DNA of 64,000 nt from positions 1 through 64,000 of the forward strand of contig JAEKLQ010000049.1 in the NCBI GenBank assembly GCA_019509785.1. Reading direction: 5' to 3'. The notes below the pieces were generated by a model, which worked only from the letters and a program-made list of their open reading frames with translations, did not search any database and had not been told where the DNA came from. Every line of letters begins with the position of its first letter. The stretch's first letter is position 1. Made by a program: the position numbers and the translations under genes. The DNA comes from Fibrobacterota bacterium. Lineage in GTDB: Bacteria > Fibrobacterota > Fibrobacteria > UBA11236. Shown in pieces: positions 1 through 64,000 of this stretch.

Positions 1-349
1 GGTCCGGGCGTACGTCGCGGATGAGGTTCACGTTCTGGTAGATCGCATCCGCGGTGCCCATATACCAGGAATTGCCGATGCGCATCTGCGCCGGCACCAG
101 ATCGACGTATTGGTCGAGGTTCCGGTTCAGGTCCCAGGCCTGGGAGACGTGCCGGTTGAGGGAGTCGGATTTGAATTGGGTCAGGACCTTGATCTGGTAG
201 AATCCCGAATTCACGAAATTATTGAGGACGAAGTCGATGACCCGGTATTTTCCCGCGAAGTGGACGGCCGGTTTGGCGCGATCATTGGTAAGGGGCTGGA
301 GCCGGGAGCCTTGGCCCCCGGCCAAAATCATCGCCAATAGGTTTTCCAT
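1..349 (-). CDS. glgC: Glucose-1-phosphate adenylyltransferase, N-terminal part (window edge)
   Basis: Reading the minus strand from an ATG at 349 gives an open frame to the window edge that begins [20 protein letters not shown]. This is the nucleotidyltransferase pyrophosphorylase signature (AGGxGxRLxPLT), followed by '[17 protein letters not shown]' and '[11 protein letters not shown]', all diagnostic of ADP-glucose pyrophosphorylases. The enzyme makes ADP-glucose from glucose-1-phosphate and ATP, the committed step of bacterial glycogen synthesis in the cytoplasm. About 116 residues are visible out of roughly 400 expected. A GGAAGGA ribosome binding site precedes the ATG. The C-terminal half lies outside the window, so allosteric and catalytic completeness cannot be judged. 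Confidence 0.9.
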
Positions 350-501
350 GTTCCTTCCGACCTCGGGGTGGGTTAGGGGAGGCTAAAAGCCGTTTTTAGT
401 GCGGCTGAAAATAGGATTTACGCGGATTTTACGCAAGCATTTGGATACATTAAGGAGGATGGAAGCCAGGATAAGCGGGGCGGAGTTCGGCGCGGGCAGC
501 G

Positions 502-536
502 AAAAAAAGAGGCGCTTCCCGGTAGAAGCGCCTCTT
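502..536 (-). terminator. Rho-independent terminator after tRNA-Glu
   Basis: On the minus strand a 12-bp stem (507-518 pairing with 525-536) with a 6-nt loop is followed by seven T residues (502-508 on the plus strand are A). It lies about 30 nt downstream of the tRNA-Glu 3' end on the same strand, the expected place for the tRNA's terminator. Confidence 0.85.
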
Positions 537-567
537 CGCCGCGACATTGGCTGTTGCGGCATTCAGA

Positions 568-642
568 TGGTAGTGCGTAGGGGAGTTGAACCCCTGCTTC
601 CGCCGTGAGAGGGCAGCGTCCTAACCACTAGACGAACACACC
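568..642 (-). tRNA. tRNA-Glu (CTC anticodon)
   Basis: The minus strand folds as a full cloverleaf. The acceptor strand GGTGTGT pairs with ACGCACT, including two G-U pairs. The anticodon arm CTGCC/GGCGG holds the loop CTCTCAC with anticodon CTC. The T arm is AGGGG-TTCAACT-CCCCT. The 3' end has an A discriminator followed by an encoded CCA. The D-arm start TTCGTCTAG and the TCACGGCGG after the anticodon match bacterial tRNA-Glu. A TATTAT hexamer at 656-661 (minus) sits at a plausible -10 distance, but no good -35 is visible. Confidence 0.93.
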
Positions 643-816
643 AAGGGTTGTAAAGATAATAAATAAGTTTCGAATCACCATATCGGGTTACTACTTTTTT
701 GAGCCGTTTGCGGGAATTCAAGCATCAATGTTCTTAATCCACTCGCGCTTTTTCGGACGCGCGGAAAGGGATGCTTTGGGCGGGACGGAGGGCACGCGGT
801 GAGGGGACCAGCATCT

Positions 817-3800
817 ATGCGGAATGTGTTTTTTGGTTTGGCCTTTGCCGTTCTCGTTCGATCGGTATGGTCCGATTGCTCCGATACCACCATCGTCCTG
901 AAATCCAGTTCGGATTTCACTTCTGGAACTGGGGCTGCCGGAAGCGCAGTCTACAATCCCGCTGCCCTGAACGCGATGATCCATGGCTGCGTCGCGGGGA
1001 GCATGACGGTCCATCTCAACATCGACGCCACGGAATCCGGTAAGACGAAGGACACCGTAAAGCTATCCGGGCCCATCCTGATCGGCGGGCGAGTGGGGAA
1101 GACCACTTCCTTGAACATGGATCGTCCCGCTACGGTTCCCGCCACGACCCTGGACGATATGTTCACTTTCACCGAGGGCTCCACTACCAATGCTTCGCTC
1201 TTATTCGATTCCGCGGGAAATACCCTGGTTCTTTCCCGTACGGCCTTCGCCCGGAAAAACCTGACCTCGGATAGCAGCACCGTCAATGTCATGGCCGATG
1301 GCAGTACCGTCACGGGTTGCCATTTCTGGATGGCGGATAAGGATGGGCTCTCGCCGCGCGCCGCGCTCTTGAACATCGGGGCAAGTTCGGTATTGGTGGA
1401 ACGCTCGCTATTCCGGGCCCCGCCGACCGTGAACGGTTATGCCCGGGCCATCCGCTGGGTCGGGACCTTCAGCAAGCTGGAAGCCCGCGCCAACGTGTTT
1501 TTCGGCACGGGGCTTTTGCTGAACACGAACGGGCCATTCCATGTGATCGCCAATACCTTCGCCGGTTCCCGCAACCAATACAATCCGATTATCATCGGGG
1601 GCAGCATCGGGACTGCATTCAACAATGCCGTCATCATGCATAATCTTTTCGCGCTGAAGGTCGATACTATCGCACCCATCGTTTTCAATTCCCCTCCTTC
1701 CGCGGTCGCGACGGACAGCATTCTCAGGAATGCCTGGACGCAAGGGAAGCCCAGTCCCGCATTGGCCGTAACGGAACCCACTACCGTGGGAGTAACGATC
1801 AGGGGGGCCACAGGCGGGAACGTGAACGTGGCGCTGCCCCGGGGATTTTCCAATTACGGCCCTAATGCCGGGGACGTGAAGGATTACCCTCTGACCGAGC
1901 TCCGCACCGATTCCACCTTGTCCCGCAAGAGTCCCGACTTCGGAAAGATCTACCGCGTGTTCCTCACGGGATCCTGGGCCGGCAGCCCGGTTGCGATGAA
2001 CGATATCTCCACCATCGCCACGAAAATGTATTTCACCGTCCCCTCATTCGCGCCCTTCGTTGGGGGCAAAACCTGGCTGGCCAATGTCAAGGTGGGCGCC
2101 TTCGTGGATCAGGATACCATCACCATCCCCAGTCCCCTGAAGGCCGGGGCGCAAGGCGCAAGTTTGAAAATCCAACCGGACTCTTCCGGCTCCGATAAGG
2201 CGAAGATCACCGTGGTCGATTTCGACCAGGACTACTACAAGCAGCTTCTCCTTCCCGAGAATGCGTACTTCTTCTTCAGCAACACCCTCGCCAAGTTGAC
2301 TGCCACCAACGATACGACTGCCTTGATAGCCTCCGTGGGCCAGCCCCAGCGCAAGCAATGGACCGGATTCGATAACATCCTCACCGTGCCTAGGGAGGTG
2401 CGCAACGGTCCCAACGTGGATATTTACGTCAAGATGCTCCATTTCCGGGGGAGTTTCATGGCTGCCGTACAATCGAACGCTGCCATCGCGACCCTCTCCA
2501 ACTTCCCGGGATTCCCGGCCAACGATCTCACCCTCAGCATCGTCGGCAGCAATAGCCTGAATAAAACCGTTGACCTGAAGGTGACGAGGCAAACGGAGGC
2601 GATCGACAGCATCCGCATCTTGACCCTGAATGAAGGGGGTCAAGTGCTGTTGAGCAAAAGCTTCGTTGTCCCCCTCAATAGCGTGAGCATCTCACCGACC
2701 ATTACCGTGCCCGATAAGGGCCGATATTTCTTCCAGGCGGTTCCCGTGGCTTCGATCGGCGGGGGGGTCTTCAAGGCGGGGTCGCCCACGCTTACTTCGG
2801 CCGGGGTGGATATCGGCCTGACCACCAGCGATTCGGTTTACGTGACCTATACGGCTACCTGCCCCGGCGCCGACGGGACCATAGCGAAACCTTATTGCCT
2901 TATCGACTCCGCCCTCAAGGTGGTGGCCGCCAAAAGCGCCAGTACCATCATCATCAGCAATGGGACCATTCCCATGACGGATATCACCATCGATTCCGTT
3001 CTGGCTCCGGGCTCTTCCAATATCACCATCACCGCATTGCCCCCCGCCGCAGGCCACATCGATGACAATCGCCCCGTCTTCCTGGGCGACAAGAAGGACG
3101 CCTTGACCATCGCGCGCAGAAACGTCACCTTGCGCGGATTCTTGATCGAGCAGCCCGCTGCCGGCGTCAAGGCCGGCTTGGCGGTGAATGCGGGCGGCTG
3201 CCTGATCGACGGCAACATCTTCCGGGCCCATACCATAGGTTCGGTGGAGGCGCCGGCCATCACGGTGGCGGTCGGCTCGACCGCGGACGTGCGCATCATC
3301 AATAACGTGGTCTGGGGGTTCGCCAAAGGCGTCCAATTGTCCTCCTCGAGCACTCCCAACCTGAAAATCATGTTCAATTCTTTCGTTGCCGATACCGCCA
3401 TCAATAAAACGCCGACTTCGGGAATATCCACTTCGAGTTCGGATGACGTGGCCGCCGTAGTGGCCGATAACTTTTTCTCCGGCTTGACCGATCCCATAGA
3501 TGCCAGCCTCGCGCTTAAGCATCCGGTCCTGGACCACAACGTTTATACGGCCGGAGTGAATCTCCACAACTTGTCCGAAAGCGGCGGGCTGGGGGCATCT
3601 AGCCCCGTTCGTTCCAGCGACATTACGGCCAGTTGGACAACCAAGTACGCCACGGCCATCAGCCAAGCCTTGCGCTTCGTGGTGGAGTGCAGTTCCCTAG
3701 CTCCATGCAATCCTCTTTACGGCGGCAGTTCGGCCAACGATTACAGCGTCAGCGTTACCACCGATGCCTTCGCGCAGGTTCGCAAGAACCGAAAGGACGT

Positions 3801-6612
3801 GGGCGCTTACGAGTATCCGCCGGCCCCATCCGCGGTGATGGGGGTGGTGGAAATCCATCCCACCCTGGTCCAGGGTACTTTCCGGCAAATCGGCTTCACG
3901 GTCAGCGGGAAAAGCTTTGATCCCGATCCGCAAGAGACAGATTCGGTTCAGGTGTTCTGGTTAACTTCCGACGTAACCGGTAGCATAGACGCGAACCTGA
4001 CCCCCGTCCCTTCCGCGCAGCATAAGAAATATCCCATCTCCAAGCTCGTTTCGGGCAATATTACGGACACGGCCGATGGCATCCAAGAATTGAAGAAGTA
4101 TTGGTTCTATGCGGCCTTGAGCCGGTACAGCTCGGGCCGGGCGATGGGCTATGCGTATTCCGATACCATTACCTCGAAGCCCAACGTACAGGATACGGAC
4201 TGCAATTTCAGCGAATCCAAAACGGCTTGCCCCAGCGAGACCGGCATCTTCGGCGTGGACTCCGGCGCTTGGAAGGGGAAATTCGAGACCACCGTGCTGC
4301 TCACGCAGGCGACGGATTCGGGACTGGTGAAGGTACCGCGATTCATCACCGTGACGAATCTGAACCAATACGGCTTGGACCTGACCTCGCCCCTGCCGAT
4401 GTTCTACTTGGACGCATCGGTCAAAACCCTGGGCGCCGCGAATTCCAAGCAAAAGCTGACTTGGGAAGTACAGTTGTATTTCAACCCCGAACTCTCCGGA
4501 CTGGACTTGTTCCTTCTGCCCTCCGACGCCTCCGGAAAGCCGACCCTGGTACCGGATTGGTACATCAAGCCGTTGGGAGGGGGGAAGTTCAGCATCAATT
4601 TCGAGTCCACCGTCAACGGCCCCCAGGTCTACGCCTTCGGCAAAGTGCAAGCCGCGCCGGGAACGGTATCCCAAAGCGATGCTCAACTGCCGATTTATGA
4701 TTTCAATACGATGCGCGATTCGGCCTCTCACGTTACCATCCATATCAAAGGCGCTGGTTTCAAAACCGCCAATCCATTGGTCCTGATCAGCGCCATCCCT
4801 GCCGGCGGCACGGTTTACGTCCCGGCCGGGAGCAGGGTGCCCAAGGTTATTTCCGCGAGCTATCCCATCAAAACCGTCGTCGCCAGTTCGGGTTATTCGA
4901 ATCTGGATCCCTCCCTGCGGATGACGCGGCTGCACGATCTTTATATGAAGGCCTTTGCCGCCGAAGCCGCGGATGTTTCGACTGGAGCAAAGAAGCCGTT
5001 CCTGCTCGATTCGGTCTCGGCGGCGGATTTTCCGGGAGCCGTCGACACCCTTTCAGGCGATTTGGATCTTTCGGGCGGCGAGATGACGGTCAAGATACCG
5101 TTCAGCAAATTTTACAATGATAATACCAAATACCCGGATCAGGTCGGCAAGTCGACGCGCTCCGTGGAAGTGGTGATGACCGTATTCGATGGCAGCAAAA
5201 TCTCCCGAACCCGGGGATTCATCCGCACTCTTTTCCGGAACGGGGACATCCATAGCAGTGAGTTTTACAATAGAGGACAAGGAAAGCGGTACAGTCGTTC
5301 CACCAATGAAAATCCCCATTGGAACCTGTTCGGATTCCCATGGGACGAATCCCAAAGCGCCAGTTTGGCCCGGATCCTGGGTAAGGATAAGTGGGATCAG
5401 GACAACATGCGGCTAATGCAGTACCTGGGGACTGGAGAGGGAGCCGGAGCCTTTACGGCATATGATGGCACCAACGCGTCCGCCTTCAGGTACGATTCCG
5501 GTATGGCCGTGTGGTCCGGTTCTACCAGTAATTACATACCGATATCCGATTCCGGCATGTCGCTGGATTTCCAACCCTTCGTGATGTCCCTTGCTCCCAA
5601 CCGCTATTACGATGTTTCCTTGCCCTTCAACTTTCCCATGAAATGGCAAGACGTGCTTGACTCCTCAGGCCTGACCGGGCCCAACGCGCCTGCCATGTGG
5701 CGGTATAACGACACGGCGAGCAAATGGGTGGCGGTCCAAGCGGCGGCTGCCAGCCCGCCTTCCGTCGGCGCGGTCCTCTATCCTTGGGAAGGGTATACCA
5801 TCAAGGCGACGGTCGCCCAGACCTTGACGTTCCCCGTAGCGGACACCACCCGGACCTCGAAGGCTACCGCCAAGGTCGCCGCAGCGAACGACGGGTCTTG
5901 GGCCGTTTATGTCGAAGCCCGGGATGCCACCGCGGCTATGGATCTCCGCATCGGGCGCGGCGCTCGGGAAATCCTCTTCCCCGAGGCGCCCAATGTACCC
6001 GGCCAGGACTTCCGGGTCTCATTGCTGAAGGGGGAAGATAAGGTTTCCCAGTACATCCAACCCTTGGACGGAGGCTTGGAGGGCAATTGGGCCCTGCAGG
6101 CGGTATCCGCCAAAGGCTCGGGCGGCCTTTCCCTGCGCATAAGCGAGGCTACCCGGGAAATCCCCGTCTGGTTGTTGGATGCCACGCATGCCAAGGCGAC
6201 TCCGTTGACGAAGGACCAGGCCGTAACCGTGAGCGAAGGGGATTTGAAGGCCAACGACTACCATCTCGTGGCCGGGGACAAGGACTACTTGGACCGGATC
6301 ATGCAAAGCCTGGTTCCCGGTCATTTGCTGGCCTTGTCCAACTACCCCAATCCCTTCTCCGGATCCACCCTCATCCGGTACTCCTTGCCCGCGGCGTTCG
6401 GCAGGACCACCTTTGATTTGAAGGTTCGGGATTTCCGCGGCCGTACGGTTTGGGAAAAGACCATCGAGTCGGGCAACGCCCTCAACTTCATGTGGGACGG
6501 CCATGATCGGACCGGGATGCCGTTGCCGGCGGGCATCTATAACCTGTCGCTCACGACCAAGTCCGAAGGCAAGCCCGCCTATCGCGCCCAACGCAATTTG
6601 TTGCGGATGTAA
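817..6612 (+). CDS. Very large exported protein: two beta-helix regions and FlgD/T9SS-like C-terminus
   Basis: A 1931-aa protein. ATG 817 is preferred because GAGGGG lies 10 nt upstream and the product opens with a signal-peptide-like stretch (MRNVFFGLAFAVLVRSVWS); an in-frame GTG at 799 is the alternative. Residues ~50-330 look like a right-handed parallel beta-helix, with Asn-rich turns such as 'HVIANTFAGSRNQY'. A second beta-helix region starts with a DUF1565-like motif 'DGTIAKPYCLIDSAL' (~residue 685) and closes with 'KDVGAYEY' (~1000). The middle is rich in beta and Ig-like sequence. The last ~95 residues form a FlgD-like Ig/sorting domain ('LSNYPNPFSGSTLIRYSL', 'LPAGIYNLSL'), the type used for type IX secretion or surface anchoring in FCB bacteria. 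A cell-surface, polysaccharide-associated or adhesin role is inferred; no catalytic motif is recognisable. Confidence 0.8.
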   Translation: MRNVFFGLAFAVLVRSVWSDCSDTTIVLKSSSDFTSGTGAAGSAVYNPAALNAMIHGCVAGSMTVHLNIDATESGKTKDTVKLSGPILIGGRVGKTTSLNMDRPATVPATTLDDMFTFTEGSTTNASLLFDSAGNTLVLSRTAFARKNLTSDSSTVNVMADGSTVTGCHFWMADKDGLSPRAALLNIGASSVLVERSLFRAPPTVNGYARAIRWVGTFSKLEARANVFFGTGLLLNTNGPFHVIANTFAGSRNQYNPIIIGGSIGTAFNNAVIMHNLFALKVDTIAPIVFNSPPSAVATDSILRNAWTQGKPSPALAVTEPTTVGVTIRGATGGNVNVALPRGFSNYGPNAGDVKDYPLTELRTDSTLSRKSPDFGKIYRVFLTGSWAGSPVAMNDISTIATKMYFTVPSFAPFVGGKTWLANVKVGAFVDQDTITIPSPLKAGAQGASLKIQPDSSGSDKAKITVVDFDQDYYKQLLLPENAYFFFSNTLAKLTATNDTTALIASVGQPQRKQWTGFDNILTVPREVRNGPNVDIYVKMLHFRGSFMAAVQSNAAIATLSNFPGFPANDLTLSIVGSNSLNKTVDLKVTRQTEAIDSIRILTLNEGGQVLLSKSFVVPLNSVSISPTITVPDKGRYFFQAVPVASIGGGVFKAGSPTLTSAGVDIGLTTSDSVYVTYTATCPGADGTIAKPYCLIDSALKVVAAKSASTIIISNGTIPMTDITIDSVLAPGSSNITITALPPAAGHIDDNRPVFLGDKKDALTIARRNVTLRGFLIEQPAAGVKAGLAVNAGGCLIDGNIFRAHTIGSVEAPAITVAVGSTADVRIINNVVWGFAKGVQLSSSSTPNLKIMFNSFVADTAINKTPTSGISTSSSDDVAAVVADNFFSGLTDPIDASLALKHPVLDHNVYTAGVNLHNLSESGGLGASSPVRSSDITASWTTKYATAISQALRFVVECSSLAPCNPLYGGSSANDYSVSVTTDAFAQVRKNRKDVGAYEYPPAPSAVMGVVEIHPTLVQGTFRQIGFTVSGKSFDPDPQETDSVQVFWLTSDVTGSIDANLTPVPSAQHKKYPISKLVSGNITDTADGIQELKKYWFYAALSRYSSGRAMGYAYSDTITSKPNVQDTDCNFSESKTACPSETGIFGVDSGAWKGKFETTVLLTQATDSGLVKVPRFITVTNLNQYGLDLTSPLPMFYLDASVKTLGAANSKQKLTWEVQLYFNPELSGLDLFLLPSDASGKPTLVPDWYIKPLGGGKFSINFESTVNGPQVYAFGKVQAAPGTVSQSDAQLPIYDFNTMRDSASHVTIHIKGAGFKTANPLVLISAIPAGGTVYVPAGSRVPKVISASYPIKTVVASSGYSNLDPSLRMTRLHDLYMKAFAAEAADVSTGAKKPFLLDSVSAADFPGAVDTLSGDLDLSGGEMTVKIPFSKFYNDNTKYPDQVGKSTRSVEVVMTVFDGSKISRTRGFIRTLFRNGDIHSSEFYNRGQGKRYSRSTNENPHWNLFGFPWDESQSASLARILGKDKWDQDNMRLMQYLGTGEGAGAFTAYDGTNASAFRYDSGMAVWSGSTSNYIPISDSGMSLDFQPFVMSLAPNRYYDVSLPFNFPMKWQDVLDSSGLTGPNAPAMWRYNDTASKWVAVQAAAASPPSVGAVLYPWEGYTIKATVAQTLTFPVADTTRTSKATAKVAAANDGSWAVYVEARDATAAMDLRIGRGAREILFPEAPNVPGQDFRVSLLKGEDKVSQYIQPLDGGLEGNWALQAVSAKGSGGLSLRISEATREIPVWLLDATHAKATPLTKDQAVTVSEGDLKANDYHLVAGDKDYLDRIMQSLVPGHLLALSNYPNPFSGSTLIRYSLPAAFGRTTFDLKVRDFRGRTVWEKTIESGNALNFMWDGHDRTGMPLPAGIYNLSLTTKSEGKPAYRAQRNLLRM

Positions 6613-6631
6613 GCCTTTATTGGTCCGAGCG

Positions 6632-7693
6632 TTACTTGTCCGAGTATTCGCCTTGGATAGCGATGAACTCGTTGAGATTGGCCAGGAAGATTTCCACCAT
6701 GTGCGGGTCGAAGTGGCGGCCCTTACCCTCGGTGATGATCCCGACCGATTGCTCCAGGGAAAAGGGCGGCTTGTAACAACGCTTCATGGTCAGGGCGTCG
6801 AAGACGTCGGCGACGGCGGTTACGCGGCCCATCAGGGGAATGTCCTCGCCCCGCAGTCCCCGCGGGTAGCCGCTCCCGTCCCATTTCTCGTGATGCGTCA
6901 TGGCCACGGTTTCCGCCACTTGCAACACGCGCGAATTGGCGTTCTTCAGGATGGCGCCGCCGATCTCGGCATGCTTCTTCATGATCTCGAATTCCTCCGC
7001 GGTGAGCCGGCCGGGCTTGAGGAGGATGGAATCGGGAATGCCTATCTTGCCGATATCGTGGAGCGGGCTGGCTTTGGAGAGCAGCCAGGTTTCTTCCGGA
7101 GAGAGGCCGGCGCCGCGGGTCAGCACTTCGCAATACTTGCTGATGCGCAACACGTGGTACCCGGTTTCGTCATCCCGGTATTCGGCCGCCTGGCAGAGGC
7201 GGTTGATGGTATCGAGGTGCGAGACCTCGAGCATCTGCATGGCGTCTTTGATCTGGTTCGTGCGCTGCTCGACCAGCTTCTCGAGATTCTTCTGGTAGTT
7301 CTTGAGCTCGAGCTTCATCCGCTTCTTTTCCAAGGCATTGGTGATGCTGTGGATGACCTGCTTGAGCTGTATGGGCTTGAGGATGAAATCGTACGCGCCC
7401 TCTTGCATGGACGCCACGGCGGTCTGGATCTCGGCGTTGCCGGTGAAAAGGATGACCGCCATCTCGGGCCAATAGGTTTTCACTTCGCGCAGTAGATCAA
7501 GGCCCGTCTTCCCAGGCATCTTGATGTCCGAAAGGATGCAATCCACCCCTTGCACCGTTTGCAGGATCTTCAGCGCCGAATCGACGGCGTTGGCGCTGGC
7601 GCAATTGTAGCCCTGCAAGCGGAGATAGTCGCAGATGACCGTGCAAATGGACGGCTCGTCGTCGACTATGAGGATGTTGCCTTTGGAATCCAC
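6632..7693 (-). CDS. Response regulator with HD-GYP cyclic-di-GMP phosphodiesterase output
   Basis: A 353-aa protein of the RpfG type. Residues 1-120 are a receiver domain with acidic pocket D11/D12, phospho-acceptor D56 in 'LSDIKMPG' and the conserved lysine in 'LKPIQL'. A coiled coil (~120-160) links it to an HD-GYP domain with 'HDIGKIGIP' (HD at 212-213), 'HHEKWDGSGYP' (GYP at 275-277) and 'ADVFDALT'. Such proteins hydrolyse c-di-GMP when phosphorylated by a histidine kinase; none is encoded nearby. The start is GTG at 7693 with AGAGG about 6 nt upstream. The gene converges on the large surface-protein gene with only 19 nt between them, so no regulatory link can be drawn from position. Confidence 0.9.
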   Translation of the reverse strand: MDSKGNILIVDDEPSICTVICDYLRLQGYNCASANAVDSALKILQTVQGVDCILSDIKMPGKTGLDLLREVKTYWPEMAVILFTGNAEIQTAVASMQEGAYDFILKPIQLKQVIHSITNALEKKRMKLELKNYQKNLEKLVEQRTNQIKDAMQMLEVSHLDTINRLCQAAEYRDDETGYHVLRISKYCEVLTRGAGLSPEETWLLSKASPLHDIGKIGIPDSILLKPGRLTAEEFEIMKKHAEIGGAILKNANSRVLQVAETVAMTHHEKWDGSGYPRGLRGEDIPLMGRVTAVADVFDALTMKRCYKPPFSLEQSVGIITEGKGRHFDPHMVEIFLANLNEFIAIQGEYSDK

Positions 7694-7844
7694 GCGAGGC
7701 CTCTAACGGTTATAACCTCGCTAATCTTAGGGGTCGGGCGACAAGAGTGCCAACCCCGATTCTAAGGGAGGGGCGACGGGCAAATCAGCCGGAAAAGGGG
7801 AAGAATCGCGGAAGGGGAGGGGATGGGTGTCGGAAAACCGCCAA

Positions 7845-7865
7845 AGCGGAAGGGATCCTTCCGCT
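7845..7865 (-). terminator. Possible terminator of the 47-aa gene
   Basis: A perfect 9-bp stem AGCGGAAGG/CCTTCCGCT with a 3-nt loop lies 43 nt past the stop of the small minus-strand gene. The tail is only a short TTT followed by GGCGGTTTT, so termination is plausible but weak. Confidence 0.4.
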
Positions 7866-7908
7866 CATTCCCCATCTACCTGCCCGTTGGACGGGGCGGG
7901 AGACGGGT

Positions 7909-8052
7909 TTACTGGAACAGCTCTTTGAACATGGCCCAGCCCGAAGCAGGCATGGGGGAGGCGCCCAGGGATGCGCTCAGGCTACGGCTGAACATGTTCC
8001 CGAGACCCGCTAAGGCGAAGCTGATCAACGTCAGGAAGATGAGCTTTTTCAT
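7909..8052 (-). CDS. 47-aa exported or membrane peptide, unknown function
   Basis: A short open frame from ATG 8052 encodes MKKLIFLTLISFALAGLGNM and a further 27 residues ending 'GWAMFKELFQ'. The N-terminus has the classic shape of a signal peptide or single membrane anchor: two lysines followed by ~13 hydrophobic residues. The remainder is Ser/Ala/Pro-rich with one short amphipathic end. Upstream sequence TAGTGGAAcc offers a weak ribosome binding site. It sits between the HD-GYP regulator and the PpiD-like gene on the same strand and is followed by a hairpin. I do not recognise a family. The basic-hydrophobic start and the hairpin argue for a real gene. Confidence 0.5.
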   Translation of the reverse strand: MKKLIFLTLISFALAGLGNMFSRSLSASLGASPMPASGWAMFKELFQ

Positions 8053-8174
8053 GGTTCCACTAACCTACGAAGATAGATTCGGCGCTCAACCCGAGATAGG
8101 GCGGATTCCGGGAGCCGCGCCCTCTCTTTATAGGCGCGGGGCGCGCGGCCGGACAGGATCGTGACAAAACCGAA

Positions 8175-10028
8175 TCAATCCCGGAACACGAGGTCCATTT
8201 TGTTCTCGACCTTGGCGGATTTCGGGAGGTTTGCGATCCACTCCTGGTACATGCCGGAAGACTCGTAGGTATTGTTCTGCGCCAGGGCGGCCTGGGCCTT
8301 GGCCGTGATCTCCGTTTCCGTTAAGAAGGCTTTTTCGGTGACCTTGCCCATGACCGAGCCCATGTCCCCGGCATACACGGGGCTCCATTGGCCCACGGGC
8401 AGGCTGAAGATTGCGAACAGGTTCGGGCTGGAATACCCGAAGCCCGGCACCCAGCTATCCGCCGAGGTGGCGGCGGGAGTGCTGTCCAGAACGGCTTTGC
8501 CCAGGCGCGGCGGCAATGCGTCTTGCGGGGCGGCGGCGATGGCGGACCTCTGCGCCTCCAACTCCTTCTTCGCCATGGCGACTTTTTCCTCGCGCGCCAT
8601 AATCGCCCCGATCGAAGGCTTGGCGCGATCAAAGTTGCGGCCTTTCTCGAATTGGGCGTCGCGGGAAAAGAGGTAGATGCCGTCGTCGGCTTGCAAAGGC
8701 TCGGAGACTTTCTCTTTCGCTTCGAACTGGCCGAAGGCGAAGGAGCTAACGCCCTGGATATAGACGCCCCCGAGTGGCGTCAGATTGCCCTTCTCGAAGA
8801 TGGGCGTCTTCTCGAGGCTAAGCTTCGCTTCCTTGGCCGCCGCTTCCAACCCGTCCTTTTGCGCGATGCCGCGCAGCTCTTCGGCGCGATTGGTAAGGCT
8901 ATCCACGGTTTCGGTGCCGGGATTGATCTTGATGAGGATGTGGCTCACTTCGACCTTCTCCGAGGTGTCGACCTTCTTCTTATCGTGCAAGAGGATGATG
9001 TGGTACCCGAATTGGGTCAGGACCGGATCCGAGATTTGGCCGGGGCTGAGGGAGAACGCCACCTTGGCGAAGGCGGGGTCCAGGCCTTCGCGGCCGCGCA
9101 AGCCTTCCAGCTTGCCGCCCTTTTCGGCGCTGCCGGGATCATTGGAATAATCCTTCGCCAAGTCGGCGAACTTCTCGCCGTTCTGGGCGCGTTCCTTGAG
9201 CTGCTTGGCCAAGTCGAGCATGAGGGCGGAATCGGCATGCGAGGGGCGCAACGGCAGGCGCAGGAAGGACAAGCGGGCGGCGTCCTCGTGGAAGTAGAAG
9301 CTGTCCGGATGGCCGTCGTAATAGGCTTTGAGGTCCGCGTCCTTGTACTTGTCCGGGTTGACCGCGAAGGAGTCGGTGGAGACGTGGTAGAACTTCACCT
9401 TGGCTTTGTCTTCGCGCGTCGCGACCGAGTAGGACTCCTCCAGGAGGGTCCGATGGGACTGCGCTTTGAGGATTTGCTGCAGTTGCAGCTGGGGAATGAC
9501 CGAGACGCGGAGCTGTTCCTCGAGCTCGCGCATGGAGTAGCGATCATAGACCGAGTCCTGGGCCAGCCAGTTCTCATAGCGGTTCTGATCGACGGTGGAG
9601 TCCGCCAGGAAGGGCGGCAATTCCTCATAGCCATGGTAACGGGAGATATGCTGGGCGACTTCCTGCGGATGCTTGACGATGTAATCCATCATCTCATCGC
9701 GGGAGGCGTAGAATTGGTACTTCTGGAACACCTTCTGGATCAGCAGGGACTGTACCTTGAAGTTGAACAGGCCCTCGCGGATCTGAGCGAGCTGGATGCC
9801 TTCCGGGGCCTTGCCCGTCTGCGCCTGCTGACCCTGCAAATAGTTCTTCAACTCGGTCTGGAAACGCTCCGTAGGGATTTCCTCACCGTCCACCTTGCCG
9901 ACGATGTTGTGATGCCGATCCTGGCGGTAGCTCCCCGCGCGATCCATCATCACCAAGCCGCCCAAAATGAATACGCCGAAGATGCCGATCACCCAGCCGG
10001 CCTGCTTTTTCATCCATTCCAAAGTCAT
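8175..10028 (-). CDS. PpiD/SurA-like membrane-anchored peptidyl-prolyl isomerase (foldase)
   Basis: A 617-aa protein starting at ATG 10028, with GGAG 9 nt upstream; a longer open frame to 10394 is rejected because it runs through the divergent nadB start. Residues 8-28 form one transmembrane anchor (WVIGIFGVFILGG), giving a PpiD-like topology with a periplasmic body. A SurA_N-like helical region occupies ~40-230. A parvulin domain follows at ~250-350 ('SNDPGSAEKGGKLEG', 'GQISDPVLTQFGYHIILL'), and a second, degenerate parvulin-like segment begins at 'VSHILIKI' (~361). Such proteins assist folding of outer-membrane and secreted proteins emerging from the Sec translocon. It is divergent from nadB across a 127-bp AT-containing intergenic stretch. 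Confidence 0.85.
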   Translation of the reverse strand: MTLEWMKKQAGWVIGIFGVFILGGLVMMDRAGSYRQDRHHNIVGKVDGEEIPTERFQTELKNYLQGQQAQTGKAPEGIQLAQIREGLFNFKVQSLLIQKVFQKYQFYASRDEMMDYIVKHPQEVAQHISRYHGYEELPPFLADSTVDQNRYENWLAQDSVYDRYSMRELEEQLRVSVIPQLQLQQILKAQSHRTLLEESYSVATREDKAKVKFYHVSTDSFAVNPDKYKDADLKAYYDGHPDSFYFHEDAARLSFLRLPLRPSHADSALMLDLAKQLKERAQNGEKFADLAKDYSNDPGSAEKGGKLEGLRGREGLDPAFAKVAFSLSPGQISDPVLTQFGYHIILLHDKKKVDTSEKVEVSHILIKINPGTETVDSLTNRAEELRGIAQKDGLEAAAKEAKLSLEKTPIFEKGNLTPLGGVYIQGVSSFAFGQFEAKEKVSEPLQADDGIYLFSRDAQFEKGRNFDRAKPSIGAIMAREEKVAMAKKELEAQRSAIAAAPQDALPPRLGKAVLDSTPAATSADSWVPGFGYSSPNLFAIFSLPVGQWSPVYAGDMGSVMGKVTEKAFLTETEITAKAQAALAQNNTYESSGMYQEWIANLPKSAKVENKMDLVFRD

Positions 10029-10155
10029 GCGCTTGCGCTCCAATCCTGCCCGGCCTAAAAGGCGCGGGGGCCTAAATTTATATATTTGGCGGAATCCGGT
10101 CGAATTCCCCGGCCCGGGATGCCTAGGTCCAAGAACCTGGTTGGCGTGGAGATCG

Positions 10156-11766
10156 ATGGCGGCATATGATTTCATCGTAGTCGGGTCGGGTATCGCCGGC
10201 CTCTCCTTCGCCTTGAAAGCGGCCGACCAGGGCCGGGTCCTGGTTCTCACCAAGAAATTGAGCTGGTCGGGCTCCACCAACCTGGCCCAAGGCGGCATCG
10301 CTTCGGTGATGGACCCCAGCGATTCCGTCGAGCGCCATGCCCACGACACCATGGTGGCGGGAGCGGGCCTGTGCCGGGAGGATCGCGTCCGCATCCTGGT
10401 GAATCAGGGCCCCCAGGCCATCCGCGACTTGGTGGAATGGGGCGTACGGTTTACCCGCGAAGCCAAGGGCAAGTCCAAGGGACGCCCGCCTTTCCATTTG
10501 GCCCGCGAAGGCGGCCATTCCAGCTCGCGCATCCTCCATGCCGATGATTTGACGGGTCACGAGATCCAACGGGCGCTCATCGAGGCGGCCCGGCGGCATC
10601 CCAACCTCACCATCCTGGAAGATCACCTGGCTATCGATCTGGTCACCCGCAAGCACCTTAAGAAAGGGGAACGGGAGACGGGGCCGCGGCGTTGCTACGG
10701 CCTTTATGCCCTGGACGTTAAGCGCGACAAGATCGGCCTATTCCTGGGCTCCGCAACCGTGCTTTGCACCGGAGGCGTAGGCCAGGTCTATGCGCATTCC
10801 ACCAACGATTCCGTGTCCACGGGGGACGGCATCGCCATGGCTTTCCGGGCCGGCGCCGCCGTGGAGGACATGGAATTCATGCAATTCCATCCGACCACGC
10901 TGTATAACCCGGGAAAGCCGACCTATCTGATTACGGAGGCATTGCGCGGGCACGGCGGCGTGCTTAAGAACCAAAGCGGCGAGCCCTTCATGGATAAGGT
11001 GCATCCGCTCAAGTCCCTCGCCCCGCGCGATATCGTCGCGCGCGCCATCGACGCGGAGATGAAGCGTACCGGGCAACCGTACGTCTACCTGGACGCGACC
11101 GGTTTGGGCCGCGCCGAACTGCTCAAGCATTTCCCGAACATTTACCGGCATTGCCGCGAAATCGGCCTGGACATCGCCAAGGAATGGATTCCCGTGGTGC
11201 CGGCCGCGCATTTCATGTGCGGGGGCGTGAAAGTGGACGTGAATTCCGCCACGGAATTGGCCGGGCTGTACGCGGTGGGGGAGACGGCATGCACCGGCGT
11301 GCATGGCGCGAACCGGCTGGGGAGCAATTCGCTCCTCGAAGGCGTAGTCTTCGCCGAGCGTGCCTTGGCGCATTTCTCGGATCATCCGTTGCCGCGTCCC
11401 GCCAAGACGCGTTTCCGCGACTGGAACAGCCTGGCCCTGAAGCCCGCTCCCGAAACCATCCTCTATTCGCATTCCCTCGATACCATCAAGTCCACCATGT
11501 GGCATTACGTGGGCATCGTTCGCAGCGATTATCGCCTGGCGCGGGCGCGGGAATTCCTCCGCGTCATCAGCCGCCAGATCCTGAAGGATTATTGGTCCTT
11601 CTCGATGGTGCCCGAATTGATCGAACTCCGCAACCTGACCCTTTGCGCCGAACTCATCATCGAGAGCGCGCAGCGCCGGAAGGAATCGCGGGGCCTGCAC
11701 TACAACCTGGATCATCCGAAAATGGCGCGCTCGGCGAGGCACACCACTTTGCGATCCGTCGACTAG
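10156..11766 (+). CDS. nadB: L-aspartate oxidase
   Basis: A 536-aa flavoprotein that oxidises L-aspartate to iminoaspartate, the first step of de novo NAD synthesis. The FAD-binding Rossmann motif 'VVGSGIAGLSFALKA' is at residues 8-22, followed by 'STNLAQGGIASV', 'REGGHSSSRILHADDLTG', 'MEFMQFHPTTLY', 'HFMCGGVKVD' and 'GANRLGSNSLLEGVVFAERA'. These are the conserved blocks of the NadB/SdhA/FrdA superfamily in NadB arrangement. ATG 10156 is preceded by GTGGAG and places the Rossmann motif at the expected distance; an upstream in-frame ATG at 9967 lies inside the divergent gene. nadA and nadC are not adjacent. The next gene starts 6 nt after the stop, suggesting co-transcription. Confidence 0.93.
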   Translation: MAAYDFIVVGSGIAGLSFALKAADQGRVLVLTKKLSWSGSTNLAQGGIASVMDPSDSVERHAHDTMVAGAGLCREDRVRILVNQGPQAIRDLVEWGVRFTREAKGKSKGRPPFHLAREGGHSSSRILHADDLTGHEIQRALIEAARRHPNLTILEDHLAIDLVTRKHLKKGERETGPRRCYGLYALDVKRDKIGLFLGSATVLCTGGVGQVYAHSTNDSVSTGDGIAMAFRAGAAVEDMEFMQFHPTTLYNPGKPTYLITEALRGHGGVLKNQSGEPFMDKVHPLKSLAPRDIVARAIDAEMKRTGQPYVYLDATGLGRAELLKHFPNIYRHCREIGLDIAKEWIPVVPAAHFMCGGVKVDVNSATELAGLYAVGETACTGVHGANRLGSNSLLEGVVFAERALAHFSDHPLPRPAKTRFRDWNSLALKPAPETILYSHSLDTIKSTMWHYVGIVRSDYRLARAREFLRVISRQILKDYWSFSMVPELIELRNLTLCAELIIESAQRRKESRGLHYNLDHPKMARSARHTTLRSVD

Positions 11767-11772
11767 GATGCG

Positions 11773-13851
11773 ATGTACTCCCTCCATCTCACCGGTTCGG
11801 CATGGTTCCTTCTTCTCATCCCCGTCGGCCTATGGATCCTGTGGCGGGCCTATGGCGGAGGGACGGGCGGAGGAGGGGCGGGTGGAATCGGGTCGGGACG
11901 GGGCGGGCGCGTTCTGTTCGCGCTCCAAGCCCTCGCTCTCGTTCTCCTAGCGCTCTCCCTATCCGGTCCGGAACTGCGGCGGCACAATGTCCGCTTCCAC
12001 AATCCCGCCATCCTGATCCTGCGCGATCAAAGCGCCAGCTTCCGCGACGGCGCCGTGCTGGGGCTGGGATCGCGCTATTCCGATTTCCAGGCCCGGCTCG
12101 CTTCCGCTTATGGCGCGAAGAAATTCGACGTGCGCGTGGCGGATTTCGCGGCGTCGGTCTGGCCCGTCTCCGGTTTCCCCCATGCGCCCGGCCCTCCGGC
12201 GCCCGCTCCCGGCGATCCCACCAGCCTGGGAGCCGCCGCCGATTTCGCCGACACCGCCGCCATCCCCAATCTACAGGCGGTTTTCCTCTTTTCCGACGGC
12301 AGGGCCGTGCTCGACTCGGGCCGCTCGGCGCGCGCTTGGCGCGTGCCCGTCTATCCCGTCGAATTCATGCCGGACTCCGTGGCCGAGGTGCAGGCGGTAT
12401 CCGTCGCCTTGGATGGAAACGCCGCGGAGGTCAAATGGGAACCCGTCGGCAAGGTGTCGGGCGATCCCCAACTCCGCTTGCTGCGGGGCGGACGCATACT
12501 GCTGACGCGCAACCTTCCCGGCTCCGCCCCGGCCGGAGCAGATGGTTCCCGATCGTCCCGATTCGCCTGGTCACCGCCCCCGGGAGCCGGGACCTTGCGC
12601 GCCACCTTGGAGCCGGCCACCCCGGCCGCGAACTTCGATCGATGGAACGATACCGTGCCCGTGGCCGCCTCCGGAAGCGCTGCCGCGCGGCGCGTTTTCA
12701 TCCTCAAGCCCATCCGCAGCCTCGACGAAAGGGGGATGGTGGACGCCCTGAGGGCGGAGGGTAACCTGAATGTGACCTTCTTCTCCGCCGAGGAAACCGC
12801 CGGCTTGGCGCCCGCCGCTGGCGATCAGGTATGGATGGAAGCGGGAGCCTTGGCGAACGCGAAGTTGGCCGCGTGGCTGGGGATCCAGGCCGGGAAGGCG
12901 GTGATTTACGCCCGTACCGGCGAGGATGGCTTCGGGCGCGCGACCGCGGGTTCGCGAACCCTCCCCGGATTGCCCGATGCCCCGTGGGCGGAATTCACGC
13001 CCGCCGCCGAAATCAAGTCCGGCAAGTCCGCTTCCGATGCTTTCCCCGATGAGGTGGTACGGTTGAAGTCCTTGTCTCCGGACCCGCTGCGCGCGCCGGC
13101 GGCCCCGGCGCGAGGGACCTCGATCGAGATCAAGGAGGGAACCAAGCGGGCCATGCTAATGGGGCGCATCCCGATGGGCCAGGGCAAACGCGCCTTCTTC
13201 TTCTGCCTGCCCGCCATCTGGGGGAACCTGTTCGATCCGCAAGGCGATTTCTCGACGCGGGAAAACATCGGAGCTTACGTACGGGCGGCCTACGCCCTGG
13301 CCGGGCAGGAGGAAAGCGCGGCCCGCGTTTCCTTGCCTCGCCGCGCCATCGCCGGGATCCCGTTCGATGCGGAAATCGATTTGCCCGAGGGCGCCTCAGG
13401 AGAATCCGATCAAGCTGCGGCCTGTGCTTTCGGCGCCGCGGGGCCCGGATTATCGAAGGAATGGCTGAGGCCCGCGGCGGCGGGAAACGCATCGGACTGG
13501 ACGGCCAAGGCCATCGTCTTGCCGGCCGGGCGCTTTCGCCTGTGGGTGCGCATCGGCGCCGATACCTTGTGGCGGGATTCCCTCGCGGCCTCGCCGCAAG
13601 AAGCCTTGGAGTTGGCGCGTCTGGGCTTCGACGCCGGAAGCCTGGCCGATCTGGCTGCCCGCTCGGGAGGCGCTTTGCTTCGGCCATCGGGATCGGAGGT
13701 AACCTCCCTGTTACCCACGCTTCCCGACGCGCAATTGCGGATGGATCGCACCGTGGCTATCCGCCTTTACAACACCTTGCCCATCGCCCTGCTTGTCCTG
13801 ATTCTGCTTTCCGCGTCCTGGGCTTTGCGGAAAAAGTGGGACTTCGACTAA
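11773..13851 (+). CDS. BatA-like membrane protein with large extracytoplasmic part
   Basis: A 692-aa protein with two N-terminal membrane segments (residues ~8-24 'AWFLLLIPVGLWILW' and ~48-66 'VLFALQALALVLLALSLSG'), a long soluble middle and one C-terminal membrane span ('LPIALLVLILLSASWAL'). The N-terminal 'LTGSAWFLLLIP' arrangement and the following 'PAILILRDQSASF' resemble the BatA/von Willebrand-A-like membrane proteins, with RDQSAS in the place of the usual DxSxS metal site. Asp and two Ser are retained, so metal binding is possible but not certain. The central region may hold a glutamine-amidotransferase-like fold as in related proteins; this is a guess. It begins 6 nt after nadB with TAGGA as ribosome binding site. 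No specific substrate or partner can be named. Confidence 0.6.
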   Translation: MYSLHLTGSAWFLLLIPVGLWILWRAYGGGTGGGGAGGIGSGRGGRVLFALQALALVLLALSLSGPELRRHNVRFHNPAILILRDQSASFRDGAVLGLGSRYSDFQARLASAYGAKKFDVRVADFAASVWPVSGFPHAPGPPAPAPGDPTSLGAAADFADTAAIPNLQAVFLFSDGRAVLDSGRSARAWRVPVYPVEFMPDSVAEVQAVSVALDGNAAEVKWEPVGKVSGDPQLRLLRGGRILLTRNLPGSAPAGADGSRSSRFAWSPPPGAGTLRATLEPATPAANFDRWNDTVPVAASGSAAARRVFILKPIRSLDERGMVDALRAEGNLNVTFFSAEETAGLAPAAGDQVWMEAGALANAKLAAWLGIQAGKAVIYARTGEDGFGRATAGSRTLPGLPDAPWAEFTPAAEIKSGKSASDAFPDEVVRLKSLSPDPLRAPAAPARGTSIEIKEGTKRAMLMGRIPMGQGKRAFFFCLPAIWGNLFDPQGDFSTRENIGAYVRAAYALAGQEESAARVSLPRRAIAGIPFDAEIDLPEGASGESDQAAACAFGAAGPGLSKEWLRPAAAGNASDWTAKAIVLPAGRFRLWVRIGADTLWRDSLAASPQEALELARLGFDAGSLADLAARSGGALLRPSGSEVTSLLPTLPDAQLRMDRTVAIRLYNTLPIALLVLILLSASWALRKKWDFD

Positions 13852-13977
13852 CTGCACGGACGGGCATTAACGCTTCCGAAACCGTCGCTTAACCCTCGCA
13901 TCCGAACCGAAGCACGTCCCGTGCGTGATAGCCGATTCTTCCCGGCTCCATGACTTAAGTCCATGATCCGTAAACAA

Positions 13978-14029
13978 TTGCGATCGTAGAGGCTTTTGCG
14001 ATCGCAGCGGGCGCTTTTCGTCTTTGCGA
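13978..14029 (+). repeat. Short TTGCGA(TCG) direct repeats upstream of mraZ
   Basis: TTGCGATCG occurs at 13978-13986 and again at 13996-14004, 18 nt apart start to start, and the partial copy TTGCGA recurs at 14024-14029. All three lie in the 233-bp intergenic stretch before mraZ, upstream of the TGG box array. They could be binding sites for a regulator or chance in an AT-richer promoter region. Confidence 0.4.
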
Positions 14030-14050
14030 CTTCGTTGCATTTTTGAGGGT

Positions 14051-14090
14051 TATTATGGTAGATTTTGGGTAAAATTGGTTAGCCATGGTT
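14051..14090 (+). promoter_or_regulatory. MraZ operator: four TGG boxes at 10-nt period, overlapping the start codon
   Basis: TGG trinucleotides begin at 14056, 14066, 14076 and 14086, exactly 10 nt apart, within units TGGTA, TGGGT, TGGTT and TGGTT separated by 5 nt. In E. coli, MraZ represses its own operon by binding TGGGN boxes separated by 5 nt, so the arrangement matches the known operator format. The last box overlaps the mraZ ATG (14085). A TATTAT hexamer at 14051-14056 could be the -10 element, which would place the operator over the transcription start; no convincing -35 was found. Confidence 0.65.
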
Positions 14091-14564
14091 AAATCGAAAA
14101 ACACCCCCGAACCTGAGGTTCGCATCAAGCTCGAGTCCTTCATCGGGAAGGCGAAGGTCGCGATCGACGCGACTGGTCGCACCAATTTCCCGAAGGACTT
14201 CCGTAAGGTTCTGCGGGACGACGCGGGCGGCCAAGTGGTGGTGACGATCGCCGAAGGCAAAACCTTGGCGCTGTATCCCTTATATGCCTGGAACGAATAC
14301 GTGCAATATCTCGAGAGCCTTGGGCGCGGCGCGGAGATGTCGAAATTCCGCACCCGCATCACCTCGATGGCGAAGCTGTCGGTGTTGGACGCGCAGAACC
14401 GCATCTCGCTCACCGCGGAGCAGATGGGTTATGCCGGCATCGCCGGCGAAGTGACCTTCGTCGGCGACGGCAAGCGCGTGCGCCTGTGGGCTCCGGAAAA
14501 ATACTCGCAGCAGATCGAAGTGATCTCGCCCGACGAAGAGAAGCAATTCGAGAACTGGTTCTGA
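14085..14564 (+). CDS. mraZ: Division/cell-wall cluster transcriptional regulator MraZ
   Basis: A 159-aa protein with the two SpoVT-AbrB-like half-domains typical of MraZ, shown by 'IDATGRTNFPKDFR' (first DxxGRxxxP) and 'LDAQNRISLTAEQ' (second). In the family these domains assemble into ring oligomers that bind repeated operator boxes upstream of the dcw cluster and nucleoid DNA. It is the first gene of the cluster. The start ATG sits within a matching box array. An N-terminal extension of about 15 residues precedes the first strand. The stop overlaps the rsmH start by one base (TGATG), implying translational coupling. Confidence 0.92.
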   Translation: MVKSKNTPEPEVRIKLESFIGKAKVAIDATGRTNFPKDFRKVLRDDAGGQVVVTIAEGKTLALYPLYAWNEYVQYLESLGRGAEMSKFRTRITSMAKLSVLDAQNRISLTAEQMGYAGIAGEVTFVGDGKRVRLWAPEKYSQQIEVISPDEEKQFENWF

Positions 14565-15580
14565 TGGGCGCCGACGCGCGCGGGCGCGACGGCAAGGGCG
14601 GGGAGCCGGGCCATGGCTACCACCTACCCGTAATGGCGGATGAGATCGTGGAGCATCTGGTGATCGACAAAAGCGGGACCTACCTGGACGCGACGCTCGG
14701 AGGCGGCGGGCATTCCGCGCGCATCCTGGCCGAGCTGGGCCCGCAGGGACGCGTAATCGGTTTGGATAGGGATATGGAAGCGGTGGAGCGTAATCGGAAG
14801 AACTTCGCCGGCGAACCCCGCATGCGCGTGGAGCACTCCGAGTTCGCGGGACTGGCCCGATACTGCGCGCCGGAAACCCTCACCGGAGCGCTTTTCGACC
14901 TAGGCGTGAGCTCGCGCCAACTGGATTCGCGGGAGCGCGGCTTCTCTTTCGCGCCCGGCACGGCCCTCGATATGAGAATGGGAAGCCAGGGAGCTACCGC
15001 GGCAGATTTGCTTAAGGCTTGGGACGAATGGGAACTGGCCGGCGTGCTGCGCCGCAATGCGGACATCGATGAAGCCAAGCGCTTGTCGCGGCATATCCGC
15101 GCGGAGATCGAAGCCATCGCGGCCGAGCGGGCCTCGGGCGGAGCGGACGCCCGTACCTCCGACGCGACGGCCGGCCTGGATAGCGATCTGCTTCGCCGGG
15201 CGGTGGACAAGCTGCCGGGCGTGCGCGGCGACAACCGAAACTCCCTGCTGGCGCGGGTATTCCAAGCCATCCGCATGGAAGTGAACGATGAGATGGGCCA
15301 GGTGGCATCGGGCATGCGGGCGGCGGTGGCTTCCTTGAAAAAGGGCGGACGGCTGTGCGTGCTCAGCTACCACTCGGTGGAGGATCGCAAGGTCAAGGAG
15401 ACATTGGCGGAGTTCGAGCGGGATTGCATTTGCGATCCCGGCCTACCGGTATGCGTTTGCGGCCGCACCCATCGCAAGCTGAGGAAGGTTTTGCGCAAGC
15501 CCGGCTTGCCGACCAAGGCGGAGATGGCGGCCAATCCCCGGGCCCGCAGCGCCAAGCTGAGAGTGGTGGAGAAGCTATGA
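14564..15580 (+). CDS. rsmH: 16S rRNA (cytosine-1402 N4)-methyltransferase RsmH (MraW)
   Basis: A 338-aa SAM-dependent methyltransferase that modifies C1402 in the ribosomal P site. Diagnostic motifs are 'HLPVMADEIVEHL' near the N-terminus, the SAM site 'YLDATLGGGGHSARIL', 'LFDLGVSSRQLDSRERGFSF', 'LDMRMG' and 'LCVLSYHSVEDRKVK'. The start is ATG 14564 overlapping the mraZ stop; this adds about 15 residues before the conserved block, and a longer open frame to 14486 runs back into mraZ. The stop overlaps ftsL by ATGA. Confidence 0.95.
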   Translation: MGADARGRDGKGGEPGHGYHLPVMADEIVEHLVIDKSGTYLDATLGGGGHSARILAELGPQGRVIGLDRDMEAVERNRKNFAGEPRMRVEHSEFAGLARYCAPETLTGALFDLGVSSRQLDSRERGFSFAPGTALDMRMGSQGATAADLLKAWDEWELAGVLRRNADIDEAKRLSRHIRAEIEAIAAERASGGADARTSDATAGLDSDLLRRAVDKLPGVRGDNRNSLLARVFQAIRMEVNDEMGQVASGMRAAVASLKKGGRLCVLSYHSVEDRKVKETLAEFERDCICDPGLPVCVCGRTHRKLRKVLRKPGLPTKAEMAANPRARSAKLRVVEKL

Positions 15581-15987
15581 AGGGCCTTAAGCTCCGCTCC
15601 GTCATCGGGTTGTTCTGCATGGTGCTGATCCTGGCCGGGGTCCTGGTCGCCCATGTCGGGAAGCAGAATGCCTACGTGCGCATTTCCATGGACGTGGTGA
15701 AGCTGGAAAAGCAACAAGCCCAGTTGCGCAATGAGATCGCCTTGATCGAGGTCTCCGTGGGCGGCCTGAAGAAGATTTCGCGCATCGAGGGTTTGGCCAA
15801 AACCCGCTTTGGCCTGGAATACGTAAAGGCCCCGGTGCTGGTTTATCTGGACCGGGACGAGGCCCGGGCTTCGGACGCGGCGCGGGAGCCGGTGGGGCCG
15901 CAGGCGGCGGCCTCTAGCGATAAGATCATGGCCGGCGATAAGGGATTGCAATCCGGGAAGGTCGCATGGCGAACAAACGGGTTGTGA
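15577..15987 (+). CDS. ftsL: Cell division protein FtsL
   Basis: A 136-aa bitopic protein. A short cytoplasmic tail is followed by one transmembrane segment ('VIGLFCMVLILAGVLVAHV', residues ~8-26) and a periplasmic leucine-zipper-like coiled coil ('VVKLEKQQAQLRNEIALIE'). It ends in an Ala-rich tail. Size, topology and position between rsmH and ftsI identify it as FtsL, which with FtsB and FtsQ controls activation of FtsW-FtsI. No ftsB is seen in the window. GGAG precedes the ATG, which overlaps the rsmH stop (ATGA), and the 3' end overlaps ftsI by 22 nt. Confidence 0.85.
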   Translation: MKGLKLRSVIGLFCMVLILAGVLVAHVGKQNAYVRISMDVVKLEKQQAQLRNEIALIEVSVGGLKKISRIEGLAKTRFGLEYVKAPVLVYLDRDEARASDAAREPVGPQAAASSDKIMAGDKGLQSGKVAWRTNGL

Positions 15988-17744
15988 CCTTAGGGTTCTT
16001 CCTGGCCGTGGTTTGGCTGGGCATGCTCGCGCGCGTGGCCTGGGTGCAGGTGGTACGTTCGGGCTATTACCACGAACTGGCCGCGACGCAAAGCATACGC
16101 CGGGACGTGGTCGCGCCCAAGCGCGGCGAAATCCTCGATCGCGATCTGCGCAAGCTGGTGGTCAATGCGGATGTGGAAATGGACGCGGGCGCGCGGGCCC
16201 GCAAGCTCTCCCGCGTATGCCCGCAAGGCTCCCTGGCGGGCCAGGTTTTGGGCACGGTGGGTAAGGACGGATACGGGCAATTGGGCCTGGAGTATTTCCT
16301 GGACCGCGACCTGCGCGGCACCGACGGTTGGAAATACCTGCGCCACGACGTGAAGAACCATTATTACCCCGGCTTCGAGGAAAGGCAGAAGGAGGCCATG
16401 GACGGCCTCAACGTGGTCCTCACCCTCGATTCCCGCTTGCAGGAGATCACCGAACATGCCTTGGAGCGGGGCGTGCAAAAGGCGGGCGCCAAGCAGGGCG
16501 TGGCCTTGGTGGTGGATCCTTATACCGGCGATATCCTGGCCATGGCCAATTATCCCTTCTACGATCCCAACACCCGCGAGTCCGACGGGAAGGATGCCTG
16601 GAAGAACCAGGCCGTGGAGAAGGTGTACGAGCCGGGATCGACCTTCAAGGTCATCACCACCGCAGCCCTGCTGGAAGAGAAGCTCATTTCCCCCGAGGAC
16701 ACCTTGGACGGGGAGAACGGCCAGTACAAGATCGCGGGCCAGATCATCCGGGATACGCATCCGCGCGGCCGCATCAGCTTCACCGACGCGCTGGCCTATT
16801 CCAGCAACATCTGCTACGCCAAGGTGGCGACCCGGCTCAAGCCCGAGACCTTCTACAAGTACGTGCGTTCCTTCGGATTCGGCATGAAGTCCGGCGTGGG
16901 GCTACCCGCCGAGGAAAGCGGCGTTCTCAAACCCGTGTCCGAATGGAGCGGCCGCACCCAATCCACCATCGCCTTCGGCCATGAGATCTCGGCGACGCCG
17001 TTGCAAATGGCCATGGCGGCCGCGGCGGTGGCCAATGGCGGGATGCTGATGAAGCCCCGCATCGTGAAGGCTTGGAGCGACAATGAAGGCCGCGTCGTGC
17101 AAGAGGCCCCGCCCCGGAGCGTTCGGCGCGTGATGTCCGAGAGCACGACCGTCCTTGTGAAGAACATGATGCGGGCCGTGGTCCAATACGGAACCGCCGC
17201 GGACATCAAGACCGATCGCATCGACCTGGCCGGCAAGACGGGCACGGCGGAAAAGATCGATGCGGGGACCGGCAAGTACGTGCATGGCCTGTTCAATTCC
17301 TCCTTCCTGGGCATGGTGCCGGTGGATCGGCCCGAGTACGTATGCCTGGTGATCCTGGATGAGCCGTCCCAACTCAAGTACGGCGGGCAAAGCGCGGCCC
17401 CCATTTTCAGGGAGATCGTGGACCGGTTGCTGGCGAGCCCCGAGTATCCGTTGGCCCGCATGGCACATGAGGTACCGTCGGCCCGTCCCCTGGAGACCGC
17501 CAGCATGGCGACCGAACCCGTCGCGGTCGCCGCTTCGGCCGGGGAAAGCGTTTCGCGCACGCCCGCCGGATCGATGCCCGATCTTTCCGAGCACACCCTT
17601 CGCGACGCCCTTTTCCTGATCAAGGATCTCGGCCTGGAAGTGGAATACAACGGGGCCGGCCGGGTCATCCGGCAAGAGCCTCCCGCGGGGGCGGCCATCA
17701 AGAGCGGCCAGAAATGCGTCCTCACCTTGGGATGGATGGGCTGA
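15966..17744 (+). CDS. ftsI: Septal peptidoglycan transpeptidase (class B PBP) with PASTA domain
   Basis: A 592-aa penicillin-binding protein. One N-terminal membrane anchor (~8-28) is followed by a pedestal domain ('APKRGEILDRD') and a transpeptidase domain with active-site SxxK at S225-K228 ('EPGSTFKV'), SSN at 279-281 and KTGT at 424-427. The C-terminus (~532-592, 'MPDLSEHTLRDAL...') is a PASTA domain. It cross-links septal peptidoglycan with FtsW. PASTA-bearing division transpeptidases are common in Gram-positives (SpoVD, PBP2x) and also occur in several diderm phyla, so this architecture differs from E. coli FtsI. GGGAAGG precedes ATG 15966, inside the ftsL end. Confidence 0.93.
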   Translation: MANKRVVTLGFFLAVVWLGMLARVAWVQVVRSGYYHELAATQSIRRDVVAPKRGEILDRDLRKLVVNADVEMDAGARARKLSRVCPQGSLAGQVLGTVGKDGYGQLGLEYFLDRDLRGTDGWKYLRHDVKNHYYPGFEERQKEAMDGLNVVLTLDSRLQEITEHALERGVQKAGAKQGVALVVDPYTGDILAMANYPFYDPNTRESDGKDAWKNQAVEKVYEPGSTFKVITTAALLEEKLISPEDTLDGENGQYKIAGQIIRDTHPRGRISFTDALAYSSNICYAKVATRLKPETFYKYVRSFGFGMKSGVGLPAEESGVLKPVSEWSGRTQSTIAFGHEISATPLQMAMAAAAVANGGMLMKPRIVKAWSDNEGRVVQEAPPRSVRRVMSESTTVLVKNMMRAVVQYGTAADIKTDRIDLAGKTGTAEKIDAGTGKYVHGLFNSSFLGMVPVDRPEYVCLVILDEPSQLKYGGQSAAPIFREIVDRLLASPEYPLARMAHEVPSARPLETASMATEPVAVAASAGESVSRTPAGSMPDLSEHTLRDALFLIKDLGLEVEYNGAGRVIRQEPPAGAAIKSGQKCVLTLGWMG

Positions 17745-17768
17745 TATGCGCCGTTCCATGAACGTCCA

Positions 17769-19370
17769 ATGAAGCTATCCGAACTCCTGCGCGCGGCGGG
17801 GATTACCCTTACCTCGGCCCGCGATCCCGAACTGGCCGCGGTGCGCATCGATTCCCGTAAGGTGGGGAAGGGCGATCTGTTCCTGGCCCTCAAAGGCGCC
17901 CATGACGATGGTTCGCGCTACGTGGCCGATGCCATTTCCCGCGGCGCCGCCGCGGTGCTCTCCGAAGGCAATTCCCATCCCGCCCTGGAAGGCGCGCCCG
18001 AGCCCCATCCCGGCGCGGAAATCCTTCCCTGCCCGGGCCTCCGCTCGCAGGTAGGCGATCTTTTCAATGCCTGGTACGGCCGGCCCGCCGAAGGCATGGA
18101 TACCGTGGCGGTGACCGGCACCAACGGGAAGTCCACCATCACCAAGCTGACCTCGTCCATCCTCAAGGCCGCGGGCCGCAAGGTCATTTCCCTCGGGACC
18201 ATCAGCTACGATATCGACGGCGAATCGCTGCCTTCCGATTTGACCACGCCCGGCCCGGACCAATTCTTCGGGCTCCTGCGCCAAGGCGCCGACAAAGGCT
18301 GCACCGCCTTGTCCATGGAGGTCTCTTCCCATGCCCTGAGCCAGGACCGGGTGAAAGGCGTGCTGTTCTCCCGGGCCATCTTCACCAACCTCACCCGGGA
18401 CCATATGGATTACCACCCGGACTTCGAGGATTACTATCAGGCCAAGAAGCGCTTGTTCACGCGCTATCTGCGCGCCGACGGGGTCGCCATCCTGAACCTG
18501 GATTCGCCTCAGGGCGTGCGCCTCGCCAAGGAGTTGCCCTGCGCCAAGCTGACTTTCTCCCGCGGCGCGCATACGCTGGAAGCTTCCGCCGGCCAGGCCG
18601 AGCCTGCGAACCAAGCGGGCATTTCCGCCGGCCGGCCCCCGCTGGCGCGGCCCCAAGCCGATCTGGAATTGAAGTCGAGCCGCTTGACCCTTTCGGGAAG
18701 CGAGTTCGAAATCGCCTTCAAGGGCGTTCCCTTTCGGTTCCAATCGAAGCTGGTCGGCAGCCTGAATCTGGAGAACCTGTTGGCCGCGGTCGCCTTCGGC
18801 TTTTCTATGGGCTTCGATGCCGGAACCATCGGCAAGGGCATTCGCGACGTAACGGTATTGGGCCGGGCCCAGGTTTTCGCCTTGCCTTCCGGCGGCTTCG
18901 CCGTGGTCGATTACGCGCATACCCCGGACGCGCTGGAGCGCATCCTCATCAGCCTGCGGCCGCTCACGCCCGGCAAGCTGGCTTGCCTGTTCGGTTGCGG
19001 CGGGGATCGCGATCGCACCAAGCGGCCAATCATGGGCAAGATCGCTGTGACCTTGGCGGACCGGGCCTTCCTCACCAGCGACAATCCGCGCGGCGAAAAT
19101 CCCGAGGCCATCCTGTCCGAAGTGGCGGCAGGCATGCCTGACGCATCCAAGGCCACCCTGATTGCCGATCGCCGGGAAGCCATCCGCGCCGCGCTCGCGA
19201 CCTTGGGCCGGGACGATTGCCTGCTGATCGCGGGCAAAGGCCATGAGGATTACCAGATCGTCGGCAAAACGAAACGCCATTTCAGCGACCAAGAGGAAAT
19301 CCTCGCCTGGGCGGGGGAATCGGGGAAGGCCGGCGCTGGCCGGACTATGGAAAGCGGCCATGGAGCTTAA
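17769..19370 (+). CDS. murE: UDP-MurNAc-L-Ala-D-Glu:meso-diaminopimelate ligase
   Basis: A 533-aa Mur ligase. The ATP-binding P-loop is 'VTGTNGKSTITK' (~115-126), 'SMEVSSHALSQDR' and 'YYQAKKRLF' (candidate carbamylated Lys ~226) follow, and the substrate-specificity motif DNPR is at 438-441. DNPR at this position is associated with meso-DAP rather than L-lysine addition. The enzyme adds the third residue to the peptidoglycan stem peptide in the cytoplasm. A stretch at ~270-300 (Ala/Pro/Gln-rich) looks like a lineage-specific insertion in the central domain. Its last 11 nt overlap murF. Confidence 0.94.
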   Translation: MKLSELLRAAGITLTSARDPELAAVRIDSRKVGKGDLFLALKGAHDDGSRYVADAISRGAAAVLSEGNSHPALEGAPEPHPGAEILPCPGLRSQVGDLFNAWYGRPAEGMDTVAVTGTNGKSTITKLTSSILKAAGRKVISLGTISYDIDGESLPSDLTTPGPDQFFGLLRQGADKGCTALSMEVSSHALSQDRVKGVLFSRAIFTNLTRDHMDYHPDFEDYYQAKKRLFTRYLRADGVAILNLDSPQGVRLAKELPCAKLTFSRGAHTLEASAGQAEPANQAGISAGRPPLARPQADLELKSSRLTLSGSEFEIAFKGVPFRFQSKLVGSLNLENLLAAVAFGFSMGFDAGTIGKGIRDVTVLGRAQVFALPSGGFAVVDYAHTPDALERILISLRPLTPGKLACLFGCGGDRDRTKRPIMGKIAVTLADRAFLTSDNPRGENPEAILSEVAAGMPDASKATLIADRREAIRAALATLGRDDCLLIAGKGHEDYQIVGKTKRHFSDQEEILAWAGESGKAGAGRTMESGHGA

Positions 19371-20763
19371 GCTGTCCGAAATGGCGGAGATGCTGGGCGC
19401 CCAAGTGGTCGGCAAGGCCCGCGGGAGCAAGGCCGTCAGCCTATGCACCGATTCGCGCGCGTTGAAAAAAGGCCAGGTTTTCTGGGCCCTCAAGGGCGAA
19501 AAATTCGATGGGCATCAATTCGCGAACCAAGCGTTCAAGTCTGGAGGGTATGCGGCCGTGGTAGATGAAAGCTGGATGCAAGGAAACGCAATCCCCGTCA
19601 ACGTGTACATCCCCGTGAAGGATACCAACCAGGCCTTGCTGGATTTGGCGCGCGCCTACGCCGCCAAGTTCCGCATCCCCAAGGTGGCGGTGACGGGTTC
19701 GAACGGGAAGACCACCACCAAGGATATGATCTCCCGGGTGCTGGCGATGGTCGGCCCTACGCTTTCGACCCAGGGCAATTTCAATAACCAGGTTGGCGTG
19801 CCGTTGACCCTGTTCGAATTGAAGAGCCGCCACCGCTTCGCCGTCATCGAGATGGGCACCAACCATCCGGGCGAGATCGCGCCCCTTTCGATTTGCGCCC
19901 GGCCCAACATCGCCGTGGTCACCAATATCGGATACAGCCATCTGGAGCATTTCGGTTCCAAGGAAAAGATCCGCGACGAGAAGCTGACGATCACCGCCGG
20001 ATTCGATCCGAAAGGAACCTTGATCCTCAACGTGGACGATCCCCTCTTGGCCCGGGTGAAGGCGAATTCCCGCCAGAAGCTTTTGACCTTCGGCATCGAT
20101 CGCGGACAAATCCGCCCGGCCGACCTGGCCTTCAACGACGATGGCTGCGCATCCTTCCGCATCGGGCGCACACGCTTCCAATTGCAAGTGCCCGGCCGCC
20201 ACAACGTCTATAACGCCTTGGCCGCCATCGCAGTAGGCGTGCAACTCCGCATTCCCAAAGGGGATATCGCCTCGGCCTTGAAGTCCTTCACAGCCAGCAA
20301 GAACCGGATGCAGCTCAAGCGGCTGGCGGGCATTACCGTCCTGGACGATTGCTATAACGCGAATCCTTCCTCGATGCGCTCGGCCTTGACCACCTTGGGA
20401 GGCATGCGCGCCGCGGGACGGCGCGTGGCCGTGTTGGGCGATATGCTCGAGCTCGGTCCCGAAGGCGAAGCGCTGCATGCCGAGATGGGCCAATACCTGG
20501 TGGAAATGGGTGTGGATGAATTGTTCACCTTCGGCCAGCTCAGCCGCCACATCAACGCCGGCGCCCGCGAGAAAGGCTTGCCGCGCCAGCGCGCCCATCA
20601 TTTTTCCGATTTCGATTTGATGGCCGAAGAGCTCTTGCGCCATCTGGCCCCTGGCGATGCGTTGCTCGTGAAGGCATCCCGCGGGATGAAGTTGGAACGC
20701 GTGTTCGAATTCCTCCAAGCGAAGGCCAAGGCCGGCGCCTTCAGCAAAGAAGAAAGGGCCTGA
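19360..20763 (+). CDS. murF: UDP-MurNAc-tripeptide:D-alanyl-D-alanine ligase
   Basis: A 467-aa Mur ligase with P-loop 'VTGSNGKTTTKDMI' (~111-124), 'QGNFNNQVGVPLTL', 'VIEMGTNHPGEI', 'DDCYNANPSSM' and 'LGDMLELG', all characteristic of MurF. It adds D-Ala-D-Ala to complete the UDP-MurNAc-pentapeptide. The ATG at 19360 follows GGAAAG and lies inside the 3' end of murE, so the pair is translationally coupled. A longer in-frame extension to 19243 is only murE in another frame. In most dcw clusters mraY and murD follow; here ftsW follows after 36 nt. Confidence 0.94.
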   Translation: MELKLSEMAEMLGAQVVGKARGSKAVSLCTDSRALKKGQVFWALKGEKFDGHQFANQAFKSGGYAAVVDESWMQGNAIPVNVYIPVKDTNQALLDLARAYAAKFRIPKVAVTGSNGKTTTKDMISRVLAMVGPTLSTQGNFNNQVGVPLTLFELKSRHRFAVIEMGTNHPGEIAPLSICARPNIAVVTNIGYSHLEHFGSKEKIRDEKLTITAGFDPKGTLILNVDDPLLARVKANSRQKLLTFGIDRGQIRPADLAFNDDGCASFRIGRTRFQLQVPGRHNVYNALAAIAVGVQLRIPKGDIASALKSFTASKNRMQLKRLAGITVLDDCYNANPSSMRSALTTLGGMRAAGRRVAVLGDMLELGPEGEALHAEMGQYLVEMGVDELFTFGQLSRHINAGAREKGLPRQRAHHFSDFDLMAEELLRHLAPGDALLVKASRGMKLERVFEFLQAKAKAGAFSKEERA

Positions 20764-20799
20764 AACGGGAAGACGGATAGTCCCCGGGATCAACGGTTT

Positions 20800-22026
20800 A
20801 TGAAGCGATTGCGCATCGACATTTTCCTCTTGCTCGGCGTGCTGGCCCTGGTGGGCCTGGGCATCGTCATCATCTATTCGTCGTCGGCGGCGTTCGCGCA
20901 ATCCCGCGGCTTGCCGGATTCCTTCTATCTCGTCAACCACATCAAGAAGGTCATCATCGGTTTTCTCGCCTTCTTGATCGGGCTTTCCGTTCCCTATAAG
21001 ACCTGGGAAAACGTCTCCCGGCCCGTCATGTACCTGGCCGCGGGGCTTTTGCTGGTGGTGGCGGTGATGGGCATTTCCGCCCACGGCGCGCGCCGCTGGA
21101 TCAGCTTCGCCAGCTTCGGCCTGCAACCCTCGGAATTGGCCAAGGTGGCCATGGTCTTCTTCCTGGCCAAGCTGTTGACGGATAAGGCCGAAGACATGCC
21201 TAGGCTCGGGAAGGGCTTTATCGCTTCCATGGCCTTCCCCATGGTGGTCTTCCTCCTCATCCTGAAGCAGCCCAATTACAGCACGGCCGCCACGGTCCTG
21301 GCCATAACGGTCGCCATGGTTTTCGCCGGGGGAGCCCGCATCCGGCATATGGTCGGCTTAGGGGCGATCGCAGTCCCGGCCTTGGGCGTGCTCATGGTCA
21401 GCAGCGCCTATCGCCTGAAACGCGTCATGGCTTTCCTGCATCCGGAAAACAATCTGGCCAGCTCGTATCAAAGCTTGCAGGCCCTCATCAGCCTGGGGAA
21501 CGGGGGATTGTTCGGAACCGGCCTCGGGACCAGCACCCAAAAGCTTGGTTATTTGCCCATGCCCTTCACGGATACCATCTTCTCCATCCTCGGGGAAGAG
21601 TTGGGCCTGATCGGCACGGCCGTTTGCCTGTCGTTGTTCGCCTTGGTCATCTGGCGCGGCTTGCGCGTCTCATTCCATTGTCCCGATCGGTTCGGCAGCC
21701 TGGTCGCTTTGGGCGTCACCGTCTCCCTGTCGGTCAACGTCATCATGCACGTGGGCGTATGCGCCAAATTCTTCCCGACCACGGGCCAGACCTTGCCTTT
21801 CGTCTCGTACGGCGGCACCTCGCTGGTGGCCAGCCTGTTCGCCATGGGCGTGCTCCTGAACATCTCGGGGCATAGCCTGGATTCGATACCGGAATCGTGG
21901 CGCGCCAATCCGCAAAAGTGGCAGATGCTGGCGGGCGCGGCCAGGGCCAAACCGGGCGCGCGCGAACGCTTGGGCGCGAACGGGGCTTTGGGTTCGGCGC
22001 GCAAGGCCGGAAAGGCGGCGGCATGA
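20800..22026 (+). CDS. ftsW: SEDS-family septal glycan polymerase FtsW
   Basis: A 408-aa polytopic membrane protein with about ten transmembrane helices. SEDS signatures include 'GARRWISFASFGLQPSELAK' and the C-terminal 'LPFVSYGGTSLVASLFAMG'. The conserved catalytic Asp region of the large loop is present as 'PFTDTIFSILGEELG'. FtsW polymerises lipid II at the septum with FtsI, which lies four genes upstream. The last ~45 residues are a cytoplasmic Ala/Arg/Lys-rich tail. The stop overlaps the murC start (ATGA). murG, often placed between ftsW and murC, is absent. Confidence 0.93.
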   Translation: MKRLRIDIFLLLGVLALVGLGIVIIYSSSAAFAQSRGLPDSFYLVNHIKKVIIGFLAFLIGLSVPYKTWENVSRPVMYLAAGLLLVVAVMGISAHGARRWISFASFGLQPSELAKVAMVFFLAKLLTDKAEDMPRLGKGFIASMAFPMVVFLLILKQPNYSTAATVLAITVAMVFAGGARIRHMVGLGAIAVPALGVLMVSSAYRLKRVMAFLHPENNLASSYQSLQALISLGNGGLFGTGLGTSTQKLGYLPMPFTDTIFSILGEELGLIGTAVCLSLFALVIWRGLRVSFHCPDRFGSLVALGVTVSLSVNVIMHVGVCAKFFPTTGQTLPFVSYGGTSLVASLFAMGVLLNISGHSLDSIPESWRANPQKWQMLAGAARAKPGARERLGANGALGSARKAGKAAA

Positions 22027-23417
22027 AGCCCTCCCCCCGGCTGCAACGGCTCCATTTCATCGGCATCGGCGGGGCCGGCATGAGCGTGCTGGCCGAAGTG
22101 CTGGCTTCGTGGGGTTTCACGGTTTCCGGAAGCGATGGGCAGGAAAGCGAAACCCTGGATCGGCTGCGCGCATTGGGGATGAAAGCGATAGCCGGGCATG
22201 CCGCGTCCCATCTCGGCGAACCCGATGCGGTCGTTTATTCCTCCGCCGTCCCGGGCTCCAATCCCGAATTGGCCGAGGCCCGGCGCCGGGGCTTGCCCTT
22301 GGTCAAGCGCGCCGAGATGTTGGGCGAAGCGCTGCGCGGGAAATACGCCTTGGCCGTGGCCGGCACCCACGGGAAGACCACCACCACCACCATGCTCGGC
22401 CGCATCTGGATCGAAGCCGGGAAAGAGCCCACCTTGCTGGCGGGCGGCACGGCCCGGGGCGAAAACCTGTCCGCCTTGGCAGGCAAAGGGGAAGCGGTGA
22501 TCGTGGAGGCGGATGAATTCGATCGGTCCTTCCTTTCCCTGCGCCCGGCCGCCGCCATCATCGGGAACATCGATTCCGATCATCTGGATACTTACGGAAG
22601 CCTGGATGCCATCCGGGACGCCTTCCGCGAATTCGCCGAAGGCATGCCCTTCTACGGTTTAGTCGTCGCCAATCGCGATGACGCGGGCGTGCAGGCCGTG
22701 CTTCCGCGCCTGACCCGTCGCGTGGCGACCTACGGATTGCAAGCCGGCGCCGACTACCGCGCCGTCGATGCCCGGATCGCGAGCCAAGGCATGATTTTCA
22801 ACCTGGAGCAGCACGGATCCGTGCTTGGCGGAATACGATTGCCGGTCCCGGGCATCCATAACGTTTACAACGCCTTAGCCGCCGCGGCGCTTTCCCTGGA
22901 AGAAGGCATTCCTTTCGCCGTAATCCAAAAGGCCCTGGCCGGCTATCCGGGCGTCAAACGTCGTCTCGAGTTGCGCGGCTTAAAGGCGGGCGTAGCATTC
23001 TACGACGACTACGCGCACCATCCGACCGAAGTGTCCGCGGCCCTCAAGGCAGCCCGCGGTCTCGTGCCGAAGACGCCGGCTGCCGGTCGTTTAATCGCGG
23101 TGTTCCAGCCCCATCTATACAGCCGCACGCGGCAATTGCATCGGGAATTCGCCGCCGCCTTCGCGGCTTGCGATGAGCTTTTCGTCACGCGCGTCTATCC
23201 TTCCCGCGAGCAGCCCATTCCCGGGGTGGAAGGCGACTTGATCGTCGCCGATGCCCGCGCCGACGGGATGAGCGCCGATAAGGTCCATTTCGTGGAAGAT
23301 ATCGAAACCCTTCCGGGGGCCGTCGCGGCCCGCGTACGTTCCGGGGATTTGGTCCTGACCATGGGGGCGGGGGATATCAGCTATCGCTGCGGCGCCATCA
23401 TGGAGGCGGTGCGATGA
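22023..23417 (+). CDS. murC: UDP-N-acetylmuramate:L-alanine ligase
   Basis: A 464-aa Mur ligase. An N-terminal UDP-binding Rossmann motif 'FIGIGGAGMSVLAEVL' (12-27), P-loop 'AGTHGKTTTTTML' (113-125), 'VEADEFDRSFLSL', 'IGNIDSDHLDTYG' and 'FYDDYAHHPTEV' are all MurC-type. It adds the first L-Ala to UDP-MurNAc. The start ATG overlaps the ftsW stop, and the longer upstream extension to 21897 is ftsW sequence in another frame. MurB and Ddl, which frequently follow murC, are missing; ftsQ follows with an ATGA overlap. Confidence 0.95.
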   Translation: MKPSPRLQRLHFIGIGGAGMSVLAEVLASWGFTVSGSDGQESETLDRLRALGMKAIAGHAASHLGEPDAVVYSSAVPGSNPELAEARRRGLPLVKRAEMLGEALRGKYALAVAGTHGKTTTTTMLGRIWIEAGKEPTLLAGGTARGENLSALAGKGEAVIVEADEFDRSFLSLRPAAAIIGNIDSDHLDTYGSLDAIRDAFREFAEGMPFYGLVVANRDDAGVQAVLPRLTRRVATYGLQAGADYRAVDARIASQGMIFNLEQHGSVLGGIRLPVPGIHNVYNALAAAALSLEEGIPFAVIQKALAGYPGVKRRLELRGLKAGVAFYDDYAHHPTEVSAALKAARGLVPKTPAAGRLIAVFQPHLYSRTRQLHREFAAAFAACDELFVTRVYPSREQPIPGVEGDLIVADARADGMSADKVHFVEDIETLPGAVAARVRSGDLVLTMGAGDISYRCGAIMEAVR

Positions 23418-24328
23418 GCCGCGCACGCACGGGAAGGCCCGGCCGGCGCGGCGCGGGCAAAGCGGCGGGCCATGTCATGCGCAATGTGCCCCCCACGGCC
23501 CCGCGTACAGGCCGCAATGGCCAGAAATCGGCGCAAGCCAAGCGTGAACTCGCCCGCACCCGCCGGGCCGGGAGCCTGCGGCGGGCTTGGAACGCGCTTC
23601 GCTTAGGATTAGGCGCGACCTTGGTAACGGGCGCCATCATCGCCGCGGGTTGGGCCGGCTGGCGCGCCTTCGCGACCCATGACGTCCTGGCTTTGCGGGA
23701 GGTCGAGGTGGTGGGGAACAGCCGTGTGGACAAAGCCGCCATCTTGGAGAAGGCGGGCTTCGAACTCGGCGAGAAACTGCCCCTCATCCATCTGGCCGCG
23801 GCGGAAGCGGCGGTGCGATCCTTGCCAGGCATCGGCGAAGTCGAGGTACGGCGTATGTACCCGTCGCGCATAGAGATCCGCATCAAGGAAAAGCAACCGG
23901 TGGCGATGGGATACGCCCGCAGATGGTATGGTCTCGCGTCCGACGGCACCGCCTTGCCCGGCGTCAATTGGGGCCGCTCCGATCTTCCGGTGATCGACAA
24001 GTTCGGGACCTTGGATAGCTCGATGCGGGCCGCGTTGGGCGGCTTCCTGGAACGCGCGCGCGCGGAGTATCCCGATTTGTACGCGAACTTCTCGCAGATG
24101 TCCCCGCGCGGCGGCGACGGGGTGGAAATCATCCTTAGGGATCGCAAGCTTAAGGTGCTCTTGCCCCTGGAACGCGCCGGCGCGGGATCGAATTTCGCTA
24201 CTTCGGGATCCAATAAGTCGTTGATATCGCTCGAATTCCTGAGAACCTTGCAACAGCAGCAGGCCGCCGCGCTCGAGCCCGGCAAGACGGTCGACCTGCG
24301 CGTGGAGGGCTATGCGTACGTCAGATGA
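23414..24328 (+). CDS. ftsQ: Cell division protein FtsQ (POTRA domain)
   Basis: A 304-aa bitopic protein. A long Arg/Gly/Lys-rich cytoplasmic tail (~1-60) precedes one membrane span ('LGATLVTGAIIAAGWAGW', ~69-86). The periplasmic part begins with a POTRA domain ('LREVEVVGNSRVDKAAILEKA', continuing to 'IEIRIKEKQPVAMG'), then the FtsQ/DivIB beta domain. FtsQ recruits FtsB-FtsL to the divisome. Identity rests on POTRA-type features, size and position between murC and ftsA; overall sequence is divergent. Its ATG overlaps the murC stop. Confidence 0.85.
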   Translation: MSRARTGRPGRRGAGKAAGHVMRNVPPTAPRTGRNGQKSAQAKRELARTRRAGSLRRAWNALRLGLGATLVTGAIIAAGWAGWRAFATHDVLALREVEVVGNSRVDKAAILEKAGFELGEKLPLIHLAAAEAAVRSLPGIGEVEVRRMYPSRIEIRIKEKQPVAMGYARRWYGLASDGTALPGVNWGRSDLPVIDKFGTLDSSMRAALGGFLERARAEYPDLYANFSQMSPRGGDGVEIILRDRKLKVLLPLERAGAGSNFATSGSNKSLISLEFLRTLQQQQAAALEPGKTVDLRVEGYAYVR

Positions 24329-24488
24329 GATCGGGTTCGCGCCCTTTGCCCGCGGGCTTCCCGAGGGGGGTGCATCGGATGTTACCCCCGCCCCGCGAGC
24401 GGCGTCCCATAAGGCGCGCGCGTCGATCGGAAATTTTTTTTGGCGGAAATCGTCCGCGATGTATTACTATAATTGATAGGAGATCCCC

Positions 24489-25724
24489 ATGGCGAACCCA
24501 ATAGTCGGATTGGACATCGGCACCACCAAGATCGGCGTCATCATCGGCGAGGTGGATCCGAACGGCCAATTGAAGATCGTAGGCGTGGGCACCAGCCCCA
24601 GCGAAGGCCTGCGCAAGGGCGTCGTGGTCAACATCGAGAAGACCGTTAAGAGCATCCATCGCGCGGTGGAAGAAGCCGAGCTGATGGCGGGCGTGGACGT
24701 GGAATCGGTGTACGTCGGCATCGCCGGCGATCATATCCGCTCCATCAACAGCCGCGGCGTGATCGCCGTATCGCGCACCGATAACGAGATTACCCGTCAG
24801 GACGTGGCCCGTGTGATCGAAGCCGCCCGCGCGGTGGCCATCCCCATGGATCGCGAGATGCTGCACGTCATCCCGCAGGAATTCATCGTGGACGATCAGC
24901 CGGGGATCAAGGATCCCGTGGGCATGAGCGGCGTGCGCCTGGAAGGCGACGTGCACATCGTCACGGGCGCCATTACTTCGGCGCAGAATATCTACAAGAG
25001 CGTGGAGAAGGCGGGCCTCAAAGTCGCCGATATCGTACTCGAGCCGTTGGCCTCTTCCTACAGCGTGTTGGAGGACGACGAGCGGGAACTGGGCGCGGCC
25101 GTCATCGACATGGGCGGCGGCACCACCGACCTGATCGTCTTCATCGAGGACAGCGTGCGGCATACGGCCAGCATCGGCCTGGGCGGGAAGAACGTGACCA
25201 ACGATTTGGCCATCGGCATCCGCACCCCTTTGGAACGGGCCGAGGAGATCAAGCGCAACCACGGCACCTGCCTGCGCTCAGGCCTGGAGAATTCGGAATA
25301 CATCGCCGTCCCCGGCGTGGGCGGCCGCGAGCAGCGCGAGGTGAGCCGCGCGGTGCTGGCTTCCATCATCGAGCCGCGTATGCGTGAGATTTTCACGCTG
25401 ATCATGCGCGAGCTCCAGAAGAACCACTACCTCGACATGCTCGGGGCCGGAGTGGTCCTGACCGGCGGCGGTGCCCTGATGCATGGGGCCGTGGAATTGG
25501 CCGAGCAGGTATTCGGAATGCCCGTGAAGCTCGGGGTTCCCAAAGGGTTCGGCGGGCTGGTGGATTCGGTCGCCACCCCGGTGCATGCCACCGGCGTGGG
25601 ATTGGTCCAATACGGCGTGATGCGTTCGAGCCAGAATCGCGAAGAGCAGGGAGCGGCCCAGGGCAGCGACCGGTTCAAGGAAATCGTTCGGAAGATGACC
25701 GATTGGGTGAAGCAGTACGTCTAG
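24489..25724 (+). CDS. ftsA: Divisome actin-like protein FtsA
   Basis: A 411-aa protein of the actin/Hsp70 ATPase fold. 'VGLDIGTTKIGVIIGEVD' at the N-terminus is phosphate-binding loop 1, 'VIDMGGGTTDLIVF' is phosphate 2, and 'GVVLTGGGALMHGAVELAE' is the adenosine motif. The SHS2/1C domain occupies ~85-165. The C-terminal end 'FKEIVRKMTDWVKQYV' is amphipathic and matches the FtsA membrane-targeting helix that tethers FtsZ to the inner membrane. AGGAG at 24478-24482 sits 6 nt before the ATG. A 160-bp gap separates it from ftsQ. Confidence 0.95.
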   Translation: MANPIVGLDIGTTKIGVIIGEVDPNGQLKIVGVGTSPSEGLRKGVVVNIEKTVKSIHRAVEEAELMAGVDVESVYVGIAGDHIRSINSRGVIAVSRTDNEITRQDVARVIEAARAVAIPMDREMLHVIPQEFIVDDQPGIKDPVGMSGVRLEGDVHIVTGAITSAQNIYKSVEKAGLKVADIVLEPLASSYSVLEDDERELGAAVIDMGGGTTDLIVFIEDSVRHTASIGLGGKNVTNDLAIGIRTPLERAEEIKRNHGTCLRSGLENSEYIAVPGVGGREQREVSRAVLASIIEPRMREIFTLIMRELQKNHYLDMLGAGVVLTGGGALMHGAVELAEQVFGMPVKLGVPKGFGGLVDSVATPVHATGVGLVQYGVMRSSQNREEQGAAQGSDRFKEIVRKMTDWVKQYV

Positions 25725-25787
25725 TACGTCCCGGTCATGCTTGGGAATGGCGCAGGATTGAAACCCTTTAAGGGCAAGGAGCAGCAG

Positions 25788-27308
<1,521 letters not shown>

Positions 27309-27330
27309 GCGTTATTCTCTTCCGCCCTGC

Positions 27331-27363
27331 AAAGGCCGTCCGCGAAAGCGGGCGGCCTTTTTT
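27331..27363 (+). terminator. Rho-independent terminator of the dcw cluster
   Basis: A 10-bp GC-rich stem (27334-27343 with 27348-27357, one G-T pair) with a GAAA tetraloop is followed by six T residues at 27358-27363. It starts 23 nt after the ftsZ stop and closes the 13-kb mraZ-ftsZ cluster. Confidence 0.92.
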
Positions 27364-27509
27364 GCACGCGGGCCAGCTTTTAATTTGGTTTCGGCCTTAG
27401 AGGCGAGCGTCTGGAGAAGGACGGGCGTTCCTGAGTACGGGACAGGCGTACCCGGGTCCGCAAAAAGCCAAGATAGACAATGTATGGGCAATCATTGTCA
27501 ATACAAAGT

Positions 27510-28610
27510 CTAGCGGGATAGCAGTGAAGGCCCCAGACGGATGCGCCCCTGGGCGTCGAACCGGCCTTCCCAGAGCCATGCGGGCGTGGACGGCATAGAA
27601 GAAGCCCGTAGGGACGGGGGCGGGCCTTGGCGTAACCCCGTGGTTACCGTAGGATCGATTTCCCGTAGCGAAACGAACTTCCATTCGCACGATTCGTTGT
27701 CGGTGCGGATGAGCATGGTCCCGTGCCCTTCCGTGATCGCCATGGACTGGGTCAGCCCGGCGCAGCCCGAAACGTCGCCACCAGGGAAATTGGTCCCGTC
27801 GTCCACCATTTCCCCGACTTTTTCCCAATGGCCGCCGCCTGCCGGCGGCCCGGAGCCGACGTCGGAGACGGTGTCGATATAGGTCTCCAGGCGCACGTGC
27901 GCGCCGCCGTCCACATTGTAAACCAGGAATTTCATGCCGATCCATTTGCCGATGGGCACGGTCTTGCCCGGGAACAGGGGCGCCGAATAGCCCGCCCGGG
28001 TCGAATAGACCTTGCTGTCGGGATGCTTAAGTTCTTTCTCCCAATCCCAATTCCCGTCGTCGCGGAAGCGGGAGGCGTATCCGGTGGCGTCGCAAACGTT
28101 GCCGCCCTCGCTCGCATGCGCGAGCGGTCCCGTCCGGACTTGGATTTCCATGCCGTCCCATGCCGAGCCACCGGAAGACAAGCGGCGGGCATACCCGGTC
28201 GCTTCGATGTTCAGATAAGCCTGCGCCGGGACCTTGGGCGTAGGCGGAGTCCCCGCGTAGAGTTCGGTGGAATTGACATGGAAGCGTGGCCCGCCTCCGT
28301 TGATGAGAAGCGCGCCCTTGCCATCGATGTACAAGCTGTCGCCGCTGCCCGAGCTATGGTTGTCGGTCCAGCCGGTGGGGTCGTACGGGTCCCCGGAATA
28401 CTTGACCAGGCGCGCGACCCCGTTCCCCCAATGGGCGGAATTCCATTCCTGGGTACCTTTCCGCGTGGGGTGGAAGCGGAGAATGCCGAACGCGTCGAGC
28501 GCCGTATCGGCAGCGCTGCGCGCGGAAGCCGGGAGGGCCGCAGCCAAGAAGGCAATGCCCAAGAGGCACGGGAAAGCGAAGCGGTTGCGGCCGGCGGTAG
28601 CGATTGGCAT
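27510..28610 (-). CDS. Exported protein of unknown function
   Basis: A 366-aa protein with a clear N-terminal signal peptide ending around 'AAALPASARS' (~31). The body is rich in Gly, Trp and aromatic beta-strand-like segments ('GMEIQVRTGPLAHAS', 'IGMKFLVYNVDGGAHVRLETY'), suggesting a beta-sandwich or jelly-roll carbohydrate-associated fold. Alternating charged and aromatic residues such as 'DDGNWDWEKEL' would suit ligand binding. Two cysteine-containing motifs ('GNVCDATGYA', 'GDVSGCAGL') could form a disulfide. No catalytic signature or family is recognised with certainty. It is encoded opposite to ftsZ and divergent from hemW with ~70 nt between starts. No strong ribosome binding site precedes ATG 28610. 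Confidence 0.65.
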   Translation of the reverse strand: MPIATAGRNRFAFPCLLGIAFLAAALPASARSAADTALDAFGILRFHPTRKGTQEWNSAHWGNGVARLVKYSGDPYDPTGWTDNHSSGSGDSLYIDGKGALLINGGGPRFHVNSTELYAGTPPTPKVPAQAYLNIEATGYARRLSSGGSAWDGMEIQVRTGPLAHASEGGNVCDATGYASRFRDDGNWDWEKELKHPDSKVYSTRAGYSAPLFPGKTVPIGKWIGMKFLVYNVDGGAHVRLETYIDTVSDVGSGPPAGGGHWEKVGEMVDDGTNFPGGDVSGCAGLTQSMAITEGHGTMLIRTDNESCEWKFVSLREIDPTVTTGLRQGPPPSLRASSMPSTPAWLWEGRFDAQGRIRLGPSLLSR

Positions 28611-28680
28611 AATCCGGAATATAGCCCATCCTCCGGGCCCCCGCGTTCATGGGCCTACCCGCGATTCCTATCTTTCCGAT

Positions 28681-29817
28681 GTGGTTCCTCCCATCCAGCT
28701 TTACGTCCATGTTCCCTTCTGCGAAAAGAAGTGCCATTACTGCGACTTCGCCAGCTGGGAGATGCCGGCCGTGCAGCAGCGGCGGTGGACCGAAGTCCTT
28801 CTGAAGGAGCTGGAGGCCAAGGCCCCGTTCGCCGCGGGCCGCCCCATCGATACCGTTTTCTTCGGTGGCGGCACGCCTTCCCTCCTCGCCCCCGAATTCA
28901 TGGAAGCCATCGTCGCGCGCATGCGATCGCTTTTCGATCTCTCCCGGACCCGGGAGATGTCCCTGGAATGCAATCCCAGCAGCCTTAAGCGCGAGAAGCT
29001 CGACCTGTACCATGCCCTGGGATTCACGCGCGCCAGCATCGGGATCCAGAGTTTCCATGCCGATGAACTGGCCCGCCTGGGCCGGGTGCATACGGTGGAA
29101 ACCGCCCATCAGGCGTTGGCGACCGTGAAGGCGGACGACCGTTTCCAATTCAGCGGGGACCTGATCTTCGGAGTGCCGGGGCAGACGGAGGCGAACTTCC
29201 TGGAGAGCCTGCGCCAATTGCTTTCCTATCAGCCCGATCACGTTTCCTTTTACGGGCTCACTATCGAAGAAGGCACGGAGTTCTCCCGGCAGAAGGCGGC
29301 GGGAACCCTGATCATGCCGGAAGACGATGCCTACAACGGGATGTATCTGGCTGGGGTGGCCCTGTTGGCCGAAGCGGGGTACCGACGGTACGAAGTCTCC
29401 AATTTCTGCAGGCCGGGCAAAGCCAGCAAGCACAACCAAGGGTATTGGAACGGCGCGGAATACCTCGCCTTCGGCCCCGGCGCCCACGGCTTCATCGACG
29501 GCCGGCGCAGCGTATCGCCGCGATCCTTCGAGGACTATCTGGCTTGGGGCGCGAATGGATTTCCCGAGTCGGCCTGCGTGCTGGATATCTTGACCGATGA
29601 TGACCGGCGCATGGAAGCGGTCATGCTGGGCCTGCGCCAGGACGACGGAGTGGATTTGGCAAAACTGCGCGGACTCGGACTGGATCCGCGCGACGCGACC
29701 CTCGATAAATGGGTACGGGCCGGAATGCTGCAGCGGACGGCCGGCGCGGCCCGGCTCGTCGATGCGGGTTGGCTTTTCCTGGATGAAATCTGCGCGGACC
29801 TGGTCGCGCGGTCCTAG
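28681..29817 (+). CDS. hemW: Radical-SAM heme chaperone HemW (HemN-like)
   Basis: A 378-aa radical SAM protein. Cluster motif 'CEKKCHYCDF' (C14, C18, C21) lacks the extra cysteine typical of true HemN. 'GGGTPSLL', 'SLECNPSSL', 'SIGIQSF' and 'DLIFGVPGQTEANF' complete the radical SAM core, and 'KHNQGYWNGAEYLAFGPGAHG' contains the HNxxYW motif typical of HemW. HemW binds heme and is proposed to insert it into respiratory enzymes rather than oxidise coproporphyrinogen. The start is taken as GTG 28681, which gives the usual HemW length. The open frame upstream runs into the divergent exported-protein gene and has no suitable start in frame. Confidence 0.88.
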   Translation: MVPPIQLYVHVPFCEKKCHYCDFASWEMPAVQQRRWTEVLLKELEAKAPFAAGRPIDTVFFGGGTPSLLAPEFMEAIVARMRSLFDLSRTREMSLECNPSSLKREKLDLYHALGFTRASIGIQSFHADELARLGRVHTVETAHQALATVKADDRFQFSGDLIFGVPGQTEANFLESLRQLLSYQPDHVSFYGLTIEEGTEFSRQKAAGTLIMPEDDAYNGMYLAGVALLAEAGYRRYEVSNFCRPGKASKHNQGYWNGAEYLAFGPGAHGFIDGRRSVSPRSFEDYLAWGANGFPESACVLDILTDDDRRMEAVMLGLRQDDGVDLAKLRGLGLDPRDATLDKWVRAGMLQRTAGAARLVDAGWLFLDEICADLVARS

Positions 29818-29867
29818 CGCGCCGTATACCCGGATGCGCGCCCGGGGGATCGCAGGAAAGCCTTGAA

Positions 29868-30632
29868 CTACGCTTCGCAGATCAGTTTGGGCGCGTAATC
29901 CAGGTAATCGCAACTCGCCAGATGGTACTCGGTCCCTTCCAGCTTTCCGAAGGCCTTTCCCGCCAGCTCTTTCCTCACCGAATGCAGATGCCCGAAGATG
30001 ACGTGTTCCGCCCCCGCGTCGGCATACATGCGCGAGGCCCGGGACGGGCGCAGCAAATGATCCAAGGGGGGATAATGCGCCAGGCCGATCCGGATTCCGG
30101 GCATACCCGCGGGAATGGAATCGATGGAGAGCTTAAGGCGCATCAGATCGCGATCGTAAATGCGCTCCTGCTCCTTCACGTCCCCGTCGCTCTTGAGACC
30201 CGGGATGGGGCCCTTGGCCGGGTCCCATTCGATGAGGTCGAACACGGAATATTCCACCGTGTCCCATAGCCGCGCCCCGAAGAAAACGAAGGGCCCGATT
30301 TTGACGTGGTTGTTCTGGATGAAGGCGACGGAAGGCGGCAGTTCCCGTTCCAGGAGGGATGAGGATGGCCACCAAATATCATGGTTGCCCCGGAGGATGA
30401 TCTTGCGGCCGGGGAGGGACCCCAGCCAACGCAAGTCCTCGAGGGCCGCCTCGAATTTCTTGGCCCAGCTGATGTCCCCGGGCACCGCGACCACATCGTC
30501 CGGTCCCACGGCCTTTTCCCAATTGGCCTTGATCTTATCGGGATGACGCACCCATTCCGCGCCGAAACGGTCCATGGTTTTGCCCGGCACCCCGAAGGCG
30601 AGGTGGGGATCGGAAAGCGCGAACAGCCTCAT
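29868..30632 (-). CDS. Calcineurin-like metallophosphoesterase
   Basis: A 254-aa protein with all the conserved metal-binding blocks of the family: 'LSDPH' (D8, H10), 'PGDISW' (D53), 'GNHD' (82-85), 'GLAHYPP' and 'FGHLHS'. Such proteins bind two metal ions and hydrolyse phosphomonoesters or diesters; the substrate is unknown. The variant 'GDISWAKK' resembles the YkuE-like/UDP-DAG-type cytoplasmic phosphoesterases. It is convergent with hemW and divergent from dinB. A weak ribosome binding site precedes ATG 30632. Confidence 0.85.
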   Translation of the reverse strand: MRLFALSDPHLAFGVPGKTMDRFGAEWVRHPDKIKANWEKAVGPDDVVAVPGDISWAKKFEAALEDLRWLGSLPGRKIILRGNHDIWWPSSSLLERELPPSVAFIQNNHVKIGPFVFFGARLWDTVEYSVFDLIEWDPAKGPIPGLKSDGDVKEQERIYDRDLMRLKLSIDSIPAGMPGIRIGLAHYPPLDHLLRPSRASRMYADAGAEHVIFGHLHSVRKELAGKAFGKLEGTEYHLASCDYLDYAPKLICEA

Positions 30633-30759
30633 AACGTAAAGGTAAAAATCCCCGGGCCGGCATTTATCGGCCCCTATTTAAGGCCCCGAGGGGCGGCCTT
30701 CGGGCGGTACCCTTTATACCTTTGATCCCGGTGGCCGCGCCGGCCGCCGCGGAGCATCC

Positions 30760-32001
30760 ATGGCCCATTCCGGCCCATCCGATTTCCCCGGTCGCCTGGT
30801 TTTCCACGTCGATATGGACGCCTTCTACGCCTCGGTGGAACAGCTCGAGAATCCGGCCTTGCGCGGAAAACCGGTGATCGTCGGCGGGGTCGACTCCATG
30901 CGGGGCGTGGTCTCCTCGGCCTCGTACGAGGCCCGCGCCTTCGGGGTGCATTCCGCCATGCCCGTGGCCCAGGCCCGCAAACGCTGCCCGCACGGGATCT
31001 ACGTTGCCGGCCGCCACGCCCTTTACGGGGATTACTCCCGTCGCATCATGGACGTGCTTTCGGATTTCTCGCCCGTGCTGGAACAGGTTTCCGTGGACGA
31101 GGCTTTCCTGGATATGACCGGAACCAAGGGGCTGTTCGGACCGCCCGGGGTTTCCGGCCGGGCCATCAAGGAAGCCATCCGCGCGCGCACCGGCCTGACC
31201 GCCTCGCTGGGGGCCGCGGAGAACAAGTTCCTGGCCAAGTTGGCCTCGGATGCGCGCAAGCCGGACGGGTTGGTGGTGGTGTTTCCCGGCGAGACGCAGG
31301 CCTTCCTCGACCCCATGCCCGTCGATCGCCTGTGGGGAGTGGGGAAGAAGACCGTGCAGGAACTGCACCAGGTGGGTCTTTATTCCATCGCCCAACTGCG
31401 GGCCCAGCCCCTCGAATCCCTGGTCTCCCATTTCGGCGAAAACTTCGCCGTCCACGTCCATGCCCTCGCGCAGGGCCGGGACGATCGCGAGTTGGCGCCG
31501 GACTGGGAGGAAAAGAGCATTTCCCACGAATGCACCTTCGAGCGCGATTCCGGGGACGCGGAATTCCTTTCCGCCGTGTTGCTCGATCTTTCCGAAAGGG
31601 TGGCGCGACGCGCGCGCAAGGACGGCCGGGCCGGCCGCACGGTAACCTTCGTGTGGCGTAACCCGGACTTTACCCGCCAGTCCCACGCTCGTTCCCTATC
31701 CGCCGGCACCGATTCCAGCCAAGCCATCTACGAGGCGGCTTTTGGGCTGTTCCGGGAGGTCGCCGGACTGGGCGGGGACGCCGCGGCGGGGCGGTTACGC
31801 AAAGGTCCGCGCATGTTCCGCCTCATGGGCGTGAGGCTTTCCAATTTCGCCCGGGAAGGCCAGCAGACGTCCCTCTTCGAGCAACCCAAGCTCGCATCCG
31901 GGTTGGACCGGGCCATGGACGCGGTGCGCGATCGCTTCGGCGAGAACGCCATCCGGCGCGCCCGCTTGGCAGGCCAGGAGGACGGGGGGCAATCCCCGTA
32001 G
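30760..32001 (+). CDS. dinB: DNA polymerase IV (Y-family translesion polymerase)
   Basis: A 413-aa Y-family polymerase. Catalytic acidic residues are in 'FHVDMDAFYASVEQ' (D18) and 'SVDEAFLDMTG' (D113, E114). 'GLTASLGAAENKFLAKLASD', the helix-hairpin-helix region 'DRLWGVGKKTVQELH' and a little-finger domain follow. 'QTSLF' at ~369-373 fits the beta-clamp binding consensus (QxxLF), here followed by ~40 residues rather than at the very end. GGAG lies 5 nt before the ATG. No LexA-type box was found by eye in the 127-bp upstream gap. Confidence 0.92.
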   Translation: MAHSGPSDFPGRLVFHVDMDAFYASVEQLENPALRGKPVIVGGVDSMRGVVSSASYEARAFGVHSAMPVAQARKRCPHGIYVAGRHALYGDYSRRIMDVLSDFSPVLEQVSVDEAFLDMTGTKGLFGPPGVSGRAIKEAIRARTGLTASLGAAENKFLAKLASDARKPDGLVVVFPGETQAFLDPMPVDRLWGVGKKTVQELHQVGLYSIAQLRAQPLESLVSHFGENFAVHVHALAQGRDDRELAPDWEEKSISHECTFERDSGDAEFLSAVLLDLSERVARRARKDGRAGRTVTFVWRNPDFTRQSHARSLSAGTDSSQAIYEAAFGLFREVAGLGGDAAAGRLRKGPRMFRLMGVRLSNFAREGQQTSLFEQPKLASGLDRAMDAVRDRFGENAIRRARLAGQEDGGQSP

Positions 32002-32167
32002 CGCGGGCGAAAGAAAACCCGGTGCCGAAGTCGGAAACGGGATCGATGGTGGAACCAATCATGAGCGATGGCGATTTTCCGGCTTATATTTCCCCTCCGC
32101 ACGGCTACCTTAATGCACTGCCGGCTCCGGCTGGGCATTCCCCGGCGGATTCGCGATCGGAAGGACG

Positions 32168-33511
32168 ATGATGAAGATGGAAACCTCGATAGAGCACGGC
32201 AAAACGGCGCTGCGCGCGGGCCAAATGGGCATCGAGGGCGCGGCGAAGTGGCTGGCCCTGGCGGCCGCGGTGCTGGGCTGGATGTTCGACGGCCTGGAAA
32301 TGGGCCTCTTCCCGCTGGTAGGCCGCCCCGCCCTGACCGAGATGTTGGGGGGCGCGGATATCGGGCCTTGGTTCGGCGTCATCATGGCCGTCTTCCTGGT
32401 GGGCGCGGCTTTCGGGGGAATCGCGCTCGGATGGCTGGGCGATCGCATCGGACGCACCCGCGCCATGGTGTGGAGCGTCTTGGCCTATTCCGTTTTCTCG
32501 GGACTGGGGGCTTTCGTCACCGCGCCTTGGCAATTGGCCATCCTGCGTTTCCTGGCCGCGCTCGGCATGGGCGGCCAGTGGGCCTTGGGTGTCGCCTTGG
32601 TCATGGAAATCTTCCCCTCCAAATCGCGCCCACTCATGGCCGGCGTGATCGGCGCATCGGCCAACGTCGGCTTCCTTCTCATCGCGGCCCTGTCCATAGG
32701 CCTCAACTCCGTGCTCGCCAGCCTCGCGACGGTCCTGCACGGGGCGCTCCCCGACTCCCTGGTATCCATCCTGCTGCGCAACGGGAGCTGGCGCCTGCTC
32801 ATGATCCTGAGCGCCACCCCCGCGCTCCTGACCTTCCTGATCCGCGTTTTCGTCCCGGAGTCCGGCATGTGGGAGGCCCAGTCCCAGGCGGGCGGAAAGG
32901 CGCCGCGCATCGGGGACCTGTTCCGGAACGGCCTCGCCAAAAGCACTTGCCTAGGCGCCGCCTTGGGGGCCATCGCCCTGCTCGGCACCTGGGCCTCGGT
33001 CCAATGGATCCCGTCGTGGGCCGGCAAGATCGCGACCGGCGTCCCCAATGCGGCCGCCAACGTTCAGATCGCCTCGGCATTGGGGGCCATCGTATTCAGC
33101 ATCTTCTTCGCGCTATTCGCGGAACGGTTCAACCGCCGATCTACCTACTTCGCCCTCTCCCTGCTTTCGCTGATCTCCTGCGCCATCCTCTTCCGTGTCC
33201 CTATGCATTACGGATTCGCCTTCCGGTTCTGGACCTTCTTCGTGGGCGGCATCACCGCGGGGTTCTACGGGTTGCTTCCGCTTTATCTCCCGGAATTGTT
33301 CCCGACGCGGGTTCGCGCCATGGGCTCGGGCCTCACCTTCAACGCCGGCCGCCTCATCGCCGCCTTGGGGGCCGTTTCCGGCGGGGCGCTGGTCAAGTCC
33401 TTCGGCGGGGACATCGCCCGCATGTGCTCCATCGTCAGCCTGGTCTACGCATTGGGCCTGGTCCTCGTTTGGTTCGCGCCGGAGACCAAAGGCAGGCCCC
33501 TGCCCGAGTAA
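32168..33511 (+). CDS. MFS transporter, sugar-acid/aromatic-acid symporter-like
   Basis: A 447-aa permease with 12 predicted membrane helices. The MFS signature between helices 2 and 3 is present as 'GWLGDRIGRTRAM', and a similar one occurs in the second half ('FPTRVRAMGSG'). 'MFDGLEMGLFPLV' in helix 1 recalls the D-G-Y/F-D motif of the AAHS (aromatic acid:H+ symporter) and sugar-acid groups. GGAAGGA precedes ATG 32168. The gene 82 nt downstream encodes a D-apionate-lactonase-like protein, so uptake of a plant-derived sugar acid or related compound is a reasonable guess; substrate specificity cannot be read from sequence. Confidence 0.8.
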   Translation: MMKMETSIEHGKTALRAGQMGIEGAAKWLALAAAVLGWMFDGLEMGLFPLVGRPALTEMLGGADIGPWFGVIMAVFLVGAAFGGIALGWLGDRIGRTRAMVWSVLAYSVFSGLGAFVTAPWQLAILRFLAALGMGGQWALGVALVMEIFPSKSRPLMAGVIGASANVGFLLIAALSIGLNSVLASLATVLHGALPDSLVSILLRNGSWRLLMILSATPALLTFLIRVFVPESGMWEAQSQAGGKAPRIGDLFRNGLAKSTCLGAALGAIALLGTWASVQWIPSWAGKIATGVPNAAANVQIASALGAIVFSIFFALFAERFNRRSTYFALSLLSLISCAILFRVPMHYGFAFRFWTFFVGGITAGFYGLLPLYLPELFPTRVRAMGSGLTFNAGRLIAALGAVSGGALVKSFGGDIARMCSIVSLVYALGLVLVWFAPETKGRPLPE

Positions 33512-33592
33512 CCGGGCCGGCAACCGGGCGCGGCGCCCGCGGGATAATTACTTTTAGGCGCCGGCGCGGTCGCGCCTTGGAGAACTTCCCGC

Positions 33593-35608
33593 ATGGCCCC
33601 GCTTCCCGTTCCCCTGCTCCGCTGCGGCGGACCCGCGAATCTGCCCCAATCCATCGCCCTGCGGGCCGGGCCCGTGTCCCTGCTCTTCGAGCAAGGCGAG
33701 CTTCGGCGGATACGTCTGGGGGATCGCGAAGTGCTCCGCCGCATCTACCTGACCGTGCGGGGGCCCGATTGGTCCACCATTCCCCCGGTCCTCTCCGATC
33801 TGCAAATCGAGAGCTCTCCCGATTCATTCGTCATGATGTTCCGCCTCGATTGCAAGCAGGGGGATGCGGATTTCACCTGGCAGGTTTCCGTGCGGGGCAA
33901 TCCCGAGGGAGTCGTCCGCTTCGATGCGCGCGGCACAGCCAACCAGGCTTTCGACACCAACCGCGTGGGCATCTGCGTGCTGCATCCTTTGAGGGAATGC
34001 GCGGGAAATCCCGCCCTGGTTCGCGATCCCCACGGGCAGACTTTCGAAGGACGATTCCCGGAAACCATCCAGCCCGATCAGCCCTTTTTCAACATGAGCG
34101 AGATCCTGCACGTGGTGGAGAAGGAATGGCTGGCCATGGTCTATTTCGAGGGCGAGCATTTCGAGATGGAGGACCAGCGAAATTGGTCCGATGGCTCGTT
34201 CAAGACCTATTGCCCTCCCCAGGCCAGACCCAAGCCCAGGCGCCTCGAAGCCGGCTTCGAGACCCATCAGATCGCCACCCTTTTGTTCCAAAGCCCGGAC
34301 AAGAAACCCATTTCCGATTTGGCGGCGGCCTTGGCCGCGGCCGGGATCTTCCGTCCCGCCGACGGGGCCCCTCCCGTGCTCAAGCCGCGGACCGACGATG
34401 GGCGGCCCGTCCCCGGCTTCGGTTTCGGATTGGCCAGCCACGGCCAGCCCTTGGCGCCCCAGGACGTGTCCCGCATCAAGGCCTTGTCTCCCTTCCACCT
34501 GCGCGCCGACTTCCGCCTGTCCCAGGCCGGGTGGCGGCGGGAACTGGAACGCGCCGTGTCGCAGGCGCGCGCATTGTCCGTTCCCCTCGAATGCGCATTG
34601 GTATTGTCCAAGGACAGCGGTCCGGCATTGGCCGAATTCGCCGCCGCGTGGGAAGCCGCCGAAGGGGAATGCCTGCGATGGCTGGTCTTATCGGAGGAGA
34701 GCGACGCCACCTCCGACGCCGACCTGCAAGCCGCGCGGGATGCCTTGGGGCCGCTCGATCCCCTCGCCGCTTTCGCCCGCGGATCGAAGGGGGACTTCGT
34801 GTTGCTGAACCGGAATCGACCGGAACCGAAGGCCGGCATGGCCCTGGCCTACGGTCTTTGCCCCCAGGTGCATTTGATCGACAACCGGACCTTGGTCGAG
34901 TCCCTGGAGGGGCAGGCCTGGACCCTGATCACCGCTGCCAAGACCTGGCCCCGAAGCAAGGTTTCCGTGACGCCGATTACATTGAAACGTTCGCCGTTCT
35001 CGGTCGCGCTGAAAACCCCTCCGGTGGCGGGGGATATGGCTTCCGCTCTCCCGTGGCGGAACAAGGTGGATGCCCGGCAGTTCTCGCTTTTCGGGGCCGG
35101 CTGGGCCTTGGGCAGCCTCAAGCGGATGTCGCTTTACGGCGCGGACAGCGCTACTTACTTCGAGACCCACGGCCTGTTAGGGCTGATGTCGGGCGCGGCC
35201 CTTCCGGACGATTTGCTGAAACCCGCGGGCATGGACTTTTCGATGCAGCCAGGCTTGGTCTATCCCATGTGGCACGTGTTCGCCGACTTCGCCGATTTCG
35301 TCGGGGGATTCGCTTACGACGTGGAATCGCAAGCGCCGCTCAAGTTCGATGCCGTGCTCCTGCACGCGGGGGATAAAGCCAGCATCTTGCTGGCCAATCT
35401 GGAGGAAACCGGGGCGACGCTACGCTTGGAAGAATTGGGCAACGTGGCCGGCGTCCGCCGGCTGCACGAAGGCAACGCCTGGGAGGCGATGCGCGATCCG
35501 GAAAGTTACCGGAAGTTGCCCTTCGAACCCATGCCCGGCCATGCCGAAGGTTGGGACATCGAATTGCGTCCCTTCGAGTATATCCGCATCGATCTCTCGG
35601 CGGGCTAG
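33593..35608 (+). CDS. D-apionate lactonase-like protein (ApnL family)
   Basis: A 671-aa protein with no signal peptide. The N-terminal beta domain (1-220) contains 'AGPVSLLFEQGELRRIRLG', 'NRVGICVLHPLRECAG' (123-138), 'QPFFNMSEI' and 'FEMEDQRNWSDGSFKTYC' (190-207). The last is the strongest signature I associate with D-apionate lactonases of apiose catabolism. A central region (~290-560) looks like a TIM-type barrel, followed by a small C-terminal beta domain. ApnL opens D-apionolactone to D-apionate; apiose comes from plant pectin (rhamnogalacturonan II, apiogalacturonan). No other apiose pathway gene is in the window, only the MFS carrier upstream. Assignment to the family is fairly firm, exact substrate less so. 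Confidence 0.65.
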   Translation: MAPLPVPLLRCGGPANLPQSIALRAGPVSLLFEQGELRRIRLGDREVLRRIYLTVRGPDWSTIPPVLSDLQIESSPDSFVMMFRLDCKQGDADFTWQVSVRGNPEGVVRFDARGTANQAFDTNRVGICVLHPLRECAGNPALVRDPHGQTFEGRFPETIQPDQPFFNMSEILHVVEKEWLAMVYFEGEHFEMEDQRNWSDGSFKTYCPPQARPKPRRLEAGFETHQIATLLFQSPDKKPISDLAAALAAAGIFRPADGAPPVLKPRTDDGRPVPGFGFGLASHGQPLAPQDVSRIKALSPFHLRADFRLSQAGWRRELERAVSQARALSVPLECALVLSKDSGPALAEFAAAWEAAEGECLRWLVLSEESDATSDADLQAARDALGPLDPLAAFARGSKGDFVLLNRNRPEPKAGMALAYGLCPQVHLIDNRTLVESLEGQAWTLITAAKTWPRSKVSVTPITLKRSPFSVALKTPPVAGDMASALPWRNKVDARQFSLFGAGWALGSLKRMSLYGADSATYFETHGLLGLMSGAALPDDLLKPAGMDFSMQPGLVYPMWHVFADFADFVGGFAYDVESQAPLKFDAVLLHAGDKASILLANLEETGATLRLEELGNVAGVRRLHEGNAWEAMRDPESYRKLPFEPMPGHAEGWDIELRPFEYIRIDLSAG

Positions 35609-35612
35609 CGGT

Positions 35613-35972
35613 CTAACCCTTACCCGGCTCGACGATGAATATCGCGGGCTTCCCCTTGCGGATCATGGCGAGCAACAACCGTAAGGCGTGGATGCGATCC
35701 CGCACTCCGGCCGATCTCAGCTTGAGCCGCTTGATCTTGGTCTGCACGGGATGACGCTTGCGTCGGGTCAGCGCCAGGACCAAGCCGCCGGCAAGCAAAC
35801 TGCCGGTAACGATGAGCGCAGGCATAGCCATTCGCCGCAGGCGCGCCTGCGGAGCGAATTTCCTTTTCAATTCCCGTAAATGCCGATCCAGGCTGGCCCT
35901 GGTGATGGAGATGCTTTCCTCGATTTCATCGGGGGAGGCTTGGGTCCAATCAGGGGTGGTTCGAGAGGCCAT
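35613..35972 (-). CDS. DUF3618-like small membrane protein
   Basis: A 119-aa protein. The N-terminal 'SPDEIEESISITRASLDRHLRELKRKF' pattern (I/R-E-x-R-x-x-L repeats) is typical of DUF3618 proteins. One transmembrane helix (~51-68, 'MPALIVTGSLLAGGLVLAL') is followed by a basic C-terminus. Its start is 3 nt from the stop of the upstream holin-like gene, so the two form an operon. Families of this kind are found with YtxH/ElaB-like and holin-like proteins and are thought to act in envelope stress; the function is not established. It converges with the ApnL-like gene with 4 nt between the stops. Confidence 0.7.
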   Translation of the reverse strand: MASRTTPDWTQASPDEIEESISITRASLDRHLRELKRKFAPQARLRRMAMPALIVTGSLLAGGLVLALTRRKRHPVQTKIKRLKLRSAGVRDRIHALRLLLAMIRKGKPAIFIVEPGKG

Positions 35973-35975
35973 GGT

Positions 35976-36470
35976 TTATCCTTTCCCCGCGGGACTACTA
36001 TTCCTTTTGGAAACGGAATTCCCCATGGCGCGACCCTTCTCCTCCGGTCGCGCGCCGGGCTGCCCCCGTAGGGCGCGGAAAGAACGGACCGTCCGCCAGG
36101 ACCCGGGTTTCGGATCGGCATGCTTGAGGGATCGGAATCCGCCCAAGAGCAACACCAACGCGCCGATGCCGAGCAAGGCCCCCAGGATCAGCGGGCCGAT
36201 CCAAGCGGCCATAAGCGCTGAAAGGCCTAGCGCGATCAGCCCCATCGTGAGCAAATGATCGAGGAATAGGCACATGTAGAAGACCGAGAAAAGGGCGATA
36301 CCGATGGCGGCGCCGAACAAGGCAGCGCTTTTGCCGAGATCGCGCGCCTTGGAGACGGCTTCGCGCTTGGCCAAGGCGATTTCCTTGCGGATGAGATCGG
36401 CGATGTCATCCTTCATTTCGCGGAGCAATTGGAATATCGAGGTATCCGGATGCGTATCCATGAATGCCAT
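35976..36470 (-). CDS. Phage-holin-family / YqjE-like membrane protein
   Basis: A 164-aa protein. 'SIFQLLREMKDDIADLIRKEIALAKREA' is the amphipathic N-terminal region of the family called 'phage holin 3_6' or Actinobacterial Holin-X, followed by two hydrophobic hairpins (~48-70 and ~78-105). The C-terminus is basic and unstructured. ATG 36470 is chosen because AAGGGGG lies 6 nt upstream; a TTG seven codons earlier is possible. Despite the name, these genes are common in chromosomal stress operons with DUF3618, exactly the arrangement here, and no phage gene is nearby. Confidence 0.7.
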   Translation of the reverse strand: MAFMDTHPDTSIFQLLREMKDDIADLIRKEIALAKREAVSKARDLGKSAALFGAAIGIALFSVFYMCLFLDHLLTMGLIALGLSALMAAWIGPLILGALLGIGALVLLLGGFRSLKHADPKPGSWRTVRSFRALRGQPGARPEEKGRAMGNSVSKRNSSPAGKG

Positions 36471-36570
36471 GGGGAACCCCCTTAATCCCAAAATACGTTC
36501 CGGCCAATGCGGTCGGAGCTATTATTCCTGGGAAGGAAAACCGGCAAGGATGCCGACGGCGAGGAAAATC

Positions 36571-37353
36571 ATGGGCGCATATCGCGATGAGATGGAGTTG
36601 GCATTGATGATGGCTGCCGAAGCGGGAAAGATCATCCTCCCGCATTTCCGCGACGCCGCATCGCTGCGCGTCGAGACGAAGGCCGATAACAGCCCCGTCA
36701 CCATCGCGGACCGCTCCGCCGAAGAGGCGCTCCGCAAGCTGATGGAAGCGCACACTCCGGGGTATGGCATAATCGGCGAAGAGTTCGGGTCGTCGGCGGG
36801 CCGTACCGACCGCGAATGGGTCATCGATCCCATCGATGGGACCAAGGCCTTTATCCACGGCGTTCCCTTGTTCGGTACCCTGCTGGCTCTGCTCGAGAAG
36901 GGCCGGCCGGTGGTCGGAGTCATTTCCCTGCCCGCCCTTGGCCAGGTCCTTTACGCCACTGCCGGCGGGGGCTGTTTCCTGGACGGAAAACCTTGCCGCG
37001 TTTCTTCCGTCGATCGCGTTGAAGACTCCCTCCTTTTGGACGGGAGCACGACGACGATGGAACGCCTGGGTCATGGGCCCGCTTGGGCCTCGCTACGAAA
37101 CCGCGCCAAGCTTCACCGGGGGTGGGGGGATTGCTATGGGCACATGCTGGTCGCCTGCGGCAGGGCCGAAGCCATGTTCGACCCGATCGTTTCGATATGG
37201 GATGTGGCCCCGATGGCGGTGATCCTGCCGGAGGCGGGGGGAAGATTTTCCGCCTTATCGGGAAAGGCGTCGATTACGGAAAACTCAGGGATATCTTCCA
37301 ACGGCAATATCCACGAAGAAATCCTGCGCGGCTTGGGGCATGTACCGGCTTGA
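36571..37353 (+). CDS. Inositol-monophosphatase-family phosphatase, likely histidinol-phosphatase type
   Basis: A 260-aa enzyme with the full metal-binding set of the family: E70/E71 in 'GEEFG', D86 and D89 in 'VIDPIDGTKAF', and D211 in 'WDVAPMAVILPEAGG'. These Mg-dependent phosphatases act on inositol phosphate, histidinol phosphate, or PAP. 'DPIDGTKAFIHGVPLFGTL' and the length of 260 residues are closest to the HisN (histidinol-phosphatase) group, but no his genes lie nearby. ATG 36571 has GAGG 6 nt upstream; an in-frame ATG 7 codons earlier (36550) is also possible. Confidence 0.82.
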   Translation: MGAYRDEMELALMMAAEAGKIILPHFRDAASLRVETKADNSPVTIADRSAEEALRKLMEAHTPGYGIIGEEFGSSAGRTDREWVIDPIDGTKAFIHGVPLFGTLLALLEKGRPVVGVISLPALGQVLYATAGGGCFLDGKPCRVSSVDRVEDSLLLDGSTTTMERLGHGPAWASLRNRAKLHRGWGDCYGHMLVACGRAEAMFDPIVSIWDVAPMAVILPEAGGRFSALSGKASITENSGISSNGNIHEEILRGLGHVPA

Positions 37354-37363
37354 ACGCCGCCCA

Positions 37364-39043
37364 TCAGTCGGTGATCCACTCTCCATCGTCTTCTTCGCCG
37401 CCTTCCTCGATTTCGAGCAGCGACATGGGAAGATAGAGGAGCAGATCCGAAGCAACCAAACCCAAAGTCCCCCGATCCTTCCTCGCCAAGTCGCCGGCTT
37501 TCCCGTGCGCGAAGGCCGCCAAGGATGCGGCCTGGTCCACCGGGCGTACGGCCAGCAAGGCCGCGACGACACCGGCCAACACGTCTCCCGAACCCGCGGT
37601 AGCCATGCCGGGATTCCCGACCGGCAACACCGCCAGGCGCCCGTCCGGGGCCGCGAAAAGGGTGGTCGCCCCCTTGAGAAGAAGATTCAGGTTGGTTTTT
37701 TGCGACCATGCCCGCGCGGCCCGCATCAGATCGAGGGGATGCTCGTAGTCGTATTCTCCTCCCATGCGCTTGTATTCCCCGGCATGCGGCGTAACCACGA
37801 AATTCTCGTAGCCGCGCAGGTCGGGCTGGAGGGGGAACTCGGGATTCACGTAGGAGAGTGCGTCGCCGTCCAAAGCCACGCGCCGGCCCTTCAGCTTGGG
37901 GATGAGGCCCTGCAGGAAGGCCATGGTTTCGGGATGCTTTCCCAGGCCGGGTCCCAAGAGAACGCTATCCGCCCAGGCCAGGGATTCTTCCAACTCGGAT
38001 AAATGATCGGGTCGGAAGTGCCCGGGCCCTTGCGGGCCTATGCCTTCCGATGCGCCTACCGGGATGCCGATGATCTCCAGGATATGTACGGCGACCTCGG
38101 CGTGGATGCCTGCGGGGTAGGCGATCTTGACCATGCCCGCCCCGGCCCTCAGAGCCGCATTCGAGCTCAGAGCCGCGGCCCCGTGCATGCCGCGCGATCC
38201 CGAGATCACCAGGACTTTGCCCGTGGTGTACTTGTTGGCGCGGTAGTCGCGCTCGGGGTAATCCGAAACCGCGTCATCCATGGTGTAGAGACGTAAGCGG
38301 GAAGGCTGGCCCATCAGCATTTTTTCGTCGAAGCATATCGGGCTGTAACCGACCTTGCCGTATGCCAGGGAGGCGGGGTAGAAGGCCGAGGATATCTTCA
38401 TCGCCCCCAAGCATACCGTGGCGGCGGCTTGGACGGCGCTGCCGGACAGGATGGGAGAATCGCAACGGACTCCCGAAGGGATGTCTACGGAAAGGATGGA
38501 TACTCCGCTCTGGTTCATCCCGAAGATGCAGGATTGGATCAGGCCTTCGGGATCGCGATCGATGCCGCTGCCAAGCAAGGCGTCGACGATGAGGGCGATA
38601 TCCTGGAACACCGGCAAATCGAGGGGAGAGCGGACGCTATGGATGGGGAGATCGGCATCGGAGAGGGCTTGTTGTAGGCGTTGGGTCTCCGAGGAAAAAC
38701 CACGCTCTCCCGGCACCTGGTAAATGACGACGGGATATCCGGCCTGCGAGGCCAGCAAGGCGGCGGAGAGGCCGTCGGCGCCGTTGTGGCCGTGGCCGCA
38801 TACGAATGCGATGGTCTGATCGCGGCGCAGATCGCGCGGCGGTTCATCCGGGGGCAGATCCTCGTCCGGGAGATCGTCATCGGGTAAATCATGTCCGGCA
38901 TCATCTTGCTCGAGCATGGTCTTGATGGTTTCGAACACCGCCTCCCCGGCGCTCTGGATCATGTCGTATTCGCTGAGACCGGATTCGCTCGAGGTCTTGC
39001 GCTCGACTTCCTTTATTTCCGCCAGGGTGAGGATGGGGATCAT
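37364..39043 (-). CDS. nnr: Bifunctional NAD(P)H-hydrate epimerase / ADP-dependent dehydratase
   Basis: A 559-aa fusion. The N-terminal YjeF_N epimerase domain (1-~235) has 'GHGHNGADGLSAALLA' (an N-to-H change from the usual GxGNNGGDG) and 'ALLGSGIDRDPEG'. The C-terminal ribokinase-like dehydratase domain (~245-540) has 'GPGLGKHPE', 'ALDGDALSYV', 'VVTPHAGEYKRM', 'LLKGATTLFAAPDG' and 'NPGMATAGSGDVLAG'. Together they repair damaged NAD(P)H hydrates. An acidic insert of three pentapeptides (HDLPD, DDLPD, EDLPP; residues 51-65) interrupts the epimerase domain after the first helices. GAGGAAGC precedes ATG 39043. A terminator separates it from the cluster upstream. Confidence 0.92.
   Translation of the reverse strand: MIPILTLAEIKEVERKTSSESGLSEYDMIQSAGEAVFETIKTMLEQDDAGHDLPDDDLPDEDLPPDEPPRDLRRDQTIAFVCGHGHNGADGLSAALLASQAGYPVVIYQVPGERGFSSETQRLQQALSDADLPIHSVRSPLDLPVFQDIALIVDALLGSGIDRDPEGLIQSCIFGMNQSGVSILSVDIPSGVRCDSPILSGSAVQAAATVCLGAMKISSAFYPASLAYGKVGYSPICFDEKMLMGQPSRLRLYTMDDAVSDYPERDYRANKYTTGKVLVISGSRGMHGAAALSSNAALRAGAGMVKIAYPAGIHAEVAVHILEIIGIPVGASEGIGPQGPGHFRPDHLSELEESLAWADSVLLGPGLGKHPETMAFLQGLIPKLKGRRVALDGDALSYVNPEFPLQPDLRGYENFVVTPHAGEYKRMGGEYDYEHPLDLMRAARAWSQKTNLNLLLKGATTLFAAPDGRLAVLPVGNPGMATAGSGDVLAGVVAALLAVRPVDQAASLAAFAHGKAGDLARKDRGTLGLVASDLLLYLPMSLLEIEEGGEEDDGEWITD
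38849..38893 (-). repeat. In-frame 15-nt tandem repeat inside nnr
   Basis: Three 15-nt units encode HDLPD, DDLPD and EDLPP at residues 51-65 of Nnr, and the acidic/proline run continues as DEPPRDL. The repeat adds an acidic, disordered loop in the epimerase domain without breaking the frame. Confidence 0.7.
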
Positions 39044-39111
39044 GCTTCCTCGCTTGATATATGAAGGTGGCTTGTCGCGGTTCCTCGCCCGATAACGCAC
39101 CGCGAGGCTTG

Positions 39112-39139
39112 AAAATAAAAAACCGCGCATGCGCGCGGT
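39112..39139 (-). terminator. Rho-independent terminator after the 86-aa membrane protein gene
   Basis: On the minus strand a 7-bp stem ACCGCGC/GCGCGGT with an ATGC-type 4-nt loop (39122-39139) is followed by a T-rich tail TTTTTTATTTT (39112-39122). It lies 26 nt past the stop of the 86-aa gene and ends the six-gene minus-strand run before nnr. Confidence 0.88.
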
Positions 39140-39164
39140 CGAAGAGGGCAAGGGACGGGAGCGA

Positions 39165-39425
39165 TCAGGAGTTCTCGATGTCGCCGAGGATCTCGTCGAT
39201 CTCGTCCTGGACTTCCTGCTCGAACTTGGTGGGGCGGCGTCTTTCGATGATGATGGCGCGCTGATTGATCGCCTTCTTCAAATCGACGATCCGCTTCTGC
39301 TCCATGTCGAGATTCATTTTCTCCATCTTGGCCAAGCGGATGCGCAGCAGCAATTGCCCGAAGGATGCGCCCGTGATGAACACCGCCGCGAGGATGGTGA
39401 GAATGAGGATTTCAGTGGAGATCAT
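39165..39425 (-). CDS. 86-aa single-pass membrane protein with coiled coil
   Basis: One N-terminal membrane helix (residues ~5-27, 'EILILTILAAVFITGASFG') is followed by a charged helical region predicted to form a coiled coil ('RLAKMEKMNLDMEQKRIVDLKKAINQ') and an acidic end 'QDEIDEILGDIENS'. No family is recognised. Its ATG overlaps the stop of the large GH57/DUF3536 gene (ATGA), so the two are made together, and a terminator follows. A membrane-tethering or scaffold role for its partner is only an inference. Confidence 0.75.
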   Translation of the reverse strand: MISTEILILTILAAVFITGASFGQLLLRIRLAKMEKMNLDMEQKRIVDLKKAINQRAIIIERRRPTKFEQEVQDEIDEILGDIENS

Positions 39426-41893
39426 GCTTCCGCCGCTTTTCGGGAATCAAGATACCTTTTCGCCGCTTCGGTGTTGAAATTTAGTCTATCGAGCAGCAAA
39501 ATGGCGTCTTCCGGATCGAATTTCATGGGGAAGGGAGAGCCCTCTTTCCATGAATTGAGCGCTTTTAGGATGGGAAACGCCAAATTCTCGATCCGGTAGC
39601 GCTCCTGGTTGAGCTTTAACGTATCCATCAGATCCAAAAGCACAAAAAACGGCTTCAGGTCCATGCGCACATCCGATTCGATCAGGCGCTTCCCGATCAC
39701 CAATAAGTAATCATGGAGACGGGCCTTGGCCGGACCCAGGTGCGCCGGGTATCCCTGCACCCGCAGATTCGTGGCCAGTACCAAGGCTCGCAGGAGTTCC
39801 GCGATATCGTCCTTGGCGATGCCGGCGAGCAGGGCTTCCACCATGCGGAAGTTCTCGATCAGGTTCGCGGATTGCCGCACGCTGCGCGGGAGGTTCCAGT
39901 CCAGGCGATGGAACTGCCTCTGCTTCACCGCGAGGCGCCATTCCTGCATGCGCACTTCCGGCTCCGATTCGCGCCAGAAATCGTTCTTCAAGCGCCTGGT
40001 CATCGCGGCTTTGATGTCGAGGGGGAGATCGCGGGCGGAGAGCACCATCGGGTTGAGGGGCGCGAGCCATTCCTTCACCGTTTCGGAGTGCGGGCTCGTG
40101 TCCGGCATCCATGCTTCCAGGGGAACGGGCGGGCGATGGCAGTATGCGTAGACTTCCGCATCGAATCCGTCCTCATGGAAGATAAGCCAGGCGACTTCGC
40201 TGGCGCCGGTGACCTCGTGGACGAAGCGCGTTTCACGGATCGTCCAAAGGCCGAAGGCGCGGCGCGTGGCGCCGGCGACCCGCCAGGCCGGGCTTTCGGA
40301 GTAGAGGAACGGCGCTTGCGAGAAGTCCTTGGCCCATTGGCCCATGGCGAGGTACGCATGCAAAGGCAAGGTCGCCCGCTCGAGTTCCAGGAACACTTGA
40401 TCGCCGGGTTTGGCCTCGAGATTGGACTTGGCTTCGGAAAGCGCGGCCAGGAAGTCGCGACGCACGGCGGGCCCCGCCCCTGAGGCTTCCAGGAGGGAAA
40501 GCGCGCGCTGCGCGTATTTCAGGTTCTGGACGGTTTCGATGCCCGTGAGTTCGGAAAAGAACCAGGCGCAACTGGTGAAGATGTAGTGCGAGAAGCGGAG
40601 GATCTCGATTAGATCGGCCGCGCGGGTCTTGTCCGCTTCCGGTTTGAGGTTGGCTTCCCACCAGGCCTTGCGGACGCTGGCATCGAGTTGCCAGGCCAGA
40701 AGCGCGCTATCTTGCGCGCGCGCCCAGTCCTTGAATAGCAATGGCCCGCCCGTCTGCACGAAGGTGTCGGCGGCGAGGTACAGGAGATCGAAGGCATGGC
40801 GCAAGGGCCCGCGCCACTTCTGGTTCCAGCCCGGCTGCCCTCCGGTGGAACAACCGCAGTCTTCCTTCCACCGGGCCACGCCGTGGGCGCACGACCAGGC
40901 CGTGCCGTCGCCGTGGGCGTTCTTCAGCCGTACCTCATGGCTCGGGGGATGCTTGGCGAGGAACCAGGCGTAGTTGACCGGGGTCATCTCCAGCTTCGGA
41001 GCCACGTCCTGGAAGAGGAAGGCGGCGCACATGTCGCCGAAAGGTTCGTGGTGGCCGTAAGACTCGCCATCGGTGCAGACGGAAACCAACTGGTCGTTGG
41101 CGTCGCGATGATCGAAGGCGCCGGAGATGCGCTCGCCGAAACGCACCGCGTCCTTCAGGAGATGTTCGAACCCGACTCCGTGGGAAAGCGGTCCGTCGTA
41201 AAAGAAGACGTCCAGATAGCCCTTCTCGATGGGCGTGCCCTCGGCATCCACGGGGAAGATGCGGTACGGGCGGCGCGGATCGACGTTGTTGTGCGAAACG
41301 TCGGACCAGGTTTCTTCGCTGAGGGCGCGCACTTTGTAGGCCTGGGTGGGCGCCAGGACGGTGAATTTGATTCCCTCCCGGATCAAGGCCACCACGGTAT
41401 CCATGTTGATGGCCGTCTCCGCGCACCACATGCCTTCGGGCTTTCGTTTGTAGCGGCGTTCGAAGTCGGCGACGCCCCAACGGATCTGCAGGCGCTTTTG
41501 CTCGGCGGTGGCCAAGGGCATGATGACGTGGTTATAGACCTGGGCCAACGCGTTGCCGTGGCCTTCCAGGCGCTCGCAACTGAGGCGGTCCGCCTCCAGG
41601 ATGCGGGAGTAGGTGTAGGCATGCTTCTCTTCCAGCCACGAGAACAAGGTCGGGCCGATGTTGAAGCTCATGTAGGCGTAATTGTTCGCGATGTCGCGGA
41701 TGCGGCCATGGCTGTCCAGGATGCGCGAGGCCCCGTTGGGCGCGTAGCATTCGCGGAACACCCTTTCGTTCCAATCGTGGATGGGCGCGGCCGAGGGCTG
41801 CAATTCCACCTGATCCATCAAGGGATTTTCGCGCGGCGGCTGGTAAAAATGCCCGTGGATGCAGAAATAGCGGTTGGTCTTGGGGAGCGCCAT
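39422..41893 (-). CDS. GH57-type glycosidase with DUF3536 C-terminal domain
   Basis: An 823-aa protein. It opens with 'RYFCIHGHFYQPPRENP', the GH57 region I motif (HxHxP-like), and carries 'GMWCAETAINMDTV' (region with the nucleophile Glu), 'VSVCTDGESYGHHEPFG' (catalytic Asp region) and other GH57 blocks in the first ~300 residues. The rest matches the DUF3536 architecture: alpha-helical and large. GH57 enzymes include alpha-amylases, branching enzymes and 4-alpha-glucanotransferases; the activity of this subfamily is not established. No secretion signal is seen, so a cytoplasmic alpha-glucan role is likely. ATG 41893 is chosen over a TTG four codons upstream; neither has a good ribosome binding site. 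Confidence 0.85.
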   Translation of the reverse strand: MALPKTNRYFCIHGHFYQPPRENPLMDQVELQPSAAPIHDWNERVFRECYAPNGASRILDSHGRIRDIANNYAYMSFNIGPTLFSWLEEKHAYTYSRILEADRLSCERLEGHGNALAQVYNHVIMPLATAEQKRLQIRWGVADFERRYKRKPEGMWCAETAINMDTVVALIREGIKFTVLAPTQAYKVRALSEETWSDVSHNNVDPRRPYRIFPVDAEGTPIEKGYLDVFFYDGPLSHGVGFEHLLKDAVRFGERISGAFDHRDANDQLVSVCTDGESYGHHEPFGDMCAAFLFQDVAPKLEMTPVNYAWFLAKHPPSHEVRLKNAHGDGTAWSCAHGVARWKEDCGCSTGGQPGWNQKWRGPLRHAFDLLYLAADTFVQTGGPLLFKDWARAQDSALLAWQLDASVRKAWWEANLKPEADKTRAADLIEILRFSHYIFTSCAWFFSELTGIETVQNLKYAQRALSLLEASGAGPAVRRDFLAALSEAKSNLEAKPGDQVFLELERATLPLHAYLAMGQWAKDFSQAPFLYSESPAWRVAGATRRAFGLWTIRETRFVHEVTGASEVAWLIFHEDGFDAEVYAYCHRPPVPLEAWMPDTSPHSETVKEWLAPLNPMVLSARDLPLDIKAAMTRRLKNDFWRESEPEVRMQEWRLAVKQRQFHRLDWNLPRSVRQSANLIENFRMVEALLAGIAKDDIAELLRALVLATNLRVQGYPAHLGPAKARLHDYLLVIGKRLIESDVRMDLKPFFVLLDLMDTLKLNQERYRIENLAFPILKALNSWKEGSPFPMKFDPEDAILLLDRLNFNTEAAKRYLDSRKAAEA

Positions 41894-41967
41894 GCGTAGA
41901 ACCAAATGTATCTATTTCCCCGTCCGGAAGGCCATGGGTTTCGGATGGGTAAGTGTGGCTGCTTTTG

Positions 41968-42213
41968 TCAGTGCCAGCCGAAGGCCGAACCGTTGGAGTC
42001 GGTCACGGTGCGCCCGTGCGTCTTGGACTTCAGGAGTTCCAGGCCTTGCTCGAGAATGGCGCGGCGATCAATCGAGCCGGGCCGGAACCAATATTCCTCG
42101 TCCTGGTTGACGCGCACGTAGCATTTGTCGGCGATGGCGCGATCTCCCAACAAAACCTCGAAGGTGGCTTGGCGGCCATCCAATACGACATTGCGGATCC
42201 AGCGTATGCTCAT
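41968..42213 (-). CDS. 81-aa protein of unknown function
   Basis: A compact charged protein (MSIRWIRNVVLDGRQATFEV...) with no signal or membrane segment. It has a predicted beta-rich first half ('ADKCYVRVNQDEEYWFRPGS') and a helical second half ('AILEQGLELLKSK'). GAGGTG lies 9 nt before ATG 42213, only 9 nt after the stop of the upstream gene, so it is co-transcribed with it. No family recognised. Aromatic and acidic residues around 'QDEEYWF' stand out as possible contacts. Confidence 0.65.
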   Translation of the reverse strand: MSIRWIRNVVLDGRQATFEVLLGDRAIADKCYVRVNQDEEYWFRPGSIDRRAILEQGLELLKSKTHGRTVTDSNGSAFGWH

Positions 42214-42222
42214 GGCGGAATT

Positions 42223-43929
42223 TCACCTCAAGGCTTTGATCCTCCCGCGCGAAAACTCGGGGACCACGCCTCGTTGGTATTTTATGAGGAGGTCTTCGTA
42301 TCTGGCAAGGGCCGCTTGCCGGCCGCCGGGCAGCTTTTCCTCCAAGAAGGCGGCGCGCGCTTCGGCTTCATAGCCTGCCAGGCGCACCGGGCTCCGCTTC
42401 GCTACCGCGTCGAATACGGCTATGGCGCTGTCCGGCTCCATTTGGGACAAAAGGATTTGGGCTTTTTCAAGTTGCGCGAAGGGCCACAGGTCGGAGGCCG
42501 GCGGAACGTGGTCCAGATTGGCCTTACGCTCGGCGGCAGGGCGGGGCGCCTCGGGCAGCCCGTGGAAGAACGGGCCGCGGGCCGCGGCGGCGGTATCCTG
42601 AAGCAGGAAGAAGCGATAGTCCAAGGCCCGTTGCGCTTCTTCGCTGCCGGTGTAGGCGGAAGCCAGCACCAAGAGGGAATCCGCCGCGTTGAAGCGTCCT
42701 TGATCGAGGGCCAGGCAAGCCTGCCAGAAAAGGATGGGTCCCGTGCCTTCCTGCCTCTTGGGATCGCGCTTGAGCGCCTCCAGGGTGCGTGCGGCGTCTT
42801 GCGGGCGGCCCAGCGCCATCTGGGCCTGGGCGGTCAGCAGCCGGGCGCGGAAGCCCCAGGGCGAAGGCGACTTGGCCGCCCGGCCCTGGGACAATTCCAG
42901 GGCCTCCTGCGGGCGCGCGAGCTTGAGCAAGGCGGCGGCCACGAAATAGGCTTCTTCCCCGTTGTACTCCGCCGAGGGTAGCTTGCCGGTTACGTCGGCT
43001 CCGCCCGCCTCGGACAATAAGCCCGCCCAATCCTGCATTTGGAAACGGATGCGCAAAGCCGCGCTGCGGGCTTGCGCGCGCCATGGCGGAGGCAGCTTAC
43101 GCCAATCCATCGCCGCCAGGATGGCCGCGGCATAATCGAAATAGCCCAGCGACTGAAAGCGATTGACGCGATCGAGGACGGCTCCGGGCCCGGGATCCCG
43201 CAAAGCGCGCCAAGCCTGGAAGGACCGGAAAGCGGCCGCGTAGGCGTGCTCTGACCAGGCCAGGTTTTCCAGGATCTCAGCGGTGCGGGGCACGCGATGC
43301 CGGTAGGCTACGGACAAGGAATCCAGCCATGCTTGCGGGGAAACTTCCGTGCCCGGGGTGCGAAAGGCGTTATCCAGCTGGTACTGGGCCAGGCCGGCTT
43401 GCACCGTATCGATCTCCACCTGCCGCAGCAGGCTCATGGCCGCGTGGAAGGGATCGGGAACGGATAGATAGAGCGAGAAGAGCTCGCGCCAGGCTTCCGA
43501 TTCGAACGGGCCTGAAGTCAGGCCGTCCGCGACCAGGCAGGCTTCGGCCAACCAGGCGACGTCCAAGGTGCGCGAAGAATCGCGGCGGGAGCGCATGCGC
43601 GCGAGCCACCCCGGGAGCCAGCCCTCGCCGGACGGAAGTTTGGCGCGCAGGAGTTTATCCGCGGGGCTGGGGGAACGATCGGCTAGGAATCGCTCGAAGG
43701 GCATGCGCAGGCCGGTGGCGGAAGTGTCGGAACGGCGAAGGCAAGCGGCGGCGTCCAGGAACGCAGGCGGATCGGGAATGCCTATAGGGAGCGCGGCCAG
43801 CATCTCGCGGCAGGCCGCCGGAAGGACCGCAGCCGGCGTGCCCGCGGAGGCCCCCGGTTCGGATGCGCGCGGGAGGGAAAAGCAGATCAAGGCCAAGAGC
43901 GCGGCCGGGATCGGCCGCGAGCGACGCAC
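42223..43929 (-). CDS. Exported helical-repeat (TPR-like) protein
   Basis: A 568-aa protein with an N-terminal signal peptide ('IPAALLALICFSLPRAS'). The rest is dominated by Ala/Leu-rich helical pairs with TPR-like spacing ('LLKLARPQEALELSQGRAA', 'QMALGRPQDAARTLEALKRD', 'DQGRFNAADSLLVLAS'), suggesting a superhelical protein-interaction scaffold in the periplasm. The start is GTG 43929, directly adjacent to the TGA of the upstream gene (TGAGTG), with GGGGGAA just before it. The family is not recognised; similar repeat proteins often take part in envelope assembly or export complexes. Confidence 0.7.
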   Translation of the reverse strand: MRRSRPIPAALLALICFSLPRASEPGASAGTPAAVLPAACREMLAALPIGIPDPPAFLDAAACLRRSDTSATGLRMPFERFLADRSPSPADKLLRAKLPSGEGWLPGWLARMRSRRDSSRTLDVAWLAEACLVADGLTSGPFESEAWRELFSLYLSVPDPFHAAMSLLRQVEIDTVQAGLAQYQLDNAFRTPGTEVSPQAWLDSLSVAYRHRVPRTAEILENLAWSEHAYAAAFRSFQAWRALRDPGPGAVLDRVNRFQSLGYFDYAAAILAAMDWRKLPPPWRAQARSAALRIRFQMQDWAGLLSEAGGADVTGKLPSAEYNGEEAYFVAAALLKLARPQEALELSQGRAAKSPSPWGFRARLLTAQAQMALGRPQDAARTLEALKRDPKRQEGTGPILFWQACLALDQGRFNAADSLLVLASAYTGSEEAQRALDYRFFLLQDTAAAARGPFFHGLPEAPRPAAERKANLDHVPPASDLWPFAQLEKAQILLSQMEPDSAIAVFDAVAKRSPVRLAGYEAEARAAFLEEKLPGGRQAALARYEDLLIKYQRGVVPEFSRGRIKALR

Positions 43930-44394
43930 TCAGTTCCCCCGGATGAAAACGGGGTGGAGGGTATCCGCACGGTTGCCGTTGGAACCCACTACAGTCATGT
44001 TGTAAGTGGTTTTTTGGACCAGGCCGGGGATGGTTGCTTTCCAGGTATCGTTGGTAATAACCGCGGACACCGGGGTGCCCGAGGGAGTAATGGAGACCAC
44101 GGCCACCGAAGTGGCATTTCTCTGGATGCCGGTCAGGACCAAGGTGTCCGTCGTGAAGGTCCCCGGCAACGCGTCGAGACTGATGGAAACCGCGCAGGCG
44201 GGATCGCAATCGGTATCGGCGCAATCGATCAGGCCGTCCCCGTCGTTGTCGATCTTGTCGGTGCAGATCTCCGGGACATAGTTCGTAAAGGTCGTATCCT
44301 GCACGCATTTCGATGCGGTGAAAACGAGTATGACCGCGCCCGCGGCCGCCAGGCCTGCGGCGGCGCGGAGGCCGGATACGGAAAGAACCTTCAT
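43930..44394 (-). CDS. Exported protein with DxDxDG metal-binding motif and Ig-like domain
   Basis: A 154-aa protein. A signal peptide ends in 'ILVFTASKC', which is a possible lipobox-like site (ASKC). A Cys-rich 'CTDKIDNDGDGLIDCADTDC' motif at ~residues 41-60 follows, the DxDxDG calcium-binding type seen in MopE and thrombospondin-like repeats. A small beta-sandwich or Ig-like region with 'TDTLVLTGIQRNATSVAVV' completes it. AGGAG lies 5 nt before ATG 44394. Stop and next start are adjacent, so it is part of the same operon as the TPR-like protein. Calcium binding and surface location are inferred. Confidence 0.75.
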   Translation of the reverse strand: MKVLSVSGLRAAAGLAAAGAVILVFTASKCVQDTTFTNYVPEICTDKIDNDGDGLIDCADTDCDPACAVSISLDALPGTFTTDTLVLTGIQRNATSVAVVSITPSGTPVSAVITNDTWKATIPGLVQKTTYNMTVVGSNGNRADTLHPVFIRGN

Positions 44395-44437
44395 GGGACT
44401 CCTGGGTAGCGTGGCGGATGACGGACAAGGAAAATAG

Positions 44438-45646
44438 CTACTTCCAGCGGTACAGCCCAAGGTGCCCGAGGATCACCGCAACCAGGATGATGGGAACATG
44501 CAGGATTTCGCACCAAAGGAGATTGCGCAGGATGCCCGCATGCCCGAGGCGGCGCGAGGTCACGGATAGGAATACGGCGTTGAACGCGATCTTTACCGCC
44601 GCGGGTACGAGGAACAGCCAGGCCGGCACCAAACCGGCCAAGACCAGGACGGGGCCGAGGGCCAGCCACCAATAAAAGGCGTAGATGCAGCAGAGCAAGG
44701 CCACGAAGCCCTTCTCATCGTAATGGGCGCCATTGCTGGCCCAGCGCGCGCGTTGGATGAGCATCGCCTTCCAAGTCGGGGCGGGGGAAGTGGAGACGCA
44801 GGCCTCCGGATCGGAATTGTACGCGACCTTGCACCCGGGCACCTTCTGCATCTTGCGCACCAGCAGATCGTCGTCCCCGGAAACCGTATCTTCCAGGCCC
44901 TGGAAGCCGCCTACGCCTTCGTAGAGCGCGCGGCGGTAGGCCAGGGACGGCGCGCTGGCGATCATGGGCCGACCCAGGGCGAAGGTGGCGGCTTCGATGC
45001 TGACCAGGCCGAACACCTCGTGCTCCTGATATCTGGACAGCAGGCTGCCGTCACCGCGGATGCGTTTAGGGCCTTGCACGATCCCGATGCCCGGCGAGAA
45101 ACGCGCGGCCATGCTCGAGAGCCAGCCCGGGCGCGCCAGGCAATCGGCGTCCGTGGTCATCAGGATCTCTCCCTTGGCGGCCGCGAAGCCGGCGGCCAAG
45201 GCGCGTTTCTTGGGGCTGGGCACGGAAGGGGAACCGACGGGGATTTCGGCCGCGGTGAAGCGCGGATCGAGCGCGCAGAATTCCCGCAAGATGGTTCCGG
45301 TAGCGTCCCCGGAGCGATCGTCCACGCAGATGACTTCCCATTCGCCCGCGTAATCCTGGGCCGCCAGCGCTCGTAAGGTGGCTTCGGCATTGGCCTCTTC
45401 GTTGCGCATGGGGACGACCACGGAGACACTCGGCAATCTCTCGTCCCCATCCCCATCGGGTGATCGATCCCCATCGCCGGATCGCGAACGCGAGAGCGGG
45501 CGGGTGGCCGTCGCGAGAGGCAGGGGACGACTGGACTTCGCAAGGGCAGGGCTCTCCAGGCGTAAGGCGCCGACGGTGAAGAAGAGCAGCAAGGCGGAGT
45601 AAACGGCGGTGAGGATCAAGACCCCGGCGATGACAATTAGTACCAA
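44438..45646 (-). CDS. Membrane glycosyltransferase family 2 (chitin/hyaluronan-synthase-like)
   Basis: A ~402-aa protein. The first membrane helix ('LVLIVIAGVLILTAVYSALL') leads into a GT2 domain with 'VSVVVPMRNEEANAEATL', 'EVICVDDRSGDATG', 'LMTTDADCLARPGW' (DxD-type metal site), 'DTVSGDDDLLVRKM' and 'QRARWASNG' (Q/RxxRW motif of processive beta-glycosyltransferases). It ends with two or three C-terminal membrane helices. Such enzymes transfer sugars to lipids or make extracellular polysaccharides. A low-complexity 'GDGDRSPDGDGDE' insert links helix 1 to the catalytic domain. The start is uncertain: TTG 45646 leaves room for the divergent pyk promoter, while ATG 45718 would overlap the pyk start. 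Confidence 0.78.
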   Translation of the reverse strand: MVLIVIAGVLILTAVYSALLLFFTVGALRLESPALAKSSRPLPLATATRPLSRSRSGDGDRSPDGDGDERLPSVSVVVPMRNEEANAEATLRALAAQDYAGEWEVICVDDRSGDATGTILREFCALDPRFTAAEIPVGSPSVPSPKKRALAAGFAAAKGEILMTTDADCLARPGWLSSMAARFSPGIGIVQGPKRIRGDGSLLSRYQEHEVFGLVSIEAATFALGRPMIASAPSLAYRRALYEGVGGFQGLEDTVSGDDDLLVRKMQKVPGCKVAYNSDPEACVSTSPAPTWKAMLIQRARWASNGAHYDEKGFVALLCCIYAFYWWLALGPVLVLAGLVPAWLFLVPAAVKIAFNAVFLSVTSRRLGHAGILRNLLWCEILHVPIILVAVILGHLGLYRWK

Positions 45647-45712
45647 AATATCGTCCCGGGCATGGTCGGAAAAATAATCATCATCCGCGGGAAGGGGAAC
45701 TATCTTTCCGCC

Positions 45713-47167
45713 ATGCATACGCGTCGCGCAAAAATCCTCGCTACAATGGGCCCCGCCCTCGAAGATCCCGCCGTGCTGGCGCGGGCCATCGAAGCCGGGG
45801 CCAACGCCTTCCGCATCAACTTCTCCCACGGGGATCAGGGGCAACACGCCCGTTACCTGGCTTCCATCCGCGCGGCGGCGAAACGGCTAAAGGCCCCCGT
45901 CGGGGTGCTCGCGGATCTGATGGGCCCCAAGGTGCGGGTGGACGCGCGGGAATACGATCTGGAAAACGGCGCCTTGGTGGGCCTGGTCGCGCGGCCCGGG
46001 GACCCCGGGGCGGGGGAGATCGGGATCAGCTATCCGGGCCTATGCGATTTGATCGGCCCCGGCCAGCGCATCCTGTTGGACGACGGCAAGCTGGAGATAC
46101 GGGCCGAAGGCAAGGCGCGGCGCTCCAAAGGCAAGGGCCCCAAGGTCATGTGCCGCGTCATCCGCGGGGGAATCCTGCGGCCCAACAAATCCTTGAACGT
46201 ACCCGGTGTCAACCTCCGCTTGCCGATCCTGAGCAAGAAGGATAAGGATGATCTGGCGTTCATCATCAAGGCCGGTTTCGACTGGGTGGCGGCCTCCTTC
46301 ATCGGGCACGGGGACGACATCCGCGCCATCAAGCGATTCATGGCGGGTCTCGGCGCTTCCATTCCGCTGGTGGCGAAGGTGGAAAGCGCCCAAGCGGTAG
46401 ACAACCTGGAAGGCATCGTGGACGCGGCCGAGGGCGTTATGGTGGCCCGTGGCGATCTGGGCGTGGAATTGGATTTGGAATTGATCCCCGCGGTACAACG
46501 CGAAGTCATCAAGATCGCCCGGGAAAAAGGCAAGCTGACCATAGTGGCGACGCAAATGCTGGAGTCCATGATGACTTCGGCCCGCCCTTCCCGCGCCGAG
46601 GTCACCGACGTTTCCACCGCGGCGCTGGCGCGCGTCGACGCCCTGATGCTTTCAGGCGAAACCGCGGCGGGCAAATATCCCGTGGAGACGATAGAGATGA
46701 TGGACCGCATCATCACCACTACCGAACGCGGAATGGTCAAGGACTTCGTGGATATCCGGCATTCCGATCCCATCGCGCTGGTGTGCGAGGCGGGATTGTA
46801 CCTGAGCGCCAACAGCAAGGCGAAGGCGCTGGTGGCATTGAGCACCCACGGCACCACGCCGCGCATCCTCTCCACCTACCGCGGAAACATCCCCGTGGTC
46901 GTGGCCTGCGAGCGGCCGGAGATCTACCATCGCAGCACCTTGTATTACTCGGTCTATCCCCGCATGATCAAGGCCGTGCGGAATCCCGAGCTGGTCTTCC
47001 GCAAGTTGGAAGCCGATCTTCTCCGGGAAGGATTGGTGGAGAAGGGGGACGTCCTCGTCTTCACCTTCGGGCATCCCGTCCACACCCGCCACGGAACCAA
47101 TAGCATCCGTCGCTGGGTGGTGGCGGAACCCAGCCGGATCCGGAACGAGAAGCCGCGGGGAAGATAA
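45713..47167 (+). CDS. pyk: Pyruvate kinase
   Basis: A 484-aa enzyme. The N-terminal 'KILATMGPALEDP', 'RINFSHGD', 'DLMGPKVRV', the active-site stretch 'GVMVARGDLGVELDLE', 'VATQMLESMM', 'ALMLSGETAAGKYP' and the C-terminal 'TRHGTNSIRRW' region are all diagnostic. It converts phosphoenolpyruvate and ADP to pyruvate and ATP, the end of glycolysis, and affects PEP supply to the PTS proteins encoded further right. The start is ATG 45713, immediately before the conserved N-terminus; an in-frame ATG at 45662 would add 17 residues. Ribosome binding site is unclear. Divergent from the GT2 gene. Confidence 0.93.
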   Translation: MHTRRAKILATMGPALEDPAVLARAIEAGANAFRINFSHGDQGQHARYLASIRAAAKRLKAPVGVLADLMGPKVRVDAREYDLENGALVGLVARPGDPGAGEIGISYPGLCDLIGPGQRILLDDGKLEIRAEGKARRSKGKGPKVMCRVIRGGILRPNKSLNVPGVNLRLPILSKKDKDDLAFIIKAGFDWVAASFIGHGDDIRAIKRFMAGLGASIPLVAKVESAQAVDNLEGIVDAAEGVMVARGDLGVELDLELIPAVQREVIKIAREKGKLTIVATQMLESMMTSARPSRAEVTDVSTAALARVDALMLSGETAAGKYPVETIEMMDRIITTTERGMVKDFVDIRHSDPIALVCEAGLYLSANSKAKALVALSTHGTTPRILSTYRGNIPVVVACERPEIYHRSTLYYSVYPRMIKAVRNPELVFRKLEADLLREGLVEKGDVLVFTFGHPVHTRHGTNSIRRWVVAEPSRIRNEKPRGR

Positions 47168-47201
47168 AGCCCCTTCGCGCCCGCTGGCTTACCCGGCGGG
47201 G

Positions 47202-47876
47202 CTAATGCTTGTGGATAGGGGCGTATGCCCTTAACGCGTCGACCTGGACGAATCGATCCTCTTCCGGGCACCACCCGGTGAGCTTCCCCCCGTAAACGCA
47301 ACCGGTATCCAAGCCTTTGAAACCCGGCAGATCGACCAAGCCCCTTTGGGCCCAATGGCCGAACACGACCACGCGACCGGGCTCCACGCAGGCGAACCAA
47401 GGCGGATCGCCCGGGCGATTGAGGTTATCGCCGCGGCCGTCCCAGGTGCGGATGTTGGTCAGGATGCGCGTATCGGTAGCGGCCGGATCGGGGTTCCCCG
47501 GCTGTAGCCCGGCATGCACCAGCAGGATGTCCCCCAGGTCCAGCCAATAGGGCCAGGATCCGATCCAGGCGGCCCATCTGTCCCGGTCCGGCCCCAACGC
47601 GTCCACGTAATCCTGATGTTTCGGCCGCGATCCGGCTGCCATCGCGCGCGCGGCTTCCAGCAAGGCGACATCGTGGTTACCGAGTACGACGGCGGCTTTG
47701 AGCTCATGCAGGCGGGCCAAGGCGCCCGGCACATCGGGACCTTTGCCGACGATGTCCCCCACCGCGAAGAGTCGGTCGATGCCGGGGCGGAACGCGAAGC
47801 GGGAAAGGAGGGCGTCCAGCTCGGCCCGGCATCCGTGCAGATCGCCGACGAACAGGCGACGAGACGGGTCATTCAT
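47202..47876 (-). CDS. ApaH/PrpE-like serine/threonine-protein-phosphatase family hydrolase
   Basis: A 224-aa metallophosphatase with 'FVGDLHGCRAELDAL' (D12, H14), 'AVGDIVGKGP', 'LGNHDVALLEAA', 'LVHAGLQPG' and 'VFGHWAQRG', the full metal-ligand set of the symmetrical diadenosine tetraphosphatase (ApaH) and related bacterial PPP phosphatases. Ap4A hydrolysis, which would also affect RNA-cap removal, is the likeliest activity, but PPP enzymes of this size also dephosphorylate proteins. The 363-aa open frame to 48293 is artefactual; ATG 47876 gives the conserved start. Convergent with pyk, 34 nt apart. Confidence 0.85.
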   Translation of the reverse strand: MNDPSRRLFVGDLHGCRAELDALLSRFAFRPGIDRLFAVGDIVGKGPDVPGALARLHELKAAVVLGNHDVALLEAARAMAAGSRPKHQDYVDALGPDRDRWAAWIGSWPYWLDLGDILLVHAGLQPGNPDPAATDTRILTNIRTWDGRGDNLNRPGDPPWFACVEPGRVVVFGHWAQRGLVDLPGFKGLDTGCVYGGKLTGWCPEEDRFVQVDALRAYAPIHKH

Positions 47877-47934
47877 GCCCCGAATATACATCCTGGATCC
47901 GGCGCTGGGATTTGTACCTTCTCGGCCGGAAGCC

Positions 47935-48981
47935 ATGGCCGAAGACAAAGACCTCATCCACATCCTCAAGCTCCTCGACGACGACAGCCCGAAGGTGCGG
48001 CATAGCGTATGGGAACGGCTCGAGGCCAACCTCCCCGCCTGGGAAAACCACATCCGCGCGCGCCTGCCGCAATTGGCGGACGCTCCCCGCCGGCGCCTGG
48101 AGGATCTGCTTTCGGGCCGCGCCCGCCGCGGCTTCCGCCGCGCCTGGATGCGTTGGCGCGATCTCAACGGGGACGCGGAAAAGCTCGAAGGCGCTTTGGC
48201 CGGCCTCTCCTGGTATCTGGCGGAGGATCGCGCCGGGCGTAAACGCGGCGGCGATGGCGACGCGCCCGTGAACCATGAAAGGCGTGCGCCCATGCGCTCG
48301 GACGCGGGGCAACTTCCGCGGCACCCCGCCTTGGCGCCGTTATTGGACGGCTTGACCGCCGCTTACCGCGCCGTGGCGGCCGTGCCTTCGGCCAGCGGCC
48401 TCGCGGCATTCCTCTTCGCCGGCCAAGGTTTCAAGGGCGCCGAAGGCGATTACTACGATCCGGAGCACAGCGATCTGGTCCTGGTCATCGAACGCCGTCG
48501 CGGCATCCCCATCAGCCTGGCCTGCGTTTTCATCCTGGTAGGCCATCGCCTCGGCCTTTCCATCCACGGCTGCGACGTGCCGGAGCATTTCCTGACCCGC
48601 GCGTCCGAAGGGGGCCGCGATATCATCATCGATTGCTTCGACGGCGGGAAGATCCTCGACCCGGAAAGCCTCGCCCAACTTGAGCTCAAATACGCTCCGG
48701 CCTTCGCGCGCTTGCTTAGGACCCCGGCGGAACCGGATGCCATCGTCGCGCGCGTCCTGCGGAACCTGATCAACGCCTATCACTTGGCGGGCGATCGGCA
48801 GGCCAGCCAATTCATGTTCTCCTTGGCCGAGGATCTGCGTGGGGGGCGCCCGGCGGCCGGGGCCGTGGCGGATATCGTCAGCGAGGCCCAAGACGAAGCG
48901 GGGCCGGAACGGCCCTTCGGCGAAGGCACGGACAAGGAAGAAGACGAAGGCTCCGACGGATCGAATCCCGATCTGGAGTAG
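47935..48981 (+). CDS. SirB1-like transglutaminase-fold protein
   Basis: A 348-aa protein. The N-terminal ~120 residues are helical, HEAT-like. The central block 'GDYYDPEHSDLVLVIERRRGIPISLACVFILVGHRLGL' (given here with breaks: 'GDYYDPEHSDLVLV', 'RRGIPISLACVF', 'VPEHFLTRA') is the SirB1/transglutaminase-like core seen in proteins linked to heme/biogenesis loci in other bacteria. The catalytic triad is not intact in a way I can confirm. A highly acidic C-terminus follows ('EEDEGSDGSNPDLE'). GGAAG precedes ATG 47935. It diverges from the phosphatase gene with 58 nt between starts. Function unassigned. Confidence 0.72.
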   Translation: MAEDKDLIHILKLLDDDSPKVRHSVWERLEANLPAWENHIRARLPQLADAPRRRLEDLLSGRARRGFRRAWMRWRDLNGDAEKLEGALAGLSWYLAEDRAGRKRGGDGDAPVNHERRAPMRSDAGQLPRHPALAPLLDGLTAAYRAVAAVPSASGLAAFLFAGQGFKGAEGDYYDPEHSDLVLVIERRRGIPISLACVFILVGHRLGLSIHGCDVPEHFLTRASEGGRDIIIDCFDGGKILDPESLAQLELKYAPAFARLLRTPAEPDAIVARVLRNLINAYHLAGDRQASQFMFSLAEDLRGGRPAAGAVADIVSEAQDEAGPERPFGEGTDKEEDEGSDGSNPDLE

Positions 48982-49043
48982 ACCGCGCCTAGCGTAGCGG
49001 TCCGCAACTTCGTGGCAGCCCCGCTTCGCGGGCGCGCCGGAAA

Positions 49044-49862
49044 TCACCAATACTCTTCGATATGCAGGCTGCCCGGCGCTTGGGTGGAATAGGCCGAATA
49101 GCCCAGCGGTTCCAGGATGCCCTGCACTTCATGGATCATCGCTGGATTGCCGCATAGGAACACCGACGTCCGGGCCGGATCCAATTCCACCTCCAGCTTG
49201 TCGCGAAGGAGATTGGAATGGAACCACTGGGTGATGCGGCCGGATTCGCCCGTCCACCAGGGATCTTCCTTGGTGCGGGTGATGGAAGGAACGTAGACCA
49301 CGCGCGGCAGGTAACGGGCTTGCATGCTCAGCTCTTCGAGATAACCGAGTTCCCAACTCTTGGGAGCGCCGTGCAGGATGACGAAGCGGAAGGGGAAAGG
49401 CCGCAGGGCGTGGGCCCGCATCATGGAAACGTACGGAGCCAGGCCCGTGCCTGTAGCGGCGAGCACCACCGTGGTATGCTCCTTGGGGACGGTATCCAGG
49501 GTAAAAAACCCGCGGATCTTATCGCCGACCATGATCCGATCGCCTGGCTTCAAGTTGACCAGCCGCGGAGTGAGCGATCCGTTGGCGACCACCGAGATGT
49601 AGAACTCCAGGAGGCCGGGCTCATGCCCGGCGGATGCGATGGAATAGGCCCGCAGGACCATGCGATCGGCTTTGCTTTCCTTGAACTCCGGTTCGCTGCC
49701 TTCGCGGCGCGGGACGTTCGAGCTAAGCCCTAGAAGGACGTACTGCCCCGAGATGAACTCGGCGGGGGCCTTGTCGGGCTTAACCTTGATGATGAAAAGG
49801 TCCGGGGTCAGCGCCATGCGCGCCACCACTACGGCATTGTACTTTTCGGCGACGGCATCCAT
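49044..49862 (-). CDS. Ferredoxin/flavodoxin-NADP+ reductase-like protein
   Basis: A 272-aa oxidoreductase. FAD-binding motif 'RAYSIASAGHEPG' (RxYS type), 'FISGQYVLLG', 'RGFFTLDTV', NADP-binding 'VVLAATGTGLAPYVSMM' and the C-terminal 'FLCGNPAMIHEVQGILEPLG' with terminal aromatic Tyr-Trp (EEYW) match bacterial Fpr-type reductases. It passes electrons between NADPH and ferredoxin or flavodoxin. ATG 49862 with AGGG upstream is preferred over ATG 49886. It is divergent from the 117-aa gene over ~90 nt. Confidence 0.85.
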   Translation of the reverse strand: MDAVAEKYNAVVVARMALTPDLFIIKVKPDKAPAEFISGQYVLLGLSSNVPRREGSEPEFKESKADRMVLRAYSIASAGHEPGLLEFYISVVANGSLTPRLVNLKPGDRIMVGDKIRGFFTLDTVPKEHTTVVLAATGTGLAPYVSMMRAHALRPFPFRFVILHGAPKSWELGYLEELSMQARYLPRVVYVPSITRTKEDPWWTGESGRITQWFHSNLLRDKLEVELDPARTSVFLCGNPAMIHEVQGILEPLGYSAYSTQAPGSLHIEEYW

Positions 49863-49951
49863 GGCTACTAGCCCTAAATGTAGCATGGCGAACTGTTCAG
49901 GCAGGCACGATTCGTGTAACTTTTACGGAATAACCCCGTCCCGATCCGCCC

Positions 49952-50305
49952 TTGTCCACCTACGTCATCAACAACCGCATCCCACGATTCCCGATCCGGA
50001 ACGCGTACCCGGATCTCCCATCCTTGCAGAAGCGCCTCGAGGATGCTTTCCAAGTGTGGCTTAAGGAACGGTTCATCTCCAACCTGGCCCGCCGCAAGGT
50101 CTGTTCGCAGGTATACGACTTCGCGGTCTGGATGGGGGATGCGCACCGGACCATGGAAGATTCCCGGCCCGGGGATTTCGCCGCCTGGTGCGCGGACGCC
50201 GGCGCGGCCCCGCTATCGGAATGGGGCGACTTCTTGCGTTACGCGCGGTTACGGGTGCCGGAAATCGCCTGGGCCGACGCGGAGGCCAAGGAAGCCGGCG
50301 CCTAG
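49952..50305 (+). CDS. 117-aa cytoplasmic protein of unknown function
   Basis: A soluble, charged and aromatic protein beginning (TTG start) MSTYVINNRIPRFPIRNAYP, followed by 'LPSLQKRLEDAFQVWLKERF' and 'VYDFAVWMGDAHRTMEDSRP'. The composition (balanced charge, helical periodicity, no Gly/Arg/Pro bias) looks like a real protein rather than a shadow frame, but the only upstream start in frame is TTG 49952 and no ribosome binding site is obvious. No family is recognised. Confidence 0.5.
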   Translation: MSTYVINNRIPRFPIRNAYPDLPSLQKRLEDAFQVWLKERFISNLARRKVCSQVYDFAVWMGDAHRTMEDSRPGDFAAWCADAGAAPLSEWGDFLRYARLRVPEIAWADAEAKEAGA

Positions 50306-50324
50306 CCGGCCTCGCCGCGGTCGC

Positions 50325-50519
50325 CTATCCGGCCTCGGCAACGGAGGATTCGGGCACGTCCCGCTTCAAGGTCTGGATCTCCTCATCCATCTCGGCCAGC
50401 CGCTTGTAGAAGCCTCGGCTCGCTTCCTTGTACTCTTCCAGCTCTTTCTCCAAGAATGCGAGTTTGAATTCGATTTCCTCCAGGCGCGAGGCGTTCGGAT
50501 CGGGCGGCGTTGGCTTCAT
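50325..50519 (-). CDS. SlyX-like small coiled-coil protein
   Basis: A 64-aa protein starting at ATG 50519 with AAGGAG 8 nt upstream. 'SRLEEIEFKLAFLEKELEEYKEASRGFYKRLAEMDEEIQTLKRDV' (shown as the blocks 'RLEEIEFKLAFLEKEL' and 'LAEMDEEIQTLKRDV') is an uninterrupted heptad coiled coil, matching the SlyX family in length and layout. Its function is unknown even in E. coli. A longer frame to 50672 lacks coding character upstream. Confidence 0.72.
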   Translation of the reverse strand: MKPTPPDPNASRLEEIEFKLAFLEKELEEYKEASRGFYKRLAEMDEEIQTLKRDVPESSVAEAG

Positions 50520-50704
50520 GTCGGGCTCCTTGGGGAAAAGGGTAAGTCCGTGATCCTTGAAATAACCGCTTCTCGGACCCAGGCCAAGGTTTTTCCCGGG
50601 GGACACGGGAACCCGGGGATGCCGGTCCCGCCCAGGCTGTGCGGTCCGGGCCTGTCCTCCCCGGCCGGGCATGACTAAATTGCTGCGCCGGAGGGCCCGG
50701 AAAC

Positions 50705-51577
50705 ATGGTGAAGACGTACGCGGAAAGGGTCGCGGATCGGGTGCGCGAAGCGGGAAATCCCGTATGCGTCGGTTTGGATCCGGTGGCCAAGAAAATCCCC
50801 GGGGATGGCCCCCTGGAGGAGCGCATCAAACGCTTCTATTCCAATCTACTGGATGCGATGCTGGCCCGGGATCTCCTGCCCGCGGCGGTGAAACCCAATA
50901 TGGCCTACTACGAAGGCGTGAGCCTGGCTTGCCTGCGGGTGCTCCAGGATTTGATCCGGGCCTTCCGCGACGCCGGAGCGCTGGTCATCCTGGACGCGAA
51001 GCGCGGGGACATCGCCAGCACTTCCGGCGCCTATGCCCGCTCGGCGTTCAAGGTTTTCGGCGCGGACGCGGTCACCGCCGCCCCGTACATGGGTATCGAT
51101 ACCATCAAGCCCTTCCAGGAGGAATCCCAAGGACAAGGCATCTACGTTCTCGTTCGCACCTCCAATCCCAGCGCCAAGGATTTCCAGGAGCTGAAGGTCG
51201 GGCCAGAAGGGGAGCCGCTCTACCGCGCCGTGGCCGCCAAGCTGGCGGACTGGAACGACGGCAACCTGGGAGCGGTGGTAGGCGCGACCGCGCCCCGGGA
51301 GTTACGGGAATTGTTGTCCTATTGGAAAGGACGCGGCCGGGAAGTGCCGGTGCTGATACCCGGCATCGCCGTCGCAGGCGTGACCGGCGGCCAGACCGGC
51401 AGCGTAGCCGAAGTGTACCAGGCCATCCGCGATGCCGAAAGCGATCCCGCCTTGCATCTCATCAACAGTTCATCGGGAATCAACTATGCCTACGAGAAGT
51501 TCCCGGCCCTGAAGCCGGCGGAAGCTTCGATGCAGGCCCTGGAAGATCTTTGCGAGGAGATCGCCCGGGCAGGTTAG
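50705..51577 (+). CDS. pyrF: Orotidine 5'-phosphate decarboxylase (group 2)
   Basis: A 290-aa enzyme that decarboxylates OMP to UMP, the last step of de novo pyrimidine synthesis. The signature 'LVILDAKRGDIASTSGAYA' (catalytic D97, K99) and 'PAAVKPNMAYYEG', with the long-form length, place it in the group 2 (mycobacterial/myxobacterial-like) branch rather than the ~230-aa E. coli type. 'LIPGIAVAGVTGGQTGS' is the phosphate-binding end of the barrel. GGAAAC precedes the ATG. It is divergent from the SlyX-like gene over 185 nt with no other clear motif. Confidence 0.92.
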   Translation: MVKTYAERVADRVREAGNPVCVGLDPVAKKIPGDGPLEERIKRFYSNLLDAMLARDLLPAAVKPNMAYYEGVSLACLRVLQDLIRAFRDAGALVILDAKRGDIASTSGAYARSAFKVFGADAVTAAPYMGIDTIKPFQEESQGQGIYVLVRTSNPSAKDFQELKVGPEGEPLYRAVAAKLADWNDGNLGAVVGATAPRELRELLSYWKGRGREVPVLIPGIAVAGVTGGQTGSVAEVYQAIRDAESDPALHLINSSSGINYAYEKFPALKPAEASMQALEDLCEEIARAG

Positions 51578-51616
51578 GCGGCCCCAATCGATTGGCGCCC
51601 CGGGATCGTACGGGAC

Positions 51617-52036
51617 TTAAGCCGCGGCTTTATCCGGGAACAACCCCAGGATTTCCTTCGGGGGCCGGATGGCGCGTCCTTCCGGATGCATGAAGGCGTG
51701 CTCGGTGTGGCCGCGCGCGATCAGGACATCTTCCCTCAGCACCTCATACTCGAAGCGGATGCGGGCCGCCCCGCTGCGCCAACGCAAGGTACGGATGCGC
51801 AGGTTGTCCCCGTAGCGCCCGGCCTTCACGTATTCGCAATGCGCTTCCAAAACCGGGATCAGCACCCCGCGCTTTTCCATCTCCCAATACGGATGCCCGA
51901 GTTCCGCCAGCGCGGACGTGCGCGCCACTTCGAAATACACCAGATAGTTGGCGTAGTACACGAACTTCATGGCGTCCGTCTCGGAATACCGGACCTGGAC
52001 GCGGATTTCGCTCAGGTTGGATTCCGATCCGTTCAC
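51617..52036 (-). CDS. YbgC/FadM-type acyl-CoA thioesterase
   Basis: A 139-aa hotdog-fold protein. 'VQVRYSETDAMKFVYYANYLVYFEVAR' (as blocks 'VRYSETDAMKFVYYANYL' and 'YFEVARTSAL') contains the catalytic Asp-loop (D-A-M-x-F-V-Y-Y-A-N) of 4HBT thioesterases, and 'RFEYEVLRED' the typical strand. The start is GTG 52036, overlapping the MATE gene stop by GTGA, so the two are translationally coupled. A much longer frame to 52987 is noise. Its substrate is unknown; in proteobacteria YbgC acts with the Tol-Pal system, but no tol genes are adjacent. Confidence 0.82.
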   Translation of the reverse strand: MNGSESNLSEIRVQVRYSETDAMKFVYYANYLVYFEVARTSALAELGHPYWEMEKRGVLIPVLEAHCEYVKAGRYGDNLRIRTLRWRSGAARIRFEYEVLREDVLIARGHTEHAFMHPEGRAIRPPKEILGLFPDKAAA

Positions 52037-53442
52037 GCCGTCGCCGCCGCGACCTGGACCGGGCTTGGCGCTTCCCGCCGGCGCAGGCGCGCCGTCACCG
52101 TGAGGATCCAGGAGACCGCGATCAAGGCGGAGCAGCCGCTGGCGATGAGCGGTGCGTAATGCAGGCCATACTCGCCGTAGTGGCTGCGGGCCAGCAGCCA
52201 ACCCAAAGGAGCGGCCAGGCCCAACAGGCGCAAGGTGTTGAGGAAGAGGAACGGGAGTCCGCGGCCGAGGCCTTGGAATGCGCCGCTGGACACGATGCTC
52301 ATGCCGGCGAAGGCGTAGCCCAAGGTCGTGATGCCCAGGAAATGGTAGGCCGATGGATAGGCCGCCGGATCCGGATGGAACTTGGCGATCAGCGGACCGC
52401 GGCAGAAGTGGACGATCAGGCCGATGGTCGCCAGGCTGAAGAATGCCAAAGTCAGCCCTTGCCGCACCGTCTGGGCGACGCGCTCGTACTTGCCCGCGCC
52501 GAAATTCTGCCCCACCAAGGAGAGCACGGCCACCATGATGGAAAGCGACGGGAACACGGCGAAGGTTTCCAGGCGCGCGCCGATGCCGATGGCGGATACC
52601 GCCGCCGGGCCGAAGTCCGATGCCAACTTGGTCATGATGAAGACGTTGATGCCGATCAGGGATTGCGAAAGGATGGAGGGCAAGCCGACCTTGAAGGATT
52701 CGTAGAGCCCGCCGCGATCGGACCAATCGGGCCATAGGCGCAGCCGCAGCACGGTGGCTTTCCGCAAGAATATGGAGATCACCACGATCAGCGAGAGGCC
52801 GTTGCTGATGGATGCCGCCAGTCCCGCGCCGGTTACCCCTAGCCCCAGGCCGTGCCATGCGATCCCGGCGAAATGGAATTCGCGGAAGATCAGGAAGGGG
52901 GCGAAGCCGATATTGAGCAAGGTGCCGAGCATCATGCCCGACATCAAGGTGCGCGTGTTGCCTTCGGCGCGCAGGCCCGATCCCCACAGCAGCAAGAGCA
53001 CCAGGAACGGAACGCCGAGGAACAAGCTATTCAGGTAATGCCGCGTGAGGATCGCCGCTTCGGGAGATGCCTTTTGCGCCGCAAGATAAAAGGGAATCAG
53101 GACGGGGTAGAGGACCAGGAAAAAGACGAAGAGGGCCAGGCCCACCCATACGATCTGCGAAAGGGCGTTCTCGGCTTTGGCGTTTTCCTTCGCGCCCAGG
53201 TAGCGGGCCAGCACCGAGCTCGATCCGCTGGTGAGACCGTTGAACACCGCGAAGATGAGGTAGAAGAAGGGGAAGCCATAATTGAGGACAGCCAGGCTCG
53301 ATTCCATCCCGAGGCGGCTCACGTAAATCCCGTCGATGATATTGAGGAGCATGTGGGATGATGTTCCGATCAGCATCGGAATCGCCATCCGGAGGATATG
53401 CGGGAAAATTGCACCCTCGGTCAAATCTTTGGTTTTGCTCAA
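52033..53442 (-). CDS. MATE-family multidrug/Na+ efflux transporter
   Basis: A 469-aa protein with 12 predicted membrane helices. 'KDLTEGAIFPHILRMAIPMLIG' (seen as 'DLTEGAIFPHIL' plus 'MAIPMLIG') is the typical MATE/NorM N-terminus, and internal repeats such as 'LWGSGLRAEGNTRTLM' and 'VGQNFGAGKYERV' match family blocks. The start is taken as TTG 53442, since an internal ATG would remove the conserved N-terminus. That start overlaps the annotated lptC start on the other strand by ~45 nt. Substrates cannot be predicted. Confidence 0.88.
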   Translation of the reverse strand: MSKTKDLTEGAIFPHILRMAIPMLIGTSSHMLLNIIDGIYVSRLGMESSLAVLNYGFPFFYLIFAVFNGLTSGSSSVLARYLGAKENAKAENALSQIVWVGLALFVFFLVLYPVLIPFYLAAQKASPEAAILTRHYLNSLFLGVPFLVLLLLWGSGLRAEGNTRTLMSGMMLGTLLNIGFAPFLIFREFHFAGIAWHGLGLGVTGAGLAASISNGLSLIVVISIFLRKATVLRLRLWPDWSDRGGLYESFKVGLPSILSQSLIGINVFIMTKLASDFGPAAVSAIGIGARLETFAVFPSLSIMVAVLSLVGQNFGAGKYERVAQTVRQGLTLAFFSLATIGLIVHFCRGPLIAKFHPDPAAYPSAYHFLGITTLGYAFAGMSIVSSGAFQGLGRGLPFLFLNTLRLLGLAAPLGWLLARSHYGEYGLHYAPLIASGCSALIAVSWILTVTARLRRREAPSPVQVAAATA

Positions 53443-54249
53443 CTTAGGGTGCCTTGGATAAAAGACGGTCTTGTTCTAGCGGCTTGCTCGCATATCGAAG
53501 AAGCCCCGACCGCCAAGGGTCCGAAAAAGGAACTGCCCCTCGCCGAGTACAAAGACACCACCATCCTGAGCATGTACGAAGGCGCCCACTTAAGCTGGAT
53601 CCTCAAGACCAAGTACTTGGTGAAATGGCCCCGAACCGACCTGGTGCGCGCGAAGCCGGTGGACTTGGTGCTCTACGACAGCTTGGGGAAATCCTTGATG
53701 CACGTGACCTCCGATTCGGGTTCGGTCGACGAAGCGGTCAGCTTCCTTGCCGCCTCCGGCCACGTACACGGCCATTCCGAGAAGGGCGTGGACATCCAAT
53801 CCGATTCCCTGCGCTGGAACAAGGCCATCAACCAAATCAGCACCGAGGCCAAAGTACGCGTCGTCTCGGAGGAAGGGGACGTCCTTACCGGGAAAGGCTT
53901 CGTCTCCGATGCCAAGTTGGACAATTGGCAGATCCTTTCCGACGTGAAAGGCGTTTTCCAGAAAGTGGAGGAACGTTTCCAAAATGCGGACTCCACTGGG
54001 AACCCCCCCGCGGACAGCGCCAAACGAGCCGCTCCGTCGGATACGGCGCATAAAGGCGGACCCGCGACCGGCGCCACTCCGATCGGAACCGGGCTTCCGG
54101 CATCCGCCACCGGGACCCCGACGCAAGGGGCATCAACCTCACCGAGTCCGACGCTAGCGCCCGCGCCTTCACCCGCGCCGACTTCCGTCCCGGCCCCGTC
54201 TGCGCCCTCGCCCTCGCCTGGAAACGATCATCCGAAGGCTCCCAAATGA
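53398..54249 (+). CDS. lptC: LPS-export LptC-like protein (probable lipoprotein or membrane-anchored)
   Basis: A 283-aa frame whose central part matches LptC/OstA-type beta-taco proteins ('KDTTILSMYEGAHLSWILKTKYL', given as 'KDTTILSMYEGAHL' and 'SWILKTKYL'; 'VDLVLYDSLGKSLMHVTSD', 'VDIQSDSLRWNKAINQ', 'GKGFVSDAKLDNWQI'). LptC bridges LptB2FG to LptA in LPS transport. 'LVLAAC' at ~30-35 resembles a lipobox. The start is doubtful: ATG 53398 (GGAGG only 2 nt upstream) overlaps the divergent MATE gene, and GTG 53449 would leave a very short signal. The C-terminal ~85 residues are a Pro/Ala/Ser-rich disordered tail. The stop overlaps the next gene (ATGA). Confidence 0.78.
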   Translation: MRENCTLGQIFGFAQLRVPWIKDGLVLAACSHIEEAPTAKGPKKELPLAEYKDTTILSMYEGAHLSWILKTKYLVKWPRTDLVRAKPVDLVLYDSLGKSLMHVTSDSGSVDEAVSFLAASGHVHGHSEKGVDIQSDSLRWNKAINQISTEAKVRVVSEEGDVLTGKGFVSDAKLDNWQILSDVKGVFQKVEERFQNADSTGNPPADSAKRAAPSDTAHKGGPATGATPIGTGLPASATGTPTQGASTSPSPTLAPAPSPAPTSVPAPSAPSPSPGNDHPKAPK

Positions 54250-55661
54250 AGGCCGGGTTTAAAGGCCTGGGGGCTTTTTGCGTACTGGCCACGGCTCTGG
54301 CTTCAGCCCTTCCGACCGCGCCGGAACCGGAACGCAACGCGCCCTTAATCATGGAGAACGCGGATCGCTTCGAGGGGTACCGCAGCCGCGGCGAATACGT
54401 GCTGAGCGGGAAGGTCCGTTTCCGGCATGGCGAATTGCGGCTGGAGACCGAACGCGCCGTCTGGCAGAAGGACCGAAACATCGTCCTATGCGAATCGGGG
54501 ATGCGCATCACGCGCAATGGGGCCTTGCTGACCGCCGAACGCGGGACCTACGACAAGAGCCTGGGGCAGGCCACCGCCCAAGGGAAGGTGTTCATGCGCG
54601 ACAGTAGCGGCGAAGTTACCGCTACCGGACAGGGCATCGTCTATATGCGCTTCCGGCATCTGGCCACCTTGACGGGCGATCCCGAAGTGCGCCGTTTCTA
54701 CCCGAAGAAGGACTCGGCGAAGGCCGCCTCGGCCACCCCCGCGAAAGGATCGGCCGTTCCTACGAAGGACGCCGCCAAGCCGGCGTCGGCGGACTCGGAG
54801 GGCCCGGATACCTTGTCCATCAAGGGCGATGTCATGACTTACAACGATTCCGCGCGCATGGCCGTCGCCGACGGGCATGTCCGCATCGATCGGGACAAGA
54901 TGCACATCACCTGCCGCAAGGCCGAATACCATGAGACGGCGGATTCCCTTTTCCTGATCGGCGATCCGCAGGTGATCGTGGACGACAACCAGGTGAAAGG
55001 CGAAATCATGCGGCTGGGGATGCACGGCGAAGAGATCAAGAGCTTGCTCGTGAAAGGGAAAGCCCAGGCCCACTCCTTGGAGCCCGCCACCGATTCCAGC
55101 GTCGCCCGCCAATCGGACGTGAAGGGCGATAGCCTTTTCCTGGCCTTCAAGGAGAAGGCCATCGACAGCGTGCAGGTTTTCAAGAACGCCAACGGGGCCT
55201 ATTTCGACGTGGACAAGCCCGATTACGTCAATAAGATGAGCGGCGACTACATGGTGCTGCGCTTCGCGGGCAAGCAGGTGGCCAGCGCCAACGTGCTGGG
55301 AGGTACGGCGGGGGCAGCCAAGAGCACCTATTATCATTTCGAGCGGAAGTCGTTGAAAGGAAAGAATGACGCCGAAGGCGACACCATCGATTTCGCCTTC
55401 AAGAACGGCCGCGTGGATGAGGTGCTGGTGAAGGGTACCGCCAAGGGAACCTATTTCGGCGAAAAGCAGAAGGCGCAAGGCACGGCATCCGGATCCGCGG
55501 ATTCGACCGCCTCTCCGGGAGCGAAGCCTAGCGCTCCGCCTCGCGATAGCTTGCGGGCGGTCCCCCGCCTACCGGCGACGGCTCCCGTACACGCGCCCAT
55601 CCGCCCGACGCCGGGAGGCAACGAGCCGCCCGGCAACGGCGCTCCGAGAAAGGTGAACTGA
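54246..55661 (+). CDS. lptA: LptA/OstA-like LPS transport protein with two OstA regions
   Basis: A 471-aa exported protein (signal peptide 'GLGAFCVLATALASALP'), far longer than the ~185 aa of E. coli LptA. The first OstA region (~33-150) has 'MENADRFEGYRSRGEYVLSG' and 'LLTAERGTYDKSLGQATAQG'. An Ala/Lys/Pro linker (~150-185) leads to a second region ('SIKGDVMTYNDSARMAVADG', 'ITCRKAEYHETADSLFLIG', 'AYFDVDKPDYVNKMSGDYM'). A Pro-rich tail ends the protein. The family forms a periplasmic bridge for LPS to the outer membrane. Gene order lptC-lptA-lptB supports the call. Symbol is used for the position and family. Confidence 0.8.
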   Translation: MKAGFKGLGAFCVLATALASALPTAPEPERNAPLIMENADRFEGYRSRGEYVLSGKVRFRHGELRLETERAVWQKDRNIVLCESGMRITRNGALLTAERGTYDKSLGQATAQGKVFMRDSSGEVTATGQGIVYMRFRHLATLTGDPEVRRFYPKKDSAKAASATPAKGSAVPTKDAAKPASADSEGPDTLSIKGDVMTYNDSARMAVADGHVRIDRDKMHITCRKAEYHETADSLFLIGDPQVIVDDNQVKGEIMRLGMHGEEIKSLLVKGKAQAHSLEPATDSSVARQSDVKGDSLFLAFKEKAIDSVQVFKNANGAYFDVDKPDYVNKMSGDYMVLRFAGKQVASANVLGGTAGAAKSTYYHFERKSLKGKNDAEGDTIDFAFKNGRVDEVLVKGTAKGTYFGEKQKAQGTASGSADSTASPGAKPSAPPRDSLRAVPRLPATAPVHAPIRPTPGGNEPPGNGAPRKVN

Positions 55662-56383
55662 TGCAGATCATGGCCGAGTCCCTGGTCAAGATTTACAACG
55701 GCCGTCGCGTAGTGGACGGCGTGAGTTTCCACGTGAACCAGGGCGAGGTGGTGGGATTGCTCGGGCCCAACGGGGCGGGGAAGACCACCTCCTTCTACAT
55801 GATCGTCGGCATGATCCGCGCCAATGCGGGGAACATCCGCATCGGCGATGCGGACGTTTCGCATATGCCGATGTACAAGCGCGCCCGCCTGGGCGTAGGC
55901 TACCTTGCCCAGGAAACATCGGTGTTCCGCAAGCTCACGGTGGAGGAAAACATCCTCGCCATCCTGCAGACCCGGAAATTGTCGCGGGCCCAATGCCGGC
56001 AGGAAACCGATCGCCTGATGGAGGAATTCCACATCGCGCATTTGCGGAAGCACCGCGCCAACACCCTTTCGGGCGGCGAACGCCGCCGCCTGGAGATCGC
56101 CCGCGCCCTGACCACCAACCCGAAGTTCCTCCTGCTCGACGAGCCTTTCGCCGGCATCGACCCCATCGCCGTCGAGGACATCCAATCGGTTATATTTAAC
56201 CTCCGGGACAAAGGCATGGGCATCCTTATCACCGACCATAGCGTTCGGGAAACCCTGGCCACCACCAACCGGGCTTACATCATGTTCGAAGGCAAGGTAT
56301 TGGTGGAAGGCACGGCGGAACACCTCTCGCGCGACGAAGAAGCGCGCCGCATATACCTCGGCAAGTCCTTTTCCCTGGGATGA
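55661..56383 (+). CDS. lptB: LPS export ABC transporter ATPase LptB
   Basis: A 240-aa ABC ATPase. Walker A 'GPNGAGKTT' (35-43), Q-loop 'YLAQETSVF', signature 'LSGGERRRLEIARAL' (136-150), Walker B 'FLLLDEPFAGIDPIAV' and switch His in 'ITDHSVRET'. The 'FAGIDPIAVEDIQ' and 'DHNVRETL'-like sequences are characteristic of LptB, which powers LPS extraction with LptFG. Its start overlaps the upstream stop by one base (TGATG). lptF and lptG are not in the window. The stop is followed by a large nested palindrome. Confidence 0.95.
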   Translation: MQIMAESLVKIYNGRRVVDGVSFHVNQGEVVGLLGPNGAGKTTSFYMIVGMIRANAGNIRIGDADVSHMPMYKRARLGVGYLAQETSVFRKLTVEENILAILQTRKLSRAQCRQETDRLMEEFHIAHLRKHRANTLSGGERRRLEIARALTTNPKFLLLDEPFAGIDPIAVEDIQSVIFNLRDKGMGILITDHSVRETLATTNRAYIMFEGKVLVEGTAEHLSRDEEARRIYLGKSFSLG

Positions 56384-56387
56384 TCGA

Positions 56388-56550
56388 ATGGGTACCTCTA
56401 ATCGTGTCTTCCTGCCTGCGGCCGGCTGCGCGAGCCGGGGGCTGCGTCATGCTCAGTCGCGATATTCTCCGAATATCGCTCCTTCCCCTTCCTTGCCCGC
56501 GGCTCGCTCGCACGGCCTCGGCTATGGAATCCACGATTAGAGGTACCCAT
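56388..56550. repeat. Large nested palindrome filling the lptB-rpoN gap
   Basis: Outer arms are a perfect 19-bp inverted repeat: ATGGGTACCTCTAATCGTG at 56388-56406 and its reverse complement at 56532-56550. After a 2-nt internal mismatch the stem continues (TTCC 56409-56412 with GGAA 56526-56529). Middle arms pair imperfectly (GGCCG 56420-56424 with 56513-56517; TGCG 56427-56430 with 56509-56512; CGAGCC 56431-56436 with 56501-56506; GGGC 56439-56442 with 56495-56498). The centre is a perfect 9-bp hairpin GCGATATTC-TCC-GAATATCGC (56459-56479). The right outer arm includes AGAGG, the likely rpoN ribosome binding site. It could be a MITE/REP-like element or a transcript-level control hairpin. 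Confidence 0.85.
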
Positions 56551-56552
56551 AC

Positions 56553-58298
56553 ATGAATTTCGGACTCGATCTGAACATGAACGTAGGGCTGGAGCAGAAG
56601 CTCTCGCCCCAGATGATCCAATCTCTCAAGCTCTTGCAGATGAATTCCATGGAGCTGGAGCTGGTGGTCAAGCAAGAGCTGGAAACTAATCCCCTGCTGG
56701 AGCCGACGGAAGACGACGAGCCGCAGCAGGAGGCGGCGCCCGACGACGAAGTGGCGCAGGCCGAAGAGCGCGTGGCCGAACCGATCGTCGAGGCCCCGAG
56801 CCCCGAGACCGCCGAGGAGCGGGAGTCGCAAACCAGCCCCGCGGAGGCGGAGCTCGACAAGGTCATCCCCGAGGATACCAAGGACAAGAACGAAATCGAT
56901 TGGGAGACCTATCTCGAAGACGGTTTCGATCTGGGCGATAAGCGCACCGAGGAGCTGGAAAGCCCGGATGAACGCTTCGAGAAGGTTCCCGTCTATTCCA
57001 AGACCCTGCAGGACCACCTGCTCGGGCAATTGCAGGATCGCACCATCCCGGCCGAGGTGGAGCCCCTGGTGGAATACCTGATCAACAGCTTGGATGAGCG
57101 CGGTTACCTCGTGCCCGAAAGCAAGATCGAGCCCGAGCCGGAGGAAGAGGAGGACGATGACATCATCGGTAAGCCGGCCGCCGCGAATCCGGCTTCGCCC
57201 GACCCGGTGCGGAAAGCCTCCGAAGCGCGTGCCTTAGCCGCTTCCTTGGACCATGCCTCCGACCCTTCCGACCGGAAAGGAGCGGTGAGGCTTCGTCCCC
57301 AGTCGGTTGCGCCCGAGATCGCCGAACCCATCGTCAAGGAGATCCAGGCCATCATCGACGGTTCCCTCGATCTGGATGCCGCCTCCCCCGAGGTACGGGA
57401 GGCTCTCCACGTCCTGCAAAGCCTCGATCCCGCCGGCATCGGCGCGCGCAACCTGCGGGAATGCCTTCTGCTCCAGATCTACCGCTATGGAAGGGTGAGC
57501 CCGCTGGCCAAGCGCATCGTCGAGGAGGAGTTCGAACTCCTGGAGAAGCTGAAGGTCGCCGCCATCGCCAAGAAGTTCGATCAGCCTCCTGAATTGATCC
57601 AGGCCGCCATGAAGGAGATCGGCGGGCTCGAGCCGCATCCCGGCCGCCAGGTGAGCGCGAGCATGGCCAATCCCATCACCCCCGATCTTATCGTCGAGGA
57701 AGTGGATGGCGAACTGGTGCTGATGCTGAACGATCGGACGGTTCCCTCGCTCAAGGTTTCGCGCGCCTACGCGGAACTCCTCAAGAAGGGCAGTAAGGCC
57801 AGTACGGAAGAGAAAAAATACGTACGCGAGAAGCTCAACTCCGCCACCTGGCTCATCCGCGCCATCGAGCAGCGCAAGTCCACCATGCTTAAGGTGATGC
57901 AAGCCATCATCGAGAGCCAGCCGGATTTCTTCAAGGAAGGGCCCACGCATCTGCGTCCGCTCATCTTGCAGGACGTGGCGGATAAGATCGGGATGCACAT
58001 CTCCACGGTCAGCCGGGTGACGAACGGGAAATACGTCCAGACCAGCCACGGCATTTTCGAGCTGAAGTACTTCTTCACCGCCGGCGTAACCCAAGCCGAC
58101 GGGCGGGAAATCTCCTCGGTTACCACTAAGGATGAAATCAAAAAGCTCATCGAGTCGGAGGATACCAAACGGCCCCTGAGCGATCAGAAAATCGTCGAGA
58201 TCCTTAAGGCCAAGGGTTTGGACGTGGCCCGCCGGACCGTGGCCAAATACCGGGACCAATTGGAAATCCTGCCGGCGCGATTGCGCAAGCAATATTGA
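56553..58298 (+). CDS. rpoN: RNA polymerase sigma-54 factor
   Basis: A 581-aa protein. Region I opens 'LNMNVGLEQKLSPQMIQSLKLLQM' (as 'GLEQKLSPQMIQSLKLLQ' in ~12-29), needed for enhancer-dependent activation. An acidic, variable region II (~50-200) follows, longer than usual with Glu/Asp/Pro-rich sequence. The core-binding and DNA-binding regions contain 'LQSLDPAGIGARNLRECL', 'MHISTVSRVTNGKYVQT' (helix-turn-helix) and the RpoN box 'ARRTVAKYR' (~559-567). ATG 56553 lies right after the nested palindrome, whose right arm supplies AGAGG. The order lptB-rpoN-hpf is conserved in many diderms. Confidence 0.95.
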   Translation: MNFGLDLNMNVGLEQKLSPQMIQSLKLLQMNSMELELVVKQELETNPLLEPTEDDEPQQEAAPDDEVAQAEERVAEPIVEAPSPETAEERESQTSPAEAELDKVIPEDTKDKNEIDWETYLEDGFDLGDKRTEELESPDERFEKVPVYSKTLQDHLLGQLQDRTIPAEVEPLVEYLINSLDERGYLVPESKIEPEPEEEEDDDIIGKPAAANPASPDPVRKASEARALAASLDHASDPSDRKGAVRLRPQSVAPEIAEPIVKEIQAIIDGSLDLDAASPEVREALHVLQSLDPAGIGARNLRECLLLQIYRYGRVSPLAKRIVEEEFELLEKLKVAAIAKKFDQPPELIQAAMKEIGGLEPHPGRQVSASMANPITPDLIVEEVDGELVLMLNDRTVPSLKVSRAYAELLKKGSKASTEEKKYVREKLNSATWLIRAIEQRKSTMLKVMQAIIESQPDFFKEGPTHLRPLILQDVADKIGMHISTVSRVTNGKYVQTSHGIFELKYFFTAGVTQADGREISSVTTKDEIKKLIESEDTKRPLSDQKIVEILKAKGLDVARRTVAKYRDQLEILPARLRKQY

Positions 58299-58647
58299 TG
58301 GATGCAAAGGCCCTGCCAATCGTATTTCCGTGAATCCGGCGGAATCGGGCGGGGCTTTCCCCCATCGGGCGGGACTTGTTCGGAAATGCCAAGCGATGGC
58401 CGAAGTACGGCTTGACAATCCTCGGACCTGGCGCGTAAGATACGTTTATGCGCCCGGCGACCCTTCCCCCGCTTCGATGGACAAGGAGGAGGAAGACCAG
58501 GCGCATGCGAGCACCCCACCCATTCCCCATCGGACAACTTGACGCGACCGGGTGCTCACCTGACGGAAAGCCATTTATGTAGATTGAAGGGTGGGTAACC
58601 CTCCTCCGTCCACCGGAATGGGGCCCCTTCTTCCAAAGGAGAAAAAC
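58299..58647. other. 349-bp intergenic region between rpoN and hpf
   Basis: No supportable gene; a 70-codon open frame at 58330-58542 lacks a ribosome binding site and coding character. It holds one good sigma-70-type promoter (58412-58441) and, just before hpf, the AAGGAG ribosome binding site. A second TTGACG at 58539-58544 has no matching -10. No terminator with a T-run is visible after rpoN. Confidence 0.6.
58412..58441 (+). promoter_or_regulatory. Sigma-70-type promoter candidate upstream of hpf
   Basis: TTGACA at 58412-58417 matches the -35 consensus exactly. TAAGAT at 58436-58441 is a 5/6 match to TATAAT, and the spacing is 18 nt. Transcription would start near 58448, giving a ~200-nt leader before hpf-hprK. 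Independent expression of hpf from rpoN would suit a stationary-phase ribosome factor. Confidence 0.5.
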
Positions 58648-58968
58648 ATGAAGATCCAGATCACCGCGCGGCACTTCCATGCCTCCCCCCAATTGCATGC
58701 CGGATTGAAGGAAAGCCTGGACAAGATCGAGAAATTCAACGACTCCATAACCGGAGCGCATGTTATTTTGGACGCCGAGAAAAGCGGCATACGCCGGGCC
58801 GAAATCATCGTGCGCGTCTTGGACAAGACGATCTGCGCCCACGCGGAAGAGGACAACATGTACAAGGCCATCGACGCGATGTTGGAAAAGGTGGAACGAC
58901 AGTTGAAGAAAGAGAACGAGAAACTCAAGGTCCATAAGTCCGTGCCGGCCTCGACCCTGGCCGGCTGA
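58648..58968 (+). CDS. hpf: Ribosome hibernation promoting factor (short HPF/RaiA type)
   Basis: A 106-aa protein of the sigma-54-modulation family. 'MKIQITARHFHASPQLHAGL' start, 'FNDSITGAHVILDAEK' and 'VRVLDKTICAHAEEDNMYKAID' blocks (displayed separately) match the HPF/RaiA fold that binds the ribosome and inactivates it in stationary phase. The length is the short form with a Lys-rich C-terminal helix; the long-form dimerisation domain is absent. AAGGAG precedes the ATG. Its stop is 11 nt before hprK, so the two are co-transcribed. Confidence 0.93.
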   Translation: MKIQITARHFHASPQLHAGLKESLDKIEKFNDSITGAHVILDAEKSGIRRAEIIVRVLDKTICAHAEEDNMYKAIDAMLEKVERQLKKENEKLKVHKSVPASTLAG

Positions 58969-58979
58969 ACACGAGGTCC

Positions 58980-59996
58980 ATGCCAGAAAGCATCGAATTC
59001 AACAGACTCGAGATTAACCGCAAGAGATCCCTCCCAGTGAGGGATTTCTATTATCAGTTTCGGGACGAGCTGTCATTAGCCCTTAAGACCCCGGAATCGT
59101 CCCTCTGCACCGAGATCATCGAGGCCAATCTGCACCGCCCGGGCCTGGCCCTGGCGGGTTTCACCGGCGTCTACTCCTACCAGCGGGTCCAGATCATCGG
59201 GACCACGGAATGGTCTTACCTGGAATCGGTGGGCGCCGAAAAGCGCTGTGAGATCTTCGCGCGCCTGCAGGATTACCGTTCGCCCCTCTGGGTCCTCACG
59301 CATAACGCCGGGCTCCACGAGGAGCTCTTGCAGATGTGCCTCAGCCAGAACGTTCCCATCATCACCACTTCGCGCGAGACGTTGGACTTCTGCACCGAGG
59401 TGCAGGACATCCTGGAGGATTGGTTCGCCCCTTATTGCTCCGTGCACGCATCCTTGGTCGACGTATACGGCGTGGGCATGCTCTACGTGGGCGAAAGCGG
59501 CGTGGGCAAGTCGGAATGCGTGCTCGACCTGGTGGAGCGCGGCCATCGCCTCGTCGCCGACGACATCGTGCACCTGATCCGCAAGGGCCATTCCATCATC
59601 GGCAAGGGCAACAAGATCCTCGGCCACCACATGGAAATCCGCGGCATCGGCATCGTGGACGTCGGGAAGCTCTTCGGCATCCGCGCCATTCGCAACACCA
59701 AGAAGGTGGAAGTGGTGGTGGAGCTGCAGAAATGGCGGGACGGCGAGAACTACGAGCGGACCGGCCTGGATCCCCTCACCACCGACGTCATCGGCGTGCC
59801 GGTGTCCAAGGTCATTATCCCCATCTCGCCGGGGAAGAACATCACCGTGATTTCCGAAGTCATCGCGATGAACATGCTGCTCAAAATGAACGGCATAGAC
59901 GCGGCGAAACTGTTCAACGAGAAGCTGATCGAGACCATGAAGAACAAATCCCGGCTCAACTCGCTGACGCGGCTAAGCACCGAAGTCTACGAGTAA
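58980..59996 (+). CDS. hprK: HPr kinase/phosphorylase
   Basis: A 338-aa bifunctional enzyme that phosphorylates HPr on Ser46 using ATP or PPi and reverses the reaction. The N-terminal domain (~1-150) precedes the catalytic domain with 'HASLVDVYGVG' (H156), Walker A 'GESGVGKS' (171-178), 'RLVADDIV' and the signature 'EIRGIGIVDV' (219-228). HprK is the hub of carbon catabolite control in Gram-positives and is found in many diderms next to rpoN and hpf. Here ptsH and ptsI follow 3 genes downstream. GAGG lies 5 nt before the ATG. Confidence 0.95.
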   Translation: MPESIEFNRLEINRKRSLPVRDFYYQFRDELSLALKTPESSLCTEIIEANLHRPGLALAGFTGVYSYQRVQIIGTTEWSYLESVGAEKRCEIFARLQDYRSPLWVLTHNAGLHEELLQMCLSQNVPIITTSRETLDFCTEVQDILEDWFAPYCSVHASLVDVYGVGMLYVGESGVGKSECVLDLVERGHRLVADDIVHLIRKGHSIIGKGNKILGHHMEIRGIGIVDVGKLFGIRAIRNTKKVEVVVELQKWRDGENYERTGLDPLTTDVIGVPVSKVIIPISPGKNITVISEVIAMNMLLKMNGIDAAKLFNEKLIETMKNKSRLNSLTRLSTEVYE

Positions 59997-60131
59997 TCGT
60001 CCCGTGGGCCGGTTCCGGCCCGGGATGGGGCCGCGGCCGGACTTAGTTATGGCCTCAATAAGCTATATTTGCGATAATTACCGGAAAACGGAGGATTTCC
60101 GCCGACGCGCCCCAGCGCCCGGTATTTCGTC

Positions 60132-61037
60132 ATGACGAACCGCAAAAACAACATCGTGGTGGGGCTGTTCGTCATCCTCTCCCTTTTGATCCTCCTCTTC
60201 GGCGTCTACTTCCTGAAAGAAGCCACGCCCGGCCAAAAGACCGACACCTATTACGCCATCTTCCCGCAGGTTTCCACCCTGCAGGACGGCGATCCCATCA
60301 AGGTCAACGGCGTCAAGATGGGCAAGGTGTCGGGCATCGAATTGAAGGGGAGTAACGTCCGTGTCACCCTCAAGATGAACCGGGGCGTGAAGCTGCCCAA
60401 GGATACCGAGGTGCGCATCCAGAACATCGGCCTGATGGGCGAGCGCCAGGTGGGCATCCTCTTGGGCAGGTCGGGCGAAGCATGGGCGCCCGGGTCCGAA
60501 CTGGAAGGGCGCCTGGATGCCGGCATCGCCGAGGCGGTGGGCGTGGCGGGGGAAGTTTTCGTCGAGTCCGAGACCTTGGTGCATTCCCTGCACAATATCA
60601 TCGACAGCACGGTGGGGAAGCCCGAGTTCGTGGCCAGCTTCAACAACGTGGTCGGCCAGACCGAGGACCTGAGCAATCGCCTGAACGTCTTCATCCGCGA
60701 AATCGATCCCAAGGTCAAGCACAGCCTTTCCAACCTCGAGGACGCCAGCAACCGGGTGCACATCCTGCTCAAGGATCAGGAGATGCCCGTCAAGGCCATC
60801 ATCCAGAACGGGGAAGAGGTTTCCAGCAAGCTGCGCGACGTGGTCGACAAGGCCGATCACGTCGCCGACGAAATGAACCGCCTCTTGATCAAGGTGAATT
60901 CCAGCAACAGCACCTTGGGGGCCATGCTGAACGATTCGGCGTTCTATCTGGAATTGCGGGGAACCCTCAAGAGCGCGGATTCCCTTTTCCAGCGCATCCA
61001 GAAAAAGGGCCTGGACGTCAACGTGAACTTATTTTGA
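60132..61037 (+). CDS. MCE/MlaD-family lipid-transport protein
   Basis: A 301-aa protein. One N-terminal membrane anchor ('NIVVGLFVILSLLILLFGVYFL', as 'VVGLFVILSLLILLFGVY') precedes an MCE domain (~38-115) with 'GDPIKVNGVKMGKVSGIEL' and 'VRIQNIGLMGERQVGILLG'. The C-terminal half is a long helical region, typical of MlaD/Ttg2C and PqiB-like proteins that form hexameric barrels for phospholipid transport between membranes. MlaE/MlaF partners are not seen. Placement between hprK and a glucanotransferase-type gene is unusual. A hairpin without T-run (60006-60021) precedes it. Confidence 0.85.
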   Translation: MTNRKNNIVVGLFVILSLLILLFGVYFLKEATPGQKTDTYYAIFPQVSTLQDGDPIKVNGVKMGKVSGIELKGSNVRVTLKMNRGVKLPKDTEVRIQNIGLMGERQVGILLGRSGEAWAPGSELEGRLDAGIAEAVGVAGEVFVESETLVHSLHNIIDSTVGKPEFVASFNNVVGQTEDLSNRLNVFIREIDPKVKHSLSNLEDASNRVHILLKDQEMPVKAIIQNGEEVSSKLRDVVDKADHVADEMNRLLIKVNSSNSTLGAMLNDSAFYLELRGTLKSADSLFQRIQKKGLDVNVNLF

Positions 61038-61077
61038 GGGGGGATCGTTCCAACCATGCCCCTTTCGAGGTCCTAGC

Positions 61078-63192
61078 ATGATCAGCCTGCACTGGGCCAT
61101 CCATAACCATCAGCCGGTGGGCAATTTCGGTTTCATTTTCGAGCGCGCATGCGCGCAGGCCTACCAGCCCTTCGCCGAAGTGCTCGCGGCCCATCCCAAG
61201 ATCCGCATGAGCATGCACTTCTCCGGGATCCTGTTGGATTGGCTGGAGGCCAAGCGCCCCGCCTACCTGGCCTCCCTGCGGACCCTGGTCGAGAAGGGCC
61301 AACTGGAGATCCTGGGCGGCGGCTTCTACGAACCCATCTTGCCGGTCATTTCCGATGCCCATAAGGTGGGGCAGTTGCGCAAGCTGTCCAAAACGGTGGA
61401 ACGCCTGTTCGGCAAGGCCCCGCGGGGCATCTGGCTGGCCGAACGCGTTTGGGAACCTACCTTGGTGAAACCCATCAGCGAGGCGGGCCTGGAGTTCGTG
61501 CTGCTGGACGGCAGCCATTTCAAGATGGTGGGGAAGACCGACGCCGACATGGACGGCTACTTCCTTTCCGAGGATCAGGGACATACCCTCAAGCTGTTCC
61601 CCATCCACGACGTGGTGCGGGATTACATCCCTTTCCGGCCCGTGGAAGAGGTGATCGATACCCTGTTGCGCTTGGACGATGAGGCCCGGGCCAAGGACGT
61701 GCACGACGTGCAAGTGGTGTTCGGGGACGACGGGGAGAAGTTCGGCGATTGGCCCTTCACCCACGATACGGTCTACAAGGATCGCTGGCTGCACCGCTTC
61801 TTCGAGAAGGTGGAGTCCATGCCGGACCGTATCCGCGTCGCGCAGATGGCGGAAGGACTGAAGCCCGAGAAGAACTTGGGGTTGGTTTACCTGCCGCCCG
61901 CCAGCTACCAGGAGATGATGATCTGGGCCCAGGATGCCCGCGACATCCCTAAGTTCCGCGCGACGCAGCGGCACGTGATCGAGCGCGACGGGGCGGACGC
62001 GGCGAAGTTCCTGCGCGGCACATTCTGGCGCAACTTCTTCAACAAATACGCCGAGAGCAACCAGATCCATAAGCAAGCCATCCGCTTGGCGGCATTGCAC
62101 GATCGCGTGCACGGGTCGCTGCCTGCCGAAGCCGCGGGCAAGGCTTTGGACCATATCTGGCAGGCCCAATGCAATTGCGCCTACTGGCACGGGGTGTTCG
62201 GCGGGTTGTATCTGCCGCATCTTCGTTTCGGGCTTTACCGTAATCTCATCCAGGCCCAGGCCGGGCTCGATGCGGCCGTCCTGAAAGGGCAGGAGAAACC
62301 GGTCTACGAGGTGGCGGATTGGAATTGCGACGGCAAGCCCGAACATACCTTGAACTCGCCCGAGGCCTACATCAGCTTCACCGCCCAAGGCGAGATCGAT
62401 CAATTCTGGCTCAAGAAGACCGGGATCAACTTGGTCGACACCCTGACGCGCCGCTACGAAGCCTACCATGATCAGGTGGGCGGCAAGGCCGAGGACGGGA
62501 CCAAGCTCGAGAATACCTTGGGGGAGAAGGAAGCCGGCTTGCGCGGCTACCTCGTTTACGATCATAAGCTGAGGCGTTCGCTATCGGACGTATACCTGCG
62601 GCCCGATACCACGATCGCCGAGTACGCCGCCCAAGGATATCCCCGCAGCCTGGAATTCTCGGCCCGGGAAGTCGTGCTGGAAAACCGGGCGAAGGAGACC
62701 GCCCTCCGGTTCTTAGGGCTGGCCCGTTCTTCCGATGGCATCGTGATCTCCGTCGAGAAGGCCGTTTACTTGGCCAAGGGGTCGGCGGATTTACGGGTGG
62801 AATGGAAGTTCGCCAATCCGGTGACCAATGCCGGGAAGCCGCCGGTGGCCTTCCATTTCGGCAGCGAAGCCCTGTTTTGCCTGCTGGCCGGCAATGCCCA
62901 TGATCGCTACGTGGATTGGGGATCCGGAAGGGATATCCTGGCTTCGCGGGGCGAGATGGGAAAAGTCGATAAGGTCGTCGTCGCCGACGAGTGGCTGAAA
63001 CTGCGCTGCGAGGCGCGTTTTCCCGGGGCCGCGCGAGTTTGGCGGGACGCCATCGAGACCGTGAGCCAGAGCGAAGGCGGCTACGAGCGCGTCTACCAGG
63101 GAACGGTCCTCTTGCCTTTGTGGGATATCCGGCTGGCCGCCGGCGACGAGAAGTCGGTATCCGTTTCCATTCATTTCCGGGAAGGAGCCTGA
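61078..63192 (+). CDS. GH57 4-alpha-glucanotransferase / alpha-amylase-like enzyme
   Basis: A 704-aa cytoplasmic enzyme. The five GH57 regions are present: 'LHWAIHNHQPVGNFG' (region 1), 'LGGGFYEPILPVI', 'GIWLAERVWEP' with the probable nucleophile E122, 'VVFGDDGEKFG' with the catalytic Asp (217/218), and a later substrate region. The C-terminal half is a beta-rich domain (DUF1925/DUF1926-like) seen in Thermococcus 4-alpha-glucanotransferase. It likely remodels maltodextrins or glycogen. No signal peptide. It starts 40 nt after the MCE gene and its stop is 4 nt before ptsH. A separate GH57 protein lies at 39422-41893. Confidence 0.9.
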   Translation: MISLHWAIHNHQPVGNFGFIFERACAQAYQPFAEVLAAHPKIRMSMHFSGILLDWLEAKRPAYLASLRTLVEKGQLEILGGGFYEPILPVISDAHKVGQLRKLSKTVERLFGKAPRGIWLAERVWEPTLVKPISEAGLEFVLLDGSHFKMVGKTDADMDGYFLSEDQGHTLKLFPIHDVVRDYIPFRPVEEVIDTLLRLDDEARAKDVHDVQVVFGDDGEKFGDWPFTHDTVYKDRWLHRFFEKVESMPDRIRVAQMAEGLKPEKNLGLVYLPPASYQEMMIWAQDARDIPKFRATQRHVIERDGADAAKFLRGTFWRNFFNKYAESNQIHKQAIRLAALHDRVHGSLPAEAAGKALDHIWQAQCNCAYWHGVFGGLYLPHLRFGLYRNLIQAQAGLDAAVLKGQEKPVYEVADWNCDGKPEHTLNSPEAYISFTAQGEIDQFWLKKTGINLVDTLTRRYEAYHDQVGGKAEDGTKLENTLGEKEAGLRGYLVYDHKLRRSLSDVYLRPDTTIAEYAAQGYPRSLEFSAREVVLENRAKETALRFLGLARSSDGIVISVEKAVYLAKGSADLRVEWKFANPVTNAGKPPVAFHFGSEALFCLLAGNAHDRYVDWGSGRDILASRGEMGKVDKVVVADEWLKLRCEARFPGAARVWRDAIETVSQSEGGYERVYQGTVLLPLWDIRLAAGDEKSVSVSIHFREGA

Positions 63193-63196
63193 TCAG

Positions 63197-63463
63197 ATGG
63201 TCAGCAAAGAACTCACCGTGATCAACGATTCCGGCATCCATGCCCGGCCGGCCGCGTTGATCGTGGAGACCGCCACCAAGTTCAGGTGCGCGGTGATTTT
63301 CATCAAGGACGGGATGCGCGCCAACGCCAAGAGCATCATGAACATCATGCTTTTGGCCGCCGAACCCGGCGCGCTCATCCGCGTCGAGACGGACGGCCCG
63401 GACGAGGGCGAGGCCCTGGCGGCCATCGAGAACCTGTTCATGACCAAATTCAAATACGACTGA
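63197..63463 (+). CDS. ptsH: Phosphocarrier protein HPr
   Basis: An 88-aa HPr. The EI-dependent phosphorylation site is H15 in 'SGIHARPAA', and the HprK site is S46 in 'NAKSIMNIM', followed by the conserved C-terminal helix. Both sites being intact means it can take part in phosphotransfer and in HprK-dependent regulation. AGGAG lies 9 nt before the ATG; the gene begins 4 nt after the GH57 stop. It is followed by ptsI. Confidence 0.96.
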   Translation: MVSKELTVINDSGIHARPAALIVETATKFRCAVIFIKDGMRANAKSIMNIMLLAAEPGALIRVETDGPDEGEALAAIENLFMTKFKYD

Positions 63464-63478
63464 GCAGGAGGCGCTAGC

Positions 63479-64000
63479 GTGGCCGGTCCCAAGCCCAAGC
63501 GAGTGCTGTTGCAAGGCGTTCCCGCCTCGCCCGGCTTCGCCATAGGCCCGGCTTACCTGCTCCACCCCGAAGAGCGGGTGGTCAAGAAGCGCATCATCCC
63601 CCCGGAAAAGGTGGACCAGGAGGTCGCCCGCTTGAAGCGCGCGCTGGACAAGGCCTATAAGGAAATCCAGGGCATCAAGACCCGCATCAGCGGGGACGTG
63701 GGCGAGTACGAGGCCCGCATCTTCGACAGCCACATGATGATGCTGCAGGACAGCGAAATCGTGGACACCGTCATCAAGGACATCCGCGACAACCTGCACA
63801 ACGCCGAGTACGCCTATAGCGCCCGCGTGAACTCGCTCGCCGAGCGCTTCGAAAGCATGTCCGGAGGCTTCCTCAAGGACCATATGAGCGACCTGCGGGA
63901 CGTGGCCACCCGCGTCATCGACATCCTCATGCTGAGCGAGAACAGCCAGTCGTACCTGGACGTGCCCGAACCCGTCATCGTCATGAGCCGCAACCTGACG
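63479..64000 (+). CDS. ptsI: PTS enzyme I, N-terminal part (window edge)
   Basis: A GTG at 63479 with AGGAGG 8 nt upstream opens a frame running to the window edge (174 residues seen of ~575). It begins (MAGPKPKRVL)LQGVPASPGFAIGPAYLL; 'GVPASPGFAIGPAYLL' is the EI N-terminal signature. 'EYEARIFDSHMMMLQDSEI' (as 'IFDSHMMMLQD') and 'PVIVMSRNLT' match the HPr-binding and phosphohistidine domains. EI transfers phosphate from PEP to HPr. The phospho-His and PEP-binding domain lie beyond the window. Confidence 0.93.
   Translation, partial: MAGPKPKRVLLQGVPASPGFAIGPAYLLHPEERVVKKRIIPPEKVDQEVARLKRALDKAYKEIQGIKTRISGDVGEYEARIFDSHMMMLQDSEIVDTVIKDIRDNLHNAEYAYSARVNSLAERFESMSGGFLKDHMSDLRDVATRVIDILMLSENSQSYLDVPEPVIVMSRNLT

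Follow-up and report, generated by a model that had tools for sequence, protein, structure and literature searches.

Bacterial MITEs normally have conserved ends around a dispensable middle. The ends of Correia elements are conserved, and ERIC/IRU sequences are imperfect palindromes with conserved ends and a terminal TA motif. RNase III is documented to cleave the Correia elements (CREE/NEMIS) of Neisseria, which are also documented to have promoter effects (PMC10969869, PMC2229807). The 127-bp ERIC/IRU repeat of enterobacteria is cotranscribed with neighboring genes and affects mRNA stability (PMC2229807), and the Chunjie MITE of Geobacter uraniireducens is described as an intra-operon insertion that also has partial copies at other places (PMC10969869). 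A literature search for a prior description of the fold-back family reported here returned only general MITE literature, and the family, which is found across the Fibrobacterota, is apparently undescribed so far.

A nested palindrome fills the gap between lptB and rpoN in the 64,000-nucleotide stretch of a Fibrobacterota contig analyzed here (the window). Upstream lies lptB, encoding an ABC transporter ATPase (positions 55661 to 56383), and downstream lies an intact rpoN, encoding sigma-54 (positions 56553 to 58298); both genes were assigned from Pfam domains, and they and the parts of the palindrome described next are on the plus strand. The original prediction of a giant nested palindrome, with perfect 19-bp outer arms, an imperfect GC-rich middle, and a perfect 9-bp inner hairpin, was borne out by the inverted-repeat coordinates, with a strict extent (56388 to 56550, 163 bp) slightly narrower than first proposed. 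The inverted repeat formed by 56388 to 56412 and 56526 to 56550 is 92% complementary. Its outer 19 bp pair perfectly, the left terminal inverted repeat (56388 to 56406, ATGGGTACCTCTAATCGTG) with the right one (56532 to 56550, CACGATTAGAGGTACCCAT), and imperfect pairing of the left arm continues to 56412. Between the arms is a conserved core of 109 bp (56414 to 56522), itself an imperfect palindrome, in which GC-rich middle arms (56420 to 56442 and 56495 to 56517) form an imperfect inverted repeat with 78% complementarity. At its center, the two arms of the inner hairpin (56459 to 56467, GCGATATTC, and 56471 to 56479, GAATATCGC) are 100% complementary over 9 bp around a loop of 3 nt, and the left of these covaries in relatives (helix 6). 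The RNA-folding check proposed with the original prediction gave −103.9 kcal/mol for the palindrome region, compared with a mean of −67.4 kcal/mol for shuffled sequences (z, −7.73), and none of 200 shuffles folded as well; the arm pairing score was 21, the highest among shuffles being 13. At 163 bp, below the 500-bp MITE limit, the element is too short for a transposase, and the overlapping open reading frames of at least 90 amino acids are only antisense shadows of the neighboring genes.

Five same-genus relatives (G001 to G005) have only 6 to 22 bp between lptB and rpoN, with no palindrome, and we therefore conclude that the whole 163-bp unit was inserted here; with the palindrome taken out, the junction in the window reads TGA-TCGA-AC-ATG, a gap of 6 nt. 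The criterion set beforehand, under which many genomic copies would favor a mobile repeat, points to such a repeat here. In a DNA search, the central ~105 bp turned up at six other places in the genome, at 84 to 90% identity, a covariance-model search recovered the same seven core copies, that of the window included, and a broader covariance model added an eighth (L206). More copies are present in same-family genomes, with 13 cores in G006 and 21 in G009 by covariance model. Since it is multicopy, has empty sites in relatives, is bounded by terminal inverted repeats such as DDE transposases use, and matches one end of an insertion sequence (IS) exactly with its arm, the palindrome is very probably a copy of a non-autonomous DNA transposon (a fold-back MITE) inserted in the few-base lptB-rpoN junction. 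Four observations detailed below speak against this: the window copy shows no clear target duplication, no complete partner IS was recovered, the arm occurs only once in this genome, and the family conserves its interior instead of its ends. This agrees with the miniature transposable element that had been among the original proposals, and sister copies add short A/T target duplications to their terminal inverted repeats. The companion proposal of a REP-like element, in the RAYT sense, was not supported, and REPIN/RAYT was rejected as a candidate: the Y1 (RAYT) transposase (PF01797) is absent from this genome (G000), as well as from G003, G005, G006, and G009.

Occupied and empty sites were also found at other loci. 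A copy lies between parA and parB in G009, where relatives have an ATGA overlap; nuoA-nuoB and trpG-trpD carry copies in G006 and are empty in other genomes; and a tatD-like gene has a copy in G009 and an empty site elsewhere. The rimP site is occupied in this genome and empty in G005 (GATTCCAGGAGATC). The rimP gene was hit independently in two genera (L015 in G000 and L199 in G006), at different positions and with different arms. At the empty rimP site of G005 both 25-bp arms are missing, and because they are foreign there, the arms must travel with the element. This result bears on the suggestion that template switching at the hairpin copied flanking target DNA in inverted form to give the arms. 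Two copies in G009 would fit such an origin. In L173 (parA-parB), the left arm is complementary over its outermost 5 to 9 nt to the native start of parB (TGGCTCAT/ATGAGCCA), and there is a duplication of GATGAG, features that plain insertion does not explain; in L178, the end of the neighboring coding sequence (KRID stop) serves as the left arm, and the right arm is short and complementary to it. Apart from the missing arms at rimP, however, arm types recur across families and target duplications lie outside the arms, and we consider template switching extremely unlikely as the source of the arms.

The terminal inverted repeats of the ~160-bp elements fall into at least four recurrent sequence types that are shared across families. 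By inspection, we assigned type A/F (CAGGGTGTTGAAAAAGTC or CAGGCTACTAAAAAAGTC), B-like arms (GAGCCCCTAAC, GAGCTTGTCCATAAATAA, GAGCCTATCCGTAAATAG, and GAGCCTGTTTGAAAAG), type C (GGGNACCTCTAA), and type D (TCTCATAAATGG). Type C comprises the window copy, L202, L188, and many f7-family copies, and the left arm of the window copy is homologous to the arms of L202, L188, and L290 to L309 and to the IS end of L343 to L345. Elements with perfect arms stay constant in length, at about 161 to 163 bp, while the arm sequences vary. Arms were scored as present in 43 of 80 copies (pairing score of at least 12, the shuffled 99.9th percentile being 12); many copies in G006 and G009 consist of the core without long arms, and solo ends and internal-deletion derivatives are common. 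Target duplications are of 3 bp in type B (7 of 8 copies) and of 4 bp in type A (4 of 5) and type C (6 of 13). With 3 bp taken for types B and D and 4 bp for types A and C, lengths that were picked after viewing the flanks, type-consistent duplications occur in 18 of 30 aligned copies compared with 7.6 expected from permutation within types, and none of 20,000 permutations reached this number. When all arm types were pooled and tested for 3-bp duplications, significance was not reached (9 of 30; P = 0.12). The window copy, flanked as AAT|GGGTACC...GGTACCC|ATA, has no clear target duplication, only AT/AT.

Several observations concern end types outside the core-containing elements. L126 and L144 (in G003 and G001) represent a 120-bp element with type A ends (CAGGGTGTTGAAAAAGTC) and no core, flanked by TTAG or CTAA duplications. 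Another MITE, in G062 (L321, L331, L340, and L352 to L359), has type C ends around an unrelated interior (TTCGTCCTTCGACAAGCTCAGGACGAACGG ... inverted); because it shares the ends but not the interior, one end type must carry different interiors. The CCCTAAC/GTTAGGG of the B-type arm resembles the RYYYAAC...GTTRRRY of integron attC sites, but arms A, C, and D do not, and an attC identity of the element was rejected.

An insertion sequence of a related genome, G076, has an end with exactly the sequence of the window copy's arm (GGGTACCTCTAA). At three contig ends of G076 (L343 to L345), the IS end (GGGTACCTCTAAAAATTCAT), with its matching terminal inverted repeat, is followed by a TTGACA/TATATT-like promoter, a Shine-Dalgarno sequence, and the start of an open reading frame, ATG GGA CAG ATA GGC TTC TTT GAT, so that the transposase sequence comprises its first 8 codons only. 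From this N terminus (MGQIGFFD), the IS is probably of the IS5 type. No complete autonomous IS with the matching end was recovered. The type C arm has no other occurrence in the genome of the window, and the mobilizing element is therefore absent from this genome or unassembled in it. A transposase encoded elsewhere, probably by the IS5-type IS with end GGGTACCTCTAAAAATTC in the relative, would recognize the outer arms and move the unit in trans.

The core is present in 21 of 168 Fibrobacterota genomes, representing 14 genera, and the core of the window copy matches the covariance models with E values of 8.7e-19 (own-genome model R1) and 5.2e-21 (R2). Scanning 84,980 species for the exact pattern gave 26 matches, and the Fibrobacteria records among them were confirmed by the covariance model. 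The possibility that the matches outside the Fibrobacteria are due to chance was largely upheld, the covariance model supporting only one of them: an intergenic hairpin in a contig of Rathayibacter tanaceti (L067:4815-4924) that matches the core model with 41 bits (E value, 1.2e-6 in 189 kb) and has different arms. Within G012, near-identical copies (L273 to L281, L361 to L362, and L379 to L381), many of them cut by contig ends, suggest a recent high-copy amplification. Cores without long arms follow the same proA-like gene in two species (L184 in G009 and L197 in G006), which suggests old copies that were inherited vertically.

Aligned copies of the core show strong covariation. In an alignment of 79 cores that was fitted to the covariance model, pairing holds for 91% of cells, double changes occur at 27 of 28 pairs, and covariation scores 0.618, compared with 0.05 to 0.08 for slid partners. 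A model-free MAFFT alignment of 40 copies likewise revealed compensatory changes in 23 of 26 predicted pairs. RNA helices normally carry an excess of G-U pairs. In the core, G-T pairs are no more common than A-C mismatches (37 and 55, respectively, of 2,199 cells; 16 and 18 in a second alignment), and because the covariation is almost exclusively Watson-Crick, the structure appears to be maintained as DNA and not as RNA, given this general expectation for G-U pairs. Among 40 divergent copies, there is no variation at the unpaired T14 and C16 or at the T that lies opposite. Since some unpaired positions are thus fixed, mutation-driven palindrome repair is unlikely to be the sole cause of core conservation.

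These properties would also suit an independent module of structured DNA, attC- or REPIN-like in acting as a single-stranded hairpin, that was captured by, or itself captured, the terminal repeats of several ISs. In different families, one core is combined with four or more arm types, some of its unpaired positions are invariant, its covariation is Watson-Crick only, and many cores of G006 and G009 lack long arms. Nevertheless, no link to a tyrosine or Y1 recombinase was found, the target duplications agree with DDE transposition acting on the arms, and mobility of solo cores would have to be assumed; we regard an independent module as rather unlikely. A broader formulation, to which we give similarly little credence, is a phylum-wide mobile module whose folded DNA core, invariant at certain unpaired bases, is recognized by some protein, and which repeatedly exchanges the terminal repeats of different ISs; if so, one core rides many transposases, landing at operon junctions with portable ribosome-binding sites. 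In the fold-back MITE, the 109-bp core is the part that the family conserves. It probably persists as a hairpin or cruciform in the DNA, whether through selection for a DNA structure recognized by a protein or through palindrome-correcting replication.

Placement of the copies relative to genes is not uniform. Eight of the armed copies between codirectional open reading frames are in sense orientation and two are antisense, and other copies lie between divergent genes. Six sense copies lie exactly at operon gene junctions, before rpoN, parB, nuoB, trpD, a tatD-like gene, and within a response regulator/kinase pair; the genes other than rpoN are presumably these, having been named by recognizing their translated sequences. 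Uniform orientation of six copies has a chance of 1/64 per direction, for a set that was noticed and not sampled blindly, and the sense bias at operon junctions is accordingly treated as a lead. In most junction copies, a Shine-Dalgarno-like sequence in the right arm precedes the start codon by 5 to 9 nt. The AGAGG originally noted in the right arm of the window copy is indeed present, as an element-supplied AGAGGT (56539 to 56544) located 8 nt before the rpoN ATG, where it would function as a Shine-Dalgarno sequence. The type C right arm can supply such a motif because ACCTC in one arm means GAGGT in the other. The simplest reason for sense-oriented, Shine-Dalgarno-supplying junction copies is survivor bias: an insertion that abuts a start codon and brings its own Shine-Dalgarno sequence would survive more readily.

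Folding was originally expected to hide the rpoN ribosome-binding site, and the models agree. With the element in place, the predicted unpaired probability is about 0.00 for the Shine-Dalgarno sequence and 0.06 for the rpoN ATG, compared with mostly 0.5 to 0.9 for the ATG in relatives. When the footprint of a ribosome at the lptB stop was forced to be unpaired, the Shine-Dalgarno sequence opened in part, at best to about 0.4 to 0.8 for its last bases, and rescue by a ribosome terminating at lptB was rejected on this basis. From this predicted occlusion of the Shine-Dalgarno sequence and start codon, the element should strongly disturb rpoN translation, which would be lowered or would need a helicase, RNase III, or a ribosome to open the fold; if Correia and ERIC elements are a guide (PMC10969869, PMC2229807), rpoN expression could be reduced or its transcript processed by RNase. 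RpoN identities are 76 to 80.5%, like those between relatives, and do not show faster RpoN evolution after the insertion.

The occluded start codon, the strong RNA fold, and the sense orientation of all six junction copies could be taken to indicate a cis-regulatory RNA, an attenuator or translational switch that sets sigma-54 relative to lipopolysaccharide transport by hiding the rpoN Shine-Dalgarno sequence in the right arm. Against such a device, none of the five same-genus relatives examined has the palindrome at this locus, copies elsewhere precede unrelated genes or are antisense or between divergent genes, an Rfam search matched no family, and the core has no G-U signature. Prediction in the window copy yielded no promoter, including no sigma-70 promoter, and no terminator, there being no G+C stem with a following T run, so that an intrinsic terminator/attenuator or promoter was rejected as well. 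Because of the empty sites, the copy number, and the lack of G-U pairs, the regulatory reading falls and is very unlikely; the sigma-54/lipopolysaccharide switch of the original prediction is thus not upheld as an evolved device. The window element is not a dedicated sigma-54 switch, and a by-product effect of the fold-back MITE on rpoN is plausible from the folding models. Striking palindromes before regulators such as rpoN may be recent insertions and not evolved switches. For a selfish element, carrying a ribosome-binding sequence of its own is a way to become established at zero-gap operon junctions of important genes.

The conserved interior and swapped ends of this family are the opposite of ordinary MITEs: the middle is conserved across at least nine families and the ends are replaced. 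This implies either that the folded core has a function under selection or that replication keeps palindromes perfect. The probable IS5-type IS shares with the window element the exact end GGGTACCTCTAA and an A/T-rich short target, but the window element encodes no transposase and contains a 109-bp core of its own. Like the Fibrobacterota element, REP/REPIN sequences with RAYT are extragenic inverted pairs that can fold as single-stranded DNA; the Fibrobacterota element differs in its much longer arms, its target duplications, and the lack of a RAYT in this genome. The Chunjie MITE is 235 bp long with conserved terminal inverted repeats, and no phylum-wide structured core is mentioned in the part of its description drawn on here (PMC10969869). 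Correia elements are likewise non-autonomous, 100 to 160 bp long, bounded by terminal inverted repeats, and transcribed with their neighbors, with RNA stem-loops possible (PMC10969869, PMC2229807). Compared with ERIC/IRU, the Fibrobacterota element differs in sequence and has TTA/TAA/YTAR duplications and several end types, and in contrast to Correia elements, its ends differ between copies and lineages, no sigma-70 promoter accompanies the window copy, and it is the interior that is conserved.
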